Shown: piece by piece, positions 1-64,000 of the stretch
Numbering within the stretch: the stretch's first letter is position 1
Layout of the letters: each line of letters opens with the position of its first letter
Assembly (NCBI RefSeq): GCF_002177135.1
Contig: NZ_MWPH01000002.1
Span: 1,178,001 to 1,242,000 of the forward strand
Direction: 5' to 3'
Length of the DNA stretch: 64,000 nucleotides
Origin: Natronolimnobius baerhuensis
GTDB lineage: Archaea; Halobacteriota; Halobacteria; Halobacteriales; Natrialbaceae
Made by a program: the position numbers and the translations under genes
The notes under the pieces: model-generated
Told to the model about the DNA's origin: nothing
Databases searched by the model: none
The model's input: the letters and a program-made list of their open reading frames with translations, nothing else

Positions 1-274
1 GAATCATATCATATCCTTCACCATATCCATCGATATAGGCATTCTCGTACTCATCTATAAACTCATCTGCGTCAGGGTCTGGTTCAGGGTCTGGGTTATG
101 TTCTAATCCTTCGACTGCATCCATCTGACCATCCTCTACACCATCCTCGAAACCGGCTATTTCAGCGTCTTCATATGAGTCATATGCCGCTACAGTGCCT
201 ATACCTGCGAAAATCACGGACGTGACCATGGCGATAGCCATGAAACACGTTGCTATTTTACGTGTATTTAACAT
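1..274 (-). CDS. Small secreted or anchored acidic protein of the provirus (C-terminus off the left edge)
   Basis: Reading leftward from the ATG at 274, the protein starts MLNTRKIATC and has one hydrophobic stretch at about residues 8-30 ending in an AAYDS-like junction, consistent with a signal peptide or N-terminal anchor. The rest that can be read (about 60 residues) is strongly acidic, with a DPEPDPD stretch, and looks extracellular. It lies 58 nt downstream of the spike-like gene in the same direction, so it is probably in the same virion or envelope operon. No family is recognised. The stop codon lies outside the window. Confidence 0.6.
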   Translation of the reverse strand, partial: MLNTRKIATCFMAIAMVTSVIFAGIGTVAAYDSYEDAEIAGFEDGVEDGQMDAVEGLEHNPDPEPDPDADEFIDEYENAYIDGYGEGYDMI

Positions 275-332
275 ACATTATTATATAGTATCTGAAAGAA
301 TAAACTTCTGTGGGCGATTAGGTTTAGAACGG

Positions 333-1898
333 CTATGGGAAGGCGACCGAAATAACCACACGTGCGGTGATAATCACCACTACGAGACCCCCACCTACGA
401 TAGCTACAGCATATGACACGCCGAAGTCATCTACTAGGTCATCCCAAAACGATTCGAAGAATCCGCTACCACCCTGTCGTTCTTCTAGTAATTCTTCGAT
501 ATTCTCGGTCTGAAGTCTTAATTCTTCGATATATTCAGACGAATCGTACTCCGAATAATTCCGTTCCTCATATTCGATGTAATCTCCGTCATCAATCTCA
601 TCGATAGTCATTTCATCGCCGGATTCAAGAACCCATTGTTCGACGTTTCCATCAGAATCTATGGCTTGAATTATAATGTCATCATCATAGTCATCAGCGG
701 CATACGTTTCGCCTTCTAACCATGCGATTATACCATCGTCAGTCGTCGTTTCTGGTGCGGCACGAGTCGTCAGAAGTCCAGATGTTTCGACTTCAGTTCC
801 ATCAGATTCAGTCACAGTGAACGTCGCTGGGGCGTCAGCAGCCGTCTGATAACCCGCAGCAGCAGCAGCGATAGCAGCGAAATCTACACCATCAGTATCA
901 TCACCGATAGTCGCCATCACAGATGGGTCAGCACATTCCATCATATCCACATCTGAACCATCATATTCGGCGTAAATATCAGACGCATAGACGGCCATTT
1001 CGTTGGCTACATCCTCTGAATCATCATATATCTGGTCGATAATACCCATCTGGTCTTCCGTATCAGACAGTGTGATAGGTTCCCCCACATTATATTCGGC
1101 CACTTCGGGGTCTAGTGCCTGAAATACGGCGTATGCGTCATCCTCTGGTGCATTCACAGACGCATCCGTAGGATTATCTGGGGCAGTCAAATCCACACTA
1201 ATATCGTGTGCGGCTATCCCCGGTGATTCCATGTTCTGCATTTCTGTCGCCATTTCAACGGTATCTCCATTCGGAAGTTGTTTCTCTTCATATACAACTT
1301 CGGTGTCGTCTGTCCAGAGAATCCGCTCGTCGGTGTTTTCATAGTCGCTATTTCCGACGATATCACCGTGTATTAGGTGGTATACTTCGTTATCCGTCCC
1401 TTCCGTCGCTAAGTCCACTTGTGCGGCACTGTGTATCTCCTCGACCTCTGAGTTCCACGAATTGATGTGGTTCTCGAGAATCAGGCTATAGTGGTCATCC
1501 ACACCATCTTCAGTGTCTGCTATCATCACAGATTCCGGGGCGTCTTCCTGAAGCGCCTGACACGTAGCATACTGCCCGTGTCCAATCGCCACTTGTTCAG
1601 CATCTGTGATTTCGTTCTCCACCCACACCATCGACTCGTCTACATTATCCTGATAGGAAAGAGCGTCACGGAACAGTTCTTCTTCCACTTCACCCGCACC
1701 CATGCCTTCCGTGTCCTCGCCCATGGACCCTATTAAATATCCACCACCACCACCTACAGCAGTACCACCTACTACAGCAGCACCTGCCACTAATGGGGCG
1801 ATAGCAGCTACAGTCTGGGTCATAATTAACATCGATACCACTAACACGACCATGACGGTCGCAAGGCTCGGGGTTTTCTTTTTAAATATTTGCAACAT
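333..1898 (-). CDS. Pleolipovirus-like spike / envelope glycoprotein candidate
   Basis: 521 aa. A hydrophobic segment at residues 13-33 ends in TVAA and looks like a signal peptide. It is followed by a glycine/alanine-rich hydrophobic stretch (about 34-57, APLVAGAAVVGG...GGGGGYLIG). A large acidic ectodomain follows with few cysteines (in QYATCQ, MMECADP). Near the C-terminus there is a short heptad-like helix (EYIEELRLQTENIEELLEER), then an amphipathic FWDDLVDDF piece and one membrane anchor (about 495-515). This order (signal, ectodomain, coiled coil, C-terminal anchor) is that of VP4-type spikes of haloarchaeal pleolipoviruses. Assignment rests on architecture plus the N-terminal composition; a secreted surface protein of another element is the alternative. 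ATG at 1898 sits 13 nt after the preceding small gene, so co-transcription is likely. Confidence 0.55.
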   Translation of the reverse strand: MLQIFKKKTPSLATVMVVLVVSMLIMTQTVAAIAPLVAGAAVVGGTAVGGGGGYLIGSMGEDTEGMGAGEVEEELFRDALSYQDNVDESMVWVENEITDAEQVAIGHGQYATCQALQEDAPESVMIADTEDGVDDHYSLILENHINSWNSEVEEIHSAAQVDLATEGTDNEVYHLIHGDIVGNSDYENTDERILWTDDTEVVYEEKQLPNGDTVEMATEMQNMESPGIAAHDISVDLTAPDNPTDASVNAPEDDAYAVFQALDPEVAEYNVGEPITLSDTEDQMGIIDQIYDDSEDVANEMAVYASDIYAEYDGSDVDMMECADPSVMATIGDDTDGVDFAAIAAAAAGYQTAADAPATFTVTESDGTEVETSGLLTTRAAPETTTDDGIIAWLEGETYAADDYDDDIIIQAIDSDGNVEQWVLESGDEMTIDEIDDGDYIEYEERNYSEYDSSEYIEELRLQTENIEELLEERQGGSGFFESFWDDLVDDFGVSYAVAIVGGGLVVVIITARVVISVAFP

Positions 1899-1911
1899 GA
1901 ATAATTACACC

Positions 1912-2106
1912 TTATGCGAATTGATTATAAACGCTGTACGCCACAGCACCAGCACCTGCGATAAACGCAAATCCGATAGCTTGTTCTGGGGTTCCTTCCG
2001 GAATTCGTGAAAGAACATCTACACCGAAATTTAGTTGGACACCAAGTGCTGCACTACCTACACCGCCGATGGCTTTTCCAGCCGTATCAAGTATATTATC
2101 ACTCAT
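1912..2106 (-). CDS. Small provirus membrane protein, 64 aa
   Basis: Starts MSDNILDTAGKAIGGVGSAA and has two hydrophobic, glycine-rich stretches (about residues 10-27 and 44-60, ending AYSVYNQFA). It is the first gene of the apparent operon that continues into the spike candidate. The start at 2106 is preferred over an in-frame ATG at 2127 because a TATA-like CTTATAAT lies about 24 nt upstream of 2106, the spacing of a leaderless haloarchaeal mRNA, and the longer form would place coding sequence inside the promoter dyad. Function unknown; a small virion membrane protein is a guess from position. Confidence 0.6.
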   Translation of the reverse strand: MSDNILDTAGKAIGGVGSAALGVQLNFGVDVLSRIPEGTPEQAIGFAFIAGAGAVAYSVYNQFA

Positions 2107-2132
2107 AATGCGTATTATACTACGCATTATAA
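2107..2132 (-). promoter_or_regulatory. Promoter with perfect inverted repeat, candidate operator of the envelope operon
   Basis: AATGCGTA (2107-2114), six bases, then TACGCATT (2121-2128) form a perfect 8-bp dyad abutting the start codon at 2106. A TATA-like element, CTTATAAT on the minus strand, overlaps its upstream arm. A dimeric regulator bound here would cover both the TATA box and the transcript start. The winged-helix protein at 4207 is a possible binder; this is inference. Confidence 0.55.
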
Positions 2133-2549
2133 GAATAAATGTTTACTGACTATTAGGGTAGGAAAACAACTCGAGTATGGAAACTTCGTGGAAACATCGA
2201 GAATGGAAAGAACGTGCGTGAAAGCGGGCTAGCGTGAATAATACGCCCCCACCGAGTAGAACTCAATATGTTCGAAACAGATTGAATATGATATGTTATC
2301 TAACTTATCACCTCCATGCCATAATAGACACTCAATCCCTAAAGGGATTGTCACGACAGGGAATCTGAACGACAGGGCCGCACCGCCCGACAGACCGCAC
2401 CGCAATTTCGATTAAGATATGAAAATCAAATCCTGCTTAGACAGGGTGGAACCCCACCTCGTGGAGACCTCCCGGGAAAGTCAATCTCGTGGAGAAGTGT
2501 TGGTAAGAGAGCTAGGACACGGAAGGCTACAGAGCTATGTCACACGGGG
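2133..2549. other. Non-coding provirus stretch with hairpin and short direct repeats
   Basis: No convincing gene. It contains a perfect 8-bp inverted repeat with a 2-nt loop at 2333-2350 (CAATCCCT/AGGGATTG), followed at once by three CGACAG copies at 2354, 2370 and 2388 (spacing 16 and 18 bp). Two CTCGTGGAGA copies follow at 2458 and 2486; CTCGTGGA recurs at 2938 and 2974 beyond the next gene. Hairpin plus short iterated motifs could be an origin, packaging or regulatory site; nothing in the sequence decides between them. Confidence 0.4.
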
Positions 2550-2900
2550 TTAGCTGTACAACATGACATCATAATCTGAACCGAAATTCGGAAACCTGTC
2601 ACTCTGAAGAAGACCCCGATGCTGCGCAAGCTTTAGATATTCAAGACGGTATCGATGGGCACACATATTCTCATCCTCATGGCCGCTGTAATACCCATAC
2701 CCACCACACGAACAAGACTTAGACACTGCTACAAACCGTTCTCTTTCAACATACTCCACAGTCCACCTCGTGTTTCCCCTATCTCTCTTTACATCAGTGT
2801 AGACTTGATGTTTGACCACTTCTTGTTCTTGTAGCTCGTGGGACTCTTCTTCCTGTTCTTTCTGTTCAGAAGTCCACTCATCTGAATAACTATCAACCAT
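2550..2900 (-). CDS. SWIM-type zinc-finger protein
   Basis: 116 aa. The N-terminal third is charged (EQEEESHELQEQE) and probably disordered or helical. Residues 61-82 carry CxC (C63, C65), a 14-residue spacer, then CxH (C80, H82), the SWIM zinc-finger pattern CxCx(n)CxH. SWIM domains bind DNA or protein partners and occur in transposases, recombination factors and stand-alone haloarchaeal proteins. The gene stands alone between two repeat-rich non-coding stretches, so it may act on them. The specific role is unknown. Confidence 0.65.
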   Translation of the reverse strand: MVDSYSDEWTSEQKEQEEESHELQEQEVVKHQVYTDVKRDRGNTRWTVEYVERERFVAVSKSCSCGGYGYYSGHEDENMCAHRYRLEYLKLAQHRGLLQSDRFPNFGSDYDVMLYS

Positions 2901-3260
2901 ACTACTAACTACGTTGTCAAATCCTATTGGCTTGTTCCTCGTGGACCCCAGACTTGCTGTGCGCTGCCCACCGCTCGTGGAAAGTCGGTCTGGCTATAGC
3001 TCCCCTGAACCCCCAGTACTGAACTAGAGCTGTTATTCACTCGTGTCTCTACCAGAGTTGAACCCCCAGTATTCTAACTGCATGAACTGAACCCCAGATG
3101 TTATTGTAGATAGCCCGGGGTTCCATATGCGGTGTCGTTCCAGAAGTCGTAGACTTTCAAAGTCTATCTCGAAGTCTGTTATTCGAAGTCTTCGGAAGTC
3201 TATGAAAGGGTGTTTCCAAAGTGTATCGAAAAATAAGGGCCTTAAAAAGTATTTCAAAAA
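2901..3260. repeat. Repeat-rich provirus stretch (TGAACCCCCAG and GAAGTCT clusters, palindrome)
   Basis: Three copies of TGAACCCC(C)AG lie at 3006, 3059 and 3088; the first two share 13 bases including a trailing TA. Next come a perfect palindrome at 3150-3166 (TAGACTTT, C, AAAGTCTA) and GAAGTC copies at 3143, 3171, 3185 and 3195. A 74-codon frame crosses this on the minus strand (3033-3257), but its peptide is dominated by the repeat sequence and has no recognisable fold, so I favour a non-coding iteron-like site. Confidence 0.4.
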
Positions 3261-3767
3261 TCACGCTGGTGCAGGAAGCCGTTTTAAATCTCTCCGAGGA
3301 ATTTCTTTGGACGGGTACTCCGTCCAGTCAGCCCAGTCAGCCTGTTCTACTTGTTCTCTCGTCGCTAAGCCGATGAACTCGATACAATCTTCCATGTGAA
3401 TAATCGCCATAAGGTAGCGGTCTGCGTGTAGTTCTCCATCCCGCATTCGGACAGGTAAGTCCGCTTCGTCGGGGAGAAGTCCCTTCGAGAACAGACGAAC
3501 TGTATCCCGTGCCTTGATTTCTATCTTGTGCTGCTGAGACTCATTTTTAAGTTCATAATCATACTCGTAGCCCTCATACTCGGACCAGTCATAGTAGTCT
3601 TCGTAAATCGGGAAAAACTCTCTTTCAGCCGCTATCTCCACCATTTTACCACGCCATGCATCTATTTCAGCCACATTATCATCCCGTTCTCCAGACCTGT
3701 CTGGGCTGTCCATTCGTTCCTTCGCTTCTTTCTCTAAATCAGCTGTGATAGGCACTCTAATTCTCAT
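3261..3767 (-). CDS. Putative PD-(D/E)XK-like protein of the provirus
   Basis: 168 aa from the ATG at 3767, chosen because GAGGTG stands 7 nt upstream as a ribosome-binding site inside the preceding gene; an ATG eight codons earlier lacks this. A Tyr/Glu-rich centre leads into D70...E83-I-K85, the spacing of a PD-(D/E)XK nuclease core (DYELKNESQQHKIEIKAR), followed by a beta-strand-like YLMAIIHMEDCIEFIGLAT segment, as in small restriction-type or Vsr-like folds. Last gene of a four-gene overlapping operon (4104 to 3261). The nuclease assignment is motif-level only; the protein could also be a DNA-binding relic of that fold. Confidence 0.5.
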   Translation of the reverse strand: MRIRVPITADLEKEAKERMDSPDRSGERDDNVAEIDAWRGKMVEIAAEREFFPIYEDYYDWSEYEGYEYDYELKNESQQHKIEIKARDTVRLFSKGLLPDEADLPVRMRDGELHADRYLMAIIHMEDCIEFIGLATREQVEQADWADWTEYPSKEIPRRDLKRLPAPA

Positions 3768-3885
3768 TTTCAACACCTCGCAGTTCATCATCAGTTAAAA
3801 TCTCTTCAGCAGGGTCTTCGCCCCAAAGGTCGATAACTTCATCCGGGTTCTTGATGCCCGAATCTGGTGATTCTGAAGCACTCAT
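3757..3885 (-). CDS. Micro-protein of the provirus early operon, 42 aa
   Basis: MSASESPDSGIKNPDEVIDL... ends DELRGVENEN. Very acidic. Its ATG overlaps the stop of the gene before it (ATGA at 3885-3882), and its last 11 nt overlap the start of the nuclease-like gene, whose ribosome-binding site lies inside it. Translational coupling along the string argues that it is a real gene although it is below usual annotation size. No family recognised. Confidence 0.6.
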   Translation of the reverse strand: MSASESPDSGIKNPDEVIDLWGEDPAEEILTDDELRGVENEN

Positions 3886-3998
3886 TCTTCTTCACCCTCG
3901 TTATCCTCATCATCATTAGAATCGTCCGAATCAGACGGCCAGACGCCTTTATCCAAGACCGCACGTCTACGACGTGCATGATACTGATACTCAGACAT
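3882..3998 (-). CDS. Micro-protein with basic N-terminus and acidic tail, 38 aa
   Basis: MSEYQYHARRRRAVLDKGVW, then an acidic DSDDSNDDEDNEGEEE-type tail. The charge split (RRRR, then Asp/Glu run) is visible directly. The start overlaps the upstream 37-aa gene by 8 nt and the stop overlaps the next start, so the three small genes form one coupled unit. No known function. Confidence 0.6.
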   Translation of the reverse strand: MSEYQYHARRRRAVLDKGVWPSDSDDSNDDEDNEGEEE

Positions 3999-4104
3999 TA
4001 GAGACCACCTCAGCATCATTTTCAGGAATCATAATCGAATCCCAGTCGCCCGAATTCTGTTCTATCGCCCGTTCTACCACAGGTTTCAGGTTTTGTTTAA
4101 CCAT
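3991..4104 (-). CDS. Micro-protein, first gene of the provirus left-going operon, 37 aa
   Basis: MVKQNLKPVVERAIEQNSGD...DAEVVSNV. A TATA-like AATATAT lies about 20 nt upstream on the minus strand, consistent with a leaderless or near-leaderless transcript beginning here. It opens the operon that continues through the 38-aa and 42-aa genes to the nuclease-like gene. Divergent from the winged-helix gene at 4207. Function unknown. Confidence 0.6.
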   Translation of the reverse strand: MVKQNLKPVVERAIEQNSGDWDSIMIPENDAEVVSNV

Positions 4105-4206
4105 GTTATAGTGAATGATATATTAGAATAAAGGTGTACCCCTAAGACGACCGTATTAGGGTGAGTTCAGAGAACACTTTTATGCGTGCACGTACTAGTA
4201 AATAAC
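4105..4206. promoter_or_regulatory. Divergent promoter region of the provirus regulator
   Basis: About 100 nt between two divergent genes. Leftward: AATATAT near 4117-4123. Rightward: CTTTTATG at about 4168-4175, roughly 30 nt before the ATG at 4207. Arrangements of this kind, a small helix-turn-helix gene facing an early operon, often hold the regulator's own operator. Confidence 0.5.
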
Positions 4207-4443
4207 ATGGAAGAAATAACACCCAGAGACGATGCATGGGACACAGCACTATACACAATCGCAAAGGAAGGTTCTATCACAAGTACCGAAATCGCACGAC
4301 AGACAGATATAAGCACGAAAACAGCAAACAGAGTCTTGAAATCGATGGAGGCAATGGGCTACGTAGAGAGAGAAACAAACCGACATCACACGTTCTATCC
4401 TTCGGATAGATTAGAATTAGTGTGTGCGTTTATGAGTGAATAG
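4207..4443 (+). CDS. Winged helix-turn-helix transcriptional regulator
   Basis: 78 aa. Residues 12-60 form a typical archaeal wHTH: LYTIAKEGSITSTEIARQTD (helices 1-2), ISTKTANRVLKSMEAMGYV (recognition helix), then a short wing (ERETNRHHTFYPSD). ATG 4207 is chosen because the TATA-like element fits a leaderless start; an in-frame ATG at 4186 lies too close to it. It faces the micro-gene operon across a shared 102-nt promoter region, so repression or autoregulation of the provirus is the likely role. Confidence 0.75.
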   Translation: MEEITPRDDAWDTALYTIAKEGSITSTEIARQTDISTKTANRVLKSMEAMGYVERETNRHHTFYPSDRLELVCAFMSE

Positions 4444-4505
4444 CCTACCTTTTGTGTTCCCCTTAGCACATCATTTATATACCACCAGTTATTTTATAGA
4501 CATGT

Positions 4506-4946
4506 ATGAGTTCGAAACAGAACTATGCTGAAAGAATAGACGAAGAAAGTAGCATCGAAACACGAGTACCAATCCGCTGTACAAATGAACACTGCAATGG
4601 ACATACACCAGAAACCATCCCAAAGTCGAAGTTAGAATACGCACACTGTCCGTCCTGTGAAGGAAACATCGATGAACAAACAGGTTCGTTATCTTGGAAA
4701 GAAAGCTATGAACACTTCCAGAAATCGCAAGACGGAAACGGAGTAGACGAGGAAAAAACACGATTTCATGGGATGGATGACGACCATGTAGAAGTCATCC
4801 ATGAAGATGAAAATAAGATAGTAATTCGAATCCGACACATGCAAATGGTCGAAAAAGCGTTTGAAAGCTACACAGTATCTCGAATAATTGAATTCGACAA
4901 CATCGATGGGACAGAAATCATACTCAAGCGAGGTGATGACGAATGA
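4506..4946 (+). CDS. Zinc-binding provirus protein, 146 aa
   Basis: Cysteines C25, C30, C48 and C51 (CTNEHC and CPSC) make a zinc ribbon-like pair of knuckles in the N-terminal third; the rest is an acidic alpha/beta region. TTTATATAC about 30 nt upstream is the promoter. Its stop overlaps the start of the next gene (ATGA). No named family is recognised; zinc ribbons of this sort in viruses often contact DNA or host protein. Confidence 0.65.
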   Translation: MSSKQNYAERIDEESSIETRVPIRCTNEHCNGHTPETIPKSKLEYAHCPSCEGNIDEQTGSLSWKESYEHFQKSQDGNGVDEEKTRFHGMDDDHVEVIHEDENKIVIRIRHMQMVEKAFESYTVSRIIEFDNIDGTEIILKRGDDE

Positions 4947-5122
4947 GGTCATACGATAAAAACGATTACCGTGGTATGGGGCTTACAGATGCTGAAATCG
5001 ACCGAATCGTAGACCAAGTAATGTCCATGTCCCGGTGTCGTGACGCACAAGGTCGATTCGACCCCGAAGAAAGTGCCGACCACCAGTTGGAGTTTGTCCC
5101 CGGAACCGACGTTGCTGAATAA
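4943..5122 (+). CDS. Small provirus protein, 59 aa
   Basis: MRSYDKNDYRGMGLTDAEID...GTDVAE. Starts at ATG 4943, overlapping the previous stop by ATGA, and ends at 5122 just before a T6 run (5128-5133). A helix (LTDAEIDRIVDQVMSMSR) is followed by an acidic tail. Unknown function; translationally coupled to the zinc-binding protein. Confidence 0.6.
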   Translation: MRSYDKNDYRGMGLTDAEIDRIVDQVMSMSRCRDAQGRFDPEESADHQLEFVPGTDVAE

Positions 5123-5220
5123 CTCTCTTTTTTCGCCCGCAGTTGTTCTCCAACTTCAAAATAGACACATAGACGTGTCTATTCAGTCCATATACAGACC
5201 TTCACCCAATGGTGAAGGGT
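5123..5220 (+). terminator. Terminator region with T-run and two hairpins between convergent genes
   Basis: A T6 run at 5128-5133 follows the stop at 5122 directly. Next are two perfect hairpins: AATAGACAC/GTGTCTATT (5160-5168 with 5175-5183) and CTTCACC/GGTGAAG (5200-5206 with 5211-5217). The convergent ribbon-helix-helix gene ends at 5272, so the hairpins can serve both strands. Confidence 0.5.
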
Positions 5221-5271
5221 TTCCATCAGAATAACTTGAAAAACGTATTAGAAAGGAACCTCGAAGAGTTA

Positions 5272-6240
5272 CTACAACTGACGTTCGATTGAGTTTTCGA
5301 ATTGGCTATGATATGCATCAACCTGCCCAATATATCCTAATAGATGGTCTCCAAACGAAGCGTATTCACCATTGTATACATCTACGGTGAGTAGGTCTCC
5401 AGACTGACTAATTACTTTATCCATGACCTTCAACCCTCTCTTCTGTTCTAAGTTATCTCCATTTCTGACGGTCTTATGCACGTCTAACGCTAACATCAGC
5501 ATGTGTTCGGCAGCTTGTTCATCAGATACATGATACACTGTGTTAGACCACTCATCATCGATATCAGCGTAATCTGCTAGAGTCGAATAATTGCGTCTGT
5601 ATGCCTTATCCGACGCCGTATCATCTAATTTTGCGAAATTATTCTCAATATCGGTTTCGACCAAATCATCCAACCATTCACCATGATTGTTGAATGGTGA
5701 ATCAATCATATGACGGCGAATTATGGTGTTAGCGATATCGTTTGCGCTCCCCTTCGCATACCCTACTTCATCCATGATGTAGTTTCGAACCTCTTTCTTC
5801 GTCCATGCGTTTTGGGACTCTCCTCGGAGTGCTGCGTAGACCACTTCGTCACGGTCGATACCTTGGACTCCTTTAATTAGGCTGATATCATACTCGGCAG
5901 TGTCGATTGCTTCTCCTTCGTTAGCTAGTTGGAGAAGCTCTTCTAGTTCTTCTTCATCAACTTCAGAACCACCCACCCCTTGAACAGAAAAAGATGCTTG
6001 CGAAGATGCCTCTTCATTTTCTTCCAGCATTTCTTTGATTTCGCTTATCTCTGTTTTTATCGACTCTTGGCGGTTGAAATCACTAATTAAGCGGTCTACT
6101 ACCCTACCTTGGTCATAGCTACTTCCATACCATTCTTCAGCTTTATCTTCGATAAATTCTGCACTTTCAGCCTTCATGTTTAGCGTTTTTCTGTCTTTAC
6201 CCTTCTTTTCCTTACTTACTTCATTACTATCTTTATTCAT
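5272..6240 (-). CDS. Ribbon-helix-helix-like DNA-binding protein, possible replication or partition factor
   Basis: 322 aa. After a lysine-rich start, residues 18-57 read as a ribbon-helix-helix: beta strand KTLNMKA, helix ESAEFIEDKAEEWY, helix DQGRVVDRLISDF. A coiled-coil stretch follows (ESIKTEISEIKEMLEENEEA), then a long alpha-helical C-terminal domain without a recognised family. It is the largest cytosolic protein of the element and its start abuts a 400-nt AT-rich stretch with 23-bp direct repeats. RHH plus coiled coil next to iterated DNA is the usual layout of partition or origin-binding factors; that role is inferred. Confidence 0.5.
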   Translation of the reverse strand: MNKDSNEVSKEKKGKDRKTLNMKAESAEFIEDKAEEWYGSSYDQGRVVDRLISDFNRQESIKTEISEIKEMLEENEEASSQASFSVQGVGGSEVDEEELEELLQLANEGEAIDTAEYDISLIKGVQGIDRDEVVYAALRGESQNAWTKKEVRNYIMDEVGYAKGSANDIANTIIRRHMIDSPFNNHGEWLDDLVETDIENNFAKLDDTASDKAYRRNYSTLADYADIDDEWSNTVYHVSDEQAAEHMLMLALDVHKTVRNGDNLEQKRGLKVMDKVISQSGDLLTVDVYNGEYASFGDHLLGYIGQVDAYHSQFENSIERQL

Positions 6241-6647
6241 ACTACATATAACTAATATAACTAGTACCCTATATATTTTACTCCAATTTGATGCAAATTA
6301 TATAATAATTGTTAATTTATTAACTATAACTAACTACTACAACAACTACAACTACTGCTATAACTACTACTTCACCTTTCTCCAACAGTTACTAATCGCA
6401 TTACGTAGTTAGATTGGTCAATTCTAACTAAGCTTTTCCACTCTTTATACTCTCTTCGTGAAGCGTATTTTTTCGTTCAGGGGTGGGGTGAACAAGCAGT
6501 CTTCAACTATGCTTTATCAAAAATAATATTTCTATGTTCTTTTTCGGAGACCTTGTTTTTTCGTTCAGGGGTGGGGTGGTTCTAGACCCCCCAATTTGGC
6601 ATTAAATCTGTTCTTGAATAGATTACGCTGTCCCCGTCTGGTGGTTA
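6241..6647. repeat. AT-rich intergenic region with 23-bp direct repeats, candidate origin or partition site
   Basis: No gene. From 6241 to about 6420 the sequence is nearly all A/T plus ACTACAACA-like triplet runs (6336-6372). Two identical 23-bp direct repeats follow at 6468-6490 and 6556-6578, each a T-run followed by TCGTTCAGGGGTGGGGTG, 88 bp apart. AT-rich DNA plus G-rich iterated sequence beside an RHH gene suggests a replication origin or centromere-like site of the element. Confidence 0.45.
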
Positions 6648-6818
6648 TCAGTGATGTTCCGTATAGAGCGGTTCGAAATGCAGTCTAACAAGCTGTCCGC
6701 ACTCTGGACAGACTAGGTGTATCAGGCTGTTTTCTCCTGCTTTTGGCTTCATAGCGCCATCGCAGTAGCTATCTAAGCAGTCTTGTTCGACCTCGTTCCA
6801 GTCCCGGGTCTCGCACAT
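6648..6818 (-). CDS. Zinc-finger micro-protein, 56 aa
   Basis: From the ATG at 6818: MCETRDWNEVEQDCLDSYCD...LVCPECGQLVRLHFEPLYTEHH. CPEC plus upstream cysteines (C14, C19) make a plausible zinc site. The frame is open to an ATG at 6908, but a TATA-like GTATATCC at about 6845-6852 fits a leaderless start at 6818, and the longer form would leave 10 nt to the divergent gene at 6919. The motif TGTAGGTAACA (6823-6833) lies just upstream and recurs before the gene at 8332. Confidence 0.55.
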   Translation of the reverse strand: MCETRDWNEVEQDCLDSYCDGAMKPKAGENSLIHLVCPECGQLVRLHFEPLYTEHH

Positions 6819-6918
6819 GATGTGTAGGTAACAATCTGAAACAGGATATACTGTCGAATATATTTCTCCAATTCTTTGTTGCACTAAACCATTATTCTTG
6901 TAGCACATATTACATAAT

Positions 6919-7101
6919 ATGTCTTATAGAGCAGATATTGAGGTTAAGGTTGAACAGATACTGAACACGCACTATATCGACCACCATGGGAACGAATATG
7001 AGTGCAAAAAGTGCGGGAAGAGAGTGTATTGCGGGGATACACGAGCTTCACGCCAAGAGTTCTATGAGCATCAAGCGAAGCACAATATGAACCTCATTTA
7101 G
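6919..7101 (+). CDS. C2H2-type zinc-finger protein, 60 aa
   Basis: MSYRADIEVKVEQILNTHY, then CKKCGKRVYCGDTRASRQEF with EHQAKH: a CxxC...HxxxH finger as in many small haloarchaeal and haloviral proteins, usually DNA-binding. It ends 8 nt before the stop of the convergent membrane protein. Divergent from the 56-aa zinc protein. The target is unknown. Confidence 0.65.
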   Translation: MSYRADIEVKVEQILNTHYIDHHGNEYECKKCGKRVYCGDTRASRQEFYEHQAKHNMNLI

Positions 7102-7108
7102 ATGGTTT

Positions 7109-8020
7109 TCAAAGGATACCGTATTCATAAGCAACATGAATGAAGTAAAGAGCGTAGAGAATCAGCGAATAGTATATGTAAAGCTTGGGTGAGGCAATGT
7201 CTGTAAATGGAGTTTGTCCGTATCGTCCGTACAGAAACCGGAGTGAGACAATGAGATAGTTAACGGCGATTGCGAGGAGTGTTCCTTCTACTATGATAGA
7301 TGTTATCTCGGGGTTTGTCACTCTTGAAGATAGGAGATAAAATCCTACGAAACTGAAAGAGAATATTGTGAGAAGACCTAATGCGGCAAAAGAGGTTCCA
7401 ATCAAACTTAGAACACGGTCTCCCCAACTGACTTCGGAAGGTGTTTGACGGTGAACTGTTGGAATGTCACGTACTTCTTCCGGCCATTCTGATTTTGGAA
7501 GTAACGACGATGATAGAGATGTCTTGGAAATGTAAAGGGTGATTCGTCCCAGTATCGTTCCTCTGTGTTCCAGATGCTGTTTATAAGAGTATATGCAAAT
7601 CAACAGGAAGAAATCACGGAACATCATTTCGTATAAAATGACAAAACCAAGGCAAAAGACGACCGCATATAAGAGACTCAGTGTGGATGGTCGAGGATTA
7701 ACGATTGGTACATGGGCTTGAGTAGCACTTCCAAGTACGAGTACCAAATAGAGTAGTCCGAAAGCGGTTGATATGACCAATAGAGGCGTTGTACTTCGAA
7801 GAAGGTCTTTTGAATAGGGATTCAGGGACGCCATTCTACGAACGAGTGTTATAATTAGTAGAAGAAATGCCGAAAAGATAGCAACAGGATAGAGTGGAGT
7901 ACTTACATTGGGAACGAAAAGTAGGGCGGTTGCAAGAAGTGCAGCGAACGTAATTTCGTATCCAATGGCTGATTCTTTGTCGATTTCAATGTGGTTGTCG
8001 AACGAGAGATTAGTCATCAA
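7109..8020 (-). CDS. Polytopic membrane protein of unknown function
   Basis: 303 aa with about seven hydrophobic segments, roughly at residues 24-42, 46-62, 77-97, 113-146 (two merged), 216-240, 249-268 and 281-299. A cytosolic or external loop (about 148-205) is charged and Ser/Pro-rich. No transporter signature or catalytic motif seen. In the accessory part of the provirus beside the GNAT gene, so it may be a moron gene acting on the host membrane; that is a guess. Confidence 0.6.
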   Translation of the reverse strand: MMTNLSFDNHIEIDKESAIGYEITFAALLATALLFVPNVSTPLYPVAIFSAFLLLIITLVRRMASLNPYSKDLLRSTTPLLVISTAFGLLYLVLVLGSATQAHVPIVNPRPSTLSLLYAVVFCLGFVILYEMMFRDFFLLICIYSYKQHLEHRGTILGRITLYISKTSLSSSLLPKSEWPEEVRDIPTVHRQTPSEVSWGDRVLSLIGTSFAALGLLTIFSFSFVGFYLLSSRVTNPEITSIIVEGTLLAIAVNYLIVSLRFLYGRYGQTPFTDIASPKLYIYYSLILYALYFIHVAYEYGIL

Positions 8021-8095
8021 GCAAGTAATTGAATCACTGAAGTATAAAATCAGCTAAGAAATTTCCATAGGCTCTATTTGAGTTTAGTTAACTAT

Positions 8096-8332
8096 TCAGC
8101 CCACCACATCAACATCATCATCAGGAAGTTTACTAATAGAAATATTATCATCAGAGTCAGAAGTGTTCTCTAAGAGTAGCGAAATGGTGGTGCGTGGCTC
8201 TTCTCCGCCTTTAACTGTAGATTCAATTATTTGTGTGACTTTCCATTCATTATCGTTGTAGTTGATTGTATCTCCAACTTCGATATCTTGTGCATCTTTT
8301 CTTGCCATATCGAAATGTGAATCCGCAGTCAC
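8096..8332 (-). CDS. Small acidic protein, GTG or ATG start
   Basis: 78 aa if begun at GTG 8332 (TADSHFDMARKD...), 70 aa from ATG 8308 (MARKDAQDIEVGDTINYNDN). The core VGDTINYNDNEWKVTQIIES resembles a short beta-barrel. The C-terminus is an Asp-rich tail (DSDDNISISKLPDDDVDVVG). TGTAGGTAACA at 8334-8344 directly precedes the GTG. Function unknown. Confidence 0.55.
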   Translation of the reverse strand: MTADSHFDMARKDAQDIEVGDTINYNDNEWKVTQIIESTVKGGEEPRTTISLLLENTSDSDDNISISKLPDDDVDVVG

Positions 8333-8387
8333 TTGTAGGTAACACTGGCTGTAAGAGAATTATTAGATATAATAGATATCGTCTTTA

Positions 8388-9398
8388 TCAACCGAATGCC
8401 ATTGGTATAAGACTATAAACCTCCTGAGCAGGTCCCGACCTTGTATCGAGATGGTCAATGGATTCAAGCACCGCACGACCTCCAGTGGTTAAGTCATCAG
8501 CGAAGTAGTGGTCTGATTCACATACCTTCTCAGACCATTCTGAGACAAGTGTAGCTGCGATACCTTCTTCCCTGTGCTCATTACGTACGTATAGTTGTGA
8601 CAGTATTGGCCCTTTGTCGTGGTCTTCCCACGTAAGGTATCCTGCCATCTCCTCATCTTGAATATAACAGAGGGCGTGCTGGTATTCATGCTTGTACGTG
8701 CTGACAACATCATCTGACCATCTGGGAATTTGTGAAGCGGTGAGCACAGCGTCTTGAACCCGGGTTGAGCCGTGAGGTGGGTGATGAATGGCGAATGCCT
8801 CATCCTTTCCTATCTCAACAATTGACTCTGAAGTGGAGTCGCCACCAAGAAGCCAATCTGCGGAGAAGAGTTTATTGAACGATGCTTTTCTGCCTTCTCG
8901 GTATCGTCCGTAAATTTTGTGGCAGTCTTTGCACGAGACGAGCCGGAATTCCTGCTCACCAAAACTTTCGCTAAGTTCAGAGTTTTCGCTCTCTACCAGA
9001 ACCTTGTTTGAGGAGATACGCTCGCATCTACAGTCGTCTGGTTCAATGTCTGGTTCTTGGTTCATTTCCCCAAAAGCATTCATGAAATAAGATGACCCTG
9101 TTATATCTTCCACGTTTGAGATATATTCTGATTTTAGTTGCGAGATGCGCTCGCCATCAGGCATTGGAAAGAAAACAGAGTATAGTTCGTTTTTGCGGTA
9201 CTGGGCAAATGGTTCTGATGATAGTTTATGCTCATCAAATATCTCCCACGAACCCTCATTCAAGTGTAATAAAATACACCTCTTATCGCTAACAATGATA
9301 CTACCGATTCGTTTCTTATTGAACTGTTGTTGGTGTTCCACCGGTACCTCGGCAATATGGGTTTCATCTTTTCTCAGCACACTTTCGGTGAAGGACAT
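8388..9398 (-). CDS. Protein with GNAT-like acetyltransferase C-terminus and cysteine-rich centre
   Basis: 336 aa from ATG 9398; GAGTTTATATTC about 27 nt upstream fits a leaderless start. The middle has DCRC and CKDC pairs, a likely zinc knuckle. Residues 268-290 (QLYVRNEHREEGIAATLVSE) match the acetyl-CoA-binding motif of GNAT enzymes (V-R-x3-R-x2-G-I-A). The substrate is not evident; the N-terminal 120 residues are unassigned. It lies 114 nt beyond the integrase gene in the same direction, so it is accessory cargo of the element. Confidence 0.6.
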   Translation of the reverse strand: MSFTESVLRKDETHIAEVPVEHQQQFNKKRIGSIIVSDKRCILLHLNEGSWEIFDEHKLSSEPFAQYRKNELYSVFFPMPDGERISQLKSEYISNVEDITGSSYFMNAFGEMNQEPDIEPDDCRCERISSNKVLVESENSELSESFGEQEFRLVSCKDCHKIYGRYREGRKASFNKLFSADWLLGGDSTSESIVEIGKDEAFAIHHPPHGSTRVQDAVLTASQIPRWSDDVVSTYKHEYQHALCYIQDEEMAGYLTWEDHDKGPILSQLYVRNEHREEGIAATLVSEWSEKVCESDHYFADDLTTGGRAVLESIDHLDTRSGPAQEVYSLIPMAFG

Positions 9399-9512
9399 CG
9401 TATATACACGTGAAGTGATAGAATATAAACTCAATGCTGTCGATGAATCTCTTCTATATATAATAGAGAAGTGAAGTTATCTCTCTCAGAGCATCTCAGC
9501 AGAATATGTCTG

Positions 9513-10505
9513 TCAGATATTATCTAAGTAATCTCTCCGTTGTTCCATCTTTTCAGTCTGTGAGCGGCGGTCGTAGTGCTTTTCCAGAACATCTTCGCTC
9601 ACGTCCGCTCGGTCTGAGACCATTTTCTCTGGCATGTCCTTTCGCAAGAAGTGTGTGATGGAACCACGACGGACGGCGTGCGGACTTACGCTGTCGTCGC
9701 ACTTGTGGGATGTTTTGCCGTCTGATTGGCTATTGCACTCTTCGGTCTCGCACTCGTCACCTCTGAAACTCGGACACGTGAGAGTGTAGCACCAACGCCG
9801 CATTGTGTTCCTGTGAACCCGCCCTTGCTTACTGGAGAAGAGTGGTTCCCTCCCGTGTTGGTCGGTGTTGGTAATTCTATGATGTTCAAGGTAGTCGTCT
9901 ATGATAGCACAGGTCTCGTCTGAGAGTGCTACTGGTCGTTCTCCGGATGGTCCGTTTTTCAGATTAGTTCCGTCCCGTTCTCGGAAATGGATGAATTGGT
10001 CGTCACTATCGTAGTCGTCCACGTCTAGGGAACGGAGGGCACCCACACGGGCGCTTGTTCTCCATGCAAGAAGGAACCAGACGTGTTCGACTGTGGCGTA
10101 GTGATAGCGGTCCAGTGTTTCTAGAATCGCTCTGGCGTTGTCCTCAGAGATTTTTCGGCTATTCACTTCGTCTGACCGCTTCATCTTCACGCTCGGTACT
10201 GATTCACATAACTCTGAATCCACGATTCCAAGCCGTCCAAGATAGCGAAGGAACACACGGAGGGTGTCTAACTGCCCTTTCAGGGCAGATTTCGAGAGGT
10301 CGCCGTCTTTCCGCCTCCAATTTTTGTATCGCTCTACGTCAAGCGGTTTGAGTCCACTGAGGTCTTCTATGTTATTCTGGCCACACCATCGAACGAAGTG
10401 GTTTAGCCGATATTTGTGAGTTTTCAGGGTTGATTCTCTGACTTCGCCTTTTCGTGATTCGAGATACATGCTCTGGCATTCTTCTGGGTCCGGGTTTCGG
10501 CTCAT
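9513..10505 (-). CDS. Tyrosine recombinase / integrase of the provirus
   Basis: 330 aa. N-terminal SAM-like core-binding domain (about 10-110), then the catalytic domain: R153 (TSARVGALRS), box HAVRR (H276, R279), and nucleophile Y311 (EKHYDRR). A cysteine-rich insert (C239, C244, C252, C257, H267, C269) precedes the HxxR box and could bind zinc, as in other haloarchaeal integrases. The frame stays open upstream to 10793, but that part translates tRNA-like attachment DNA, so ATG 10505 (MSRNPDPEE) is taken. It catalyses integration and excision at a tRNA 3' end; the candidate attR lies 109 nt upstream of its start. Confidence 0.9.
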   Translation of the reverse strand: MSRNPDPEECQSMYLESRKGEVRESTLKTHKYRLNHFVRWCGQNNIEDLSGLKPLDVERYKNWRRKDGDLSKSALKGQLDTLRVFLRYLGRLGIVDSELCESVPSVKMKRSDEVNSRKISEDNARAILETLDRYHYATVEHVWFLLAWRTSARVGALRSLDVDDYDSDDQFIHFRERDGTNLKNGPSGERPVALSDETCAIIDDYLEHHRITNTDQHGREPLFSSKQGRVHRNTMRRWCYTLTCPSFRGDECETEECNSQSDGKTSHKCDDSVSPHAVRRGSITHFLRKDMPEKMVSDRADVSEDVLEKHYDRRSQTEKMEQRRDYLDNI

Positions 10506-10584
10506 TGTGAAACTCCGGAATCGCCAATTGGGTCCGAGGTCGGTGGCGAGCAGGCCCGGAGGGGCTGCGAGGTAAACTGAGGTT

Positions 10585-10601
10585 CTGAAACTTTGTTTCA
10601 G
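10585..10601. repeat. Short perfect hairpin between integrase and attR
   Basis: CTGAAAC, TTT, GTTTCAG: a 7-bp stem with a 3-nt loop, flanked on both sides by GGTTCT copies. It may be an arm-type binding site for the integrase or an excisionase, or a structural element of att. No further support. Confidence 0.35.
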
Positions 10602-10613
10602 GTTCTCAGGTGT

Positions 10614-10635
10614 GGTTCGAACCCGCCCGAGCCCA
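10614..10635 (+). other. Candidate attR: displaced tRNA 3' end at the right boundary of the provirus
   Basis: On the plus strand this is the 3' part of a tRNA: T-loop TTCGAAC, T-stem half CCGCC, acceptor half CGAGCCC and discriminator A, without the body of the tRNA. Base composition changes from provirus to host across this point, and the integrase gene is the last provirus gene. The expected reading is that the element entered the 3' end of a tRNA that begins GGGCTCG, which should lie intact at the left junction outside the window. Confidence 0.6.
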
Positions 10636-10768
10636 CTATTGCTGGCGCGAACAAATTCGTGAGCGCCAGCACTGTGATGCGAGGGCGGGTCGAACCAGAC
10701 CAGTCGCAGCGGCCGAACGAAGTGAGGCCGACCGTCTGGGCGAGGTTCGAACCCGCTCGATCCCACCA
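10636..10768 (+). repeat. tRNA-tail unit behind attR: hairpin A, inverted T arm, loop B, direct tRNA 3' copy
   Basis: Hairpin A is GCTGGCGC, loop GAACAAATTCGTGA, GCGCCAGC (10641-10670), a perfect 8-bp stem. An inverted T arm follows (GGCGGGTCGAACC, about 10684-10696), then CGGCC, loop GAACGAAGTGA, GGCCG (10710-10730), then a direct tRNA 3' copy with TTCGAAC and CGATCCCA (10744-10764). The inverted and direct arms can pair over 12 of 13 positions. It has the same order of parts as the units after tRNA-Phe, tRNA-His and tRNA-Lys. Confidence 0.65.
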
Positions 10769-11142
10769 CCCTAGCACTCACTCGAGCAGTCAAAAGTACC
10801 AGTTCAAAATCGCTGCCCTCGAGCCCCCATCACCTCGAGACTGAGCCCACCGCTCACAGCGACTCGACAGGCGAAACCAGCGCTATCGTCGACTCGAGAC
10901 ACAGCTACGATGGGACTGCTGTGTCAGCGACACACGCCATCGATAGCGCAGGGAGTGCCGTACCGATAGTCCGCCACTACCGGCGGCAAAACGCACTCAC
11001 TGTCGGTTGAAGAAACGACAACTGATGACGGCGACAGTATGCGGCACGAATCATCTGATTGCCCGTTATTGGTCGGCCTCGAGTCCACGAGTTCGTTCTA
11101 ATCAGTCGCTATCGGGGTCGATGTGGGTCTCGTCGTGGGTCG
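10769..11142. other. Gene-free host stretch beyond the provirus
   Basis: I see no convincing gene, RNA or repeat. It is GC-rich, with several CTCGAG sites and scattered short palindromes, and looks like decayed intergenic DNA between the attachment region and the DUF7344 gene. Confidence 0.4.
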
Positions 11143-11589
11143 TTAGTGCTTGAGCCGGGCGACGTTCTCACGGATGGAACTGAAGAACCCATCGTCGGCG
11201 TCGGCCATGAGGGCAGCGTGCAGCGTCGAGTTCTCGGGTTCGTCTTTGATGACGATCCGGAGGTACGGCTCGAGTTGTTCGAACGCGTCGGCGAGGACGA
11301 CGGTGTGGTTATCCTCGTCGTGGTCGACGACGCCTGCATCGGCCAGTTTCGGGACGTGGCACTGGACCGACGAGACGTAGACGCTCTTGTACTCGTTTTT
11401 CTCGACGTCATCTGGATCCACGTCATGCTCCCAGCCAGCGACGCGTTCGGCGAGCGACGAGAGTTCGATTGGGTCTTCGCGGCCACGAAGCGCATAGAGG
11501 AGGTACCGCCGCCGACGATTGGCGAGCAACTCGAGGATCGTGTCAGCTGACAGTTCCTGGTCTGTCTGACTCGAGGTAAGGGCTTCCAT
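11143..11589 (-). CDS. DUF7344-type winged-helix protein
   Basis: 148 aa. Residues 15-95 (ILELLANRRRRYLLYALRGR...IELSSLAERVAGWE... YVSSVQCHVPKLADAGVVDH) have the layout of the haloarchaeal DUF7344 winged-helix family: two helices, an HVPKLADAGVV recognition helix and a short wing. The C-terminal part is helical. Proteins of this family are presumed transcriptional regulators; the target here is unknown. It stands alone between the provirus boundary and tRNA-Phe. Confidence 0.75.
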   Translation of the reverse strand: MEALTSSQTDQELSADTILELLANRRRRYLLYALRGREDPIELSSLAERVAGWEHDVDPDDVEKNEYKSVYVSSVQCHVPKLADAGVVDHDEDNHTVVLADAFEQLEPYLRIVIKDEPENSTLHAALMADADDGFFSSIRENVARLKH

Positions 11590-11780
11590 AACATGGTGTT
11601 ACTCCCCAGAGCGGAAAAGGGTGTCTTGAATATCTGAAAATCCGACAAGCGCATACTACCGACGAGAAATCGGACCGTATACGAGAGTACACCATAGTTA
11701 CGCAACACGTGAGCAGAGTATGTGAAGAGATAGCACTACTCTAAGACACACAGTCGAACAGCAGGTCAGATTCGAAATCC

Positions 11781-11789
11781 TTTTTTATA
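11781..11789 (+). promoter_or_regulatory. TATA box of the tRNA-Phe gene
   Basis: TTTTTTATA lies 23-31 nt upstream of the first tRNA base, the normal archaeal TATA position for a tRNA transcribed from its own mature 5' end or a very short leader. Confidence 0.6.
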
Positions 11790-11811
11790 CGATCAACCGA
11801 GGTTTGGGTAA

Positions 11812-11885
11812 GCCGCCTTAGCTCAGACTGGGAGAGCACTCGACTGAAGATCGAGCTGTCCCCGGTTCAAATCCGGGAGGCGGCA
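11812..11885 (+). tRNA. tRNA-Phe (anticodon GAA)
   Basis: 74 nt. Acceptor GCCGCCT pairs with AGGCGGC plus discriminator A; the anticodon arm CTCGA-CTGAAGA-TCGAG gives GAA; the T arm is CCCGG-TTCAAAT-CCGGG. No encoded CCA and no intron. It is followed at once by two tRNA-tail units. Confidence 0.97.
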
Positions 11886-12119
11886 TACTTTTCCGCGAGG
11901 CAATTCGTCGAGCAGAAGGTATCCAACCGACCGGTTTGAACCCTGGAAGTCACGCGCAACGAGTGTAGCGAGTGAGCATGTCTTCCTCCGGTTCAAATCC
12001 GGGAGGCGGCATACTTTTCCGCGAGGCAATTCGCGAGCCGCAGGTATGCATTCTGACCGGATTTGAAGGAGAGGACGCCGAGCGTCAGCGAGGCGTTCGC
12101 GTGGTTCAAATCCGGGGCA
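11886..12119 (+). repeat. Two tandem tRNA-tail units behind tRNA-Phe
   Basis: Unit 1 (11886-12011): hairpin A with CGAGGCAATTCG core; inverted T arm CCGGTTTGAACC plus CTGGAAG (11931-11949); loop B AACGAGTGTAGCGAGTGA; then CTTCC and a direct copy of the tRNA 3' end through AGGCGGCA. Unit 2 (12012-12119): hairpin A repeats TACTTTTCCGCGAGGCAATT nearly unchanged; inverted arm CCGGATTTGAA; an inner stem ACGCC/GGCGT; direct arm TTCAAATCCGGGGCA, more degraded. GGAAG and CTTCC pair around loop B, and the inverted and direct T arms pair outside them. Units shorten and decay with distance from the tRNA. Confidence 0.7.
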
Positions 12120-12171
12120 TCGTGTGAGGCCTCGAGCAAATCACCACTCCAACCAGAACGAACCCAAACGG

Positions 12172-12930
12172 TTACTCGTCGATCTCGAACGTCGTGATGA
12201 CGGCCTCGTTGTCAGGAGTAGCGTACGAGGCGATCACGGCATACTCGCCCGGCCCCTCGACAGTACAGGAATCACCGACAGCCTCGAGTGAGCCGTCACA
12301 TGCCTCAGTTGTGTCCGGGCCAGTAACGGCAAAGTCGTCTGCGCGGTCGACTGCGACGAGGGTAATCGACGCCGTCTGGGCGTCCGAATCGATGTCGACA
12401 GAGAGGGCGGCCTGTGGCATTGCGACTGTCGTGTCCTGCTCGTCCTCGAGAGCCCACAGTCGCCATGCCTGTTCGTGTTGTCGAAAGGTGAGTTCGACTG
12501 TCGCTTCCTCCGCGTTCTCGCGCTCGCCGCTCGAGTCGACTGTAACCGTCCAGACAGCCTCGAGAACGACTTCATCCTCGTCCTCCTCGAGAACGTCCAG
12601 TTCGTGTGAGGTGATGCTGGCCGCGATAATCGCGTCACGGTCGAGGTCCTCGGCGATGGGTGCGTCCGGGTGTAACTGGTCGCGTGCTGTGTCTACATCG
12701 TCGTTCGTCACGGCAGTCACAAATGTGTCGACGACCGCTGTCGGTGAGCGAGGCTCACTCGAGTCCGCCGGATCGTCCTCGGTTGCGTTGCTCGAGTCGT
12801 TCGAGGTGGTTGTGGTGTTCGAGTCGGTGTCATCGGTCGTCGCAGCAGGTTCGCCTGCCTGCGATTCAAGGCAGCCAGCGAGCGTGAGACCGGTGGTGCC
12901 AGCCAGCACCAGGAGGGTGCGTCGATTCAT
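12172..12930 (-). CDS. Predicted lipoprotein with NTF2-like domain
   Basis: 252 aa from ATG 12930 (MNRRTLLVLAG). Signal peptide with lipobox TLAGC (Cys at about 19), then a Thr/Asp-rich linker (about 25-60) typical of haloarchaeal lipoproteins. Residues 62-145 (PTAVVDTFVTAVTNDDVDTA ... WRLWALE) look like an NTF2/SnoaL-like alpha+beta fold. The C-terminal part is beta-rich. Anchored outside the cell membrane; ligand unknown. Single gene, with no operon partner in this direction. Confidence 0.75.
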   Translation of the reverse strand: MNRRTLLVLAGTTGLTLAGCLESQAGEPAATTDDTDSNTTTTSNDSSNATEDDPADSSEPRSPTAVVDTFVTAVTNDDVDTARDQLHPDAPIAEDLDRDAIIAASITSHELDVLEEDEDEVVLEAVWTVTVDSSGERENAEEATVELTFRQHEQAWRLWALEDEQDTTVAMPQAALSVDIDSDAQTASITLVAVDRADDFAVTGPDTTEACDGSLEAVGDSCTVEGPGEYAVIASYATPDNEAVITTFEIDE

Positions 12931-13140
12931 ACTGACAGTCACGAGTCAGGACTAGTGATTGTTCCGCTCTTGTTCGCCACGTAGGCAACGGCGACCGTTC
13001 GGAGTTAGCGTAGCGTGAGTCGACAGGAAACCTCGGAGTCGGCACGCGGGGCAGGTCTCAGCACGCTCAACATAACGCCCGCGGTGCAAACGAACGGTTA
13101 ACAGCTATCCGGCTGCCGTCCATAGGTGTCCGTGTTCACA

Positions 13141-13986
13141 ATGGAAAACGAGAGTGACACATTCGAGATTGGCGAGACGACGATTCATCGACTCGGTTTT
13201 GGCGCAATGCGTCTCTGTGGTGAGGAGATCATCGGCTCCCCAGACGACGAGGACGCCGCACACGCTGTGCTCGAGCAGGCGGTCGAGTCCGGAGTCGACT
13301 TCATCGATACGGCGGATTCGTATGGACCGGGCGTCAGCGAGCGACTCATCGGAGAAACGCTGGGTGACCGAGAGGATGTGTTGGTCGCGACCAAGGCAGG
13401 CTTGCTCCGCAATCGCGAGGGCGAGTGGCTGGCCCACGGCGAACCGGACTACATCCGCAATCAGGTGTTAGCATCGCTCGACCGGCTCCGAACTGACACC
13501 ATCGATCTGTATCAGTTCCATCGGCCCGACGACGACGTTCCCTACGAGGAGTCCATTCAGACATTCGCCGAACTGCAGGATGACGGCCTCGTCGATCAGG
13601 TCGGCGTGAGTAACGTCTCCGTCGAGCAACTCGAGACCGCGCGCGAACACGTTGATGTCGCGACGGTCCAGAACCGATACAATCTGGCGGATCGCTCGAG
13701 TGCGGACGTCCTCGAGGTCTGTGAAGACCACGGCATCGGCTTTATTCCGTGGGCACCGATCAACGGCGACGACCTCGACGAACACGGCGAGACGCTCGAC
13801 GAGATTGCCGATGAGCACGATGCAACGCGCCGGCAGGTCGGTCTCGCCTGGCTGCTCGAACGCTCGGACGTTATCCTGCCGATTCCGGGTACGTCCGATT
13901 CAGACCATCTCGAGTCGAACATCGCTGCCTCACAGCTCTCGCTTTCGGATGACGAAGTGAGCCGATTGACTGCTCTCGAGTCGTAG
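13141..13986 (+). CDS. Aldo/keto reductase
   Basis: 281 aa TIM-barrel NAD(P)H-dependent oxidoreductase. The catalytic tetrad is visible: D56 (FIDTADSYG), Y61, K85 (VATKAG) and H127 (YQFHRPD). The cofactor-binding end has IPIPGTSDSDHLESN, as in AKR families that reduce aldehydes or ketones. ATG 13141 is used; an upstream in-frame start at 13126 is not an ATG. Substrate cannot be inferred from sequence or neighbours. Confidence 0.85.
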   Translation: MENESDTFEIGETTIHRLGFGAMRLCGEEIIGSPDDEDAAHAVLEQAVESGVDFIDTADSYGPGVSERLIGETLGDREDVLVATKAGLLRNREGEWLAHGEPDYIRNQVLASLDRLRTDTIDLYQFHRPDDDVPYEESIQTFAELQDDGLVDQVGVSNVSVEQLETAREHVDVATVQNRYNLADRSSADVLEVCEDHGIGFIPWAPINGDDLDEHGETLDEIADEHDATRRQVGLAWLLERSDVILPIPGTSDSDHLESNIAASQLSLSDDEVSRLTALES

Positions 13987-13996
13987 CTCACTCGCG

Positions 13997-14845
13997 TTAC
14001 TCGAGGAGGTGTTCGCGCCAGAGACAGGGTCGGAGAACGAAATCGTAGCCGGTCGTATCTCGGACGTTTGCGAGGTTCGCTCGGAGGTGTGCCCACTCGT
14101 GCTCTAGCAGATCGATCTCGTCGCCAGACCCCATCACACCCGTATTTTCGGGATCGCTATCGTGTGGCAGCGCAAGATGAGAGAGTTCGTGCAAGACGAG
14201 GCGCGCTTCCTCGAATCGGTCGTGGCGCTCGGCAACGACGGCGCGATTGCCGGCGCTAAACCCATTGACGTAGCCGTCGATTCCCGCGCCGAGAGTCTCG
14301 AGCCAGCGGCTATAGATTCGCTTTCGGCGGTCGGGGTCGATGGTCGTTCCGGGAATAACGACCAACTGCAGCGCCGTGTCTTTGATGTCGGATTCAATTT
14401 CGTCGCTGTAAAAACTCCGCCTCCCCAGTAAGAGGTCCTCAACTGAGCATCCATACCGGTCGTCGACAGCCTCGAGATCGTATCGATGCGGATACTCGAG
14501 CCACTGTGCGTGGATGCCATGGTCGCGGAATCGGTCGATGACCAGTCGCTTCGTCGTCGAGAAGAGTTCCGTCGAGCCGACGTATCGAACGTCGATCAGT
14601 AAGTCACGCCGCCCAGTCTCGAGTGGGTCGACCTGCTCCGGGCCGTATATCGACTCGAGGTGGCGCTGAAAGGACGTGGACTGTTTCTTCCGGGTTGGAA
14701 TGCCATCGCCATCGTCGTCCATCCACCCGGTGACCGTGCCGCTCGTGGTTCCGAGCAGAGAGACGCTGCTGAGGGCACCGACCGAACTGAGGACCGCTCG
14801 CCGGGAGGATGTGTCGTCGGAGTCACCATGGCAACGGTTCCCCAT
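13997..14845 (-). CDS. Tat-exported putative zinc metalloprotease
   Basis: 282 aa. Near the N-terminus is SSRRAVLSSVGAL, a twin-arginine signal followed by a hydrophobic stretch. An acidic DDDGDGIP loop could bind calcium. The key motif is HELSHLALPHD (about residues 222-232): HExxH with a third His five residues later, near but not identical to the metzincin HExxHxxGxxH spacing. Family not named; probably an extracellular peptidase or a fold relative. Convergent with the aldo/keto reductase gene. Confidence 0.6.
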   Translation of the reverse strand: MGNRCHGDSDDTSSRRAVLSSVGALSSVSLLGTTSGTVTGWMDDDGDGIPTRKKQSTSFQRHLESIYGPEQVDPLETGRRDLLIDVRYVGSTELFSTTKRLVIDRFRDHGIHAQWLEYPHRYDLEAVDDRYGCSVEDLLLGRRSFYSDEIESDIKDTALQLVVIPGTTIDPDRRKRIYSRWLETLGAGIDGYVNGFSAGNRAVVAERHDRFEEARLVLHELSHLALPHDSDPENTGVMGSGDEIDLLEHEWAHLRANLANVRDTTGYDFVLRPCLWREHLLE

Positions 14846-14936
14846 CTCATCCCGATAGTACGACTAGAGTGAGATAACTATCGGCCTGAAATACGCCATG
14901 CTTTAATTGTGTTGGGGGGTGCTCGAGGTAAGTTAC

Positions 14937-14944
14937 CAGTAGAT
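14937..14944. repeat. Left target-site duplication of the IS (CAGTAGAT)
   Basis: CAGTAGAT directly precedes the left inverted repeat at 14945 and recurs directly after the right one (16394-16401). An 8-bp duplication fits IS5-group elements of haloarchaea. Confidence 0.8.
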
Positions 14945-15044
14945 GGCTCTGTTGAAATCCTATTCTTTAGAGATGTATTTACGTGAATCTACTGCACACT
15001 ACACATTCGAATATAACGGTGCGTTCAGTGCGGTAGGAAAACAT

Positions 15045-15476
15045 ATGTGCGCACAGTATGTGACACTTCTTATGAATCAGGCTTCCACTGGGTCACACCC
15101 ATTACTGGGTGCTGACGAGCGGACACGGATTCTTCGGTCGTTTCTGCTTTCGCTCGCTCTAACCCCGGTATTACTGATGATCGAGCCTGCCCGTCGGATT
15201 GTTTCGCTTGAGGCAACGCTAGCGGCTATTACAGTAGGTATATCTCTCGGGATTGTGGCAGCCATTGGACTGGCCGACATCAACCTTCAGAATGCCAACA
15301 GCGTGACGGCATCAATTGTAACCCTTGTTTGTATCTGTGGGGCCACCATCGCTGTGTGGTTGATTTTGCCCCACCAACATATCGGGGCGTTACTTCAGTT
15401 TACAGTCGCGTTCATCTGGGCGATGCCCATTACTCAACTGCTTTATTATCGCCTCTGGGCACCCGAACCCAGCTAA
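15045..15476 (+). CDS. IS-borne membrane protein (passenger gene)
   Basis: 143 aa from ATG 15045. About four membrane segments: FLLSLALTPVLLMI, LAAITVGISLGIVAAIGLA, ASIVTLVCICGATIAVWLIL and LLQFTVAFIWAMPITQLLYY. The frame runs back to 14943, but that ATG lies across the target-site/IR junction; GAATATAA at about 15008 fits transcription starting near 15045. No family recognised. Opposite in direction to the transposase. Function unknown. Confidence 0.5.
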   Translation: MCAQYVTLLMNQASTGSHPLLGADERTRILRSFLLSLALTPVLLMIEPARRIVSLEATLAAITVGISLGIVAAIGLADINLQNANSVTASIVTLVCICGATIAVWLILPHQHIGALLQFTVAFIWAMPITQLLYYRLWAPEPS

Positions 15477-15520
15477 GGGCACGGTTACCTTCCTGATACT
15501 CCAACGCCCTGAACTGGTCG

Positions 15521-16341
15521 TTAGATTGCTTTGTCAAGATTGTGGACGAGACACGCAAGAGCGAGTTCACGGAACTGCTTCCACCAGCATCGTGAACGGA
15601 CGAACGCGCCGTACTTCCGCTTGAGCGTTGAGTTGACTGTCTCTGATTGACTCCGTTGGCCGTAGAGGTCGGCGTCTAAACGTGCGTTCTATGCCTTGTG
15701 GAGCGGTGTGAACTCACGATGCTTGATTAGTGGACGAATCTCGTGTTGACGGGCAAGCTGTCTGATTTTCTGGTCGTCGTAGCCTTTGCCCCCGAGCGGG
15801 ATGTCGATAGTCTCGGGGTTGCGTGTGATCACCGACGGAGCATCTGGCTATCGTGTTTTCGTGTCGTCGTCACGTGTAAATCAAGGACTGCGTTCACTTT
15901 GGAATCGACCAGCAGTGTTACTTTGAGTTGCTGAATCGTGAGTTTGGCTCGTTTCGTGTAGTGTTTTGAGGCGTGACTGCGGTCGAATCCCGAAGCATCG
16001 ATCCCCGCAACGCCGTTGGTCTGGAGCAGTGAAACAGAGAGATTGAGCAGCACTCGCCAGACGGCCATATCGAGTCTATCGAACGCTTTGCACAGTGTTG
16101 ATGGGGCTGGCAGTTCAGTGAGATTGATCGCGTTCCGGATATGGGGCATCTCGATGAGTTCGTCGAGGAGTGTTCGATACGTTGTGTCCTTTCGAACGTT
16201 GAGACAGAGGAGAACGGTGTGCTGGTGGAGCATATAGCGTTGTTTCGAGAACTTCGAGGAGTGTCGAGCTACGGCACGTTTCGCTAACTGAAATGCTTCC
16301 TCGACAAATCGGAGCAACCGAGACTTTGGGAGGGTCTGCAT
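15521..16341 (-). pseudogene. Degraded IS5-family transposase
   Basis: Starts MQTLPKSRLLRFVEEAFQLA at 16341, 37 nt inside the right repeat. The DDE N-terminal half is intact (GIDASGFDRSHASKHYTKR with the first Asp). A frameshift near 15830-15845 ends the frame; the remainder can be followed in another frame (LGGKGYDDQKIRQLARQHEI-like, then IKHREFTPLHKA), where a Trp codon has become TAG near 15690, then NARLDADLYGQRSQSETVNS to a natural stop at 15521. At least two lesions, so non-functional. Confidence 0.85.
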
Positions 16342-16393
16342 CTACTCAAACTACCGACTGAACCTGTGACTCACTAAGGATTACAACAGAGCC

Positions 16394-16637
16394 CAGTAGA
16401 TAGTAGCGCGGTTTCTTTATTCAGTTATAGGGGTAAAACTCAAGTCATTTCTAATCACACGTTCTTACTATGAAACAACCCGTCGAGTACATTTCTAGAT
16501 TCAGAGGTTTCAGTAGCAGTAGAGGGTATTGAGGTTTATTTACTCCAGTCTCTTTCTTGAAACTGAATCGAAGCAGTTCGGTCACTACGTATGCGAGCCT
16601 TACACCGAACCAAAATGTGAATTAGTGTGGTGTCTCC
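16394..16637. other. Gene-free stretch after the IS
   Basis: Begins with the right target-site duplication CAGTAGAT (16394-16401). The remainder is moderately AT-rich and has no convincing frame, RNA or repeat. Confidence 0.4.
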
Positions 16638-16811
16638 CTACGCATCACTCCGAGCTACAACGAAAGCAATCCAGACCCCCATCCCGATAGCGATTCCCAT
16701 TCCGGTATTGTCCAGCGCGACTCCAAGGCCAATTCCTATCCCAAGACAGACTCCCATCCCCACCGCCATTCCACTTGAATCTATCTTATCATCACCCGCT
16801 TCTTTGGACAT
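16638..16811 (-). CDS. Glycine-zipper membrane micro-protein, 57 aa
   Basis: MSKEAGDDKIDSSGMAVGMG, then a long hydrophobic stretch with GxxxG spacing (GVCLGIGIGLGVALDNTGMGIAIGMGVW): two short membrane helices with small-residue faces. ATG 16811 is chosen because TTATAAAA about 25 nt upstream fits a leaderless start; the frame continues to 16868 without other support. Such proteins form helical assemblies or act as membrane-stress or toxin-like peptides; role here unknown. Confidence 0.6.
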   Translation of the reverse strand: MSKEAGDDKIDSSGMAVGMGVCLGIGIGLGVALDNTGMGIAIGMGVWIAFVVARSDA

Positions 16812-16938
16812 ATGTCCATCTTGAATTTTATAAATATAAGTGTTTGGGTATAATGCCACGGATTTCACCCGTACTTACCGTGAGTTTCACAGATAACTTT
16901 GAATAGAGAAATCGTGATACTATCTACTGTTACTGGTT

Positions 16939-17057
16939 GTCCGGGTGCGAGAATCGAACCGAAGGAAGACGATCACCTCACTTCGTTCGGTGCTGCGACT
17001 TCCAGGGTTCGATTCTCTGACGACTCCTGCGGCTCACGAATTTGTTCGCCGCAGGAA
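16939..17057 (-). repeat. tRNA-tail unit behind tRNA-His
   Basis: Read on the minus strand after the tRNA: hairpin A CCTGCGGC, loop GAACAAATTCGTGA, GCCGCAGG (17055-17026), a perfect stem; inverted T arm GAGAATCGAACC plus CTGGAAG (17017-16998); loop B CACC-GAACGAAGTGA-GGTG (16992-16974); then CTTCC and a direct tRNA-His 3' copy GGTTCGATTCTCGCACCCGG (ending 16939). Inverted and direct T arms pair perfectly over 12 bp, and GGAAG/CTTCC pair inside. Confidence 0.75.
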
Positions 17058-17130
17058 GTCCGGGTGCGAGAATCGAACCCGCGTCTCAGCCTCCACAAGG
17101 CTGAAGGATAACCACTACCCCAACCCGGAC
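17058..17130 (-). tRNA. tRNA-His (anticodon GTG)
   Basis: 73 nt including the extra 5' G (G-1) typical of tRNA-His, encoded here and opposed by a 3' C. Acceptor TCCGGGT/ACCCGGA; anticodon arm CAGCC-TTGTGGA-GGCTG; T arm GCGGG-TTCGATT-CTCGC. No CCA, no intron. One tRNA-tail unit follows at once. Confidence 0.96.
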
Positions 17131-17290
17131 ACGCTTACGTGTTTACGTAGGTCCGGTCGACCTAAAATACGTTACGACTCGAGGGCGCCTCGCGTGTCTC
17201 ACTGTCGCACGCGTCTCGAGCGCGTCGATGCGGTATCCAACGTGTAGACCGGGACGTTTTTCGCTGCCACGCTCGTAGGCACACCAACGC

Positions 17291-17746
17291 GTGGCCATCA
17301 CCGATAAGATCTACATCAAGAACCACCAGCAGCTGAGTTCCCAACTCGAGACCTCGATTCCGAAAGGCGCGTTCAAAGGCGCGACGCTGGATATCCTCTT
17401 TCAGGGCGAAGGCCTCGAGAAACTCGATGATGCAACCCAGGAGCGAGTCCTCGACTTCTCGAGTGACTTCCTCGACTGTGGCTGTGACAACAACCCCTAC
17501 TGTGGCTGCCCAGAACGGAAGTTCATCCAGTATCTCCTCGAGTTGCGCGCACAGGGGATGGGTCCCGACGCAATCGTCGACGTGATGTCCGACGATTACC
17601 TGGTGTATGCCTATCCCGGCGACGTGCTCTCGTTTCTCGACAATGGCGTCCGAACGCTCGAGGCGGCAGAAGGGCTGGCGGGTGTCGACGGCGCAGACGA
17701 GAAACAGGACGAAATTCGCCAAACAAAACAGAATCTCGCACGCTAA
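17291..17746 (+). CDS. DUF5814-type cysteine-rich protein
   Basis: 151 aa from a GTG start (AITDKIYIKNHQQL). It has a CGCDNNPYCGCPE cluster (C64, C66, C71, C73), likely a metal site, followed by RKFIQYLLELRAQGMGPDAI and a DDYLVYAYPGDVLSFLD segment well conserved in haloarchaea (from memory the DUF5814 family, sometimes next to or fused with helicases). No biochemical role is known to me. Single gene, convergent with the CopG-like gene. Confidence 0.7.
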   Translation: MAITDKIYIKNHQQLSSQLETSIPKGAFKGATLDILFQGEGLEKLDDATQERVLDFSSDFLDCGCDNNPYCGCPERKFIQYLLELRAQGMGPDAIVDVMSDDYLVYAYPGDVLSFLDNGVRTLEAAEGLAGVDGADEKQDEIRQTKQNLAR

Positions 17747-17779
17747 ATCCGCTCGAGGCAACCAGCCACGTCCACGACG

Positions 17780-18196
17780 TTACCGCAGGTGGTAGGATTC
17801 GTCTTCTTCGTCTAAATCATCGAGCAACAGGATTTCGTCCTGTTCGTCCTCGAGTCGGTCCTGTAACTCGGTGACGTAGGATTTGTACTCGTCTAACTGT
17901 TCACGGAGGTGGTCGGCCTCGAGTTCGAGGCGTTCGTGTTCGCGGATGAAACTCTTCGGGACTTCCACCGATGGCGGAAACGCGATTTCTTCGCCCTCGC
18001 CGTCGGGTTCGATGGTCCCGCCAGTGAGTTCGTCGTCGGGAACGACGGTTACCTGGCCGTCGTGGTCGACGAGCAGGTCGACGTAGTCTCGAAACACCGC
18101 AGAGAGCGAGATATCGCGCTCCTCGGCGATGTCCTGCAGCGACTCGAAGGCCTCCTCGCTGACGCGAAACGAGATCGTCTTGTTCTTGTTGCCCAT
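17780..18196 (-). CDS. CopG-like ribbon-helix-helix protein with coiled coil
   Basis: 138 aa. Residues 4-45 (KNKTISFRVSEEAFESLQDI... RDISLSAVFRDYVDLLV) are a ribbon-helix-helix DNA-binding domain: strand TISFRV, two helices. After a Gly/Asp linker, residues 82-125 form a coiled coil (HERLELEADHLREQLDEYKS). Predicted homo-oligomeric repressor; target unknown, autoregulation is common in the family. Confidence 0.75.
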   Translation of the reverse strand: MGNKNKTISFRVSEEAFESLQDIAEERDISLSAVFRDYVDLLVDHDGQVTVVPDDELTGGTIEPDGEGEEIAFPPSVEVPKSFIREHERLELEADHLREQLDEYKSYVTELQDRLEDEQDEILLLDDLDEEDESYHLR

Positions 18197-18287
18197 TCGT
18201 CTCTCCCTGTTGGTCCGTGGTCCTGGTACTTAATCGTTCACGACGTGTTACGTGTTCCGCACGACGGATGCACACACCCCGGTAGAA

Positions 18288-18755
18288 TCACTGCTCGCTC
18301 GCAGCTTGAATCGCCTCACAGCCGAACGACACAACATCACTATCAAGCTCACTGTCACGGAGATCGGCCCGCGAGTACCACGCCCACGCATCGACACCGG
18401 CCTCGCCGTCCGCAGGGGCAAGATCACGGCTCGAGACGGTCGCGTAGTAGATGAGATCAATGTGCTGGTGGCCAACCTGTCCGTCGTGGACGTTGACGTC
18501 GTACAACATGTGGTGGTGTGGCTCCGGGAGCGCTCGGCCGGCCGGCGAGTCGACCGCCTCAGGTTCAGCAAGCAACGTGGGCTCGAGGCCAGTTTCCTCT
18601 TTGACTTCTCGAAGAGCGGCTTCGTGAGGGAGTTCGTCGCGGTCGATGTGGCCACCAGGCGGAATCGTAATCCCCAATCGTTCGTGTTCGTGTAGCGCCG
18701 TTGCGCCGTTGTTGACGATGTAGACCGTCGTCGTGAAGTGACGCGTCGTCTCCAT
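18288..18755 (-). CDS. NUDIX hydrolase
   Basis: 155 aa. The NUDIX box is complete at G35-L57 (GHIDRDELPHEAALREVKEE then TGL), with the REVKEE metal ligands. The first strand TTTVYIVNNGATALHEHERL is typical. A HHHMLYDV stretch follows. ATG 18755 begins METTRHF; the frame goes on to 18794 without a better start. Substrate not inferable; probably a nucleoside diphosphate derivative. Confidence 0.85.
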   Translation of the reverse strand: METTRHFTTTVYIVNNGATALHEHERLGITIPPGGHIDRDELPHEAALREVKEETGLEPTLLAEPEAVDSPAGRALPEPHHHMLYDVNVHDGQVGHQHIDLIYYATVSSRDLAPADGEAGVDAWAWYSRADLRDSELDSDVVSFGCEAIQAASEQ

Positions 18756-18844
18756 ACGAGTACACGTCGCGGACTGCCCTTCAACCCGAGCCATCCGGAG
18801 CGAAACTGATCACTCTGCGCGTTCCGTCCAGTTTCATACGTGAC

Positions 18845-19774
18845 TTACACCACCCGATTGTGGAAGGCGTCGCCGGACTCGAGTCGACCGACGTTTTCCC
18901 GGACGAGTTCTCCGATATCGTGGAAGTAATCCTCTGTAAACGCGGCACAGTGGGGCGTGACAATCACCTCGTCCATTGTCCACAGCGGCGACTCCTTGGG
19001 AAGTGGTTCATCCTCGAACACGTCGAGTGCTGCGCCCGCGATGGCTCCGGACTCGAGGGCGTCGACCAATGCCGGTTCGTCGACGACCTGCCCGCGGCCG
19101 ACATTGACGAAGTAGGCGTCCTCGTCCATCGCGTCGAACACGTCGGCAGCAATCAGGTGGTTGGTTTCGTCGGTAAGTGGCAGCGTCACGATCACAAACT
19201 CGGCGTCGGCGACGGCGTCGAGTACGTCCTCGGTCGCGTACATTTCCTCGAAGCCGGGAAGCGAGTCGGCAGAGCGCCGAACGCCAGTGATTCGAACGCC
19301 GAGCGCGCCGAGTACCTCGGCGACGCCGCCGCCGAGCGTGCCGGTGCCGACGACGCAGGCGGTCGTTCCGGGCAGGGTAAACGCCTCGTCCCATGCCGGA
19401 CGACCCCCGCGACACTCCTGCTGGGCGGCGACGTGTGTATGGAGCCGACGCGCAAACGCGAGCAGGTAGCCCGCGACCGTCTCGCCGACCGAGCGGTCGT
19501 GGATTCCCGTGCTATTGGTGAGCACAACGTCGTGCTCGTCGAACGCCTCGAGCGGAAAGCGGTCGACGCCAGCTTGAATCGAGTGCACCCAGTCGACCTC
19601 GAGAAACGCTTCCCGGTGCTCGAGCGTGATGACGGCGTCGCAGGCGGCGATTTCGTCGTCACCGACCACGTCGACCGTCGCCGGACAGTCTGCGAGTTCG
19701 TCGCGCAACTCCGCAGGTGGAAACACCTGTTCGACCGACTCGTGAACACCGATTCGCTCGAGATCGAACTGCAT
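18845..19774 (-). CDS. D-2-hydroxyacid dehydrogenase
   Basis: 309 aa. Rossmann nucleotide-binding motif VVGTGTLGGG (about residues 140-149), catalytic Arg in NVGRGQVVDE, Glu in DVFEDEPLP and His in TPHCAAF, the R-E-H triad of the 2-hydroxyacid dehydrogenase family. Reversibly reduces 2-keto acids to D-2-hydroxy acids. The N-terminal substrate domain (about 1-100) is shorter than in phosphoglycerate dehydrogenases, so SerA is unlikely. Confidence 0.85.
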   Translation of the reverse strand: MQFDLERIGVHESVEQVFPPAELRDELADCPATVDVVGDDEIAACDAVITLEHREAFLEVDWVHSIQAGVDRFPLEAFDEHDVVLTNSTGIHDRSVGETVAGYLLAFARRLHTHVAAQQECRGGRPAWDEAFTLPGTTACVVGTGTLGGGVAEVLGALGVRITGVRRSADSLPGFEEMYATEDVLDAVADAEFVIVTLPLTDETNHLIAADVFDAMDEDAYFVNVGRGQVVDEPALVDALESGAIAGAALDVFEDEPLPKESPLWTMDEVIVTPHCAAFTEDYFHDIGELVRENVGRLESGDAFHNRVV

Positions 19775-20158
19775 GCCCGTCGATACGGCCGAGCCACGGT
19801 TGAACGTTTGCGTTCCCTCACCACGGTGCCGTCAGCCGAGCCGTGTTCGTTCGGGATCGATAACGTGACACTACGCGCCGTGATCCGCTCGCTGTACGGA
19901 ACCCGTACTACCGGACTCCCCTCTCGCTACGCAGCCAGCCGAGACTCGATTCTGTTGGGACGCGCGTGTAATTCGTTGATACCGAGGCATTCGTATGGCC
20001 GTCTCGCGCCGGCGGTCGGCCTCGTGCCGAGTATCCACACTGGACAGACGTTCTGTACTTTTGGCGATGAGAGTCATTCTGCATCTACTCCGAGGAGTCC
20101 GTTGCTTGTCTCTCAATAACAAGGATGCCGGGTGAGTTCAGGACTGGTACACAGTCAT
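19775..20158. other. Gene-free divergent intergenic region
   Basis: Separates the divergent dehydrogenase and deacetylase-like genes. I see no RNA gene, repeat or clear TATA box; promoters for both genes must lie here. Confidence 0.4.
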
Positions 20159-21469
20159 ATGAAACGGCGCTCCTATCTCACGACGTCAGCAATCACTGTA
20201 ACCGCGTTCGCAGGCTGTACCGGCGGCGACTCAGCACAGCGCAGCCAGGACGACGCGACCGTCGATGACGACGACCGAGACGATGCCGACGGCGGCGAGG
20301 ATTCCGTCGACGAAGGTGACTCCGATGACGACGAGCGTGCGGACGACGGGCCGGGGATACTGGGCACCTTCGACGACTTCGAGGATCTCGGACAGTGGGA
20401 CGCGGTCGTCGGCGAACTCGAGGCGGACACCGAGCGCGCGTTCGAGGGCACGCAGTCGGCCCGTCTCCGGTCGTCTGACGACGACGAGCAGGTCATGATC
20501 AGACGGGAACTCGCGGAGCCAATCGACGTCCGCGGGGCCGCCCCCGCGCTCGCGCTCGCGGCCGACGACATGGCGAATCCGGTGATCCACCTCCGAGACG
20601 AGAGTGGGGACACCCTCCAGTACAAACAGCACGTTCGCGACTACTACCCGTTCATTAGGCGGAACTTCGGACACACGGCGATCAGCGGCGATCCGGACCT
20701 GAGTGCGATTACCGAAATCGCCGTGTCCGACTGGAGCGGCGACCAGGGGCGCGACGTCTGGATCGACGACCTCCACTTCGTCCCCCGCATCACTGAGGGC
20801 CGCGTACTGCTCCAGTTCCAAGGCGGATTCGAGACGGACTACACGCTCGCGTATCCGATTCTCGAGGAGTACGGCCTCGAGGCGTCGACGTTCGTCGCCA
20901 CCGACAGGATCCGACCGACCGAATCGGCCGAGGGTGATCGACTGACCGAAGCGCAACTCGCCGAACTCGTCGACGCCGGCTGGTCGCTCGGCACCGTCGG
21001 CGCCCGCCATCAGCACCTGCGCGATGTCGACTCGGACCGACTCGAGTCGGACATTCTCTCGCCCCTCGAGTGGTTCGACGAGCGCGGCTACGACGACGCG
21101 CGATACTTCGCGTTCCCCGGCGGCCAGTTCGACCAGGAGATGCTCGACATCGTCGGCGACCACTACGACCTCGGCTTCTCGGGTCGCCACCGGGCCCAGG
21201 CGTACGCGACCAGCCCGCTCACTATCACGCGCATCTCGGGCGGCGTCGACCGGCGGAACCTCACCGCCGAGCAGATGATCGATGCAATCGATTGGACGGC
21301 GACTCACGGCGGGCTCACGACGATCACCATCTACGAGATGGACGACGAGGACGCCGACGCGCTCGAGGAAACGGCTGCACACCTCTCGGACCTCGTCGAC
21401 GCGGGCGAGATCGAACTGATCACACCAGCTGAAATCGCGGACGGGTTCGTCTATCGAGAGCGTGAGTAG
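20159..21469 (+). CDS. Lipoprotein with degenerate polysaccharide-deacetylase (NodB) domain
   Basis: 436 aa. MKRRSYLTTSAIT with lipobox AFAGC (Cys about 19), an Asp-rich linker to about 60, a beta-sandwich carbohydrate-binding-like domain (GTFDDFEDLGQWDAV ... DVWIDDLHFVP, about 63-220), and a NodB-fold domain from about 225 (RVLLQFQGGFETDYTLAYPI). The usual TFDDG motif reads QFQGG, so the two metal/base Asp residues are missing, and of the HxxxH pair only the second His seems kept (GARHQHL). Probably binds rather than deacetylates surface glycans. Confidence 0.7.
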   Translation: MKRRSYLTTSAITVTAFAGCTGGDSAQRSQDDATVDDDDRDDADGGEDSVDEGDSDDDERADDGPGILGTFDDFEDLGQWDAVVGELEADTERAFEGTQSARLRSSDDDEQVMIRRELAEPIDVRGAAPALALAADDMANPVIHLRDESGDTLQYKQHVRDYYPFIRRNFGHTAISGDPDLSAITEIAVSDWSGDQGRDVWIDDLHFVPRITEGRVLLQFQGGFETDYTLAYPILEEYGLEASTFVATDRIRPTESAEGDRLTEAQLAELVDAGWSLGTVGARHQHLRDVDSDRLESDILSPLEWFDERGYDDARYFAFPGGQFDQEMLDIVGDHYDLGFSGRHRAQAYATSPLTITRISGGVDRRNLTAEQMIDAIDWTATHGGLTTITIYEMDDEDADALEETAAHLSDLVDAGEIELITPAEIADGFVYRERE

Positions 21470-21709
21470 ACGACGCCCGAGAAGCGTCGAGAACGCAACT
21501 TGGCGAAAAACGTTCGTCTCGAGACGGTCAAAGGGAGTGACCCTCTTCTCGCATTCGACTGTTTATGCGGGTCTGTTGAGTTCCTTGATAGATGATCCGT
21601 TCCAGGAGTCGTGCTGAATACAGGACGCGAATGCGATACGAGATGGGACGAAGACGGTGCTCGATCACTATAGAGAAAATACTTACCGATTCTTCGAACA
21701 GACATCGAT

Positions 21710-22180
21710 ATGGAGCGCAGAGACGTCCTTGGAACAGCGTGCTCGTTCGTAGTCGCTGCTGTTGCAGACTGTCTCTCTGACCAGGACGAAATCGGCATGA
21801 GCGATAGCGTTCCTACCGAGATCACGAACTGGGAAGCGACTCGCGATCTCGCTCAGGATGCAGTGCCAGCCTCAGATGAACCCCCGCGTATCACAGTCGA
21901 TGGTGACTCGACAGTCGTGGTCGAAGGGTACATTATTTATCCCTCTGGAAATTGTGACGAACTCGTAATTTCTCCAGACCGAACAGAGTACGACCCGGAA
22001 GATGGCTCGCTCTCCGTGTGGGTAGGCTACATCCGTGACCAGGAACCAGGCGAAGACTGTTCGATACCCGAGTCCTCCACTCCATATCAAGTACGCGTTA
22101 GCTTCGACGACGGAGTACCTGACACCGTGACGGCCCTCGAGTACGGGAGTCACGGGGAGAGGGAAGCAACGAAGCCGTAG
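21710..22180 (+). CDS. Small predicted exported protein
   Basis: 156 aa. MERRDVLGTACSFVVAAVADC resembles a Tat or lipoprotein signal with an imperfect lipobox VADC. The mature part is acidic and beta-rich (VVVEGYIIYPSGNCDELVIS ... YQVRVSFDDG) with two further cysteines. No family recognised. Isolated gene. Confidence 0.55.
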   Translation: MERRDVLGTACSFVVAAVADCLSDQDEIGMSDSVPTEITNWEATRDLAQDAVPASDEPPRITVDGDSTVVVEGYIIYPSGNCDELVISPDRTEYDPEDGSLSVWVGYIRDQEPGEDCSIPESSTPYQVRVSFDDGVPDTVTALEYGSHGEREATKP

Positions 22181-22453
22181 GTTGTGAGTGATCAAAGGCA
22201 GACCATACTGTTCGCACGAAGAGTGGACAGACAGTTTGTATCAGTCATAGAGAGTTTCAACAGGCCCGTTTATGTAACTCTCCACTGCGTGAATTACTCG
22301 AGTAGATGGCTCTCTGTATAGCGGAACGATGGTGGCTCAGTGAAACGTATCATCACAAGGGGCTAAGCGGGGGTAACTTTCGTCATCGCCACCGATCAGG
22401 GGTTCGAGTGTCGGACGCAAAAAGCTCACGGACGGGAAACCGCCGTACTTGAT

Positions 22454-23863
22454 CTAACTCTCCTCGAGTCCGCGCAACTCCTCGACGATTGAATTGATCT
22501 CGTCGGCCTCGAGCGCGCCGCGTTCGGTCGCGAACGCGCTCACGCAGTCGGCCGGCGTCACGTCGAACGTCGGATTCAGCACGTCGATAGCGGCGTCGCC
22601 GTCGTACACCGCCAACCGGTCGCCGGACTCGAGGTTGAGTTCCTCCCGCGTCGAGACCTTGTCCGTCGCGGCGACGACCGTCACCGGAATTCCTTCGCGA
22701 GCGGCGGCGATAGCGGCGGCTCGCGTCCCCGTCTTGTTCACCACCGCACCGTCCGCGCGGATGGTGTCCGCGCCGACCACGACGCGGTCGACGGACTCGG
22801 TCGCGAGGACGTGAGCCACGGCTGCGTCGGTGTGAACCGAAACCGGACACTCGAGTCCCTCGTCTGCGGCCAGTTCCTCCGCGACGGCGACGCCCTCCCG
22901 TGCCGGCCGGGATTCGGCGACGAACACCCGCGACGGCTCGCCCTGACGCAACGCCTCGAAGACGGTGCCCGAGCGCGAGAGCGTCAGTACCGACCCGTCG
23001 ATTAACTCGCTCGCCGTCGCCGCCGCGTCGTCGTCGGCCGCGAGCGCGCGCTCGATTCCGGTGTGGGCTGCCTCGAGGACGGCGGGCGCGCCAGCGTCGA
23101 TATCGTCAGCATCCTCGTCGTCGCTTTCCAACGCCTCGGCCAGCACCCGATTCACCCGGTTTCGAAGCACGGCCATCGAGGGCCGGGCCTCGAGCAATCT
23201 GCTCGCGAGTTCCGCGAGTTCTTCGCGTTCGCCGTCGGAATCAACGCTGGACTCACGAGTCCCCCGGTCGCCGTTCCGAGGCGACTCCGTCGTCTCGCTC
23301 TCTTCTCGCTCTGCGACCAGCAAACCAGCGCGGTCGCGCAGCACCTCGAGTGCGCGAATCGAGAGATAAGCCGCACCGTGATCGTCATCTGCGGTGATCG
23401 AGCGCACGGTCGGCGCGACGCGCTCGTAGGCCGTCCAGAGTTCGGGGACGACCGGAATATCGGGGTCAACGCCCTCGAGCGCCGCCGTCGGCGACACCCA
23501 CTCGAACTCGTCGTGCTCGTCGCTCAGTTCGATTTCGGGGTCGTCGACAGTGACATCGAACAGGTACGGATGAACCACCCACTCGCGGCTTTCCTCGAGC
23601 GTCTCGTCTTCGAATTGGACCGGCCGCCCGGAGCGGACGAGTGAGAGTGCGTCGTCCTCGAGGCCAGTCTCCTCGCTGATCTCGACGCGAACCTGTTCGC
23701 CGGGATCGCCTTCGGCGAAGCCTGAGGCGCCGCCCCACAGCCCCTGATAGGTGCCGACGGCGTCGCTGCGACGCAAGAGCAGTACCTCCCCGCGGTGGCG
23801 GCAAAACGCGGTGACGACGTGCGTTTCGTCGCCCTCGGCCGCTGAATCGTGCGCATCGCTCAT
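22454..23863 (-). CDS. NUDIX domain fused to eIF2B-alpha-like domain
   Basis: 469 aa from ATG 23863 (MSDAHDSAAEGDETHVVTAF). N-terminal NUDIX domain (about 13-140; VRVEISEETGLEDDALSL carries the box core). Residues 160-469 are an eIF2B alpha/beta/delta-like fold: [48 protein letters not shown], the motifs of ribose-1,5-bisphosphate isomerase and methylthioribose-1-phosphate isomerase relatives. The fusion implies sequential handling of a phosphorylated ribose derivative or nucleotide. Not a translation factor in function, by family knowledge. Confidence 0.8.
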   Translation of the reverse strand: MSDAHDSAAEGDETHVVTAFCRHRGEVLLLRRSDAVGTYQGLWGGASGFAEGDPGEQVRVEISEETGLEDDALSLVRSGRPVQFEDETLEESREWVVHPYLFDVTVDDPEIELSDEHDEFEWVSPTAALEGVDPDIPVVPELWTAYERVAPTVRSITADDDHGAAYLSIRALEVLRDRAGLLVAEREESETTESPRNGDRGTRESSVDSDGEREELAELASRLLEARPSMAVLRNRVNRVLAEALESDDEDADDIDAGAPAVLEAAHTGIERALAADDDAAATASELIDGSVLTLSRSGTVFEALRQGEPSRVFVAESRPAREGVAVAEELAADEGLECPVSVHTDAAVAHVLATESVDRVVVGADTIRADGAVVNKTGTRAAAIAAAREGIPVTVVAATDKVSTREELNLESGDRLAVYDGDAAIDVLNPTFDVTPADCVSAFATERGALEADEINSIVEELRGLEES

Positions 23864-23988
23864 ACGCCGACCGACGGCACCCGCGGGGGAATCGCTTTCG
23901 GGATTCGACAGCACCAGGCGGTGCTCGGCTTGTTTTGTCGATCAGTCCTCGAGACAGTCGTCGATCAGCGTTCAAGACCGGCCGTCGT

Positions 23989-24267
23989 CTACGCGTTCTC
24001 GGCTCGAATCCAGTAGGGAAAACTCGGGAGCGCGAGGAGGAGCGCCACGAACGCAACAGGGAGTTGCCAGTCGTCGGGAAACTCGGAGACGAACAGAACA
24101 AGTAACAGAGAGACAGATGCCGCGCCAGACGCAATCGTGACGCTGATCGATGCGCCGCGAAGTGAGACGAGAATCGGCACTAAACAAAGCGTCAGCACTG
24201 CCAGTACTCTCCCTAGTTCGAACACGAGCGTTACGCACCCATAGAAGAACAATAGAACTGCTGACAC
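23989..24267 (-). CDS. Small three-helix membrane protein
   Basis: 92 aa from GTG 24267. Hydrophobic segments at about 2-28, 31-60 and 66-86 (LPVAFVALLLALPSFPYWI). No motif. Precedes the NUDIX-eIF2B gene in the same direction with a gap of about 125 nt, so a functional link is uncertain. Confidence 0.55.
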   Translation of the reverse strand: MSAVLLFFYGCVTLVFELGRVLAVLTLCLVPILVSLRGASISVTIASGAASVSLLLVLFVSEFPDDWQLPVAFVALLLALPSFPYWIRAENA

Positions 24268-24374
24268 ATATCGCTTCTCGAGCGGACGGCGACAGACAAA
24301 ATGAGAGACCCGAGTCGGCCACTCGAGGCCGACAGTGCGTGAACTATACGCGGGTCGCGTTCGATGACCGAACC

Positions 24375-26456
24375 ATGACCATCGATACCACCGCCGACGA
24401 CGCCCGAATCGGCGTCGATGTTGGCGGCACGTTCACCGACGTGGCGCTCTCCGTTGGCGACCGACTCGTCACCGCGAAAGTGCCGACGACCGATCCCCAG
24501 CACCGCGGCGTCCTCGAGGGGATCGATAAAGCCTGCGCCGAGACCGATATCGATCCTGCCGACATCGCCGAGTTCGCCCACGCGATGACCGTCTCGGTCA
24601 ACGCCCTGCTCGAGCGCGACGGCGCGAAGACTGCACTCATCACGACCGAGGGATTTCGAGACGTCCTCGAGATCGGCCGGCAGAACCGGCCGCATCTGTA
24701 CGATCTCGAGGCCGAGAAACCCGAACCGCTCGTGGCCCGTGACCGACGGTTCGAACTCGACGAGCGGACGACGACCGACGGCCTCGAGCGCGCGGTCGAT
24801 CCGGACGCGGTCCGCGACCTCGCCGAACTTATCCGCGAGCGCGATGTCGAGTCCGTTGCTGTCTGTCTGCTGCACTCCTACGCTGATCCGGCGAACGAAC
24901 AGGCCGTCGCCGAGGTTCTTCGCGAAGAGCTTTCAGTTCCAGTGTCGGCCTCCCACGAGGTGCTCGCGGAGTTTCGCGAGTTCGAGCGCACGTCGACGAC
25001 GGCGGTCGACGCCTACGTGCGACCGGCAATCGACGACTACGTCGGCCGGCTGGTCGAGCACGCACGCGAGGACGGACTGCCAGCCCCGCGAATTATGCAG
25101 GCAAACGGCGGCATCGCGGACCCCGAAACCGTCCGCGAACACGCCGTGACGACAGTTCTCTCCGGCCCCGCAGCAGGCGTCGTGGGTGCAGGAGCAACAG
25201 TCGACGCGGACGAGCGGGGTGCGGAGAGTGACGACGATGGCCCGCTCGAGGGGCTGGTCACCTTCGATATGGGCGGCACCTCGAGCGACGTGAGCCTCGT
25301 CCGCGACGGACGGGCCGAACGGGCCACGGACGCCGAAATCGACGGCCTCCCGATCCGAACGCCGATGGTCGACGTGAACACCGTCGGCGCGGGCGGCGGC
25401 TCGATTGCCTGGGTCGACGCCGGCGGCGCGCTCCGGGTCGGCCCCCGCTCTGCCGGTGCCGATCCGGGGCCGGTCTGCTACGGCAACGGCGGCACCGAGC
25501 CGACAGTCACCGACGCGAACGTCGTGCTGGGCTACATCGGCCCCGAAACCGCGCTGGGCGGTGAGATGACCCTCGACATCGACGCTGCCCGCGAGGCCCT
25601 CGAGCGACTCGCAGCCGAGGCCGACTTAGACGGCCCGCTCGAGGCCGCTCGCGGCGTCTACCGGGTTGCGAACGCGACGATGACACGAACGATCCGCGCG
25701 GTGACGGTCGAGCGCGGGCACGACCCGCGCGAGTTCGCGCTGGTGGGCTTCGGCGGCGCGGGGCCGATGCACGCCGCAGCGCTGGCCGATTCCCTCGAGA
25801 TCGGGCGCGTCGTCGTCCCGCGACCGGGTGGCGTGCTCTCGGCGTTCGGCTTGCTGGCGGCCGACGAGAGCTACGACGCCGTCCGGACGGTTGGTTCAAC
25901 ACTGGATGATGCAGAGTCAGAGGCACTCGAGGTCGTCTACGACGACCTCGTTGCGGACGTGCTCGCGGACGCCTCAGACCCTGACGCCGCACGGGTCGAA
26001 CGCGGCGCGGACTGTCGGTATGCGGGCCAGAGCTTCGAACTGTCCGTCGACGTCGACGAGTCGCTCGACCTCGAGACCGTCGCTGAGCGCTTCCACGCGG
26101 CCCACGAACGCGCCTACGGCTACGCGCTCGAGGAGACAATCGAGATCGTCAACCTGCGCGCGACGGCGACCGTCCCGGGCTCGGATCCAGCGATCCACCA
26201 CGACGGCGCGGGCGACGCACGCGTCGGAACGCGCGAGGCGTACTTCCCGGAAACCGGCGATGAACCCCGAGAAACCGCCGTCTACGACCGTGATCGACTC
26301 GAGGCGGGAGCGACGCTCGAGGGGCCGGCGATCCTCGAGCAGGCCGAGAGCACGACCGTCGTTCCGCCGTCGTGGGCGGGCGAACTGCTGGCTAACGGGA
26401 CGCTCGTGTTGACGCGTGCGGACGAGCGGGACGAGATGGAGGTGAGTGACCGATGA
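24375..26456 (+). CDS. hyuA: Hydantoinase/oxoprolinase subunit A
   Basis: 693 aa. ASKHA-type ATPase: N-terminal IGVDVGGTFTDVALS phosphate loop, second phosphate loop VTFDMGGTSSDVSLV, adenosine-side GAGGGSIAWVD, and VGFGGAGPMHA. ATP-dependent opening of hydantoin, 5-oxoproline or acetone-carboxylase-type substrates together with subunit B. ATG 24375 (MTIDTTADDARIGVD) is chosen; the frame is open upstream to 24150 across the divergent promoter. Stop overlaps hyuB by 4 nt (ATGA). Confidence 0.9.
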   Translation: MTIDTTADDARIGVDVGGTFTDVALSVGDRLVTAKVPTTDPQHRGVLEGIDKACAETDIDPADIAEFAHAMTVSVNALLERDGAKTALITTEGFRDVLEIGRQNRPHLYDLEAEKPEPLVARDRRFELDERTTTDGLERAVDPDAVRDLAELIRERDVESVAVCLLHSYADPANEQAVAEVLREELSVPVSASHEVLAEFREFERTSTTAVDAYVRPAIDDYVGRLVEHAREDGLPAPRIMQANGGIADPETVREHAVTTVLSGPAAGVVGAGATVDADERGAESDDDGPLEGLVTFDMGGTSSDVSLVRDGRAERATDAEIDGLPIRTPMVDVNTVGAGGGSIAWVDAGGALRVGPRSAGADPGPVCYGNGGTEPTVTDANVVLGYIGPETALGGEMTLDIDAAREALERLAAEADLDGPLEAARGVYRVANATMTRTIRAVTVERGHDPREFALVGFGGAGPMHAAALADSLEIGRVVVPRPGGVLSAFGLLAADESYDAVRTVGSTLDDAESEALEVVYDDLVADVLADASDPDAARVERGADCRYAGQSFELSVDVDESLDLETVAERFHAAHERAYGYALEETIEIVNLRATATVPGSDPAIHHDGAGDARVGTREAYFPETGDEPRETAVYDRDRLEAGATLEGPAILEQAESTTVVPPSWAGELLANGTLVLTRADERDEMEVSDR

Positions 26457-28057
26457 CTGAGCACTCCGCAATCGATCCGGTGACGCTCGAGGTCCTGCGA
26501 AATCAACTCGAAAGCGTCGCTGAGGAGATGGGACAGACGCTCATCCGCGGAGCGTACTCGCCGAACATCAAGGAACGCCGGGACTGCTCGACAGCGCTGT
26601 TCGACGCGGAGGGCCGGATGATCGCCCAGGCCGAACACATTCCGGTGCATCTGGGCGCGATGCCCGCAGCCGTCGACGCGGTCCTCGAGTGCGACCCCGA
26701 GCCGGGCGACGTGTTCGTGCTCAACGACCCCTTCGCGGGCGGGACGCATCTGCCGGACGTGACGATGGTCTCGCCGCTCGCCGTTGGTACGGCCGGACGA
26801 GCGAACGAGTGCGACGAGGACGGCGAGAACAGCGCAGAAATCGTCGGCTACGCCGTCTCCCGCGCCCACCACGCAGACGTTGGCGGGATGACCCCCGGAA
26901 GCATGCCTGCTGGCGCGCAAGAAATCTATCAAGAGGGACTCCGGATACCGCCCACACGGCTCGTCGCAGGCGGCGAGACGCGCGCGGACGTACGCTCGCT
27001 GATCCTCGCGAACGTCCGCAATCCGCGCGAGCGACGGGCGGACCTGCGGGCACAGCAAGCCGCAAACGAACGCGCGTCGGAGCGCCTCGAGAGCTTGTTC
27101 GCCGAACACGGCCGCGACACCGTCCTCGAGGGCTTTTCCGCCGTCATCGACTACTCGCGCGAGCGAATCGAGTCGGAACTTGAGGCGCTGCCAGACGGCA
27201 CCTATCGGGCGACCGACGTGCTCGAGGGCGACGGCGTCACCGACGAAGATATCGAGATCTGTGCCACCGTGACGGTCGACGGCGCGACGCTCGAGGTCGA
27301 TTTCGCGGGCACGGCAGACCAACTCGCGGGCAACTGTAACGCGCCGCTGTCGGTCGCACAGAGTGCAGTCTACTTCGTCGTGCGCTGTCTCACGGACCCC
27401 GAAATCCCGCCGAACGAGGGCTGTTACGACCCCGTCAGTGTACACGCGCCCGAGGGTTCCTTGTTGAATCCGGAGCCGCCCGCAGCGGTCGTCGGCGGCA
27501 ACGTCGAGACCAGCCAGCGCGTGACGGACGTGGTCTTTGCAGCGCTCGCACAGGCCGCACCCGACCGCGTGCCCGCACAGGGCCAGGGAACGATGAATAA
27601 CCTCACAATCGGCGGCCGCGACGGCTCGTTTACCTACTACGAGACCATCGGCGGCGGCTTCGGTGCCCGATCCGACCGCGACGGCATGGACGGCGTCCAG
27701 GTCGGCATGACCAACACCCTGAACACGCCCGTCGAATCCCTCGAGGCGGAGTACCCGCTCCGGGTCGAGCGCTACGCGCTTCGGGAGGGAAGCGGCGGCC
27801 GCGGCCGGCACCGGGGTGGGATGGGCATCGAGCGCAGCGTCACCCTCGAGTCGGATGCGACGGTCTCGCTGTTGACCGAGCGCCGCCGTCACGCGCCAAA
27901 GGGCGTCGACGGCGGCGAAAACGGTGCAGTCGGCGAGAATCTCATCGACGGGGAGACTGTGCCCGCGAAGACAACGCTTGACGTGGAAGCGGGGACGACC
28001 GTCACGGTGCGGACGCCGGGCGGGGGCGGGCACGGCGATCCAGAGAAGTCACAATAA
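26453..28057 (+). CDS. hyuB: Hydantoinase/oxoprolinase subunit B
   Basis: 534 aa, translationally coupled to hyuA. Begins with [20 protein letters not shown] and has [26 protein letters not shown] and the late motif [20 protein letters not shown] with [11 protein letters not shown], all hallmarks of HyuB. Partner of HyuA in ATP-dependent amide-ring hydrolysis in the cytosol. Exact substrate (hydantoin, 5-oxoproline or another) cannot be told; no transporter or racemase gene adjoins. Confidence 0.9.
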
Positions 28058-28186
28058 GCCGCTGCTATCATGTGGTTTCTCGTGTAGCTACAGACAGGTT
28101 CTCTCTGGCTAGGCAGAACACTTTGATTCGCTGAAAAAGCCTCGTTCCCTACCGTGCTTGGTTCTGTCCGTTCACTCGGGTGGAAC

Positions 28187-28272
28187 CTATAGTAACAACT
28201 GAAACTGTTTACACACCAATCGCATAGCCGTCGTTCGATTGGGTGTGCACTGACTTTCAGTGGCTACTATAG
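28187..28272. mobile_element. MITE-like 86-bp palindromic element, copy 1
   Basis: Ends CTATAGTAACAACTGAAA and TTTCAGTGGCTACTATAG, imperfect terminal inverted repeats; inside, ACACCAATCG pairs with CGATTGGGTGT, so the whole element folds as one hairpin. A second copy of the same length is at 55772. No coding capacity. It overlaps the last 16 nt of the histidine-kinase gene and supplies its final codons and stop. Confidence 0.7.
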
Positions 28273-29261
28273 TCCGTGGAAATTTCGAAACGTGCGCCGC
28301 CGCTATTGCTTTCAGTCACTGTCACTTCCCAGTCATGGCCGTTGATCACCTTACTGACGATATTCAGTCCAAGGCCGGTCCCATCACTGGTACCTGAGTA
28401 GCCAGCATCGAATATCTGATCGCGCTCAGACTGCGGGATACCTGCACCGTCATCTGATACATAGAATCCGTCTTCAAGATCGCCGATAGTAACCGTGACA
28501 GTATCTCCACCATGGGTTACGGCGTTCTTCATAAGATTCTCCAGCAACTGTTTGAGCCGGCTGGGATCGGCCGCAAGATGACTGGTTGTCTCTGTCCGTA
28601 GTGTTGCCTCAGGTGAGTCGACCGTTCGCCAACAGGTTTCGGCAAGCGCTGCAAGGTCAACAGCCTGGATATCGTCGACAGCGCCCCCATCTCGTGCGAT
28701 TGTGAGCAGATCATCAATGAGCGCCTCCATCCGCTCGTGAGAGTGTTCGATTTCGGCAAGTCGCGAGTCATCGTAGTCATCTTGGATCGACTCTAGGTAG
28801 CCGATGGCCACGTTCAATGGATTTCGCAGGTCGTGCGAAACAACGGACGCGAATTCATCGAGCCGATTGTTCTGAGCGACAAGTTGATTGAACTGGGAGC
28901 GGTGCGCGAGCAGATTCGAGAGTCGACGGATGAGTATCTGCTGTTGAACCGGTGCATCGACAACATCATCAATAAGCGGTCTGTCGTCCCCGGGGGCTGT
29001 CAACAGTGACTCGTCGACGGTCGTCTCGGTCCGTCGAATCAGGACGATTGGAGTAAACGACGGGTCAGCCCCACTATCCAATCGCTCGAGTCGGTCGTGG
29101 TACTGTGAGAACGCCCGGTCGTCGACCAGATACAGATCACCGATCAGTTCGTCCATCACAGTACTGACCGTAAACTGGTCTTCGAGGAGTCCCTCCAGTG
29201 CGTTTCTGTTGGCCTCGTCGGCGACGAGCAACTGAACCGTATTCGTCGTCTCGGTCGTCAT
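28257..29261 (-). CDS. Sensor histidine kinase with receiver-like N-terminus
   Basis: 334 aa. N-terminal 120 residues (VQLLVADEANRNALEGLLED ... VLIRRTETTVDESL) look like a response-regulator-fold sensory domain without a clear phospho-acceptor. Phospho-acceptor helix FASVVSHDLRNPLNVAIGYL with His at about 143, then the ATPase: N box NLMKNAVTHGG, G1 DDGAGIPQSE, G2 GTGLGLNIV. No membrane segment, so soluble. 107 nt downstream of the KaiC-like gene in the same direction. Its last residues (DYSSH) and stop are encoded by the MITE. Confidence 0.8.
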   Translation of the reverse strand: MTTETTNTVQLLVADEANRNALEGLLEDQFTVSTVMDELIGDLYLVDDRAFSQYHDRLERLDSGADPSFTPIVLIRRTETTVDESLLTAPGDDRPLIDDVVDAPVQQQILIRRLSNLLAHRSQFNQLVAQNNRLDEFASVVSHDLRNPLNVAIGYLESIQDDYDDSRLAEIEHSHERMEALIDDLLTIARDGGAVDDIQAVDLAALAETCWRTVDSPEATLRTETTSHLAADPSRLKQLLENLMKNAVTHGGDTVTVTIGDLEDGFYVSDDGAGIPQSERDQIFDAGYSGTSDGTGLGLNIVSKVINGHDWEVTVTESNSGGARFEISTDYSSH

Positions 29262-29368
29262 CGGATCAGTGAAATGGTTGGCAGTACCGCCAGCGGTTCG
29301 TTCGGTGTGTTGATCCAGCGAGTCCCAATACCGATCACACTCATAGTCGGCGTGAACTGCACTTTGTC

Positions 29369-30826
29369 CTATCGGCCCGTTGAGTCCGATTTCTGTGGAA
29401 TCCCCTCGAGAATCCCACGAACCCCAGTCAGTGGCTCGCCGACGTCGATGCCGTTCGGTGTGATCGTAAACTCCCGAAGCGACCGCTCGAAATTCCCGGC
29501 ACGCTTTTTGAGAACACCAATCCCCTTGCGGAGTTCCCCATCAATCTCGACGTAGTTGAGATAGATGATAGTGTCCGCAATGTAGCTGATGTTCGCACTC
29601 GAGGCACTCGGCATGCCACTTACCTGATCCGTGGCGTCGAGAAGCAGGACGGCCACGTCCCTGTTTTTGAGATACCGGATTAGTGCGTGGAGTTTCTGGC
29701 CGAGTTCATCCGTTTTGCCCTGCATCGAGACTTTGTAGCCGTCAACGCCATCGATCATGATCAGGTCGGTGTCGTCGGTATCGATTCGGGTCATGACCCG
29801 CTGTGCGAACTCTTCGGCCGACATCGAGAGTGGTTCGATGGCTTCGATTGACAGCGCTCCCCGTTCCTGTTGTGCCGAAATTGGCACGCCCAGTGCGTCA
29901 GATCGGTGCATGTAGGTCTTCGGTGACTCTTCGAAAAGATACGCCACCGGGTTGGCACCGCGTTCGGCCGCGGCGGAGAGAAACTGAGTTCCGGTCGTCG
30001 TCTTCCCGACGCCAGTCGGCCCGGTGATAAACGTCGCCGTTCCTCGCTCGAGCCCGCCACCGAGCAGTGTATCGAGTGCCTCGATCCCCGAGGGCGTCTG
30101 TTCGGGATCGAACTCGCGATAGTTGTGTTCCGGCACCAGACTCGGATACACCTCGAACCCGCTCGAGCGAATCTCGAGGCCGTGGCTCCCGTCCTGTTGG
30201 CCGATGCCACGGTGTTTGGGGACGGCGATCCGCCGCCCATCGACGCCGCGCTCGAGTTCGACGATGCCGTCACTCAACGACCGGACTTCGTCGTCGGCTC
30301 GTGACGGTTCGTCCGTCTTCGTCGCGATGACTGTCGTTTCCCTCCCTTTCAGAAATCGCATAAACGAAATCAGGCGCTTGCGAAATTGGTACTCCGATGG
30401 CTCGATGTATTGCAACTGTGAGATTGGATCGAGTAACACGCGGTCGGGGTTGATCCCCTCGATTGCAGCCCTGATCTCCGCAATAAAGTGTTCGGATTCG
30501 ACCACCTTTGTGTCTACGAGGTCGTAAGTGCTATCGGATTCGAAAAAATCGGAGTCCGGACCGAGATCGAGAAATTCGGCGTTCGAGAGATCAAGACCCA
30601 AACTCGAGGCGTTCGCGAGAATTTCGTCTTCGGACTCTTCACCGTGGACGAAGAGCACGGTTTCGTCGTTCTCGAGACCGGTTTCAAGGAATTTCATCCC
30701 GAGTAAGGTCTTGCCAGTCCCGGGACGGCCGACGACGAGATAGAGTCGGCCGATCACCAATCCGCCGTTGAGAATTTTATCAAGTCCACCAACCCCGGTC
30801 TTGATCGTTTGTAATGTGGTTCCCAT
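29369..30826 (-). CDS. KaiC-like double-domain RecA-type ATPase
   Basis: 485 aa with two KaiC/RadA-like domains. Walker A motifs GRPGTGKT (33-40) and GPTGVGKT (about 270-277); Walker B-like RVLLDPISQLQ and DLIMIDGVDG. The C-terminal domain ends KRAGNFERSLREFTITPNGI. In haloarchaea such proteins are thought to relay signals to partner kinases rather than run a circadian clock; the histidine kinase directly downstream supports that. ATG 30826 is preceded by AAATTTATT at about -30. Confidence 0.85.
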   Translation of the reverse strand: MGTTLQTIKTGVGGLDKILNGGLVIGRLYLVVGRPGTGKTLLGMKFLETGLENDETVLFVHGEESEDEILANASSLGLDLSNAEFLDLGPDSDFFESDSTYDLVDTKVVESEHFIAEIRAAIEGINPDRVLLDPISQLQYIEPSEYQFRKRLISFMRFLKGRETTVIATKTDEPSRADDEVRSLSDGIVELERGVDGRRIAVPKHRGIGQQDGSHGLEIRSSGFEVYPSLVPEHNYREFDPEQTPSGIEALDTLLGGGLERGTATFITGPTGVGKTTTGTQFLSAAAERGANPVAYLFEESPKTYMHRSDALGVPISAQQERGALSIEAIEPLSMSAEEFAQRVMTRIDTDDTDLIMIDGVDGYKVSMQGKTDELGQKLHALIRYLKNRDVAVLLLDATDQVSGMPSASSANISYIADTIIYLNYVEIDGELRKGIGVLKKRAGNFERSLREFTITPNGIDVGEPLTGVRGILEGIPQKSDSTGR

Positions 30827-31209
30827 AGAGTATCCATTCGGAAGAACGGCTCACAAATAAATTTGTACGAAGAACGGCTGATAGGAGCCCTGTCGGCTGT
30901 GGCCACGAATGGCAATGGATAGACAACAGTCGTCGGCGAACGCTCTCGAGACAGTATCCGAACTTTGCGAGCAGACCGACGATATCGCGGCTCGTTTTAT
31001 TTCGTAGGTCGCCGACGGTGAGTTTCGGATCGTCGGACTGAGTGTGATGCTGCCGGGCGTTGTGATGGGAACGACGGCACTCTGGCTCGCAGCGCGAGGG
31101 TGACTCTGGGCGGAACCGAACCAGCGAGGTGGCGTCGAGCATTCCCCATCTCGATGGTTCCATTGTCCGGTGACGGTGCCCTTTTCACATCGCTCGCCCA
31201 CCCTCCGGT
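30827..31209. other. Intergenic region between KaiC-like gene and cofE
   Basis: Contains the divergent promoters. A 31-codon frame at 30915-31007 (MDRQQSSANALETVSELCEQ...) resembles a helical fragment but has no ribosome-binding site or TATA box; I consider it spurious or a relic. Nothing else recognised. Confidence 0.35.
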
Positions 31210-31992
31210 ATGGAACTCACGCCAGTGACGGACCTGCCCGAAATCCGTCCCGGCGACGACCTCGCCGAACTCATCGCAGAACGGGCCGGCGACGACCTCG
31301 AGTCAGGCGACGTGCTCACCGTCGCGAGCACGGTCGTCTCGAAAGCCGAGGGGCGAGTCGCTGATCTCGAGGAGTACCCCGTCAGCGCCCGCGCACAGGA
31401 GATCGCCGACACAATCGGCGACCTCACGGAGGAGGAGAAAGATCCACGATTCGCCCAGGCGGTACTCGAGGAGAGCACCGAACTCCTGATCGACTGTCCC
31501 TTCCTGCTCACGGAAACCCGATTCGGCCACATCAACGTCAACGCGGGGATCGATCAGTCGAACGTGCCGGGCCACGACCTGTTACTCCTGCCGAAGCGAC
31601 CGACGAAAAGCGCCGAGCGAATCCGCGAGGGACTCGCGGAACACGGCTACGACGATATCGCCGTCATTGTCACCGATACCTGCGGCCGCCCGTTCCGTCA
31701 CGGCCAGCGCGGCGTCGCCATCGGCTGGGCCGGCATGCCTGCAAGCCGGGATTGGCGCGGCGAGATGGACCGCGACGGCGACGAACTCGAGGTCACGGTC
31801 CAGTCCGTGATCGACGAACTCGCCTCGGCGGCGAATCTCGTCACGGGCGAGGGCGCAGACGGCGTGCCGGCGGTCGTCGTCAGCGACTGGGAATTCGGCG
31901 ACCTCGAGGGGAGCAACGAACTGTTCCGCTCAGTTGAAGACGACCTCGTTCGGCAGGCGCTTCGTGAGTGGGACTGGAAGGGTGGTGCCTGA
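31210..31992 (+). CDS. cofE: Coenzyme F420-0:L-glutamate ligase
   Basis: 260 aa. Family motifs visible: DVLTVASTVVSKAEGRV, AQAVLEESTELL, GHINVNAGIDQSNV, TDTCGRPFRHGQRGVAIGWA and VVVSDWEFG. CofE adds glutamates by amide bond to F420-0 using GTP, in the last step of coenzyme F420 biosynthesis. Stop overlaps the start of the Mer-like reductase gene by one base (TGATG), so the two are translationally coupled: cofactor maker next to cofactor user. Confidence 0.93.
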   Translation: MELTPVTDLPEIRPGDDLAELIAERAGDDLESGDVLTVASTVVSKAEGRVADLEEYPVSARAQEIADTIGDLTEEEKDPRFAQAVLEESTELLIDCPFLLTETRFGHINVNAGIDQSNVPGHDLLLLPKRPTKSAERIREGLAEHGYDDIAVIVTDTCGRPFRHGQRGVAIGWAGMPASRDWRGEMDRDGDELEVTVQSVIDELASAANLVTGEGADGVPAVVVSDWEFGDLEGSNELFRSVEDDLVRQALREWDWKGGA

Positions 31993-33008
31993 TGCCGGCC
32001 GATATCGGAGCAGACGGCGACGCGCCGACCTGGGGGATCGAACTCACGCCCGAGCATCCACTCGAGGAGATCGCCGATCTCGCGGCGCTCGCCGAAGACG
32101 AAGGGTTCGATCTGGCGCTCTCGAGCAGTCACTACTTCAATCGCGATCCGTTCGTCGCGCTCTCGTGGATGGCGAGTGCGACCGACGAGATTCGGCTTGG
32201 ACCGGGCGTGGTCAACCCCTACGAGACCCATCCCGTACGACTCGCCGCGCAGGCGGCGACGATTGACGAGGTCAGCGACGGGCGCGGCGTGTTCGGCATC
32301 GGGGCCGGCGACCGCTCCGCCTTATCCAATCTCGGCGTCGAGCACGACCGGCCGCTCCGGCGCGTCCTCGAGACGTTCGATGTTGCGCGGGATTTGTGGG
32401 CCGGCGAGACGGTCACCCACGAGGGAACGTTCACCGCAAAAGACGCCTCACTCAACCTCGAGGAGTGCAACCTCCCCGTCTATGTCGGTGCACAGGGGCC
32501 ACACATGCTACGGATGAGCGCGAAACACGCCGACGGCGTGTTGATCAACGCGGCGCATCCGCGCGACCTCGAGTGGGCTGCAGGCCAACTCGAGCAGGGA
32601 CTCGAGGAACGAACGAATGAAAAGGGCGACTTCGAGGCGCTGGCGTTCGCCTCCGTCAGCGTCGCCGCCGACGAAGACGAGGCGCGCGAAGCGGCTCGCC
32701 CACCAGTTGCCTTTATTGCGGGTGCAGCGGCCGAACCGGTGCTCGAGCGCCACGATATCGACCGCGAGGCGGCGAGTACAGTTAGCGACGCTCTCGAGCA
32801 GGGCGAACTCGGCGAGGCATTCGGTTGCGTCACGCCTGCAATGATCGACGCCTTCTGTATCGCGGGCACAACTGAGACGGTCGCCGAGCAGTTCGAGGCC
32901 GCCCTCGAGTTCGTCGACGGTATCGTCGTCGGCTCGCCGCTCGGCCCAGATCTCGAGGATGCGATTGGCCGCGCAAGCGAAGCGCTCGAGCGTGCGAGGT
33001 CGCAGTAA
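31992..33008 (+). CDS. mer: F420-dependent LLM oxidoreductase, Mer-like
   Basis: 338 aa TIM barrel of the luciferase-like monooxygenase family. Early DLALSSSHYFNRDPFVALSW and IRLGPGVVNPYETHPVRLAA, then DEVSDGRGVFGIGAGDR, LPVYVGAQGPHMLRMSAKHA, matching 5,10-methylenetetrahydromethanopterin reductase-type proteins. In haloarchaea, which lack methanogenesis, these may act in folate C1 metabolism or on other F420 substrates. ATG 31992 overlaps the cofE stop. The gene symbol is by family; substrate not proven. Confidence 0.8.
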   Translation: MPADIGADGDAPTWGIELTPEHPLEEIADLAALAEDEGFDLALSSSHYFNRDPFVALSWMASATDEIRLGPGVVNPYETHPVRLAAQAATIDEVSDGRGVFGIGAGDRSALSNLGVEHDRPLRRVLETFDVARDLWAGETVTHEGTFTAKDASLNLEECNLPVYVGAQGPHMLRMSAKHADGVLINAAHPRDLEWAAGQLEQGLEERTNEKGDFEALAFASVSVAADEDEAREAARPPVAFIAGAAAEPVLERHDIDREAASTVSDALEQGELGEAFGCVTPAMIDAFCIAGTTETVAEQFEAALEFVDGIVVGSPLGPDLEDAIGRASEALERARSQ

Positions 33009-33025
33009 AATCGGTGCGTGTCGCG

Positions 33026-33220
33026 TTAGTTCGAGGTAAAGAGGCTACCGACGGCACCGAGTGTCAGGACGCCGAAGACGCCGAGTGCAGCGACAATGAG
33101 CAGTGTCCCGGCGAGGACGAGCAGGGGCGCGAGGCCATCGCCCATTGCGACTTCGGTGAAGTGGTCGTTCATCTCAATGATGTTGTCGATGATGACGTTG
33201 AGTGGAACGGTGGTGTCCAT
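33026..33220 (-). CDS. Small single-span membrane protein, 64 aa
   Basis: MDTTVPLNVIIDNIIEMNDH, then one hydrophobic helix (about 33-59, GLAPLLVLAGTLLIVAALGVFGVLTLG). A short conserved-looking amphipathic N-terminus and one membrane anchor are typical of haloarchaeal DUF micro-proteins. No function known. Convergent with the Mer-like gene. Confidence 0.6.
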   Translation of the reverse strand: MDTTVPLNVIIDNIIEMNDHFTEVAMGDGLAPLLVLAGTLLIVAALGVFGVLTLGAVGSLFTSN

Positions 33221-33358
33221 GTGTGGAGGTTGCAAACGATGGTACTTGGCGGTGCCGGTCCCGACTCGAGTCTGACGGCTGTCGGATCAAACGCAACGGA
33301 CACCACCCGTTCGTGTGAAGCCGGTGGCCCTAAACAGAGACACACCGTACAACGGGGT

Positions 33359-33586
33359 ATGAGCGACGACACAAGACTCTCCGATTTTGGCAGTGAGGGG
33401 GTTGCAGACGAGGTCGACGGCGAACGAGCGGGTGGCAGCGAGGAGGACGAGAGCGAAGCGACAGCGGCCACCGAACTCGCGACGTACGCCTGGGGCGAGT
33501 ACGTCTGCACTCGCTGTGACGCAGAAAGCGAACGCGTCTGGCGAGACGATGGCGCGTTCGTCTGTCCGGACTGCAAGGAGTGGTAG
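33359..33586 (+). CDS. Small zinc-ribbon protein, 75 aa
   Basis: MSDDTRLSDFGSEGVADEVD, acidic linker, then YAWGEYVCTRCDAESERVWRD with CPDC: CTRC and CPDC form one zinc ribbon at the C-terminus (about 50-73). Resembles the haloarchaeal DUF7573-type family (from memory). Likely interacts with nucleic acid or protein through the ribbon. ATG 33359 begins a run consistent with other members. Confidence 0.65.
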   Translation: MSDDTRLSDFGSEGVADEVDGERAGGSEEDESEATAATELATYAWGEYVCTRCDAESERVWRDDGAFVCPDCKEW

Positions 33587-33622
33587 GCAGCGCCGAAATC
33601 GGGAGAATCGAAACGCTCCGGC

Positions 33623-34594
33623 TCAGTTCTCGAGGGCCTGACTTCCTTCGCGAAGGCCGCGCATGTAGCCGATGGCGAACAGGCGACCGAGCATGTGGTA
33701 GCCGGGGTTCGAGTTGTCCTCGCCGGCCATCGTCGGGACGTGGTCGGGACGCATCGGCACGTCGTCGTCGACGTGTTTCTCGTAAGCTCGCATGGCGGCG
33801 AACATGTCCGTCGGGCCGTTGTCGTGCCAGGTTTCGACGAAGCGGTTCCGGTCGCCTTCCACGTCGCGGAAATGAATGAAATTGATCTTCTCGCCGAAGC
33901 GTTCAATCGTCTCGGGGATATCGACACCCATCGCGGCGAAGTTGCCCTGGCAGAACGTGATCCCGTTGTACTCGCTGTCGTAGCTATCGACTACGCGCTG
34001 GTAGGCCTCGGGACTGTTGATGATCCGGGGCATGTCGCCGAGCGATTCGCGGGGCGGGTCATCGGGGTGCAGTCCGAGTTTGACGCCGGCTTCCTCCGCT
34101 ACGGGCGTGACTTCCTCGAGGAAGTACTCGAGGGCCTCCCAGAGTTGCTCGGCGGTGACGTCGGCGGCTTCGCGGTGGTCGGGCGAGCCGAGTTTGTCGG
34201 TGTCGAAGCCGGTGACGTAGGAACCGCCGCGGGACTCGAGGTGGGCTTCGGTGCGCGCCCAGCGGGTGCCGGCCATCCAGTCGTAGCAGACGACCGGGAT
34301 GCCGACGTCGCCACAGTCCCGCAGGAACTGTTTGAACTCCGCAATGTCGGCGTCGCGGCCCTCCTCGCCGAGGCGGACGCGGTCCGGAATCGGGACGCTG
34401 CCCTCGATGACGTCGATGGTGAGGCCAGCGTCGACGAACCAGTTTTGCATCGCGCGGAGTTCGTCATACGTCCACTGGCTCTGATTATCGCCGATCTCGA
34501 GGGTGTGGACGACGACGCTGTCAACGCCGAGTTGTTTCGCTTGCTGCCAGCGTTCGTCGGGCTGGCGCGGCAAAATAAGGGATGGTGTGACCAT
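33623..34594 (-). CDS. uxuA: Mannonate dehydratase
   Basis: 323 aa from ATG 34594. TIM-barrel motifs: VEGSVPIPDRVRLGEEGRDAD-like stretch, GVKLGLHPDDPPRESLGDMP, NGITFCQGNFAAMG, INFIHFRDVEGD and ETWHDNGPTDM, with the His/Cys/Asp ligands of UxuA. Converts D-mannonate to 2-keto-3-deoxygluconate in hexuronate breakdown. No partner kdgK or uxaC gene is adjacent; a lyxose-isomerase-like cupin lies 1.3 kb away. Confidence 0.85.
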   Translation of the reverse strand: MVTPSLILPRQPDERWQQAKQLGVDSVVVHTLEIGDNQSQWTYDELRAMQNWFVDAGLTIDVIEGSVPIPDRVRLGEEGRDADIAEFKQFLRDCGDVGIPVVCYDWMAGTRWARTEAHLESRGGSYVTGFDTDKLGSPDHREAADVTAEQLWEALEYFLEEVTPVAEEAGVKLGLHPDDPPRESLGDMPRIINSPEAYQRVVDSYDSEYNGITFCQGNFAAMGVDIPETIERFGEKINFIHFRDVEGDRNRFVETWHDNGPTDMFAAMRAYEKHVDDDVPMRPDHVPTMAGEDNSNPGYHMLGRLFAIGYMRGLREGSQALEN

Positions 34595-34733
34595 AGCGAG
34601 CGATTTGGGGCCGATTGTATATATCTTACCAAGCGGGAGAGTCACCGAGCGAAGCGGGCCGTCTCAGCGCAATATTGTGAGTTTCTAGACACGTAAGGAA
34701 CAACGTTTTTTCCGCCAATCAATTGAACACGGT

Positions 34734-35819
34734 ATGGACTTCCGGGAGCCAAAAACGCTCATTCCAGCGGCCGTCGAAACACTCCCGATCAATTTTGCGA
34801 TCCTCGATACCGATGGGACGATTCTGTACACGAACGACGCCTGGCAAGCATTCGGCAAGGCCAACGACATCGACGCTCAACCGGATACAATCGGAACCAA
34901 CTACCTCGAGATTACCAGACAGGCGGAGACGGAGACGGCCCAAACTGCTGCCGCGGGGTTAGCCGAGATTCTAACGGGGGAGAGAGAACTCTTCGAGTTC
35001 GAATATCCCTGTCACTCGCCCGAAACAAAGCGGTGGTTTCTCATGCGGGCAGCGCAGTTCACCGAGGATGGGCAGCGATTCGTCGCTGTCGCACACTTCG
35101 ACATCACTGACCGCTACCAGTACCAGCAGCAATTAGAGGCGTCCAACGAGCGCCTCCAGCAGTTCGCATACGTCGCCTCCCACGACTTACAGGAGCCGCT
35201 GCGGATGGTCACCAGCTACCTGCAACTACTCGAGAATCGGTACGGCGACGAACTCGACGAGGACGCCGAAGACTTCATCGAGTTCGCGGTCGACGGTGCC
35301 AGGCGGATGGAGGCCATGATCGAGGGCCTGCTTGCGTACTCCAGAGTCGAAACGCAGGGCAAGTCCTTCGAGTCGGTTTCGCTCGAAGCGGTGCTAGAGG
35401 ATGTGCTGACCGATCTCGAGATCCAGATCAACGAAACCGGTGCCGAGATCACCGCCGAGTCGTTGCCGACCGTCGACGGGGATGCCAGCCAACTCCGTCA
35501 ACTCTTCCAGAACCTGTTGGACAACGCCATCACGTACAGCGGCGAGGAGACGCCGCAGGTGTCGATTGGCGCACAGCGTGAGGGAGACGAGTGGGTCATT
35601 TCGGTCAGTGACGATGGAATCGGGATCGATCCAGACGAGACGGACCGGGTGTTCGAGGTGTTCCAGCGGCTCCACAGCCACGAGGAGTACAGCGGGACGG
35701 GGATCGGCCTCGCACTCTGTAAGCGGATCGTCGAACGACACGGGGGCGAAATCTGGGTTTCGTCCGCCCCCGGCGACGGCTCGACGTTTTCGTTTACGCT
35801 CCCAGCAGCGGACACGTGA
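34734..35819 (+). CDS. PAS-sensor histidine kinase
   Basis: 361 aa. N-terminal PAS domain (about 15-125; FAILDTDGTILYTNDAWQAF to FVAVAHFDITDRYQYQQQL), HisKA helix FAYVASHDLQEPLRMVTSYL with His at about 148, and HATPase: N box NLLDNAITYSGEE, G1 DDGIGIDPDET, F box FEVFQRLHS, G2 GTGIGLALCKRIV. No membrane segment. No response regulator adjacent. The flanking sugar genes point away from it, so a metabolic link is only possible. Confidence 0.9.
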   Translation: MDFREPKTLIPAAVETLPINFAILDTDGTILYTNDAWQAFGKANDIDAQPDTIGTNYLEITRQAETETAQTAAAGLAEILTGERELFEFEYPCHSPETKRWFLMRAAQFTEDGQRFVAVAHFDITDRYQYQQQLEASNERLQQFAYVASHDLQEPLRMVTSYLQLLENRYGDELDEDAEDFIEFAVDGARRMEAMIEGLLAYSRVETQGKSFESVSLEAVLEDVLTDLEIQINETGAEITAESLPTVDGDASQLRQLFQNLLDNAITYSGEETPQVSIGAQREGDEWVISVSDDGIGIDPDETDRVFEVFQRLHSHEEYSGTGIGLALCKRIVERHGGEIWVSSAPGDGSTFSFTLPAADT

Positions 35820-35853
35820 TCGCTCGCTCAAGGACCGATGCGACTGTACCTTC

Positions 35854-36501
<648 letters not shown>

Positions 36502-36526
36502 TCAGTCGCGGCTCTAGTAACCTGCA

Positions 36527-36721
36527 ATGGCGAAAGGTACGGTCGAATTCTTCAACGACACTGGCGGCTACGGGTTCATCGAGAGCGAGGAGTCAGACGA
36601 CGACGTGTTCTTCCACATGGAAGACGTCGGCGGTCCCGATCTCGAGGAAGGACAAGAAGTCGAGTTCGACATCGAGCAGGCCGATAAAGGCCCGCGCGCG
36701 ACGAACGTCGAACGACTGTGA
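36527..36721 (+). CDS. cspA: Cold-shock domain protein
   Basis: 64 aa, the standard one-domain size. MAKGTVEFFNDTGGYGFIES gives RNP1-like GGYGFI; DDDVFFHMEDV gives RNP2. Single-stranded nucleic-acid-binding RNA chaperone. A TATA-like TTTATAT about 30 nt upstream of ATG 36527 suggests a leaderless or short-leader mRNA. Confidence 0.93.
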   Translation: MAKGTVEFFNDTGGYGFIESEESDDDVFFHMEDVGGPDLEEGQEVEFDIEQADKGPRATNVERL

Positions 36722-36962
36722 GCTGATTCAGTCGAGGTATCGTTCTCTGATTATTACGACCGGTGAGCAACAGCACTCGTGGTTTTGTAGTGGTGTTCTC
36801 GAGGATCTGTCAGCACCGCGGGTCGGCGGTTGCAACGCTTCCATTCATACGTTGACACAAAGCATATATTTACCAACCCCTGAAACGGAGACAGACAACC
36901 AGTGCACCCGATGCGACGCCCGTCCCCGCAGCCGACCCCCGCCTCGAGTTGGTACTGCCACG

Positions 36963-37991
36963 ATGACTGATCCTGACCCGACACCTGCGCCGGCGCATGC
37001 CGAGACCGACGGAGCGGCGACAGCCGGATTGCAGACCGACAGCGACACGGCCGAGCCGTTGCCGGTCGACGATGTCGCGACGCTCCACGAGGCGATTGAA
37101 GACAACGTCTCGCAGGTCATCGTCGGCCACAAGGCGGTTATCGAGCACGTCAGTCTCGCATTGCTCGCACGCGGGCACGTCCTGCTGGATGACGTTCCAG
37201 GCGTCGGCAAGACGATGCTTGCGCGCGCAATTGCGACCTCCATCGACTGTACGTTCCGGCGCATCCAGTTTACGCCGGACCTCCTGCCGACCGACGTCAC
37301 CGGCGTCAACGTCTTCAACCAGAAAGACCGCGAGTTCGAGTTCCAGTCCGGCCCCGTCTTTGGCAACATCGTGCTTGGCGACGAGATCAATCGCGCGCCA
37401 CCGAAAACCCAATCTGCCCTGCTCGAGGCCATGGAAGAACAACAGGTCACCGTCGACGGCGAGACGCACACACTTCCGGACCCCTTCACCGTCATCGCGA
37501 CACAGAACGCCGTCGAGCCGAACCAGACCTACGAGTTGCCACTGGCCGAACTCGACCGATTCATGAAGAAGCTCCACCTCGGCTATCCGACACCCGAGGA
37601 GGAAGCCGAGTTGCTCGGCCGAACCGTCGGCGACCACCCAATCGAATCGCTCGAGTCGATCACCGACCGGGAGACGATTGTTCGTGCACGCGAGACTGTC
37701 GCCAACGCACGCGTTGCTCAGCCGATCAGAGACTATGCGACACGACTCGTCGGCTACACGCGCGAGCACGCCCGAATCGGCGTCAGTCCGCGCGGCACAA
37801 TCGCCCTGTTGCGCGGCGCACAGGCACGCGCTGTCACGAGCGGCCGAGCGTACGTCATCCCTGACGATATCCAGGCTGAAGCCCCAGCCGTCCTGAGCCA
37901 CCGGATTCGCGTCGACGATCACGACCGCGACGGTGACGCTATCGTCAGCGAGGCCCTCGAGCGCGTCGCCGTCGAGACCCCAGAGCAGTAA
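36963..37991 (+). CDS. MoxR-family AAA+ ATPase
   Basis: 342 aa from ATG 36963. Walker A DDVPGVGKTMLARA, Walker B GDEINRAPPKTQSALLEAME, sensor 1 ATQNAVEPNQTYELPLAELD. First gene of a three-gene set with DUF58 and a transglutaminase-like membrane protein, the common MoxR-DUF58-TgpA arrangement, thought to chaperone or activate membrane or exported metal-dependent proteins. A TATA-like CATATATTTA near 36860 may be the promoter. Confidence 0.9.
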   Translation: MTDPDPTPAPAHAETDGAATAGLQTDSDTAEPLPVDDVATLHEAIEDNVSQVIVGHKAVIEHVSLALLARGHVLLDDVPGVGKTMLARAIATSIDCTFRRIQFTPDLLPTDVTGVNVFNQKDREFEFQSGPVFGNIVLGDEINRAPPKTQSALLEAMEEQQVTVDGETHTLPDPFTVIATQNAVEPNQTYELPLAELDRFMKKLHLGYPTPEEEAELLGRTVGDHPIESLESITDRETIVRARETVANARVAQPIRDYATRLVGYTREHARIGVSPRGTIALLRGAQARAVTSGRAYVIPDDIQAEAPAVLSHRIRVDDHDRDGDAIVSEALERVAVETPEQ

Positions 37992-38003
37992 CGACATCCC
38001 ACC

Positions 38004-39080
38004 ATGCGACTGACTTACAGCGGTTGGACCGTCCTCGTCATCCTCGTCGGTGCCGTTGCACTGAGCTGGCAACACGGTCCACGGGCGTTGAACGCCGTCG
38101 TGACGCCGCTTGTGGTGGTGTTTGTAACCGGCGTTATTCTCACTGCCCGCGTCGACCGCCCCACGGTCCATCGCCAGCGAGTGTCCGATGGCTCAGTCGG
38201 CGAGACGCGGACGGTCGAGTGCCGTCTCGAGTGTGGTGGGACAGTGTCTGCGGATATCCTCGAGACGGTCGGCGACGGACTTAGCGTGTCGACAGCCGAC
38301 GGCGAGACGAGCCAGGAAACTGACGTCGCCGTCTCGACGACAATCGACGGCGAGGCACGACTGGCCTACGATATCGAACTCGAGGAACGGGGCGAGCGCG
38401 TCGTTGGCCCGATCACGATCACCGTCTCAGACGTGTTCGGACTCATGACGCGGACGTTTACCTACACGGAGACGACGACGGTGCTCGTCTACCCGTCCGT
38501 CTCCGAGCTACACAGTGAGTCAGCCGGCGATCTGCAGGCAATCGAAAACGCCGCGGGAACGCCCGAGCGCGAGGAGTTCGACCACCTGCGGGAGTACCAC
38601 CGTGGCGACTCGCTGCGAGACGTCCACTGGAAATCCGCGGCGAAACGCCCCGGTGACGAACTGGTCGTCACCGAGTATCGAGATGAAGGGGCTGCCGGCT
38701 CGGTGACAATCGCTGCCGAATGCGAGGACAACAGCGAGCAGTTCGCTCGCGCCGTCGCCAGCATCGCAACGTACCTGCTCGAGCGCGACCGACGCGTCGG
38801 GCTGACGGTCGATGGACACCACCTCGAGCCGGGGTCAGACCGCAGTCATCGCCGCGAACTGCTTGGCATTCTCGCCGTTGCAACGGGCGAGGAACTGACC
38901 GAACGCGACCGCAACGCCGCAGATATTGTCATCACGGGAGACTGGCGAGAAATGCAGGTCGTGACCGACGAGCGGACGATTCCGTTCCCACGGCTGATTC
39001 ATCCGCGTGAGCGTGCGCGTGCTCCCGGCTGGAGCGAGGGACAGACAGACCGCTCCAGCGAATCAGGGGTGATCGCATGA
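38004..39080 (+). CDS. DUF58 membrane-anchored protein
   Basis: 358 aa. Two N-terminal membrane helices (about 7-22 and 29-47). A beta-rich segment is followed by the DUF58 signature EEFDHLREYHRGDSLRDVHW and KSAAKRPGDELVVTEY (about 190-225), then a vWA-like region. 12 nt after the moxR stop; overlaps the next gene by 4 nt. Works with the MoxR ATPase in the family model; substrate unknown. Confidence 0.88.
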   Translation: MRLTYSGWTVLVILVGAVALSWQHGPRALNAVVTPLVVVFVTGVILTARVDRPTVHRQRVSDGSVGETRTVECRLECGGTVSADILETVGDGLSVSTADGETSQETDVAVSTTIDGEARLAYDIELEERGERVVGPITITVSDVFGLMTRTFTYTETTTVLVYPSVSELHSESAGDLQAIENAAGTPEREEFDHLREYHRGDSLRDVHWKSAAKRPGDELVVTEYRDEGAAGSVTIAAECEDNSEQFARAVASIATYLLERDRRVGLTVDGHHLEPGSDRSHRRELLGILAVATGEELTERDRNAADIVITGDWREMQVVTDERTIPFPRLIHPRERARAPGWSEGQTDRSSESGVIA

Positions 39081-41482
39081 GTACCGAATCGGGGCCGACG
39101 GGCTCATCCGGATCCGGAACACGCGAGCACTCGGTCACGATTGGAACAGAAGGTGCCATTGAGACGGAAACATTCCGGCTGCTTGCACTTGGGTGCGTGC
39201 TCATCCTGACGGCGACCTACGTGAGCGTCCTGCGCGACGTCACTCGCGTCGTCGGCGGCACCCAGTCACTGCTCGTACTCGTCGCCGCCATGCTCGTCGT
39301 CGCGACGATTCTCGCGCGTCTGATTCGGCCCCGAACGGCGATTGTGACGGCGCTCATCGCTGCAGGGCTGGGCTTTGGCTACTATCTCGAGGCCAGTGGC
39401 GTCGGCGTCGGTGTGCTCACCGAGGCGACCGGCGACCTCATCGGCGACGTGGTGTTGCTCGCGACCGGCCTCGAGATCATGCGGATGCTCGAGGCGGGCC
39501 TCTGGACGCTTGGCTTTGCGCCCGGACCGGTCTTTCTCTCGTGGTATCTCGCCATGCGCAGCCGGTACGGGCTGAGCGTGCTTGCAGGTGGGTCTGCACT
39601 GCTCTTTCTCGTCTTGACTGGAGATGCTGAAACGGGCGTGACGTTGCTCGGTGTGCTCGCCGCACTCGGGGCCGTCGGCTTCGGCGAACTCGAGTCTCGG
39701 GGCGGTGCAGTCGCACAGGCAGATCTGCTTGCGGTCCTGTTCGCTGCAATCATCGTCCTCTCGCTGTCGGTGACGCTCGTCCCCGGCGGAGCCACGACGC
39801 CAGCAGCGGTCGGTGGCAGCGGTGGTGGCACTGGCGCGACCACACTCGAGGGGACGATTGACTCCTCGCCGGAACGGTCAGGGATCAGCGGCTCGGTCGA
39901 ACTCTCGCCCGAAGTCCGCTTTACAGTCGAATCGCCCGAAGAGTTCTATTGGCGAACTGGCATCTATGACCGCTACACCGGCGACGAATGGGTTCGGTCG
40001 GGCCAGCAGACACAGACGTTCGACGAACTCGAGCCACCACCGGGAACGTCGAATGTCGTTCCCTATCAACTGACTGCAGAGACGGAACTGGACGTCATGC
40101 CAGTCGCACCGGAACTGCTCGACCTCGAGTCCGAGGCGGCGCAGTACGCCGACCTCTCCGAACACGGCCAGCCACATCCAACGACGACACTACTCGAGGG
40201 TGACAGCTACGTCGCCGCGAGTGCAGTCGTTGATACGACTCCCGGAGTCCTGAACGAGGGCGGAACGGCATACCCGGATGAGATCACGGAGCAGTATCTC
40301 CAGACGCCAGAAACCCTCTCGACGGAGTTCGAAACCTACACCGCCGAGATCACTGCCGATGCCGAGACGCCCTACGAGAAAGCCGACGCAATCGAATCCT
40401 ACCTGCGAACGTCGAAAGACTACTCACTCGAGGTTGACCGTCCTGATGGCGATGTCGCAGACGAGTTCCTCCTCGAGATGGACGAGGGCTACTGCGTCTA
40501 CTTTGCGACTGCGATGACACAGATGCTGCGCAGCGAGGACGTGCCCGCACGATACGTCTCAGGGTATACGAGCGGCCAACAGGTCGATGACAACGAGTAC
40601 GTCGTCCGCGGGCTGGACGCCCACGCCTGGGTCGAGGTGTACTTCCCCGACCACGGCTGGGTTGCGTTCGAGCCGACGCCGCCGAGTGACCGCGATGACG
40701 CCCACGACGCCGAACTCGTCGACGCCCGAAACACCGGCGAAGACGACATCGACACCGACGAAAGCGAGGACATCCCCATCACTGACGACGAGGACATCCT
40801 CGAGGAGCCGAACGTGCCCAACGGACAGGGTGAGCAGTCAGAAAACGAGTCCGAATCCGATCCGACGGATCCCGACACAGACGCTGCTGAGGAGACAGAC
40901 GAGCCGGAAACGCCACCCGACGAGGAAGATGCAAGCGAGGAAAATACCTCGAGTGAGGTGACCGATCCCGGCACTGCTGGAGCCGGCGAAACAAGTGGTG
41001 AGACAACTGCAGCATCGGAACGCAACCTGACGGAGCGAATTCCACTGACGCGTGAGACTGGCACACTCCTCGCTGTCATGCTGTTCGGACTGGTCGCAGG
41101 CGTCCACCGCATCGATGCGACGACGCGATTGCAGAACACGCTCGGACTGTACTGGCACGGCCGGCGCACCGACCCTGACCGTGACGCGACGCGGGCGTTC
41201 GAGCGACTCGAAGGGATGCTTGCTCGCGAGTATCGCCCGCGCCAGCCGGCCGAATCACCGCGGCAGTATCTGGCGGCGCTGTCTGCGTCCGCTGAGAGCG
41301 CCACTGACGCGACCGTCGTCGACGATGCGCGCACGGAACGCGTCCTCGAGACGTACGAACGGGCCGTCTACGGCGGTGGTGTCGACCGTGCTGAGGCGGA
41401 CGGCGCAATCGAAGCCGTCGATGGACTCGCCCGCGAACGCCTCCCCGGATTTGCTGGCCGGTCGAACGCCGATAGCGAGTGA
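39077..41482 (+). CDS. TgpA-type transglutaminase-like membrane protein
   Basis: 801 aa. About seven N-terminal membrane helices (to about 240), a periplasm-side equivalent ectodomain, and a transglutaminase-like core: Cys473 (DEGYCVYFATAMTQML), His516 (DAHAWVEVYFPDHGW) and the following Asp (about 525). A disordered Asp/Glu/Thr-rich stretch (about 555-645) precedes one more membrane helix (about 660-678) and a C-terminal DUF4129-like cytosolic domain (AFERLEGMLAREYRPRQPAE). Intact catalytic triad suggests an active cysteine acyl-transfer enzyme at the cell surface. ATGA overlap with the DUF58 gene. Confidence 0.88.
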   Translation: MSTESGPTGSSGSGTREHSVTIGTEGAIETETFRLLALGCVLILTATYVSVLRDVTRVVGGTQSLLVLVAAMLVVATILARLIRPRTAIVTALIAAGLGFGYYLEASGVGVGVLTEATGDLIGDVVLLATGLEIMRMLEAGLWTLGFAPGPVFLSWYLAMRSRYGLSVLAGGSALLFLVLTGDAETGVTLLGVLAALGAVGFGELESRGGAVAQADLLAVLFAAIIVLSLSVTLVPGGATTPAAVGGSGGGTGATTLEGTIDSSPERSGISGSVELSPEVRFTVESPEEFYWRTGIYDRYTGDEWVRSGQQTQTFDELEPPPGTSNVVPYQLTAETELDVMPVAPELLDLESEAAQYADLSEHGQPHPTTTLLEGDSYVAASAVVDTTPGVLNEGGTAYPDEITEQYLQTPETLSTEFETYTAEITADAETPYEKADAIESYLRTSKDYSLEVDRPDGDVADEFLLEMDEGYCVYFATAMTQMLRSEDVPARYVSGYTSGQQVDDNEYVVRGLDAHAWVEVYFPDHGWVAFEPTPPSDRDDAHDAELVDARNTGEDDIDTDESEDIPITDDEDILEEPNVPNGQGEQSENESESDPTDPDTDAAEETDEPETPPDEEDASEENTSSEVTDPGTAGAGETSGETTAASERNLTERIPLTRETGTLLAVMLFGLVAGVHRIDATTRLQNTLGLYWHGRRTDPDRDATRAFERLEGMLAREYRPRQPAESPRQYLAALSASAESATDATVVDDARTERVLETYERAVYGGGVDRAEADGAIEAVDGLARERLPGFAGRSNADSE

Positions 41483-41627
41483 GCCGGCTCGTCGGAGACG
41501 GCTGGCTCATCTGCCGTTCGGACGCGTTCTGCGTGATTTCGACAGCACGAGCGCCCGAAAACGGAGTACACGACAGCGTAATCTTCCCGATAGTGTTTAA
41601 TATGTCCATTTCGTACCATGGAACGTA

Positions 41628-41921
41628 ATGTCGGAAGTCTGCTCGACGTGCGGGCTGCCTGAGGAACTCTGCGTCTGCGAAGACGTAGCCAAGGGGCAAC
41701 AGCAACTCAACATCCGCATTGACGAGCGCAGATACGGTAAAGAGGTAACGATCGTTGAAGGATTCGACCCGAAAGATGTCGATCTAGACAGTCTTTCATC
41801 GGATCTCAAATCAAAGTTCGCCTGTGGTGGCACCGTCGAAGACGGTCAGATCGAACTGCAGGGCAACCACACCGGCCGCATCGAAGAGTTCCTTCGGGAT
41901 CGCGGCTTCAATGTCGCATGA
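41628..41921 (+). CDS. Translation initiation factor aIF1 (SUI1)
   Basis: 97 aa. N-terminal zinc-knuckle ([15 protein letters not shown]), then the SUI1 fold: [53 protein letters not shown]. Monitors start-codon selection on the small ribosomal subunit. Full length. GTTTAATATG at about -35 serves as TATA. Confidence 0.95.
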
Positions 41922-42130
41922 GCCCGCGATGATCTGATACCGTCGAACGTACCGCCCGACGGGTCCGAATCGGTCGGGTACGTCCGGTCGGCGGTGTACG
42001 TCGACTTCCGAACCCAAGATCGCGTCTCGACTCACCAACTACTCCGTTTTCACGACACAACAGACCGACGCTCGAGTGGCGACTGTGGTGGTGAGAGGCA
42101 CACGAGCGTGAGAGTCCCGACAGCCAAGAA

Positions 42131-42526
42131 CTAGAATGGCGATTCCGGACCAGTCGATGCGTCGTCAGCATCCCCATCGGCGTCCGCATCCGTTTCCGCC
42201 GGCCTGGCAAGGCCGTACTTGAGGCCGTACTCCTCGAGGCCGCCAGCCATGCTCTCGACGGTGGCATCGGCACTGCCTTCGTAGGACCCAATCAACTGAG
42301 CCGCCTGGACACTCGCTTTGCCGTGCGGGCAGACGGTCACGATTCGGTCTGCGTCCTCGAACTCGTCGATTCGACTCGTGAGTTCCTGAAATGGGACGTT
42401 CTCGCTACCAGGAATGCGACTATGGGCGAAACTCGCTTTATTACGGATATCGACGATACGAACAGTCTCGTCGGATTTGTCCTCGAGAAGGGCATTGACC
42501 TCGTCAGTACTGATTTCGCCGTCCAT
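42131..42526 (-). CDS. Single-domain rhodanese
   Basis: 131 aa from ATG 42526. Residues 5-95 form a rhodanese domain: VRIVDIRNKASFAHSRIPGS, and active-site loop CPHGKAS with C66. Sulfurtransferase or sulfur carrier in the cytosol. The acidic C-terminal tail (ETDADADGDADDAS) is a haloarchaeal addition. The partner sulfur acceptor is not visible. Confidence 0.88.
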   Translation of the reverse strand: MDGEISTDEVNALLEDKSDETVRIVDIRNKASFAHSRIPGSENVPFQELTSRIDEFEDADRIVTVCPHGKASVQAAQLIGSYEGSADATVESMAGGLEEYGLKYGLARPAETDADADGDADDASTGPESPF

Positions 42527-42664
42527 TAGGACCGCATTTGAACGCGGGGCGAATAAGCCCATGGGTCTGTACTGGAGTCAAGAGCAACAGTGTCTGGTCG
42601 TCGAAACGCCGGTAAAAAGCCGGCGTCGTCCCGACAGATGATCGGCGTTGGCAGGTGGTGTCAT

Positions 42665-42742
42665 ACGGTCGGTTGTAAGTCATTTCCGGGGCAACCGCGA
42701 ACCGCTTTGCGGTTGCACCGGTAAACAGTTACAACCGAGCGT
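42665..42742. repeat. Large nested inverted repeat in a gene-free gap
   Basis: Four nested stem pieces: ATACG/CGTAT; CGGTTGTAA (42670-42678)/TTACAACCG (42729-42737); and CCGGGGCAACCGC/GCGGTTGCACCGG (13 bp, one mismatch) around a 10-nt loop. Symmetric 7-nt internal loops separate them. It lies alone between the rhodanese and NUDIX genes, 127 nt from one and about 200 nt from the other. A structured RNA, a two-way terminator for the two minus-strand genes, or a small palindromic element are all possible. Confidence 0.6.
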
Positions 42743-42937
42743 ATCAGCGGCTGTCCACCGCTGTGGCGAGGATACGGCCGCGTGTCGAACGGGATTGGGC
42801 AACGACAGCGGACCCCCATCCCTCGCCAGTCGTTGCTATCACTCGTACCGGATTAAACCTGTTGGCCGCATGAGTAATAACGGATGCCAACAAGTGTCAG
42901 TGATATCGCCAGCCGGAATCGACCTCACGGCACGTAC
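42743..42937. other. Remainder of the gap between rhodanese and NUDIX genes
   Basis: Together with 42527-42664 this is a gene-free stretch of about 410 nt. Apart from the nested inverted repeat I see no gene, TATA box or tRNA-like sequence here. Confidence 0.35.
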
Positions 42938-43543
42938 TCAGAGTAATTCATCTTCCTTCGCGAGCAAGAGCGCAGACACTGTCGAATCGTTCGCTGGCTG
43001 GGCACGAGCACGCTCGAGGGCTTCACTGACCGGCACAGTCTGCACCTCGAGAAACTCGTTATTGTCGTGGTCGCGTTCGCCGAGTTCGAGGCCCTCCGCG
43101 TAGACGACCCCGCGGTCGTGTCGCAACAGGCCAGTCGCGACGGCGTACTCCTGAAGCAACGCCGTACTCGAGGGTCGAAAGCCGGTCTCTTCCTCGAGTT
43201 CGCGTGCTGCGGCCTGCGTGTAGGACTCGCCGTCTTCGACGATGCCAGCTGGGAGTTCGAGATGTGTCTCGCGAATCGCTGGCCGGAACTGTTCGACGAA
43301 CAGCAGGTGATCCTCGTCCGAGTCGGGTCTAGCCTCGCCGCTCTCATCCTCGGCTGAGGAGACCGTCGCGATCTGTTCAGCCTCGAGTCGGGCAACGACG
43401 ACAACAGCGGGCGGTAACGATGCCCAGTAGTAGCGTTTCTCGGTCCCATCGGGCTGCTCGAGGCGGTCGTAGCCGCCGTCGTACCAGGACGTTTCGTACT
43501 CGGGTACTTCCTCGAGAAGTGTCCAGTCGTCGGGAAGTGCCAT
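42938..43543 (-). CDS. NUDIX hydrolase, ADP-ribose pyrophosphatase-like
   Basis: 201 aa from ATG 43543. An N-terminal beta domain (about 10-50) precedes the NUDIX box at G100-F122 (GIVEDGESYTQAAARELEEE then TGF). The preceding LLFVEQFRPAIRETHLELPA is diagnostic of the ADP-ribose/nucleotide-sugar pyrophosphatase branch. Hydrolyses a nucleoside diphosphate linked to another moiety; ADP-ribose likely. Cytosolic, monocistronic. Confidence 0.87.
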   Translation of the reverse strand: MALPDDWTLLEEVPEYETSWYDGGYDRLEQPDGTEKRYYWASLPPAVVVVARLEAEQIATVSSAEDESGEARPDSDEDHLLFVEQFRPAIRETHLELPAGIVEDGESYTQAAARELEEETGFRPSSTALLQEYAVATGLLRHDRGVVYAEGLELGERDHDNNEFLEVQTVPVSEALERARAQPANDSTVSALLLAKEDELL

Positions 43544-43617
43544 ACGAAAACGTCGGGCTCGAGCGGATAATACGTGGTGGTTGCGCTGGGCTTTCAAGAC
43601 TCGACAAGACAGTTCGC

Positions 43618-44031
43618 TTAGGCGACGAGGTCGCGATAGATGCGGCCAAACGCTTGCCTCCGGAGGGTTGCAACGGCGGCATCCTCCTCGTTCTGGAAGG
43701 TCGCTGCAACCGCGGTTCCGTCCGGGCCAGCGTGCCAGACGACGTGGTCGACGCGCTCGTGGCCGGTTTCGACGACCTCGCCGTCGTACTCCTCAGACCA
43801 CTGGTCGTACTCCTCGCGGGTTCCAACATGTACCTCGAGTAAACTCGCAAAGAGCGCATCGCGGGCGGTTTCGACGACGTCGCCGGTGACGCGGTCGGAA
43901 TACTCCTCGCGGTCGAATTCCATCGCGCGGGCGACTTCGCGGACGACCGTCTGGGCTGGCGTCCCGACGCTCTCGTAGCGCTGTCGTGCGTCTGCGACCG
44001 AGTCTGGCGTAAACATCCCCACCGTGTGCAT
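43618..44031 (-). CDS. DUF5809 protein
   Basis: 137 aa from ATG 44031 (MHTVGMFTPDSVADARQRYE). Mostly helical N-terminal half (PAQTVVREVARAMEFDREEY), then DALFASLLEVHVGTREEYDQW and a beta-rich middle with DHVVWHAGPDGTAVAATF. Haloarchaea-restricted family; function unknown. 24 nt downstream of the DUF5810 gene, with which it is commonly paired, so the two probably share an mRNA and a task. Confidence 0.75.
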   Translation of the reverse strand: MHTVGMFTPDSVADARQRYESVGTPAQTVVREVARAMEFDREEYSDRVTGDVVETARDALFASLLEVHVGTREEYDQWSEEYDGEVVETGHERVDHVVWHAGPDGTAVAATFQNEEDAAVATLRRQAFGRIYRDLVA

Positions 44032-44056
44032 AGCTGTACGCACACTCGGCGAGCAG

Positions 44057-44467
44057 TTACGCGTTTTCGTTTGGCTCGCCCTCAGAGTCGACCTCGGCTT
44101 CGTCGGAGTGCATCTGTCGCGTTAACTCCTGGGCTTCCTGCAAGACGCCCTCCGCTTCGGCCGTTAGCGAACCGCGCCCCGGCTGTCGACTCTGGCGCGC
44201 GATGCCATCCTCGAGCCCGCCGGGACGACCGGGGTCGTGGCCATGATTGTGTTCGGTGTCGTCGAACGCCGACGTCTCGATTTCCTCGGCGTGCTGGCTG
44301 ACGAGTTCGCCCAGTTCGTCCGGCCCGCAGTCGCCCCAGTTGGGTGCGTGTTCCTCGAGCCATTCCCGATGCTCCTCGCGGCCGAGCGAGGCGGTGATCG
44401 CAAGGTGATTCGCAAGGTGTTTCGCGTCCGCCTGTTCGGCAGCACAAACCGGGCAGGCATATCCCAT
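44057..44467 (-). CDS. DUF5810 zinc-finger protein
   Basis: 136 aa. MGYACPVCAAEQADAKHLANHLA holds a CPVC...HxxxH C2H2-like finger (C5, C8, H17, H21). WLEEHAPNWGDCGPDELGEL and an acidic, His-rich (HNHGH) stretch follow. Haloarchaeal DUF5810 family, paired with DUF5809 downstream. The finger suggests nucleic-acid binding; unproven. Confidence 0.75.
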   Translation of the reverse strand: MGYACPVCAAEQADAKHLANHLAITASLGREEHREWLEEHAPNWGDCGPDELGELVSQHAEEIETSAFDDTEHNHGHDPGRPGGLEDGIARQSRQPGRGSLTAEAEGVLQEAQELTRQMHSDEAEVDSEGEPNENA

Positions 44468-44501
44468 ACCCAGACAAGGCCTCGCGTCGGTAAAAGCCCA
44501 C

Positions 44502-45038
44502 TCACTCGAGTTTTCTGATCATAATAATCGCATCCTCGCCGTCCTCGTAATAGCCGGGAACCCGGCGTAGCGGCTCGAAGCCGAACGACCGATACAGCCG
44601 TTTCGCGCCGTCGTTCGACCGACGAACCTCGAGTTTGATGGTATCGGAACCGCGTGCGGCGAGGACGGCAATTGACCGACGAAGGAGTGCAGAGCCGACG
44701 CCGTCACCGCGTCGATCCGGGTGGACGGCGATGTCTTTGATGTGTCCGAGCGTCCGGCCGTAGGTCATCGAGGTGTCTGCGATGATGTAGCCGACGATAC
44801 TGGCATTGGCGTCGGAGGCTGTCGCCACGAGAAATCCAGGTTCGCCGAGAAAGCGTTCGAACGCGTCGTATGGCCACGGCTGAGAAAACGATTCATCCTC
44901 AATACGGACGACGGCGAGCAAGTCGGCGCGCTCCGCCGGGCGGATCGCAGGATCGATTGCGTCGCTCACCTCATCGCCTTCATCCGCATCACTCCCCGGA
45001 AACGACGTGGTCACAGCAGTCACTTGGCGTTCAGACAT
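44502..45038 (-). CDS. rimI: Ribosomal-protein-alanine-type N-acetyltransferase
   Basis: 178 aa from ATG 45038. GNAT fold: RPAERADLLAVVRIEDESFS, QPWPYDAFERFLGEPGFLVA, acetyl-CoA loop DIAVHPDRRGDGVGSALLRR, LEVRRSNDGAKRLYRSFGFE and GYYEDGEDAIIM. These match RimI/archaeal Ard1-like N-terminal acetyltransferases. The N-terminal 35-residue extension is acidic. 34 nt upstream of the DUF5810 gene; possibly one transcript. Confidence 0.88.
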   Translation of the reverse strand: MSERQVTAVTTSFPGSDADEGDEVSDAIDPAIRPAERADLLAVVRIEDESFSQPWPYDAFERFLGEPGFLVATASDANASIVGYIIADTSMTYGRTLGHIKDIAVHPDRRGDGVGSALLRRSIAVLAARGSDTIKLEVRRSNDGAKRLYRSFGFEPLRRVPGYYEDGEDAIIMIRKLE

Positions 45039-45123
45039 TAAAAACAATGGGCAGCCATCGGCCGAAACGTGACCGACGCCGGGCTGCCATAGTGAGTCGA
45101 GTGCCAGTAACTCACAAACGGCG

Positions 45124-45618
45124 TTACTCAGCCGGAATCGCGTCCATCTCGAACTCCTCGGTCAACTCCGTGAGTTCTTCGAGTGCATCCTGTTCCTCCC
45201 GCAGGTTCTCTTCAAGAAGGTCGGCGGCATCGTCCATTCCGAGTTGGTCAGCCAGCGGAATCAGATTTCCGTAGGCAGCGATTTCGTAGTGTTCGGTCTT
45301 CTCCGCCGCGGCCATGTTGTGATAGTCCATCACCTCCTGGTTCGGCTCCATCGATTCGAACTCCTCGTACTCCTCGATCAATCCCTTGATTCCCTCACAC
45401 TCTTCTTTCTCCGGTGGCTCGCCGACCATCTCGAAGACCTCCTCGAGGCGGTCGATCTGCTGTTTGGTCTCCTCGCGGTGCTCGGCAAACGCGCTCGCGA
45501 TTTCCTCGCGTCCGGTGTTCTCCTCGAGATCGGAAAGCGCCTCGAGCAACTCGTGCTCGGCGTGATAGATGTCTTCGAGACCGTGCTCGAACAGGTCGTG
45601 AATGGTGTCCATGCTCAT
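45124..45618 (-). CDS. DUF892 (YciE-like) ferritin-fold protein
   Basis: 164 aa four-helix protein: DTIHDLFEHGLEDIYHAEHE, LLEALSDLEENTGREEIASA, AFAEHREETKQQIDRLEEVF, EKTEHYEIAAYGNLIPLADQ. Conserved Glu and His (E17/H20 region, E and H in HREET and EKTEHYE) could hold a di-metal centre as in YciE/YciF stress proteins. ATG 45618 (MSMDT) or 45612. Single gene. Confidence 0.88.
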   Translation of the reverse strand: MSMDTIHDLFEHGLEDIYHAEHELLEALSDLEENTGREEIASAFAEHREETKQQIDRLEEVFEMVGEPPEKEECEGIKGLIEEYEEFESMEPNQEVMDYHNMAAAEKTEHYEIAAYGNLIPLADQLGMDDAADLLEENLREEQDALEELTELTEEFEMDAIPAE

Positions 45619-45712
45619 GGGTGCTCCGAGAACCCGTTCGCCAGTGATGTGAAAAAATCGCCAGCCTGCGACGGCAGGCGTCAGCGACGTCTCGATTGGT
45701 CCATTGAACAGG

Positions 45713-46006
45713 TCACTCGTCAGTAGAGTCTGTGGCGTTCTCGACGCGATCAGCGTGTGTCTCGAGGGCTGTTGCCAGTGTTCGGGCCTGGTCAGGAGTC
45801 AGTTCGAACTCATCCAGATGCTGTGGCAGGTGGGTTTCAGTGACGGTATCAAGTTCAGTTTGTAGTCGAACGCAGTCAGGGTCATCCGTCGCAGTCGTTG
45901 CGTTCACCACCGCAATCGATTCGCGGTCGAACGACTCTCCCGTGACGGTCGCTTCGACGTACTCGAGCGTCGTCCGAGCGGTAACCGAAATGAATCGATT
46001 CGACAT
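45713..46006 (-). CDS. Small haloarchaeal protein of unknown family
   Basis: 97 aa from ATG 46006 (MSNRFISVTARTTLEYVEAT). An N-terminal beta region and a C-terminal helix (LTPDQARTLATALETHADRV) give an alpha/beta look. No motif. Acidic throughout, consistent with a real haloarchaeal cytosolic protein. Confidence 0.6.
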   Translation of the reverse strand: MSNRFISVTARTTLEYVEATVTGESFDRESIAVVNATTATDDPDCVRLQTELDTVTETHLPQHLDEFELTPDQARTLATALETHADRVENATDSTDE

Positions 46007-46495
46007 CGCCACGACGTACACAACGGCGACATATAACGGAGATGGATGCGGCAGCCGCCAAGAGATGACGCTGTTCGTGCCTTCTTTAGGAAAATATTGC
46101 TCCTTCTCGAGAACCGAACACGGATCACTGCAGGACAGTCAGCACTGACCTATGAGAGATCACGCGTCACAGGACGAACTGTTGGTATCGGCAAACAACG
46201 TCGCCACCCCCTCTCACGCGCCGGTTCAGTCAGAGTCTCGCTGCTCCAAAGATGTCGGCTGGGCGATGTGGTTCCGTTCGAACCCATCGAACAGACCAGA
46301 CGCTCGTCTCGAGACGGACCACTCGCTTGCCCAGTCGGTCCGTTGCCGATCACCAACCCACACAAGACGGTTTCGTGCCGTACAGCACTCATTTCAGTCA
46401 TCCGAGATAGAGGCACATGTCCCCGGTATAACCGAGCACGGGTATTGTTTGCAGCCGAAGCGGTACTTAAGATACTAGCGCTCCAACGCCGTTTC
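46007..46495. other. Gene-free stretch
   Basis: Frames exist (for example 46152-46478) but their peptides are Arg/Ser/Cys-rich, unlike the acidic proteins around. TACTTAAGA near 46464-46472 may be the TATA box of the next gene. Nothing else supported. Confidence 0.4.
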
Positions 46496-46651
46496 ATGAC
46501 TGACGTGGCCGAACGGACCGCGGAGGCGAAGACACACGACGATGAATCGGAGCGTGACGATGCCCACCTCGAGGATATCGAGGAGGGAGCTGGCTGCACG
46601 GAAATTTGGGAGCATCTCTCGGAAAAGCGTGCGGAGACACAGAGCCGCTGA
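46496..46651 (+). CDS. Acidic micro-protein, 51 aa
   Basis: MTDVAERTAEAKTHDDESER, then DDAHLEDIEEGAGCTEIWEH. The LEDIEEGAGCTEIWEHLSE block looks like the conserved part (single Cys and Trp). TACTTAAGA about 30 nt upstream is the likely TATA. 83 nt ahead of the DUF7119-like gene in the same direction. Function unknown. Confidence 0.65.
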   Translation: MTDVAERTAEAKTHDDESERDDAHLEDIEEGAGCTEIWEHLSEKRAETQSR

Positions 46652-46734
46652 CGACCCACTTGACCGCCGACACAGCGGACGATTCAATCGCTCTCAGAGC
46701 GAGGTTTTTAACACCCACGCACATATCGACACAC

Positions 46735-47448
46735 ATGGCTGATAATCGGTCCGGAGACCGTCGCGAGCGCGACGACTCGGGGCCAGCTGCTGATCGCGAC
46801 CAATCAATTCCGACGGACCGAGAGTCCCCCGTCGGTGCGCCGGTTATCCGGGGCGACGAATCCGTCGCCGGCAGGCGCGCGCGCGAAGCGGTCCAGTTCG
46901 ATCCCGACGACCCCGATAGTCTCGCAGACGCGGCTACAACTGTTCGCCAATTCGCCGGTGGCGATACCGGTGATGACCATCTGTTCATGCTTCGTGGCGC
47001 AGCCGCCTGCGCAGCGCTTGTCCGTGGCGAGGGCTCGTACAAGGCCGCCGCCGAACGAGCCGGAGACGAAACCACCGTGTCGTTCATCCGCAAGTGGGCT
47101 CGCGTTCACGACTTACCGCGATCCGTCCGAAAACAGGTCGCGACCGGCAAAATTGCACCCACTGCTGCGAAACACATCGCGCGCGTCGCCGGCGAGGCAC
47201 GACTCTTGCTCGCCTGGGCTGCACTCGACGGCGACCTCACCGTCCGCGAAGTCCGCAGCGTCGCCAGTGCAGTCAACGACGGTACGCCAATCGAGCAGGC
47301 ACTCCTCGAGCACGACGTCGTCCTCGGCGAGTTCACTGTCACCCTCTCGCCGGCAACATATCGCGATCTACGCCAGCAAGCCTCGATTGAGGATATCGAT
47401 CCCGGTGCTATCGTCACCGACGCCCTCGAGCAGTATTTCGAGGAGTAA
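46735..47448 (+). CDS. DUF7119-type helix-turn-helix protein
   Basis: 237 aa from ATG 46735. Acidic disordered first 40 residues, then a helical region (DDHLFMLRGAAACAALVRGE, SYKAAAERAGDETTVSFIRK WARVHDLP) resembling an HTH, and TGKIAPTAAKHIARVAGEAR with LAWAALDGDLTVREVRSVAS reminiscent of ParB/KorB-type helical domains. RHH-like C-terminus (FTVTLSPATYRDLRQQASIE). Probable DNA-binding protein; role unknown. TTTTTAAC about 30 nt upstream as TATA. Confidence 0.65.
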   Translation: MADNRSGDRRERDDSGPAADRDQSIPTDRESPVGAPVIRGDESVAGRRAREAVQFDPDDPDSLADAATTVRQFAGGDTGDDHLFMLRGAAACAALVRGEGSYKAAAERAGDETTVSFIRKWARVHDLPRSVRKQVATGKIAPTAAKHIARVAGEARLLLAWAALDGDLTVREVRSVASAVNDGTPIEQALLEHDVVLGEFTVTLSPATYRDLRQQASIEDIDPGAIVTDALEQYFEE

Positions 47449-47481
47449 GTCACACCGTCACAACGCGCGTAGCGAAAGAAA

Positions 47482-47491
47482 ACGTTTAACC
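47482..47491 (+). promoter_or_regulatory. TATA box of the tRNA-Lys gene
   Basis: ACGTTTAACC lies 26-35 nt upstream of the tRNA start, the right distance for an archaeal TATA box. Confidence 0.5.
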
Positions 47492-47516
47492 GCCACTCAC
47501 CGAAAGTATCACTCGA

Positions 47517-47590
<74 letters not shown>

Positions 47591-47973
47591 CTTTCCTGTC
47601 GCGAACAAATTCGTGAGCAACAGGTAACGGAACCGGCGGGATTTGAATGCAGGGAGGTCGCGCGCAACGGAGTGAGCACGTCCGACTGTGTGTTCAAATC
47701 GCGCCCGGCCCGCTTTTGCGACGAACAATTTCGTGAGGAGCAAAGCGGCCAAAGCGATTTGAAGTAGACGAGTCGCAGCCAGCGAGGGATCTTCGATCCC
47801 TCGAGCAGTCGGCGCTCTGCGCCGACGACCGCGCAACGAAGTGAGCAGGAACGTCTCGGCGTAGTTCATAATCGCGCCCGGCCCGCACAATGAAGTGAGC
47901 AGGAACGCCTCGACGTCATTCATACTTGCGCCCGGCCCGCTTTTGCGACGAACAATTTCACGAGGACCACAAC
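47591..47973 (+). repeat. Series of tRNA-tail units behind tRNA-Lys (two full, one partial, one extra hairpin A)
   Basis: Unit 1 (47591-47712): hairpin A CCTGTCGC...GCAACAGG around GAACAAATTCGTGA; inverted arm GGCGGGATTTGAA; loop B AACGGAGTGA; direct arm TTCAAATCGCGCCCGGCCCG. Unit 2 (47713-47885): hairpin A with GAACAATTTCGTGA on a CTTTTGC/GCAAAG stem; inverted arm GCGATTTGAA; two inserted perfect hairpins (47783-47803 and 47808-47826); loop B AACGAAGTGA; decayed direct arm ending CGCCCGGCCCG. Unit 3 (47886-47939) keeps only ATGAAGTGAGCAGGAACG and a direct arm; a last hairpin A relic is at 47940-47973. Confidence 0.7.
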
Positions 47974-48090
47974 TGCCAGAGCCATCGGTACCGCTCGGTA
48001 CGGTATCACTCGAGGACACCTACATTTCATCGCCACTCGAGCAAAAAATTCAATAGATCGTATTGGTGATCTTACGAAGTGATTGGATAA

Positions 48091-49281
48091 ATGTATACGG
48101 TACTCGCGACGGCGACACATCATCCCGAGGAGATCAACCCGTACTCCGGGCTGTGGAACGCCCGGTCGTTCGAGGCGTTTTGCAAGCGGGATGTCGGCTT
48201 CAACGTCGTCTCACCGCGACCGTTCGCACCACCGGTTGGGCCGTACTCCGACTATCGACAGATTCCGCGCGTGGAGTCGTTCGACGGCTACGACGTCCAT
48301 CGACCGCGATTCTTCTATGGCATCCCAAAACGCCTGTTCTACGGAACTGCGGGGAACTCGTTTGCCAAACGCGTGCCGACCTACGCCGAACAGACCTTTG
48401 GCGTCCCAGATGTCATCCACGCCTGCCACATCTACATCGACGGCTACGGCTTCCTCGAGTACTCGCGCGACCACGATATTCCGCTGTTCGTCGTCGCACA
48501 CGGCTCGATTCTCAACGAGTATGACGAGTTCACCAGCGGCGTCCAAGCGAAAATTCGCGAGACGATCAGCCACGCCGAGCAGGTACTGTGTGTAAGCAAC
48601 GCACTCGAGGAGCGAGCGACGGAGATCGTTCCCGATGCCGAGACGACGTTGTTTCCGATTGGAGCGGACCCGGAGAATTTCCCGACGGATCGTGCGACAG
48701 AACTGCGTCGCGAAAACAACATTCCAACGGACGAACCGTTCGTCCTGTTCTGTGGCCTGTTTATCGAGCGCAAAGGCCTCGAGGAGATCATGGCGGTGCT
48801 CCCGACGCTCGAGGACGAGACGGCCCAGGTCGCGTTCGTCGGCCATCAGGGCGAGCTTCGAGAAGAACTCGAGGAGGCCGTCGCCGACGCTGGCCTCGAG
48901 GACCGCGTCGAGATCCATCAGGGGCTATCGACCGACGCGCTCAGAGAGTACTTCGCGATGGCGGACCTGTTGTTGCTCCCGAGTCACGCAGAGGGGCGAC
49001 CAACGGTCATCTACGAGGCGATGGCTGCGGAGACGGCCGTTCTGTCGACAACGGTCGGTGGCATCCCCGAGCAGGTCGTCGACGGCGAAACAGGGGTTCT
49101 CATCCCACCTGGCGATGTCGACGCCCTCCGGGAATCACTCGAGCGCCTCCTTGCTGATCGCCAGCGAGTGCTCGAACTGGGCGAAAACGGTCATCAGCGA
49201 CTGCACGCGGAGGGGTGGACCTGGGAAGCTCACGCCGAACGCATGGAAACCCTCCATCGCGCCGCACTCGAGGACGGATAG
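48091..49281 (+). CDS. GT4-family glycosyltransferase
   Basis: 396 aa. GT-B fold: N-terminal acceptor domain ending VIHACHIYIDGYGF; donor domain with FVLFCGLFIERKGLEEIMAV, VEIHQGLSTDALREYFAMAD and the EGRPTVIYEAMAAETAVLST E-x7-E nucleotide-sugar motif, then GGIPEQVVDGETGVLIPPGD. First gene of the surface-glycan locus; transfers a sugar from a nucleotide donor on the cytosolic side. Stop and the next ATG are adjacent. Confidence 0.9.
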   Translation: MYTVLATATHHPEEINPYSGLWNARSFEAFCKRDVGFNVVSPRPFAPPVGPYSDYRQIPRVESFDGYDVHRPRFFYGIPKRLFYGTAGNSFAKRVPTYAEQTFGVPDVIHACHIYIDGYGFLEYSRDHDIPLFVVAHGSILNEYDEFTSGVQAKIRETISHAEQVLCVSNALEERATEIVPDAETTLFPIGADPENFPTDRATELRRENNIPTDEPFVLFCGLFIERKGLEEIMAVLPTLEDETAQVAFVGHQGELREELEEAVADAGLEDRVEIHQGLSTDALREYFAMADLLLLPSHAEGRPTVIYEAMAAETAVLSTTVGGIPEQVVDGETGVLIPPGDVDALRESLERLLADRQRVLELGENGHQRLHAEGWTWEAHAERMETLHRAALEDG

Positions 49282-50370
49282 ATGCACCCACTCGTCGTAA
49301 CCGCACGTCGCCCCTGGGAAGTGCTCGAGCCACTCGAGGCGGTCGGAGTCTCGTTTTCGGCAGTGCAGGTCGATCCATCCGATGGTGTCGGTCGGCGATT
49401 CGTCGACACGTATCGACGCGTCCGAGACACAATCGCTACAGCACCTGTCGACACCGTCCTGATCGACGTCTACGACGTTCCTGGGCTGGCCGCCTGGGCC
49501 GCTGCGAAGCGATCCGGGACGCCACTCGTCGTCAGACTCGTCGGTGACAAAATCGGCGATGTGGTCGACGATCAGGTCGCGAGTAACCGAACCGCCGGGT
49601 CGTATGCAGGACAACTGAGCCACCGAGCGACGGATCTGATGAACAGACGCATCATTGGGGCTGCAGACGGAGCAGTCGTCGTCTCGCAGGAACTCAAAGA
49701 ACGCTACTGCGAGCGCGGCCACTTCGAGGGTCACGAGGTCGCCGTGGTGCCCGTCCCGTTTCGACCGGACGTATTCGGCGCTACAGCGCCCGAACCGCAG
49801 GACGAGTCCGACGAGGAACTGATTCTCTCGGTCACAAATCTCGCGTTCAAACGCAAATTCGACGGGATGTGTGATGCGCTCGCTGGCGTTGAGGCCGTCC
49901 TCGAGCGCCGCCAGTCTGCCCGATACGTCATCGCAGGCGGCGGCCAGTTCGTTGCCCCGCTTCGAGAGCACATCGAACGCCACTGTGCCCCCGACATTCG
50001 CGACCGAATCACCGTTGCTGGGTTCGTCGACGACATCGACCGCCTCTATGCAAGCGCAGACGTCCTCGTCTACATCTCGTATCTCGACGGCTATCCCAAC
50101 GTCGTCCTCGAGGCACAGGGCTGTGGACTCCCAGTCGTCGCGAACGACGACCTTGGAATGCGCGATCAGATCACCGACGGCGAAACTGGGCTGTTGGTCG
50201 ACCCTACCGCAGACGGACACCTTCCTCGAGCGGTGAGCCAACTGCTCGAGGACGACGATGAACGAGTGCGACTCGGAAACAATGCCAGAGAGCGCGTCGA
50301 AACCGAGAACGCACAGTCTGTCATCGGCAGCGAACTGCAGGACGGACTGGCCCAGATCAGGACAGGGTAA
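49282..50370 (+). CDS. GT4-family glycosyltransferase
   Basis: 362 aa. ATG directly follows the previous stop, so coupled. Donor domain: EELILSVTNLAFKRKFDGMC, RYVIAGGGQFVAPLREHIER, ITVAGFVDDIDRLYASADVL, DGYPNVVLEAQGCGLPVVAN (E-x7-E region), ITDGETGLLVDPTADG. The N-terminal domain has DTVLIDVYDVPGLAAWAAAK. Acts after or beside the preceding transferase; sugar unknown. Confidence 0.9.
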   Translation: MHPLVVTARRPWEVLEPLEAVGVSFSAVQVDPSDGVGRRFVDTYRRVRDTIATAPVDTVLIDVYDVPGLAAWAAAKRSGTPLVVRLVGDKIGDVVDDQVASNRTAGSYAGQLSHRATDLMNRRIIGAADGAVVVSQELKERYCERGHFEGHEVAVVPVPFRPDVFGATAPEPQDESDEELILSVTNLAFKRKFDGMCDALAGVEAVLERRQSARYVIAGGGQFVAPLREHIERHCAPDIRDRITVAGFVDDIDRLYASADVLVYISYLDGYPNVVLEAQGCGLPVVANDDLGMRDQITDGETGLLVDPTADGHLPRAVSQLLEDDDERVRLGNNARERVETENAQSVIGSELQDGLAQIRTG

Positions 50371-50492
50371 CGACAGGCGGTTGGTCGTCACACCCGACGC
50401 CAGGGGAGTCACATCGGCTCCTGACCGCAGTCGTCTCACCGCGACGCGAGCGAAATAAACATCGATTTATCCCTTTATTCTAATTCTAGTGT

Positions 50493-51326
50493 ATGGATCA
50501 AATATCTGTACTCGTCCGAACATACAAGGGTGACGACCCCGACGGGCTTGCGGCGTCGATTGACAGTCTGCTCGCCCAGACGCGGCTGCCGGACGAAATC
50601 GTCGTCGTCGAAGACGGCCCGCTAACGGAGCCACTCGAGGAGACGCTGGCAACACTCGAGCGTGAGGCAGTGGTTCCCATCGAGCGGGTTGCCCACGCTG
50701 AGAATCAGGGCAACGGGGCAGCCTGTCGCACCGGTATCGAGGCAGCCACCTCCGATCTCGTCGCGATTCAGGATGCCGACGATCTGGCCGTTCCACAGCG
50801 CCTCGAGTGGTCACTCGAGTTGTTGCGCGCGACCGGTGCCGATCTCGTCGGTGGCTATATCGAGGAGTTCGAGGCCGATCCCGAGCGGCCACACAGCCGT
50901 CGGACAGTGCCGTGTGAGCCGGCGGCGATCCGCCAGAGTGCGAAACTTCGCAACCCGATCAATCACACGACAGTTCTGGCGCGCCGGCAGCCGATTCTGG
51001 ACGTTGGCAACTATCGGCAACTGCGGCTGGGTGAAGACTACGAACTCTGGACGCGGCTGCTGGCGGCGGGCTATACGTTCGTTAACAGTCCGCGGGTGCT
51101 GGCGAAAGTGCGGGCAGGCCCACAGATGTACCGGCGACGTGGTGGATTCACACACGTCTATGGCGAGTTCGATCTCCAGCGGCGGCTGGCAGCGACTGGC
51201 TTTGTCTCACGCCCGCGGGCGGCAGCCAACTTCGTCGTGCGATCAGCACCAAAAGTGGCACCGAACGCCGTTCGCGGACGGATTATTTCGACGCTCCTGC
51301 GCGACCAACAGCCAACTCCGAGCTAG
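50493..51326 (+). CDS. GT2-family glycosyltransferase
   Basis: 277 aa GT-A fold. ISVLVRTYKGDDPDGLAASI, DEIVVVEDGPLTEPLEETLA, AENQGNGAACRTGIEAATSD, IQDADDLAVPQRLEWSLELL (DxD = DAD), GEDYELWTRLLAAGY (catalytic ED). No membrane helices. A promoter-like AT-rich stretch with TTATTCTAATT precedes it. Ends convergently with a 4-nt overlap of the next gene on the other strand. Confidence 0.9.
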   Translation: MDQISVLVRTYKGDDPDGLAASIDSLLAQTRLPDEIVVVEDGPLTEPLEETLATLEREAVVPIERVAHAENQGNGAACRTGIEAATSDLVAIQDADDLAVPQRLEWSLELLRATGADLVGGYIEEFEADPERPHSRRTVPCEPAAIRQSAKLRNPINHTTVLARRQPILDVGNYRQLRLGEDYELWTRLLAAGYTFVNSPRVLAKVRAGPQMYRRRGGFTHVYGEFDLQRRLAATGFVSRPRAAANFVVRSAPKVAPNAVRGRIISTLLRDQQPTPS

Positions 51327-52666
51327 TACTTCGCGTGGGTCGTCTCCGCCACCCGCTGCGAGTGTTTGTTGAGCGAGTGCAGGATGATCGACGTAAAGCA
51401 CGCGAAAATCCCGGCCAGCGTGAAGAAAATCGAGACGAGCGCCAGCCCGAGTGGGAATGTGCCGCTGTCGATGTAGTTTGCCATCGTGAGATAGGCAAAG
51501 CCGATCCCACAGGTCGCACTCAGCAGGCCGGGAATCCCGAGACTCGAGATGGGGCGTTCTTCTTCGACCGTCCGGAGGATATTGGTGACGAGGTGGATGC
51601 CATGGGCGATTGGATTCTGGCTGCTGGCGTTGTCGACGTCGTAGGAGACCGTCGTTCCGACTTCGTCGATAGCAAAGGACTGGTGGTGTGCGTGATGGAG
51701 GATATCCGTGCTTGCACCCATTTCGTTGCCAATGGAGTCGTCGGCCGCGAGTGACTCGATTGCGGTCCGGTCGTATGCACGGAAGCCACTCTGCGTATCG
51801 CCGATCCAGCTACTCGGGCGGACGATTCCAAGCCCGAGGTTGGTGAGGGTGTTGACGACGAATAGGCCACCGCGACGATACAGTGGAAACGTGGTGTCAG
51901 ATTCCGGTTCGAACCGACTCCCGATGACCAGTTCTGCGTCGGTCTCGCGCTGGGTCTCGACGAGTGTGTGGATGTCCTCCGGATCGTGTTGGCCATCCCC
52001 ATCGAGGATGACGAGATGATCCGCGTGTGCGCGATCTGCCTCGCGGAAAATCGTTTTCAGTGAGCCGCCGTAGCCGCTGTTTTCCTCGTGCTCGAGGACG
52101 GCTGCACCGGCCTCTCGAGCGAGTGTCGCGGTGTCGTCGGTGCTGCCATCGTCGACGACGAGGACCTCATCGGCGTACTCGAGGGCGTCAGCAACGACGT
52201 CCTCGATTGTCGCTGCCTCGTTGTACGCTGGAATCGCAGCCAGCACGCGCGGTGTCGTCTCGACGGTTGGGCTGGCCACCGCATCTATCGTATAGCGGTC
52301 AGTGTCCATCGCCTGCCGGTAGCTTCGGCTGTAATCGACCGCAGCGTCGGGATTCCGGTGGGCGATCAACCCCGGAAAGCCGATGGCACGCGCTTCAGTA
52401 GTCAGCCGATCCCACGGATCGACGTGTTCTCGCTCTCTCTCGAGTGGGTCTACCGTCCGGACATCGATTTCGTCCGCGAGTTGGTAGCCGGCGACCGTCT
52501 CATCGACAGCGGTGACAATCGGCTCGAATCCGCGTCGTTTCGCCTGCAGTGCGGCCGCTGGAATCGAGTCGCTATTTTCTGGTGTCGCCACTACTCCCAC
52601 CGCGGGTGTCGACGTCGATACCGTTCGTTGCTCGCGTGTTCGTTCGTCGTATGTTGTTTTCGACAT
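51323..52666 (-). CDS. Membrane GT2 glycosyltransferase, dolichyl-phosphate-sugar type
   Basis: 447 aa. The first 135 residues are an extra domain (GVVATPENSDSIPAAALQAK ... VTAVDETVAGYQLADEIDV). The GT2 core starts at VLAAIPAYNEAATIEDVVAD, VLVVDDGSTDDTA, ENSGYGGSLKTIFREADRAH, HLVILDGDGQHDPEDI (DxD), SWIGDTQSGFRAYDR. Two C-terminal membrane helices (about 372-395, 402-428). Layout like haloarchaeal AglJ/AglD enzymes that charge dolichol phosphate with a hexose for N-glycosylation or lipid-linked glycans. Confidence 0.85.
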   Translation of the reverse strand: MSKTTYDERTREQRTVSTSTPAVGVVATPENSDSIPAAALQAKRRGFEPIVTAVDETVAGYQLADEIDVRTVDPLEREREHVDPWDRLTTEARAIGFPGLIAHRNPDAAVDYSRSYRQAMDTDRYTIDAVASPTVETTPRVLAAIPAYNEAATIEDVVADALEYADEVLVVDDGSTDDTATLAREAGAAVLEHEENSGYGGSLKTIFREADRAHADHLVILDGDGQHDPEDIHTLVETQRETDAELVIGSRFEPESDTTFPLYRRGGLFVVNTLTNLGLGIVRPSSWIGDTQSGFRAYDRTAIESLAADDSIGNEMGASTDILHHAHHQSFAIDEVGTTVSYDVDNASSQNPIAHGIHLVTNILRTVEEERPISSLGIPGLLSATCGIGFAYLTMANYIDSGTFPLGLALVSIFFTLAGIFACFTSIILHSLNKHSQRVAETTHAKY

Positions 52667-52932
52667 CCTATCGTACCAGCACCCTGTATCGTCGTAATAT
52701 TATTATAGAAGTCTAATAAAATTATCTGAGTAGGCGAGTGTGTATTTGCTGTTGGGAGGAACGGGACATCTCGCACATAGAAACCTCCTACACCACCCGT
52801 ATACGTTCTTATCGAGAAATAACTACTTCAACAGAGCTATCTTGGTAGAAAAACTAATGTGGGTCAGCGTCCGAATAACAGGCTCGAGTCCGTGACTGCC
52901 TGCGACTGACGAGCGCCGACTGACACCGACTG

Positions 52933-54753
52933 ATGGCATACCGAACTGCGACCGCTGAACCGGATGTACTCGCCTCGAGAGGGACGAAACTCTGTCTCAT
53001 CATGACGAGTCTCTGGCTCAGTTACGTCGCACTGTTGCCGCCAGCGACGGGCTATGAGGTGTCGCTCCTCGATGCCGTTCACCCGGTCGCACGTGGACTG
53101 TTCGTTGTGGCACTCCTCTGTGGTGTACTCGTGCTGGTCCGTGCAGCGATGGTCGATGTGCAGCCGAGATACTGGCTGGGAAGTGCCGGCTGTCTGATTG
53201 TCGCCTACGCCGGCTACTTTGCACTCCCACTCGCCCGTGAGTACGTCCTCTATGGCCGCTTCAGCTACGATGTGCTCGTCCATCTCGGGCTCATCGATGA
53301 CATTCTCGAGACGGGTGTGCTGTCGGATTTACTGTACCCGGCGACGCATCTCCTCAGTGTTGCATTGACGGTTCTCGCCGGCATGCAACCAGAATCGACC
53401 GTTGCACTGCTTGGCTTCTGGTTCAAGGTGTTGCTGATTGCCGGCATCGTACTCTTTGTCCGGTCCCACGCAGAGAACCACTCGCTTGCACTTCTCACGT
53501 TCGTCGCGGCGATGCCTATCTTCTTTACGAGCAACCGATTCTCGCTCGCTCCCTGGCTGTTCGGATTAACGTTGCTCCCGGTTGCACTGTATATCGTTCA
53601 CCGATTCGCGGCTGATTCGGTTCGACGCACAGCGTACCCCTTTAGTGTGCTCGCCGTTGCCCTGATCATCTACCATCCGATCTCGGCGTTTTATACGTTT
53701 ACTGCAGCGACTGTACTCCTCGGCGTCGTCGCGCTCTCGAACCGATCCGCTACTCGAGGCTGGGTTCCTGACCTCCGTGGCGTCGGTCTCGTCTGCAGCG
53801 GCTTTGCCGGCCTCCTCGGGTGGCACGTCCATCACGGAACCGTTGACGGAAACGTCCGCTCGTCAATCGTGTCGCTCGTAACGATGGAAGCCGGTGGCGG
53901 CGCTGAGACCGCAACCCGTGCAGCCGAAGTCAACTACACGCTCGAGCAACTCCTGTTTACGTTCGTCATCCCGAACTGGGGCGTCTTGTTTTTATACTTC
54001 GCACTCGCTGGCATCGCGACGATGCTCATTGGCTACCGGTTGCTCCGGCGGCGAGCAACAGAATTCGACGGGCACGTTGCCGTCCAGGTCGCCCTCGGTG
54101 GGGTACTCACGGTCGCGTTTCTGGTCATCCAACTGTATGGCAGTAGCATCATCAGATCCGCGCAGTATCTGATACTGTTTGCCATCCCCGCCGTTGGCGT
54201 TCTCCTCTGGTCACTCATCGAGACACATGGTCGCCATCAGGGGCAGCGTCGTCGAGTCGTCACCGCAGTCGTTCTCGCTCTCCTCGTTGCCTCCCTGGGC
54301 GGTGCAACCATCTACTCGACGACAACCGCCTATTCGGAGAACACACACCTGACAGCCGCGAGTACAACAGGGTATAGCTGGCATCTCGAGACCAAAGACC
54401 GGACAGAGCCGACGTATACGGACATGAGCCGGGACGTCTTTGCGTACTACGAGTACGGCTACGCCGATGCAGACGCGTTGATCCGCTCGGACGAACACGT
54501 CTCTGCACACACATATCTGTCGCCCCATCTGGGGTATCACGAGAGTCCAACGGTTCGGTCGTGGCTTCCCGCAGACGGCTACATTGTCATCCGAACCGCG
54601 GACCTCGTCTGGCACGAAGCCGAACCCGAGTGGCGACACGACGACCTCGTCCGCATTACTGGCGACGATTATGATGCGTTAGCACAGGACCACACCGCGA
54701 ATCGAATCTACTCGAACGGCGAGGTCCGAATCTGGCAGACACGACACCAATGA
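52933..54753 (+). CDS. Large polytopic membrane protein of the glycan locus
   Basis: 606 aa with about twelve hydrophobic helices up to about residue 460 (for example SLWLSYVALLPPATG, GLFVVALLCGVLVLVRAAM, LLSVALTVLAGM, ALLLVASLGGATIY), then a soluble C-terminal domain with YEYGYADADALIRSDEHVSA and LPADGYIVIRTADLVWHEAE. Resembles DUF2206-like or GT39/Wzy-type proteins that polymerise or transfer lipid-linked sugars outside. Its stop overlaps the FkbM gene (ATGA), so a joint task is likely. Confidence 0.7.
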   Translation: MAYRTATAEPDVLASRGTKLCLIMTSLWLSYVALLPPATGYEVSLLDAVHPVARGLFVVALLCGVLVLVRAAMVDVQPRYWLGSAGCLIVAYAGYFALPLAREYVLYGRFSYDVLVHLGLIDDILETGVLSDLLYPATHLLSVALTVLAGMQPESTVALLGFWFKVLLIAGIVLFVRSHAENHSLALLTFVAAMPIFFTSNRFSLAPWLFGLTLLPVALYIVHRFAADSVRRTAYPFSVLAVALIIYHPISAFYTFTAATVLLGVVALSNRSATRGWVPDLRGVGLVCSGFAGLLGWHVHHGTVDGNVRSSIVSLVTMEAGGGAETATRAAEVNYTLEQLLFTFVIPNWGVLFLYFALAGIATMLIGYRLLRRRATEFDGHVAVQVALGGVLTVAFLVIQLYGSSIIRSAQYLILFAIPAVGVLLWSLIETHGRHQGQRRRVVTAVVLALLVASLGGATIYSTTTAYSENTHLTAASTTGYSWHLETKDRTEPTYTDMSRDVFAYYEYGYADADALIRSDEHVSAHTYLSPHLGYHESPTVRSWLPADGYIVIRTADLVWHEAEPEWRHDDLVRITGDDYDALAQDHTANRIYSNGEVRIWQTRHQ

Positions 54754-55742
54754 TCCGAAAACTATACCGCGTATACGCCGACCCAACCGGCGCACGCTAC
54801 TACCTCCGACGAAAAGGCGCTGAAATCGTCCTCCTGTTACGACAGTGGCGCGTGCTTACGGCCCTCTTGCTCGCGTTCAAAGTCGGCACGGGATACGACC
54901 TCCTCGAGCGCTACGTTGATCGAACGCTCGATAATCGCGGCGAGTACGCCGTCGTAGACATCGACGATGGCGAACTCAAACTGGACCTGTCCGACCGTGG
55001 CATCTCGCGCGATCTCTACCTGTTTCGAACCCGCGAGACACACACGACAGCGATCTACCGGCGCGAACTCGAGCGCGTCGAACGCGACGTCGATGGCCCG
55101 ATGCAGATCGTCGATATCGGCGCAAACATCGGCTACTTCGCACTCACCGAGTTAGCCATGACGAGCGAGGAGACGTCGGTGATCGCGTTCGAACCCGACG
55201 GAGAGACGATTCAGTTGCTCGAGGAGAATATTTCACGAAACGGCTATCAGGACCGGGTCACCCTCGAACGCGCAGCGGTTGGCCCAAAACAGGGGTCCGC
55301 GACCCTCGAGCGGGCAACGCACTCGAATCTCAATCAGATTCAGACGTCATCGATTGAGGGTCACCACGCTGACGTTGAGTCGACGACAACCGTCTCGATG
55401 TGGTCGCTCGAGTCCTATCTGGCAGCGACAGAGCTCGAACCCGAACGGATCAGCGTCGTTCGGATGGACGTCGAAGGCTATGAAGTCGAGATCATCGAGG
55501 GGATGGAATCCCTTCTGACAGCAGAGACGCCGCTGTTGCTCTTTCTGGAAATGCATCCGCACTTACTGTCGGACGAACAGACAGAGGCCCTCCTTGAGCG
55601 ATTCGCGGCTGCCGGACTCGAGATCGTCTCCGTCTCAATCGAAGGCAGTATCTCGATTCTGCAGTACGAGGAGCGCCAGGATGTGACGTACGACGACCTC
55701 GCAGAGATCGATCACGGCTACCGGCTGTTTTTACGCCGATAA
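54750..55742 (+). CDS. FkbM-family methyltransferase
   Basis: 330 aa. After a helical N-terminal 100 residues, the SAM-binding fold begins MQIVDIGANIGYFALTELAM, then VIAFEPDGETIQLLEENISR, and the FkbM late motif VVRMDVEGYEVEIIEGMESL, LLLFLEMHPHLLSDEQTEAL. Probably O-methylates a sugar of the surface glycan. Coupled to the preceding membrane protein. The MITE copy 2 begins 30 nt after its stop. Confidence 0.88.
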   Translation: MIRKLYRVYADPTGARYYLRRKGAEIVLLLRQWRVLTALLLAFKVGTGYDLLERYVDRTLDNRGEYAVVDIDDGELKLDLSDRGISRDLYLFRTRETHTTAIYRRELERVERDVDGPMQIVDIGANIGYFALTELAMTSEETSVIAFEPDGETIQLLEENISRNGYQDRVTLERAAVGPKQGSATLERATHSNLNQIQTSSIEGHHADVESTTTVSMWSLESYLAATELEPERISVVRMDVEGYEVEIIEGMESLLTAETPLLLFLEMHPHLLSDEQTEALLERFAAAGLEIVSVSIEGSISILQYEERQDVTYDDLAEIDHGYRLFLRR

Positions 55743-55771
55743 GTCGGCTCACGAAGATTACTCCAGAATGC

Positions 55772-55857
55772 CTATAGTAACAACTGAAATTGTGTATACA
55801 CCTAATCGCACGACTGCGTTGCGATAAGTGTGTAAATAGTTTCACTGACTACTATAG
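55772..55857. mobile_element. MITE-like 86-bp palindromic element, copy 2
   Basis: Same length and same first 18 bases (CTATAGTAACAACTGAAA) as copy 1 at 28187; right end TTTCACTGACTACTATAG. The centre differs in sequence but again pairs (AATCGCA with TGCGAT), so the stem is kept while bases change. It cuts off the 3' end of the kinase pseudogene directly after the HGDLHPEN codons. Confidence 0.75.
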
Positions 55858-56399
55858 ATGTTCTCCGGATGGAGATCACCATGTACTGGTGTCGAAACAG
55901 CTGTACTGGCTGCGAGACGACTCCAGCAGGTGGTGACAGATCGAGTGAGGGAATCGTCAATGCACGCTCGAGTTCCATCGGGAGGACACGTCGGTGTGCA
56001 TTGCCAAAGGCCACCTGAAAGTCGCGTAACCACTCAAAGCCAGTCGAGAGGACCCGCCGAAACGTCTCGGGGTCACACTCGAGCGTTGCAGACAGCGCCG
56101 TGCCATCGAGTGGCTGTTCCGTTCGAACTGGACCGACTCGTGTCTCGGTAAGATGACCTGCGGGGAGTGTCTCAGCGACCGAGGATCCCGTCCCACGCAA
56201 CGACTCGAGCAGTCCAGTCCGAGATCCAAGTGTCGCCACTCGAGTGAGAGGATTTAGCTGAACAGTTCGGTATAGGGTCACTGGTGTCATTGGTCAATAG
56301 CTGTCCCTGCTCGCAGTCACACGTTGGACAGGACGTTGATCGAGGCAACGGTGTATCCCACTGTCGACAGCGACGGATATCTGATGGAATTATTGTCAT
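55858..56399 (-). pseudogene. Truncated, frameshifted phosphotransferase (APH-fold kinase)
   Basis: Begins at ATG 56399, overlapping the flippase stop (ATGA), with MTIIPSDIRRCRQWDTPLPR. The frame is broken: the middle (LTRVATLGSRTGLLESLRGT, FRRVLSTGFEWLRDFQVAFG) is in another frame and the catalytic loop VHGDLHPENIYS in a third. Directly after that loop the MITE begins, so the DFG-equivalent metal site and the C-lobe are lost. A fossil kinase of the glycan operon. Confidence 0.75.
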
Positions 56400-57859
56400 A
56401 CGAGATGGGATCGAACCGCCTGCATGTCGAGTAAGCCAGTCAGGACAGCCGTCACGGCCCAGACGAGAACGCCAACCGTGATGACGGAAAACAGAGTCAG
56501 CCAGCCCTGAATCGAACCTGCGACAGTTGCAACCGCGACGGACATCACGAGCGTAATGAAGACGATCCCACCGCTCTGGCGGAGGATGTACAGAATCCGG
56601 AGATCGAACTCCTGATTGATGATGTAGAGGTTCGCAAGCGTATACACTGAGTGGGTTATGACCGTTGCAACGGCAGCCCCGACGACGCCATGTCGAGGGA
56701 TCAATATGATATTCAACACGACGTTAGCGACGGCGGTGATTCCTTTCGCCACGGCACGCGCTCTGGCCCGGCCGAGATAGTCGAGTCCGTTGCTCGTAAT
56801 GTTCGTAATCGCCAGCAACACGGCATACAGTGCAAACACCTGTAACACCGGAACGGCCTCGAGATACTCCGCCCCGAAGACCAGTTCGACGAACGGCTCG
56901 GCGACCAGTACGAGGCCAGCTGCCGCAGGGACGTAGACCAGTAGTCCGTTCGTTAGTGCCGCTTCGTAAAGTCGTGCGGCCGTATCCGCGTTGCCCTGTT
57001 CTTTTTGCACCTCGTAGGTCGGCGACAGCGTAAAGCCAAGCGAGGCCATTGGCGCTTCGACGGACTCGATAACCTGCTTTGCAACCGTGTAGAAGCCAAC
57101 AGCGGCAGGCGTCAGAAAGAACCCGATCAAAATCGTATCAACCTGCTTGTCGAGGACGTTTGCCGTACTCGTCGCCGTAATCGGAATCGAATACTCTCCG
57201 ATCCGACGCCGAAGACCCGACTCGCGTGGCGCTCGAGGTGACGAGCGATAGTAGCGCCAGTAGATGATGATGCCGCCGACAGCTGCAGCGAGTCCCAGGC
57301 TCAGCGCGTAGCCAAGCAGCGCCCCGATTGCTTCGTAGCCGAGGATAACCAGTGCAACGACGAACAACAGTTTCGAACTCGCATCAATGATTTTGACGAG
57401 GGCTGCGGTTTTGATATCCTCGAATCCCTGCAGAACCTTTCGGACGAACGTCTTCAACGTCCCACAGAGGACGAACAACACACCGACGAGCAACAACGGC
57501 TCGAGGTCGGGTTCACCGGCGAGGGCTGCGATTTCGGCTGCAAACACGAACAGTCCGAGGCAGGTGATCGCGATTGTCACGAGATTCGCGAGCAAACCAA
57601 ACTCGAGGATATGTGGGAGTTGCCCGCGTGCAGACGTGTTGTACTTCGCGACGTACCGGCCGGTCGATTTGCCGAGACCGAGTTTGCTGACCATTTTTGC
57701 CGTCCCGAGAATCGAGAGGGCGAAAAAGAGCAACCCGTAGCCGTCTGGCTCGAGCAATCGGGCGAGCATGACGGTGAGGATCATGCCGGAACAAATCGCA
57801 GCGATCCGACTGACGAGTTCGATTCTGAACCGGTTTCCGAGGTCTGTCTGGAGGCTCAT
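56396..57859 (-). CDS. Wzx-type oligosaccharide flippase
   Basis: 487 aa from ATG 57859 with 12-14 membrane helices (IAAICSGMILTVMLARLLEP, GYGLLFFALSILGTAKMVSK, LLLVGVLFVLCGTLKTFVRK, AVANVVLNIILIPRHGVVGA). MATE/polysaccharide-transport superfamily: flips lipid-linked oligosaccharide across the membrane. Downstream in the same direction lies the kinase pseudogene with ATGA overlap. Confidence 0.9.
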   Translation of the reverse strand: MSLQTDLGNRFRIELVSRIAAICSGMILTVMLARLLEPDGYGLLFFALSILGTAKMVSKLGLGKSTGRYVAKYNTSARGQLPHILEFGLLANLVTIAITCLGLFVFAAEIAALAGEPDLEPLLLVGVLFVLCGTLKTFVRKVLQGFEDIKTAALVKIIDASSKLLFVVALVILGYEAIGALLGYALSLGLAAAVGGIIIYWRYYRSSPRAPRESGLRRRIGEYSIPITATSTANVLDKQVDTILIGFFLTPAAVGFYTVAKQVIESVEAPMASLGFTLSPTYEVQKEQGNADTAARLYEAALTNGLLVYVPAAAGLVLVAEPFVELVFGAEYLEAVPVLQVFALYAVLLAITNITSNGLDYLGRARARAVAKGITAVANVVLNIILIPRHGVVGAAVATVITHSVYTLANLYIINQEFDLRILYILRQSGGIVFITLVMSVAVATVAGSIQGWLTLFSVITVGVLVWAVTAVLTGLLDMQAVRSHLV

Positions 57860-57913
57860 GGTAGCTATCTCAGTGGAAATCCGCTCGAGTGACGACAACG
57901 GGGGCGAAAGCGA

Positions 57914-58756
57914 TCATCGGCTGTCTTCGAGGAGGTCAGCGAGGTCGGGATGCTCGAGGTGGGTTCTCTCGGCGGGATCGAGCGATTCGGGGCCGGTTTC
58001 ACGGAGTGTATTGCGAAGGCGTTGCCACTCGGCGTGTCGAATGCCGATCCGAACGGTGATTTCGTCCACCTCGAGGAGTTTCGAGAGCGCAAGTCGGTGA
58101 TTGCCGTCATTGAAGTGCAACAGTTCGCCGTCACGTCCGATACTGAGGACGGGATCTCGAAGCGGGAACTGATCGAGACCCTGTGCGACGAGGTCACGCT
58201 GTGAGATGTAGCCGTGGTCGTCCATGGCCGCATAGAGGCGATCAACGTGAGCACACTGCTCACCGAGTTCTGCCCGCGAGCCACAGCCCCACTTTCGGCC
58301 GCCGGAATCGATAGCCTCGAGTGCATCCTGATACCAGGGAGTCTCAGCCCAGTCGTGGCCCTGATCGTAGACGGCGGCGATGGACCGGTAGAACGTTCGG
58401 TCAGTGATGCGAACGCGATTTCGGTCCCAGGACCCGTCACTGACCAGTCCACGGTAGTGGTCGCGGTCGACGACAGTGTCTTCGTCGGATGCAAAGCGAT
58501 AGGTGATCGCGTCGGGCGAAACAGTGAATCGTTTGTTCGGATCGGCGTCAGTGTAGCGTTCGGGTGCACGACGACGTCGGAGTTGGTGATAGCGGTTTCG
58601 GACGCTGTGCCAGCGATCCCACGTTCCTAGTGCAAGCCCCGGAGAAATTCCAAGCAAGGCGTGGTTGAACGTCGTTCGGTGGATGCCTTTCTTGATGAGA
58701 CTCCAGGTTCCTTCCTCGCGCCTGACCGCCGCAGCGGTTGTGATCAGCCCCGCCAT
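57914..58756 (-). CDS. ParB/sulfiredoxin-fold-like protein of the glycan locus
   Basis: 280 aa. Near the C-terminus DPVLSIGRDGELLHFNDGNHRLALSK-like sequence (about 200-226) has the xGNHRLAL pattern of the ParB/Srx nucleotide-binding fold, followed by VDEITVRIGIRHAEWQRLRN. The N-terminal half contains WSLIKKGIHRTTFNHALLGI and RITDRTFYRSIAAVYDQGHD. Such ParB-like proteins often sit in surface-glycan clusters with unknown role, perhaps as kinases. 54 nt upstream of the flippase, probably the same operon. Confidence 0.65.
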   Translation of the reverse strand: MAGLITTAAAVRREEGTWSLIKKGIHRTTFNHALLGISPGLALGTWDRWHSVRNRYHQLRRRRAPERYTDADPNKRFTVSPDAITYRFASDEDTVVDRDHYRGLVSDGSWDRNRVRITDRTFYRSIAAVYDQGHDWAETPWYQDALEAIDSGGRKWGCGSRAELGEQCAHVDRLYAAMDDHGYISQRDLVAQGLDQFPLRDPVLSIGRDGELLHFNDGNHRLALSKLLEVDEITVRIGIRHAEWQRLRNTLRETGPESLDPAERTHLEHPDLADLLEDSR

Positions 58757-59024
58757 TCGTTCTCACTCATCTGCGACCAGATCATTGTCCTCCCGGTCCT
58801 CGAGACGTTCGTGGCCCCGAACGGCGATTCTGGCTCTCTCAAGTGGGTGAATCCACGTTCGTCGATGCAGTACGGCATATCGTCTCTCGTTCGTATCGCA
58901 GTTATATTCACTAATATATGTACTGATTTTGTTGAATATATTGTGGTTTTGCTCGAGACCGTAGCGGGCGGACGACAAGCAATTGGTGGTAAGCGTCCCA
59001 ACCGACCCGCTCACACGACTCGAG

Positions 59025-59963
59025 TCAGGCTGGCTGTGGCTGGCGCTCGAACTCTGCGAGCAGTTGCGCGGCTGCACGTCGAACTGCACCGTCGCTCTCG
59101 AAGCGTGGTTCCCAGCCCAGCTCAGACAGTTTCTCGATTCCGAGGCGCATCTTCGGGACGTCGCCAACCCAGCCGCGGTCACCGCCAGTGTACTCGTAGG
59201 TCGGCTCGAGACCGAGTTCGTCGCTGACGATGTCGGCGATCTGGGTGACTGAGGTCGTCGTCTGCGTCCCGAGATTGTAGGTGTTCATCGGGTCGTCAGT
59301 GGTCTCGACGACGGTGAGAAGTGCGTCGAGACAGTCTGTAATGTGCATGTAGGATTTTTCCTGCCGACCGTTACCGAGGATCGTCAGCGTCGACGGATCG
59401 TCACGGAGTTTTTCGATGAAATCCGGAATCACGGCCCCTCGGAGTCGTGGGCCGACGATATTCGCGAATCGGACGTTCCAGACCGTAAAATCGTGTGAGT
59501 GCGCATACGTCGAGAGCAACCCTTCGTCGGCGAGTTTGCTCGCGCCGTACAGACTGATCGGCTCGAGTGGTGAGTAGTCCTCGGGTGTCGGTCGCGGTGC
59601 TTCGCCGTAGACGGTCGACGAAGAGGTATAGGCCAGTTCCGTCACGTCAGCCTCGTTCATGGCTTGTAAGACGGTTGCCGTCATCCGCGTGTTTCGCCGG
59701 AACTGTTCGTGTGGCGCATCGGCATCGACGGCTTTCGACGCCGCGAGGTGAAACACCCGGTCGATATCCGCAGTCAGGACACCCTCGAGTGCGTCCGAAT
59801 CGGTGAGATCACGCTCGAAAACGGTCGCCTCGTCGGGGACCCAGTCGCGGCGACCGGTCGAGCAGTTATCGACGACGGCGACCTCATCACCGCGCTCGAG
59901 GAGTCGGTCGGTCAGTTGTGAGCCAATGAATCCTGCACCACCAGTAACGAGAACGCGTTCCAT
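59025..59963 (-). CDS. NAD-dependent sugar-nucleotide epimerase/dehydratase
   Basis: 312 aa from ATG 59963. Rossmann motif RVLVTGGAGFIGSQLTDRLL (GxxGxxG), VFHLAASKAVDADAP, catalytic YxxxK in LYGASKLADEGL with TSSSTVYGE. Extended SDR of the UDP-glucose 4-epimerase/GalE-like group. Makes an activated sugar for the neighbouring transferases. Divergent from the small protein at 60109. Confidence 0.88.
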   Translation of the reverse strand: MERVLVTGGAGFIGSQLTDRLLERGDEVAVVDNCSTGRRDWVPDEATVFERDLTDSDALEGVLTADIDRVFHLAASKAVDADAPHEQFRRNTRMTATVLQAMNEADVTELAYTSSSTVYGEAPRPTPEDYSPLEPISLYGASKLADEGLLSTYAHSHDFTVWNVRFANIVGPRLRGAVIPDFIEKLRDDPSTLTILGNGRQEKSYMHITDCLDALLTVVETTDDPMNTYNLGTQTTTSVTQIADIVSDELGLEPTYEYTGGDRGWVGDVPKMRLGIEKLSELGWEPRFESDGAVRRAAAQLLAEFERQPQPA

Positions 59964-60108
59964 TAGTTCAGACGGAACAGTGTCGAGGTAAAATATATTT
60001 CGGTCATGAATGTACAATATTAATCTCAAATAGAGTAGTTGTAGATATTTCTTTTAATATAGTAGGGTTCCAAAATATTCATATTAGTGCTATAGAATAT
60101 GAAATTAG

Positions 60109-60354
60109 ATGAGTACACGAGTGCCGCTCGAGCAAATCAACTGCCCGGCGTGTCCGGAACTGGCGTATGGGACGTACAAGGGGTACGATGCGGTTGTCTG
60201 TACAGAGACTGCAGATCCCCAGATCGTGCTATGGGGGACTGGAGCTGAATTCTCAGAGCGTTCACGACAGTCAGCAGTCACCACATCATCGGAGACGAAC
60301 CCACGGCCATCCACGGCGTCAACAACGGAAACAGAGGTCCATGACGACGACTGA
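60109..60354 (+). CDS. Small CxxC protein, 81 aa
   Basis: MSTRVPLEQINCPACPELAY, then GTYKGYDAVVCTETADPQIV. CPAC plus a later Cys may bind metal or act in redox. The C-terminal half is Ser/Thr-rich and disordered. Overlaps the following epimerase start by 14 nt. An AT-rich promoter (TTTTAATATAGTAGG) lies about 50 nt upstream. Real gene likely, though its family is unknown to me. Confidence 0.5.
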   Translation: MSTRVPLEQINCPACPELAYGTYKGYDAVVCTETADPQIVLWGTGAEFSERSRQSAVTTSSETNPRPSTASTTETEVHDDD

Positions 60355-61288
60355 AATCACGGGGAAGCAAATCCTCGTTACTGGCGGTGCAGGGTTTATC
60401 GGGAGCCATCTGACACGAGCGCTCGTCGACGAAAACGACGTCCGCGTTCTCGATGCGCTCACAACGGGATCACGCTCGAATGTCCCTGAGGAAGCCACGT
60501 TCATCGAAGGAGATATCCGAGATGAGACAGCACTCGAGCGAGCAATCGACGGCGTCGACCTGATCTTTCACGAAGCCGCACTCGTCAGCGTCACGCGATC
60601 TATCGACGAGCCAACGACTAGCCACGCGATCAACGTCAACGCAACGCTGGCGCTGCTCGAGAAAGCCAGAGACCACGACGCACGAGTCGTGCTTGCCTCG
60701 AGTGCAGCGATGTACGGCCATCCGGAGACGGTCCCAATCGACGAAACGGCACCGAAGAGGCCCACCTCGCCGTACGGCATCGACAAACACACCGTCGATC
60801 AGTATGCACGCCAGTATCACGAACAGTACGGCCTCGAGGTCGTGGCACTGCGCTACTTCAATGTTTTCGGGCCGGGACAGGTTGCTGGCCCCTACAGCGG
60901 CGTCATTAGCGTCTTTCTCGAGCAGGCACTGGCGGGTGAGCCGATTACGGTCGAAGGCGATGGGAGCCAGACGCGGGATTTCGTCTACATCGACGACATC
61001 GTGCAGGCAAACTGCCTCGCGGGGACGACTGACGCCGTTGGCCGCGCGTTCAACGTCGGCACTGGTGAGTCGGTCACAATTCGGGCGGTCGCCGAGCGGA
61101 TACAGGAACAGACAGGAACGGATGCAGAAATCGTCCACGTCGACCCGCGTTCGGGCGATATCGAACACTCGAGGGCGGATATCTCGGCCGCCAGATCGGC
61201 GTTGGGATTCGAGCCAACGGTCTCGTTCGATGCCGGCCTCGAGCAGACACTCGAGTGGTATCGAGGCCAGCAGACACCAACGGTCTAA
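60341..61288 (+). CDS. NAD-dependent epimerase (GalE / UDP-GlcNAc 4-epimerase-like)
   Basis: 315 aa from ATG 60341 (MTTTEITGKQILVTGGAGFI). GGAGFIGSHLTRALV, LIFHEAALVSVTRSIDEPTT, SSAAMYGHPETVPIDETAPK, catalytic YxxxK in YGIDKHTVDQYARQYH, and NVFGPGQVAGPYSGVISVFL with GDGSQTRDFVYIDDIVQAN. Supplies a UDP- or dTDP-hexose for the locus. Nine nt before the next gene. Confidence 0.9.
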   Translation: MTTTEITGKQILVTGGAGFIGSHLTRALVDENDVRVLDALTTGSRSNVPEEATFIEGDIRDETALERAIDGVDLIFHEAALVSVTRSIDEPTTSHAINVNATLALLEKARDHDARVVLASSAAMYGHPETVPIDETAPKRPTSPYGIDKHTVDQYARQYHEQYGLEVVALRYFNVFGPGQVAGPYSGVISVFLEQALAGEPITVEGDGSQTRDFVYIDDIVQANCLAGTTDAVGRAFNVGTGESVTIRAVAERIQEQTGTDAEIVHVDPRSGDIEHSRADISAARSALGFEPTVSFDAGLEQTLEWYRGQQTPTV

Positions 61289-61297
61289 CAGAGTACC

Positions 61298-62623
61298 ATG
61301 GGGGACACATACTCGAAAGAAGGGGCATTCATCGTTCGCTGTCTTCAGGCGTGGCACCGCGGGACAGCCGTTCCAGCCGACGAGAGACCGGAGACAGATT
61401 CACTCGAGTGGGACCGGGTCCTCGAGTTGACGAGACGCCATTCCGTCGGCCCGCAGGTTGCGGCGGCGCTCCGTGAGACGACGGCCGCACAGGCGCTCTC
61501 CGTGGGCACCCAGGAGGCATCGACAGCGCCACCCGAGTCGACAGATACTAAGACAGAATCGACGATAGCACCACAAACCGAGGATTCGACAGCCGTCGTA
61601 GACAGCGTTCCAGCGCATGTGTCCGAACGCCTGCGCGAGCGAAGCGCGTTCGTTGCCAGACGAAACCTCCAGCAGTTTCACGAACTCGCGTCGCTGTCGG
61701 CGACGTTTCAGGCGACGGGCATCCGCGCGATTCCCTATCGTGGGCCGGTGATGGCCCAACTCGGCTACGGCGATGTCGGCCAGCGAGAGTTCGGTGACCT
61801 AGACTTGCTCGTCGACCGCGAGGACATCCCCGTCATCAAATCGATCCTGCTCGAGCGCGGGTACGAACCGGCATACGTGCTCGACTCAACTGACGAATTA
61901 ACCGTCTCACAGGAGCGGTGTTACCGCCGTCTCGGGCGCGAGTACACGTTCAAACACACGGAGAGCGGAATCGAGGTCGAACTTCACTGGCGTGTACTCG
62001 CACGGCGGTTTCCAACCGGGTTCGACCTCGAGTCGGTGTGGGACCGACGCGAGGAACTGACCGTTGCCGGCACCTCGATGCCGGTACTATCCCCCACCGA
62101 CCGACTCTTGCTGAGTTGTGTTCATGGCACGCGCCACCGCTGGGAGCGACTCCACTGGTGGTGTGACGTCAGTCGCTGCCTCGAGAATGAGAGTCTCGAC
62201 TGGGACGCAATCGTCCGACGCGCTCGAGCGCACACCTGCGAGCGGCAACTGTTGGTCGGACTGGCGGTCGTCGACTCTCTCTTTGCAGTGGGACTTCCCG
62301 ACTGGATCGACCGTCTGATCGCAGACGAACCTGGACTCGAGGCGTTGTGTACGCACGTCCACGAGCGGTTGTTCGATGAGACGACCTACTGGTTGCTCGA
62401 TGAACGCCAGTATCAGGCGCGGACGCTAGATCGACGGCGGGACAAAGCCTCATTCTGGCTGTCGTGGCTGTTCGGCCCGAATCGCTCAGACGTCGAAGCG
62501 GTCGCGATTCCGTGGCCACTGACGCCACTGTATCGTCTCGTCCGACCGATCCGACTCGCAAGCGGCGTGTTCGACCGATTCCGAACGGAGACTCACCCGG
62601 ACACGGAGACCCAATGGTCCTGA
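61298..62623 (+). CDS. Nucleotidyltransferase-fold protein (PF14907-like)
   Basis: 441 aa. N-terminal helical part with an acidic Thr/Ser-rich insert (about 68-100). Core GIRAIPYRGPVMAQLGYGDV, QREFGDLDLLVDREDIPVIK (the DLDxL nucleotidyltransferase metal motif), TFKHTESGIEVELHWRVLAR, and LLLSCVHGTRHRWERLHWWC with DVSRCLE. This family often sits with peptide or glycan maturation genes and ABC exporters, as here. Modified substrate unknown. Confidence 0.8.
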   Translation: MGDTYSKEGAFIVRCLQAWHRGTAVPADERPETDSLEWDRVLELTRRHSVGPQVAAALRETTAAQALSVGTQEASTAPPESTDTKTESTIAPQTEDSTAVVDSVPAHVSERLRERSAFVARRNLQQFHELASLSATFQATGIRAIPYRGPVMAQLGYGDVGQREFGDLDLLVDREDIPVIKSILLERGYEPAYVLDSTDELTVSQERCYRRLGREYTFKHTESGIEVELHWRVLARRFPTGFDLESVWDRREELTVAGTSMPVLSPTDRLLLSCVHGTRHRWERLHWWCDVSRCLENESLDWDAIVRRARAHTCERQLLVGLAVVDSLFAVGLPDWIDRLIADEPGLEALCTHVHERLFDETTYWLLDERQYQARTLDRRRDKASFWLSWLFGPNRSDVEAVAIPWPLTPLYRLVRPIRLASGVFDRFRTETHPDTETQWS

Positions 62624-62624
62624 C

Positions 62625-64000
62625 ATGACCAACAGCGTGAATGCGACCGGCCGTGTCGGTGACGGCGACGATGGCAGCGACATCCCCAATACCGACGATG
62701 ACACCAGTGCAGAGACGACGACCATCGAATCGAGCGAACCAACGCTTCGCGAGAAACTCGAGGCGTTGTGGACGGTCGTCGTCTTTCGGCCAGTAACAGT
62801 TGGCGTTATTCTGGCCCTCAAAGCGGTTGCAGCGGTGTTCGAGGGCGTTGGGCTGACGTTTCTCCTGCCGATCATCGAGGTTGCACAGGACGGTGGGACG
62901 CTTCGTGAGGAGGCGACGGGACCGCTTGCGTACTTCGTCGACGGCTACGAACTGCTTGGGATTACGGCCACGTTCGAAACGCTGTTGCTCGGCCTCGCTG
63001 CAGTCATGACGCTTCGATATAGCGTGAGTTTTCTCGTTGGCTGGATACAAGCGGCGCTGACACAGCAGTATATGGCCTCGCTCAGACGGGACGCCTACGA
63101 GTCACTGCTGGCTGCAGAAGTCGGCTACCTCGATCAGGCCGACGGTGACGAGATTACCAATACGATTATCACCGAGGCTCGAACGTCAGCACGCTTGATC
63201 GGCGATATCCTCTCGGTCATCGAAAAGGGACTGTTCGCAGTCGTCTACGCGACGGTTGCACTGGTGATCTCGCCGACGTTGACCGTCCTTACGATACTCG
63301 TCCTCGGGACCGTCGTCGGAGTGAGTCGGTACGCCCTCGCACCCGGTTACGAAATCGGCGACCGAGTCGCCACAGCGAACGAACGGATCCAGTCGCTCGT
63401 CAACGCCGGGACGCGCGGGCTATACGAGGTGAAACTGTTCACCATGCAACCGACACTCACTACCGAGTACGACCGCGCACACGACCGTCTCATCGAGACG
63501 TTCGTCAGACTCGAGCGGAATCAGGTTGCGTTAAGTGCGATCACGAAACTCCTCAATGCCTTCGTGATCTTTGTGCTCGTCTATCTCGCGGTTGCTCACC
63601 TGGCGCTGTCGTTTGCCGCACTTGGAGTCTTTCTGTTTGCAATGTTCCGACTCTCGCCGCTGATTAGTGGCCTCAACAACACGCTGTACTCGATTGATGG
63701 CGCGTTGCCACATCTTGTCCGCACACAGCGACTCATCGAGGCGTTCGACCAGCACGCTGAATCCAGTGGGTCGGAACCAGCACCCACACCGACGACCACA
63801 CTCGAGATGGACGATGTCACGTTCCAGTACGATCAGGACGCCGCCGGAACAGCAGTGACCGACGTCTCACTGCGCCTCGAGCGTGGCGAAACGATTGCAC
63901 TGGCTGGTCCCTCTGGGGCCGGCAAATCGACGATTGTGTCGCTGCTGTCTGGACTGTACGAGCCGGATGCGGGGACGATTCGGGCGAACGGGACGTCGAT
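62625..64000 (+). CDS. ABC transporter with fused membrane and ATPase domains (cut by the right edge)
   Basis: 458 aa visible. Acidic N-terminal tail, then an exporter-type six-helix membrane domain (about 50-360; VTVGVILALKAVAAVFEGVG, LFAVVYATVALVISPTLTVL, LLNAFVIFVLVYLAVAHLAL), then the ATPase: LEMDDVTFQYDQDAAG and Walker A GPSGAGKST (about 428-436). The frame remains open at 64000; signature motif and Walker B are beyond. Type-I exporter of lipid-linked glycan, peptide or lipid. One nt after the nucleotidyltransferase stop. Confidence 0.9.
   Translation, partial: MTNSVNATGRVGDGDDGSDIPNTDDDTSAETTTIESSEPTLREKLEALWTVVVFRPVTVGVILALKAVAAVFEGVGLTFLLPIIEVAQDGGTLREEATGPLAYFVDGYELLGITATFETLLLGLAAVMTLRYSVSFLVGWIQAALTQQYMASLRRDAYESLLAAEVGYLDQADGDEITNTIITEARTSARLIGDILSVIEKGLFAVVYATVALVISPTLTVLTILVLGTVVGVSRYALAPGYEIGDRVATANERIQSLVNAGTRGLYEVKLFTMQPTLTTEYDRAHDRLIETFVRLERNQVALSAITKLLNAFVIFVLVYLAVAHLALSFAALGVFLFAMFRLSPLISGLNNTLYSIDGALPHLVRTQRLIEAFDQHAESSGSEPAPTPTTTLEMDDVTFQYDQDAAGTAVTDVSLRLERGETIALAGPSGAGKSTIVSLLSGLYEPDAGTIRANGTS

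Follow-up and report, generated by a model that had tools for sequence, protein, structure and literature searches.

The hairpin at positions 17026-17055 of the window (minus strand) is the first, tRNA-proximal module of an ordered array that lies behind tRNA genes. By the window we mean the whole stretch of 64,000 nucleotides from Natronolimnobius baerhuensis that was analyzed. We read 42 tRNA neighborhoods, and the arrays have the form (A-hA-A'-hB)n-A, in which A is a 22-nt copy of the 3' end of the adjacent tRNA (from G53 to the end), hA is the hairpin in question, A' is an inverted copy of that tRNA's T-loop, and hB is a second hairpin between A' and the next A. The initial hairpin finding is correct as an observation and is larger than it was described to be. 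We interpret hA, with slightly less than even confidence, as a module of a haloarchaeal tRNA-anchored DNA hairpin array that is made and remodeled by recombination and is related to att sites.

Hairpin hA and its association with tRNA 3' ends

The loop GAACAAATTCGTGA occurs in three exact copies in the window, at 10649-10662 (plus strand), 17034-17047 (minus strand), and 47603-47616 (plus strand); the chance expectation for any 14-mer is approximately 0.0005. Each copy is held by its own stem: CCTGCGGC/GCCGCAGG behind tRNA-His (17026-17055, minus strand), GCTGGCGC/GCGCCAGC, 9 bp in all, in a displaced tRNA-Val array (10641-10670, plus strand), and CCTGTCGC/GCAACAGG, interrupted by a single C·A mismatch, behind tRNA-Lys (47595-47624, plus strand). 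A one-mismatch variant, GAACAATTTCGTGA, forms the second hA loop of the tRNA-Lys array (47723-47736, plus strand), and the two mismatches in its stem, GCGAC/GGAGC, constitute an additional tandem G·A. The variant GAGGCAATTCG is found at 11897 and again at 12023. The preliminary description had reported the three exact loops with these stems and the variants at 47723 and 11897, and all of them proved to be present; the copy at 47723 is also stemmed, and the variant at 11897 recurs. That description had further suggested that CGAA and TTCG pair inside the loop to give a bulged stem. This pairing is not conserved, and we reject it because many loop variants, such as GAACAATACCGTGA, are unable to form it.

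The tRNA-His(gtg) gene occupies 17057-17130 on the minus strand, and repeat A1 consists of its final 22 nt (17058-17079). On the same strand, hA is followed by a His-specific A', GAATCGAACC, at 17006-17015, by module hB at 16961-17005, which contains the hairpin CTGGAAGTCGCAGCACC-GAACGAAGTGA-GGTGATCGTCTTCC, and by A2 at 16939-16960, a direct 22-nt repeat that matches the tRNA-His 3' end perfectly. Three other arrays in the window, all on the plus strand, are organized in the same way. Behind tRNA-Phe(gaa) (11812-11885, with A1 at 11864-11885) lie hA at 11886-11932, with the variant loop GAGGCAATTCGTCGA at 11897-11911, A' at 11933-11942, hB at 11943-11989, and a perfect A2 at 11990-12011. A second tRNA-Phe unit follows, with its loop at 12023-12036, A' at about 12059-12067, and an hB GA loop at 12080-12091, and terminates in a decayed A near 12103. 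Shortly upstream of tRNA-Phe, the opposite strand encodes a DUF7344 protein (11143-11589). Behind tRNA-Lys(ttt) (47517-47591, with A1 at 47569-47590), hA is followed by A' (GATTTGAATG) at 47640-47649, hB at 47650-47690, a perfect A2 at 47691-47712, and decayed A copies at 47864-47885 and 47918-47939. No other array in the window is as long as this one (47640-47990); its four A copies are progressively more decayed, and its second hB contains long extra palindromes. In the displaced tRNA-Val array, an A copy identical to the 3' end of tRNA-Val(tac) at 10614-10635 precedes hA, A' (GGGTCGAACC) at 10687-10696, hB at 10697-10743 with its GA loop at 10715-10725, and an A copy with two mismatches at 10744-10765.

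A genome-wide search anchored on the loop, which the preliminary description had proposed, gave 13 matches in 3.91 Mb with at most one mismatch, compared with none for the reversed control pattern. Twelve are immediately 3' to a tRNA end or a tRNA 3'-end copy, and each has its own flanking stem, mostly of 6-9 bp. Wide occurrence of the loop away from tRNAs without flanking complementarity had been named as what would speak against a selected structure; only the thirteenth match (L006) has neither a tRNA nearby nor a flanking stem.

The repeats track the tRNA beside which they lie. Among 219 units from many haloarchaea, A2 agrees with its own tRNA at 22.0 of 26 positions and with that of a random other unit at 16.1. 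The edges of A1-A2 identity are sharp: 0.30 at position -2, 0.81 at position -1 (G53), 0.79-1.00 at positions 0-20, although identity at positions 0-8 is largely set by the search pattern, and no more than 0.48 from position 21. A' is only about 10 nt long, yet it follows the T-loop bases of its own tRNA, with R4 agreeing in 204 of 218 units, an upper estimate given that extraction favored good A' matches. Proximal A copies are closer to the tRNA sequence than distal ones (41 vs 6, p = 2e-7). Ordinary units measure approximately 110-130 bp, with no gene or cargo between the A copies. An A copy is present within 400 nt of 27 of 42 tRNAs in the genome of the window (G000) and of 31 of 44 in genome G001, leaving about a third of tRNAs without a unit.

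This association bears upon the possibility that the hairpins are a REP/BIME-like, non-autonomous palindromic mobile element that a HUH transposase carried as single-stranded DNA and that settled behind tRNAs, an origin that we consider very unlikely. Bacterial BIMEs and REPs (PMC2817692, PMC3733652) are, as here, palindromes of alternating orientation in short intergenic arrays, and the strand-specific structure of our hairpins would fit such an origin. However, the arrays differ in being bound to tRNA 3' ends, in their tRNA-specific sequence, and in their variable stems. The GA hairpins are not dispersed intergenic repeats of over 100 copies; of the five in the window, four belong to tRNA arrays, and the remaining one does not exceed the background of permuted loops. 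Furthermore, the GTAG/CGTC tag beside the palindrome is not a regular feature, and HUH enzymes would not be expected to produce 22-nt target copies.

Stem covariation and the level at which pairing is maintained

Counting compensatory stem changes, another check that had been put forward, gave a clear result. In a set of 43 haloarchaeal hairpins with a 6-nt inner loop, from which six motif matches belonging to other structures were excluded, 95.1% of the cells in the proposed stem are paired, and double-sided changes occupy 102 cells, compared with 31 after shuffling. The covariation score is 0.617, compared with 0.234 for shuffled stems and at most 0.163 for slid structures. When a stem was not required, the flanks of 161 loops were still 70% Watson-Crick, compared with 39% when the arms were re-dealt (maximum of 43% in 1000 shuffles). 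In the loop, the constant sequence reads C-GA-[A/G]C ... G[T/C]-GA-G, which places on the tRNA-sense strand two G·A pairs with an inner pair closing them. The inner closing pair is A-T in 25 of the 43 hairpins, G-C in 18, and a wobble in none. Among 218 hA modules, the loop mismatch is of the GA type in 95, TC in five, AA in one, and AG, CA, or CT in none. We also considered a kink-turn or K-loop of the kind bound by L7Ae. There is no 3-nt bulge, and the pair beside the G·A pairs is never broken (A-U in 25 and G-C in 18 of 43); because this adjoining pair covaries, we rejected that reading.

Pairing that is maintained in RNA may be expected to tolerate G·U, and the tRNA stems in the same genomes provide a calibration. 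In the array stems, G·T and A·C occur 14 and 16 times, respectively (9 and 6 in hA, 5 and 10 in hB), whereas in tRNA stems from the same DNA the counts are 100 and 4 (35 and 2 in acceptor stems, 65 and 2 in T stems). The two ratios differ with a Fisher p of 2e-9, a comparison to be read with the caveats that the G·U pairs of tRNAs may be under selection in their own right and that cells are not independent events. There is likewise no G·T excess across the whole A1-A' palindrome. Because these fast-changing stems lack a G·U excess, their pairing looks, on this sequence comparison, to be maintained at the DNA level, as in a DNA palindrome. The strand polarity of the G·A pairs would also be compatible with a single-stranded structure, whether DNA or RNA, on the tRNA-sense strand.

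The main rival to a DNA array is a role at the transcript level, in which hA and the A'-hB-A2 hairpin would act in the 3' trailer of the pre-tRNA by aiding termination, RNase Z processing, or tRNA folding, with A' as a possible switch whose partner is A1 of the tRNA itself in one state and A2 in the other. The hairpins always lie on the tRNA-sense strand, and sense RNA folds better than antisense in 171 of 218 whole units, which an RNA role would also predict. The His unit has two mutually exclusive folds (z = -4.4), and in Haloferax volcanii transcription can be terminated by hairpins and T stretches (PMC7237163). Against this role stand the wobble ratio described above, the third of tRNAs that have no unit, the turnover of modules between congeners, and a T-run of 4 within the first 14 nt behind only 39 of 196 tRNAs. 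An Rfam search of the window and four array loci gave no match beyond the three tRNAs. As for a bacterial-type intrinsic terminator, no T-run follows the three hairpins, and the T-rich stretch is instead 5' of hA. On balance, we regard a trailer RNA as fairly unlikely.

The preliminary description had called the constant loop on changing stems the signature of a selected RNA or single-stranded DNA structure. What stands is the maintained pairing at tRNA 3' ends, with strong covariation and near absence elsewhere; what does not is a stand-alone RNA hairpin, since hA is one of two modules in a mosaic of tRNA copies and its stems show no G·U excess.

Integrases and the turnover of array units

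The window carries a link between the arrays and tRNA-targeting integration. Positions 1-10636 are the right part of a 24-kb element (G000:C2:1164976-1188637) at tRNA-Val(tac). The complete tRNA-Val gene lies 24 kb upstream of the tail copy at 10614, outside the window, and the array follows the copy, which is the attR-like right junction of the element. A tyrosine recombinase (integrase) of 330 aa, PF00589/PF02899, is encoded at 9513-10505 on the minus strand, and an hB type-iv-like hairpin, GAGGTTCTGAAACTTTGTTTCAGGTTCTC, lies between the integrase gene and the att core (10579-10607, plus strand). Of the longer ORFs of this element that were tested, most gave no hit in Pfam. Genome G342 encodes a 90% identical integrase, accompanied by the same att hairpin. 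A second element of the genome, 4.9 kb in length and located at tRNA-Pro(tgg) (G000:C3:57956-62940), has the same layout: its integrase, which belongs to the same family, is located near the right end, and the hairpin array of the tRNA is displaced to the far side.

The att hairpin GAGGTTCTGAAACTTTGTTTCAGGTTCTC shares its frame with a common hB type, GAGGTTCTG...CAGGTTCTC, which is present at 57 sites in 22 of 41 relatives and gave 0 control matches. All 30 of the fully read frame sites lie between A' and A, and one adjoins an integrase gene; the inner stem of this type varies and still pairs. More broadly, integrase upstream regions contain a recognizable tRNA core in only 23 of 70 cases, with a strong inverted repeat beside the core in about half (mean stem of 6.1, compared with 4.4 when shuffled). 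Since hB-type hairpins occur at both arrays and att cores, hB is common to the two, although hB could have been captured by elements from arrays and not the reverse. Neither of the two autonomous elements of the genome has hA-A' at the end next to its tRNA; a unit is thus not just the two ends of an element that collapsed.

Comparison of G000 with its one congener, G001, shows that units turn over. In the tRNA-His hairpin, CCTGCGG in G000 corresponds to CCTTCGG in the congener, with the partner changed to compensate, and hB behind the same tRNA is wholly replaced. The order of units at Leu-TAA is permuted, and an extra hB-A-hA-A' block distinguishes the two genomes at Leu-TAG and Arg-CCT. The tRNA-Phe of G001 has two identical tandem units. 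At tRNA-Gln and Leu-CAA, G001 has a unit (102 and 112 bp, respectively, each with a perfect tRNA-tail copy) that is missing from G000, where homologous flanks define a clean empty site. Because tRNA-Gln units are found in other families, loss in G000 is likelier than gain in G001. The tRNA-Leu(cag) unit (L084 and L166) has ordinary stems and no tandem G·A loop, and it is nearly unchanged between the two congeners while other arrays turn over.

Unit losses fall exactly at A×A or A'×A', and such clean losses would be equally expected from homologous recombination between A copies. They also accord with the arrays being a passive product of palindrome-prone DNA, in which template switching and recombination between tRNA 3'-end copies would continually produce and correct quasi-palindromes of no function, and in which tandem G·A loops would persist because they give very stable single-strand hairpins. 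The alternating inverted copies and the perfect Watson-Crick stems free of wobble would fit that origin, as would rare analogous inverted copies beside terminators in Holophagaceae and Butyricicoccus. Nevertheless, we consider it unlikely: the arrays are near-universal in one order and near-absent from the rest of the phylum, hB modules are conserved with 0 control matches, and the 22-nt repeats have sharp, constant edges. Moreover, A' comprises the T-loop only, and the acceptor part upstream of it is barely better matched to its own tRNA than to other tRNAs (p = 0.013), whereas fold-back copying should include the acceptor; we rejected fold-back copying of the whole tRNA tail on these grounds. 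Target duplication of a CRISPR-like or casposon-like kind was also considered and set aside. Such a process would automatically account for A copies specific to each tRNA, but hA and hB do not move together between tRNAs: near-identical modules (85% or more) behind different tRNAs form 133 pairs for hB and 6 for hA.

Returning to the recombination-made DNA array, we infer both its enzyme and its function. Recombination at the tRNA 3' end would make and remodel the arrays as DNA, in the manner of att-site-like cassettes, with the T-loop/acceptor sequence of the tRNA as the exchange core and hA and hB as flanking DNA hairpins. The likeliest candidate enzymes would be tRNA-targeting tyrosine integrases like the one in the window, which has an hB-like hairpin flanking its own att core. 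The perfect stems could arise if the hairpin is kept as a DNA palindrome, through hairpin-templated correction or through selection for single-strand folding of the sense strand, and RNA pairing would not be a required cause of their perfection.

Distribution, known systems, and significance

We followed the distribution of the arrays with a pattern of T-loop, inverted T-loop, and T-loop at set distances (DR-IR-DR). Of 41 relatives, 37 contain it, with as many as 27 instances in a genome, and the control gave no match. In a phylum sample of 295 genomes, all 14 members of the family and 36 of 39 others of the order contain it (50 of 53 order-wide), compared with 14 of 242 genomes outside the order, mostly as single matches and including one CRISPR. 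Among 80 matches listed from a scan of 84,980 prokaryote genomes, 75 are from haloarchaea or haloarchaea-like unplaced archaeal MAGs, three from Woesearchaeota, and two from bacteria. One woesearchaeal genome has three units at different tRNAs. The woesearchaeal (DPANN) loci L356, L357, L358, L361, and L363 have A-spacer-A'-hB-A at tRNAs, with their own hB sequence (GAACTTCCG...). Behind tRNA-Pro, a Holophagaceae locus (L246) has an inverted tRNA 3'-end copy of approximately 22 nt just behind the terminator hairpin, and a Butyricicoccus locus (L175) has an inverted copy behind a hairpin in tandem units. Virus contigs gave three matches, all in contigs rich in their own tRNA genes, and the arrays are therefore not virus-borne there.

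Several known systems share features with the arrays. The tRNA att repeats of archaeal integrative elements with SNJ2/pNOB8/XerA-like tyrosine recombinases (PMC8371274, PMC3119063) likewise include a direct tRNA 3'-end copy, and the integrase in the window and the hB-like hairpin beside its att core are further points in common. The arrays contain the exact tRNA 3'-end copies of an att site as sharply bounded 22-nt direct repeats, but an integrase or cargo lies between copies only in displaced arrays (such as the one at 10614 in the window) and not in ordinary units. They are also unlike att repeats in that copies are approximately 110-130 bp apart, in that their ordered tandem units contain inverted T-loops and hairpins of two classes, and in that they lie behind most tRNAs of a genome. 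The E. coli tyrT tandem repeats (rtT RNA) form a single locus of units of approximately 178 bp, each beginning with the tRNA 3' end. Those units resemble ours in being tandem and led by a tRNA 3' end, but they have no inverted T-loop, and the arrays have no Rfam match. Integron attC sites conserve structure while their stem sequence varies, and they combine strand-specific folding with cassette-like shuffling. The arrays have structural conservation, strand-specific folding, and shuffling in common with attC but lack ORF cassettes, and their core, GTTCRANTC (GTTCRAA), with C as the fourth base, departs from the attC boxes GTTRRRY and RYYYAAC. Unlike CRISPR arrays, with unique spacers and identical repeats, their spacers carry the conserved A' and the hairpins.

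These likenesses allow a bolder proposal, which we advance tentatively and regard as rather doubtful: the arrays may be an undescribed, integron-like archaeal cassette system in which tRNA 3' ends serve as the recombination core for short, structured, gene-less DNA cassettes. Recognition would depend on the folded sense strand of the cassettes, with its tandem G·A hairpins, and exchange would take place both inside a tRNA locus and from one locus to another; the system would be ancestral to Halobacteriales and present in some Woesearchaeota. Our searches of the open-access literature yielded no earlier description of the arrays, only partial tRNAs of proviral origin (PMC3119063, PMC7230728).

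If the array stems are indeed paired as DNA, they show that stem covariation alone is not proof of RNA and that the ratio of G·T to A·C, calibrated on neighboring tRNAs, separates DNA from RNA. If our reading of the arrays as recombination-made DNA is true, they would also be a naturally occurring collection of covarying DNA hairpins, with tandem G·A pairs under high-salt conditions, and a test system for the interplay of integrases, palindromes, and tRNA genes. It would also explain many partial tRNA copies that have been ascribed singly to proviruses, and it would mean that most haloarchaeal tRNA genes bear a fast-evolving DNA structure derived from their own tail.
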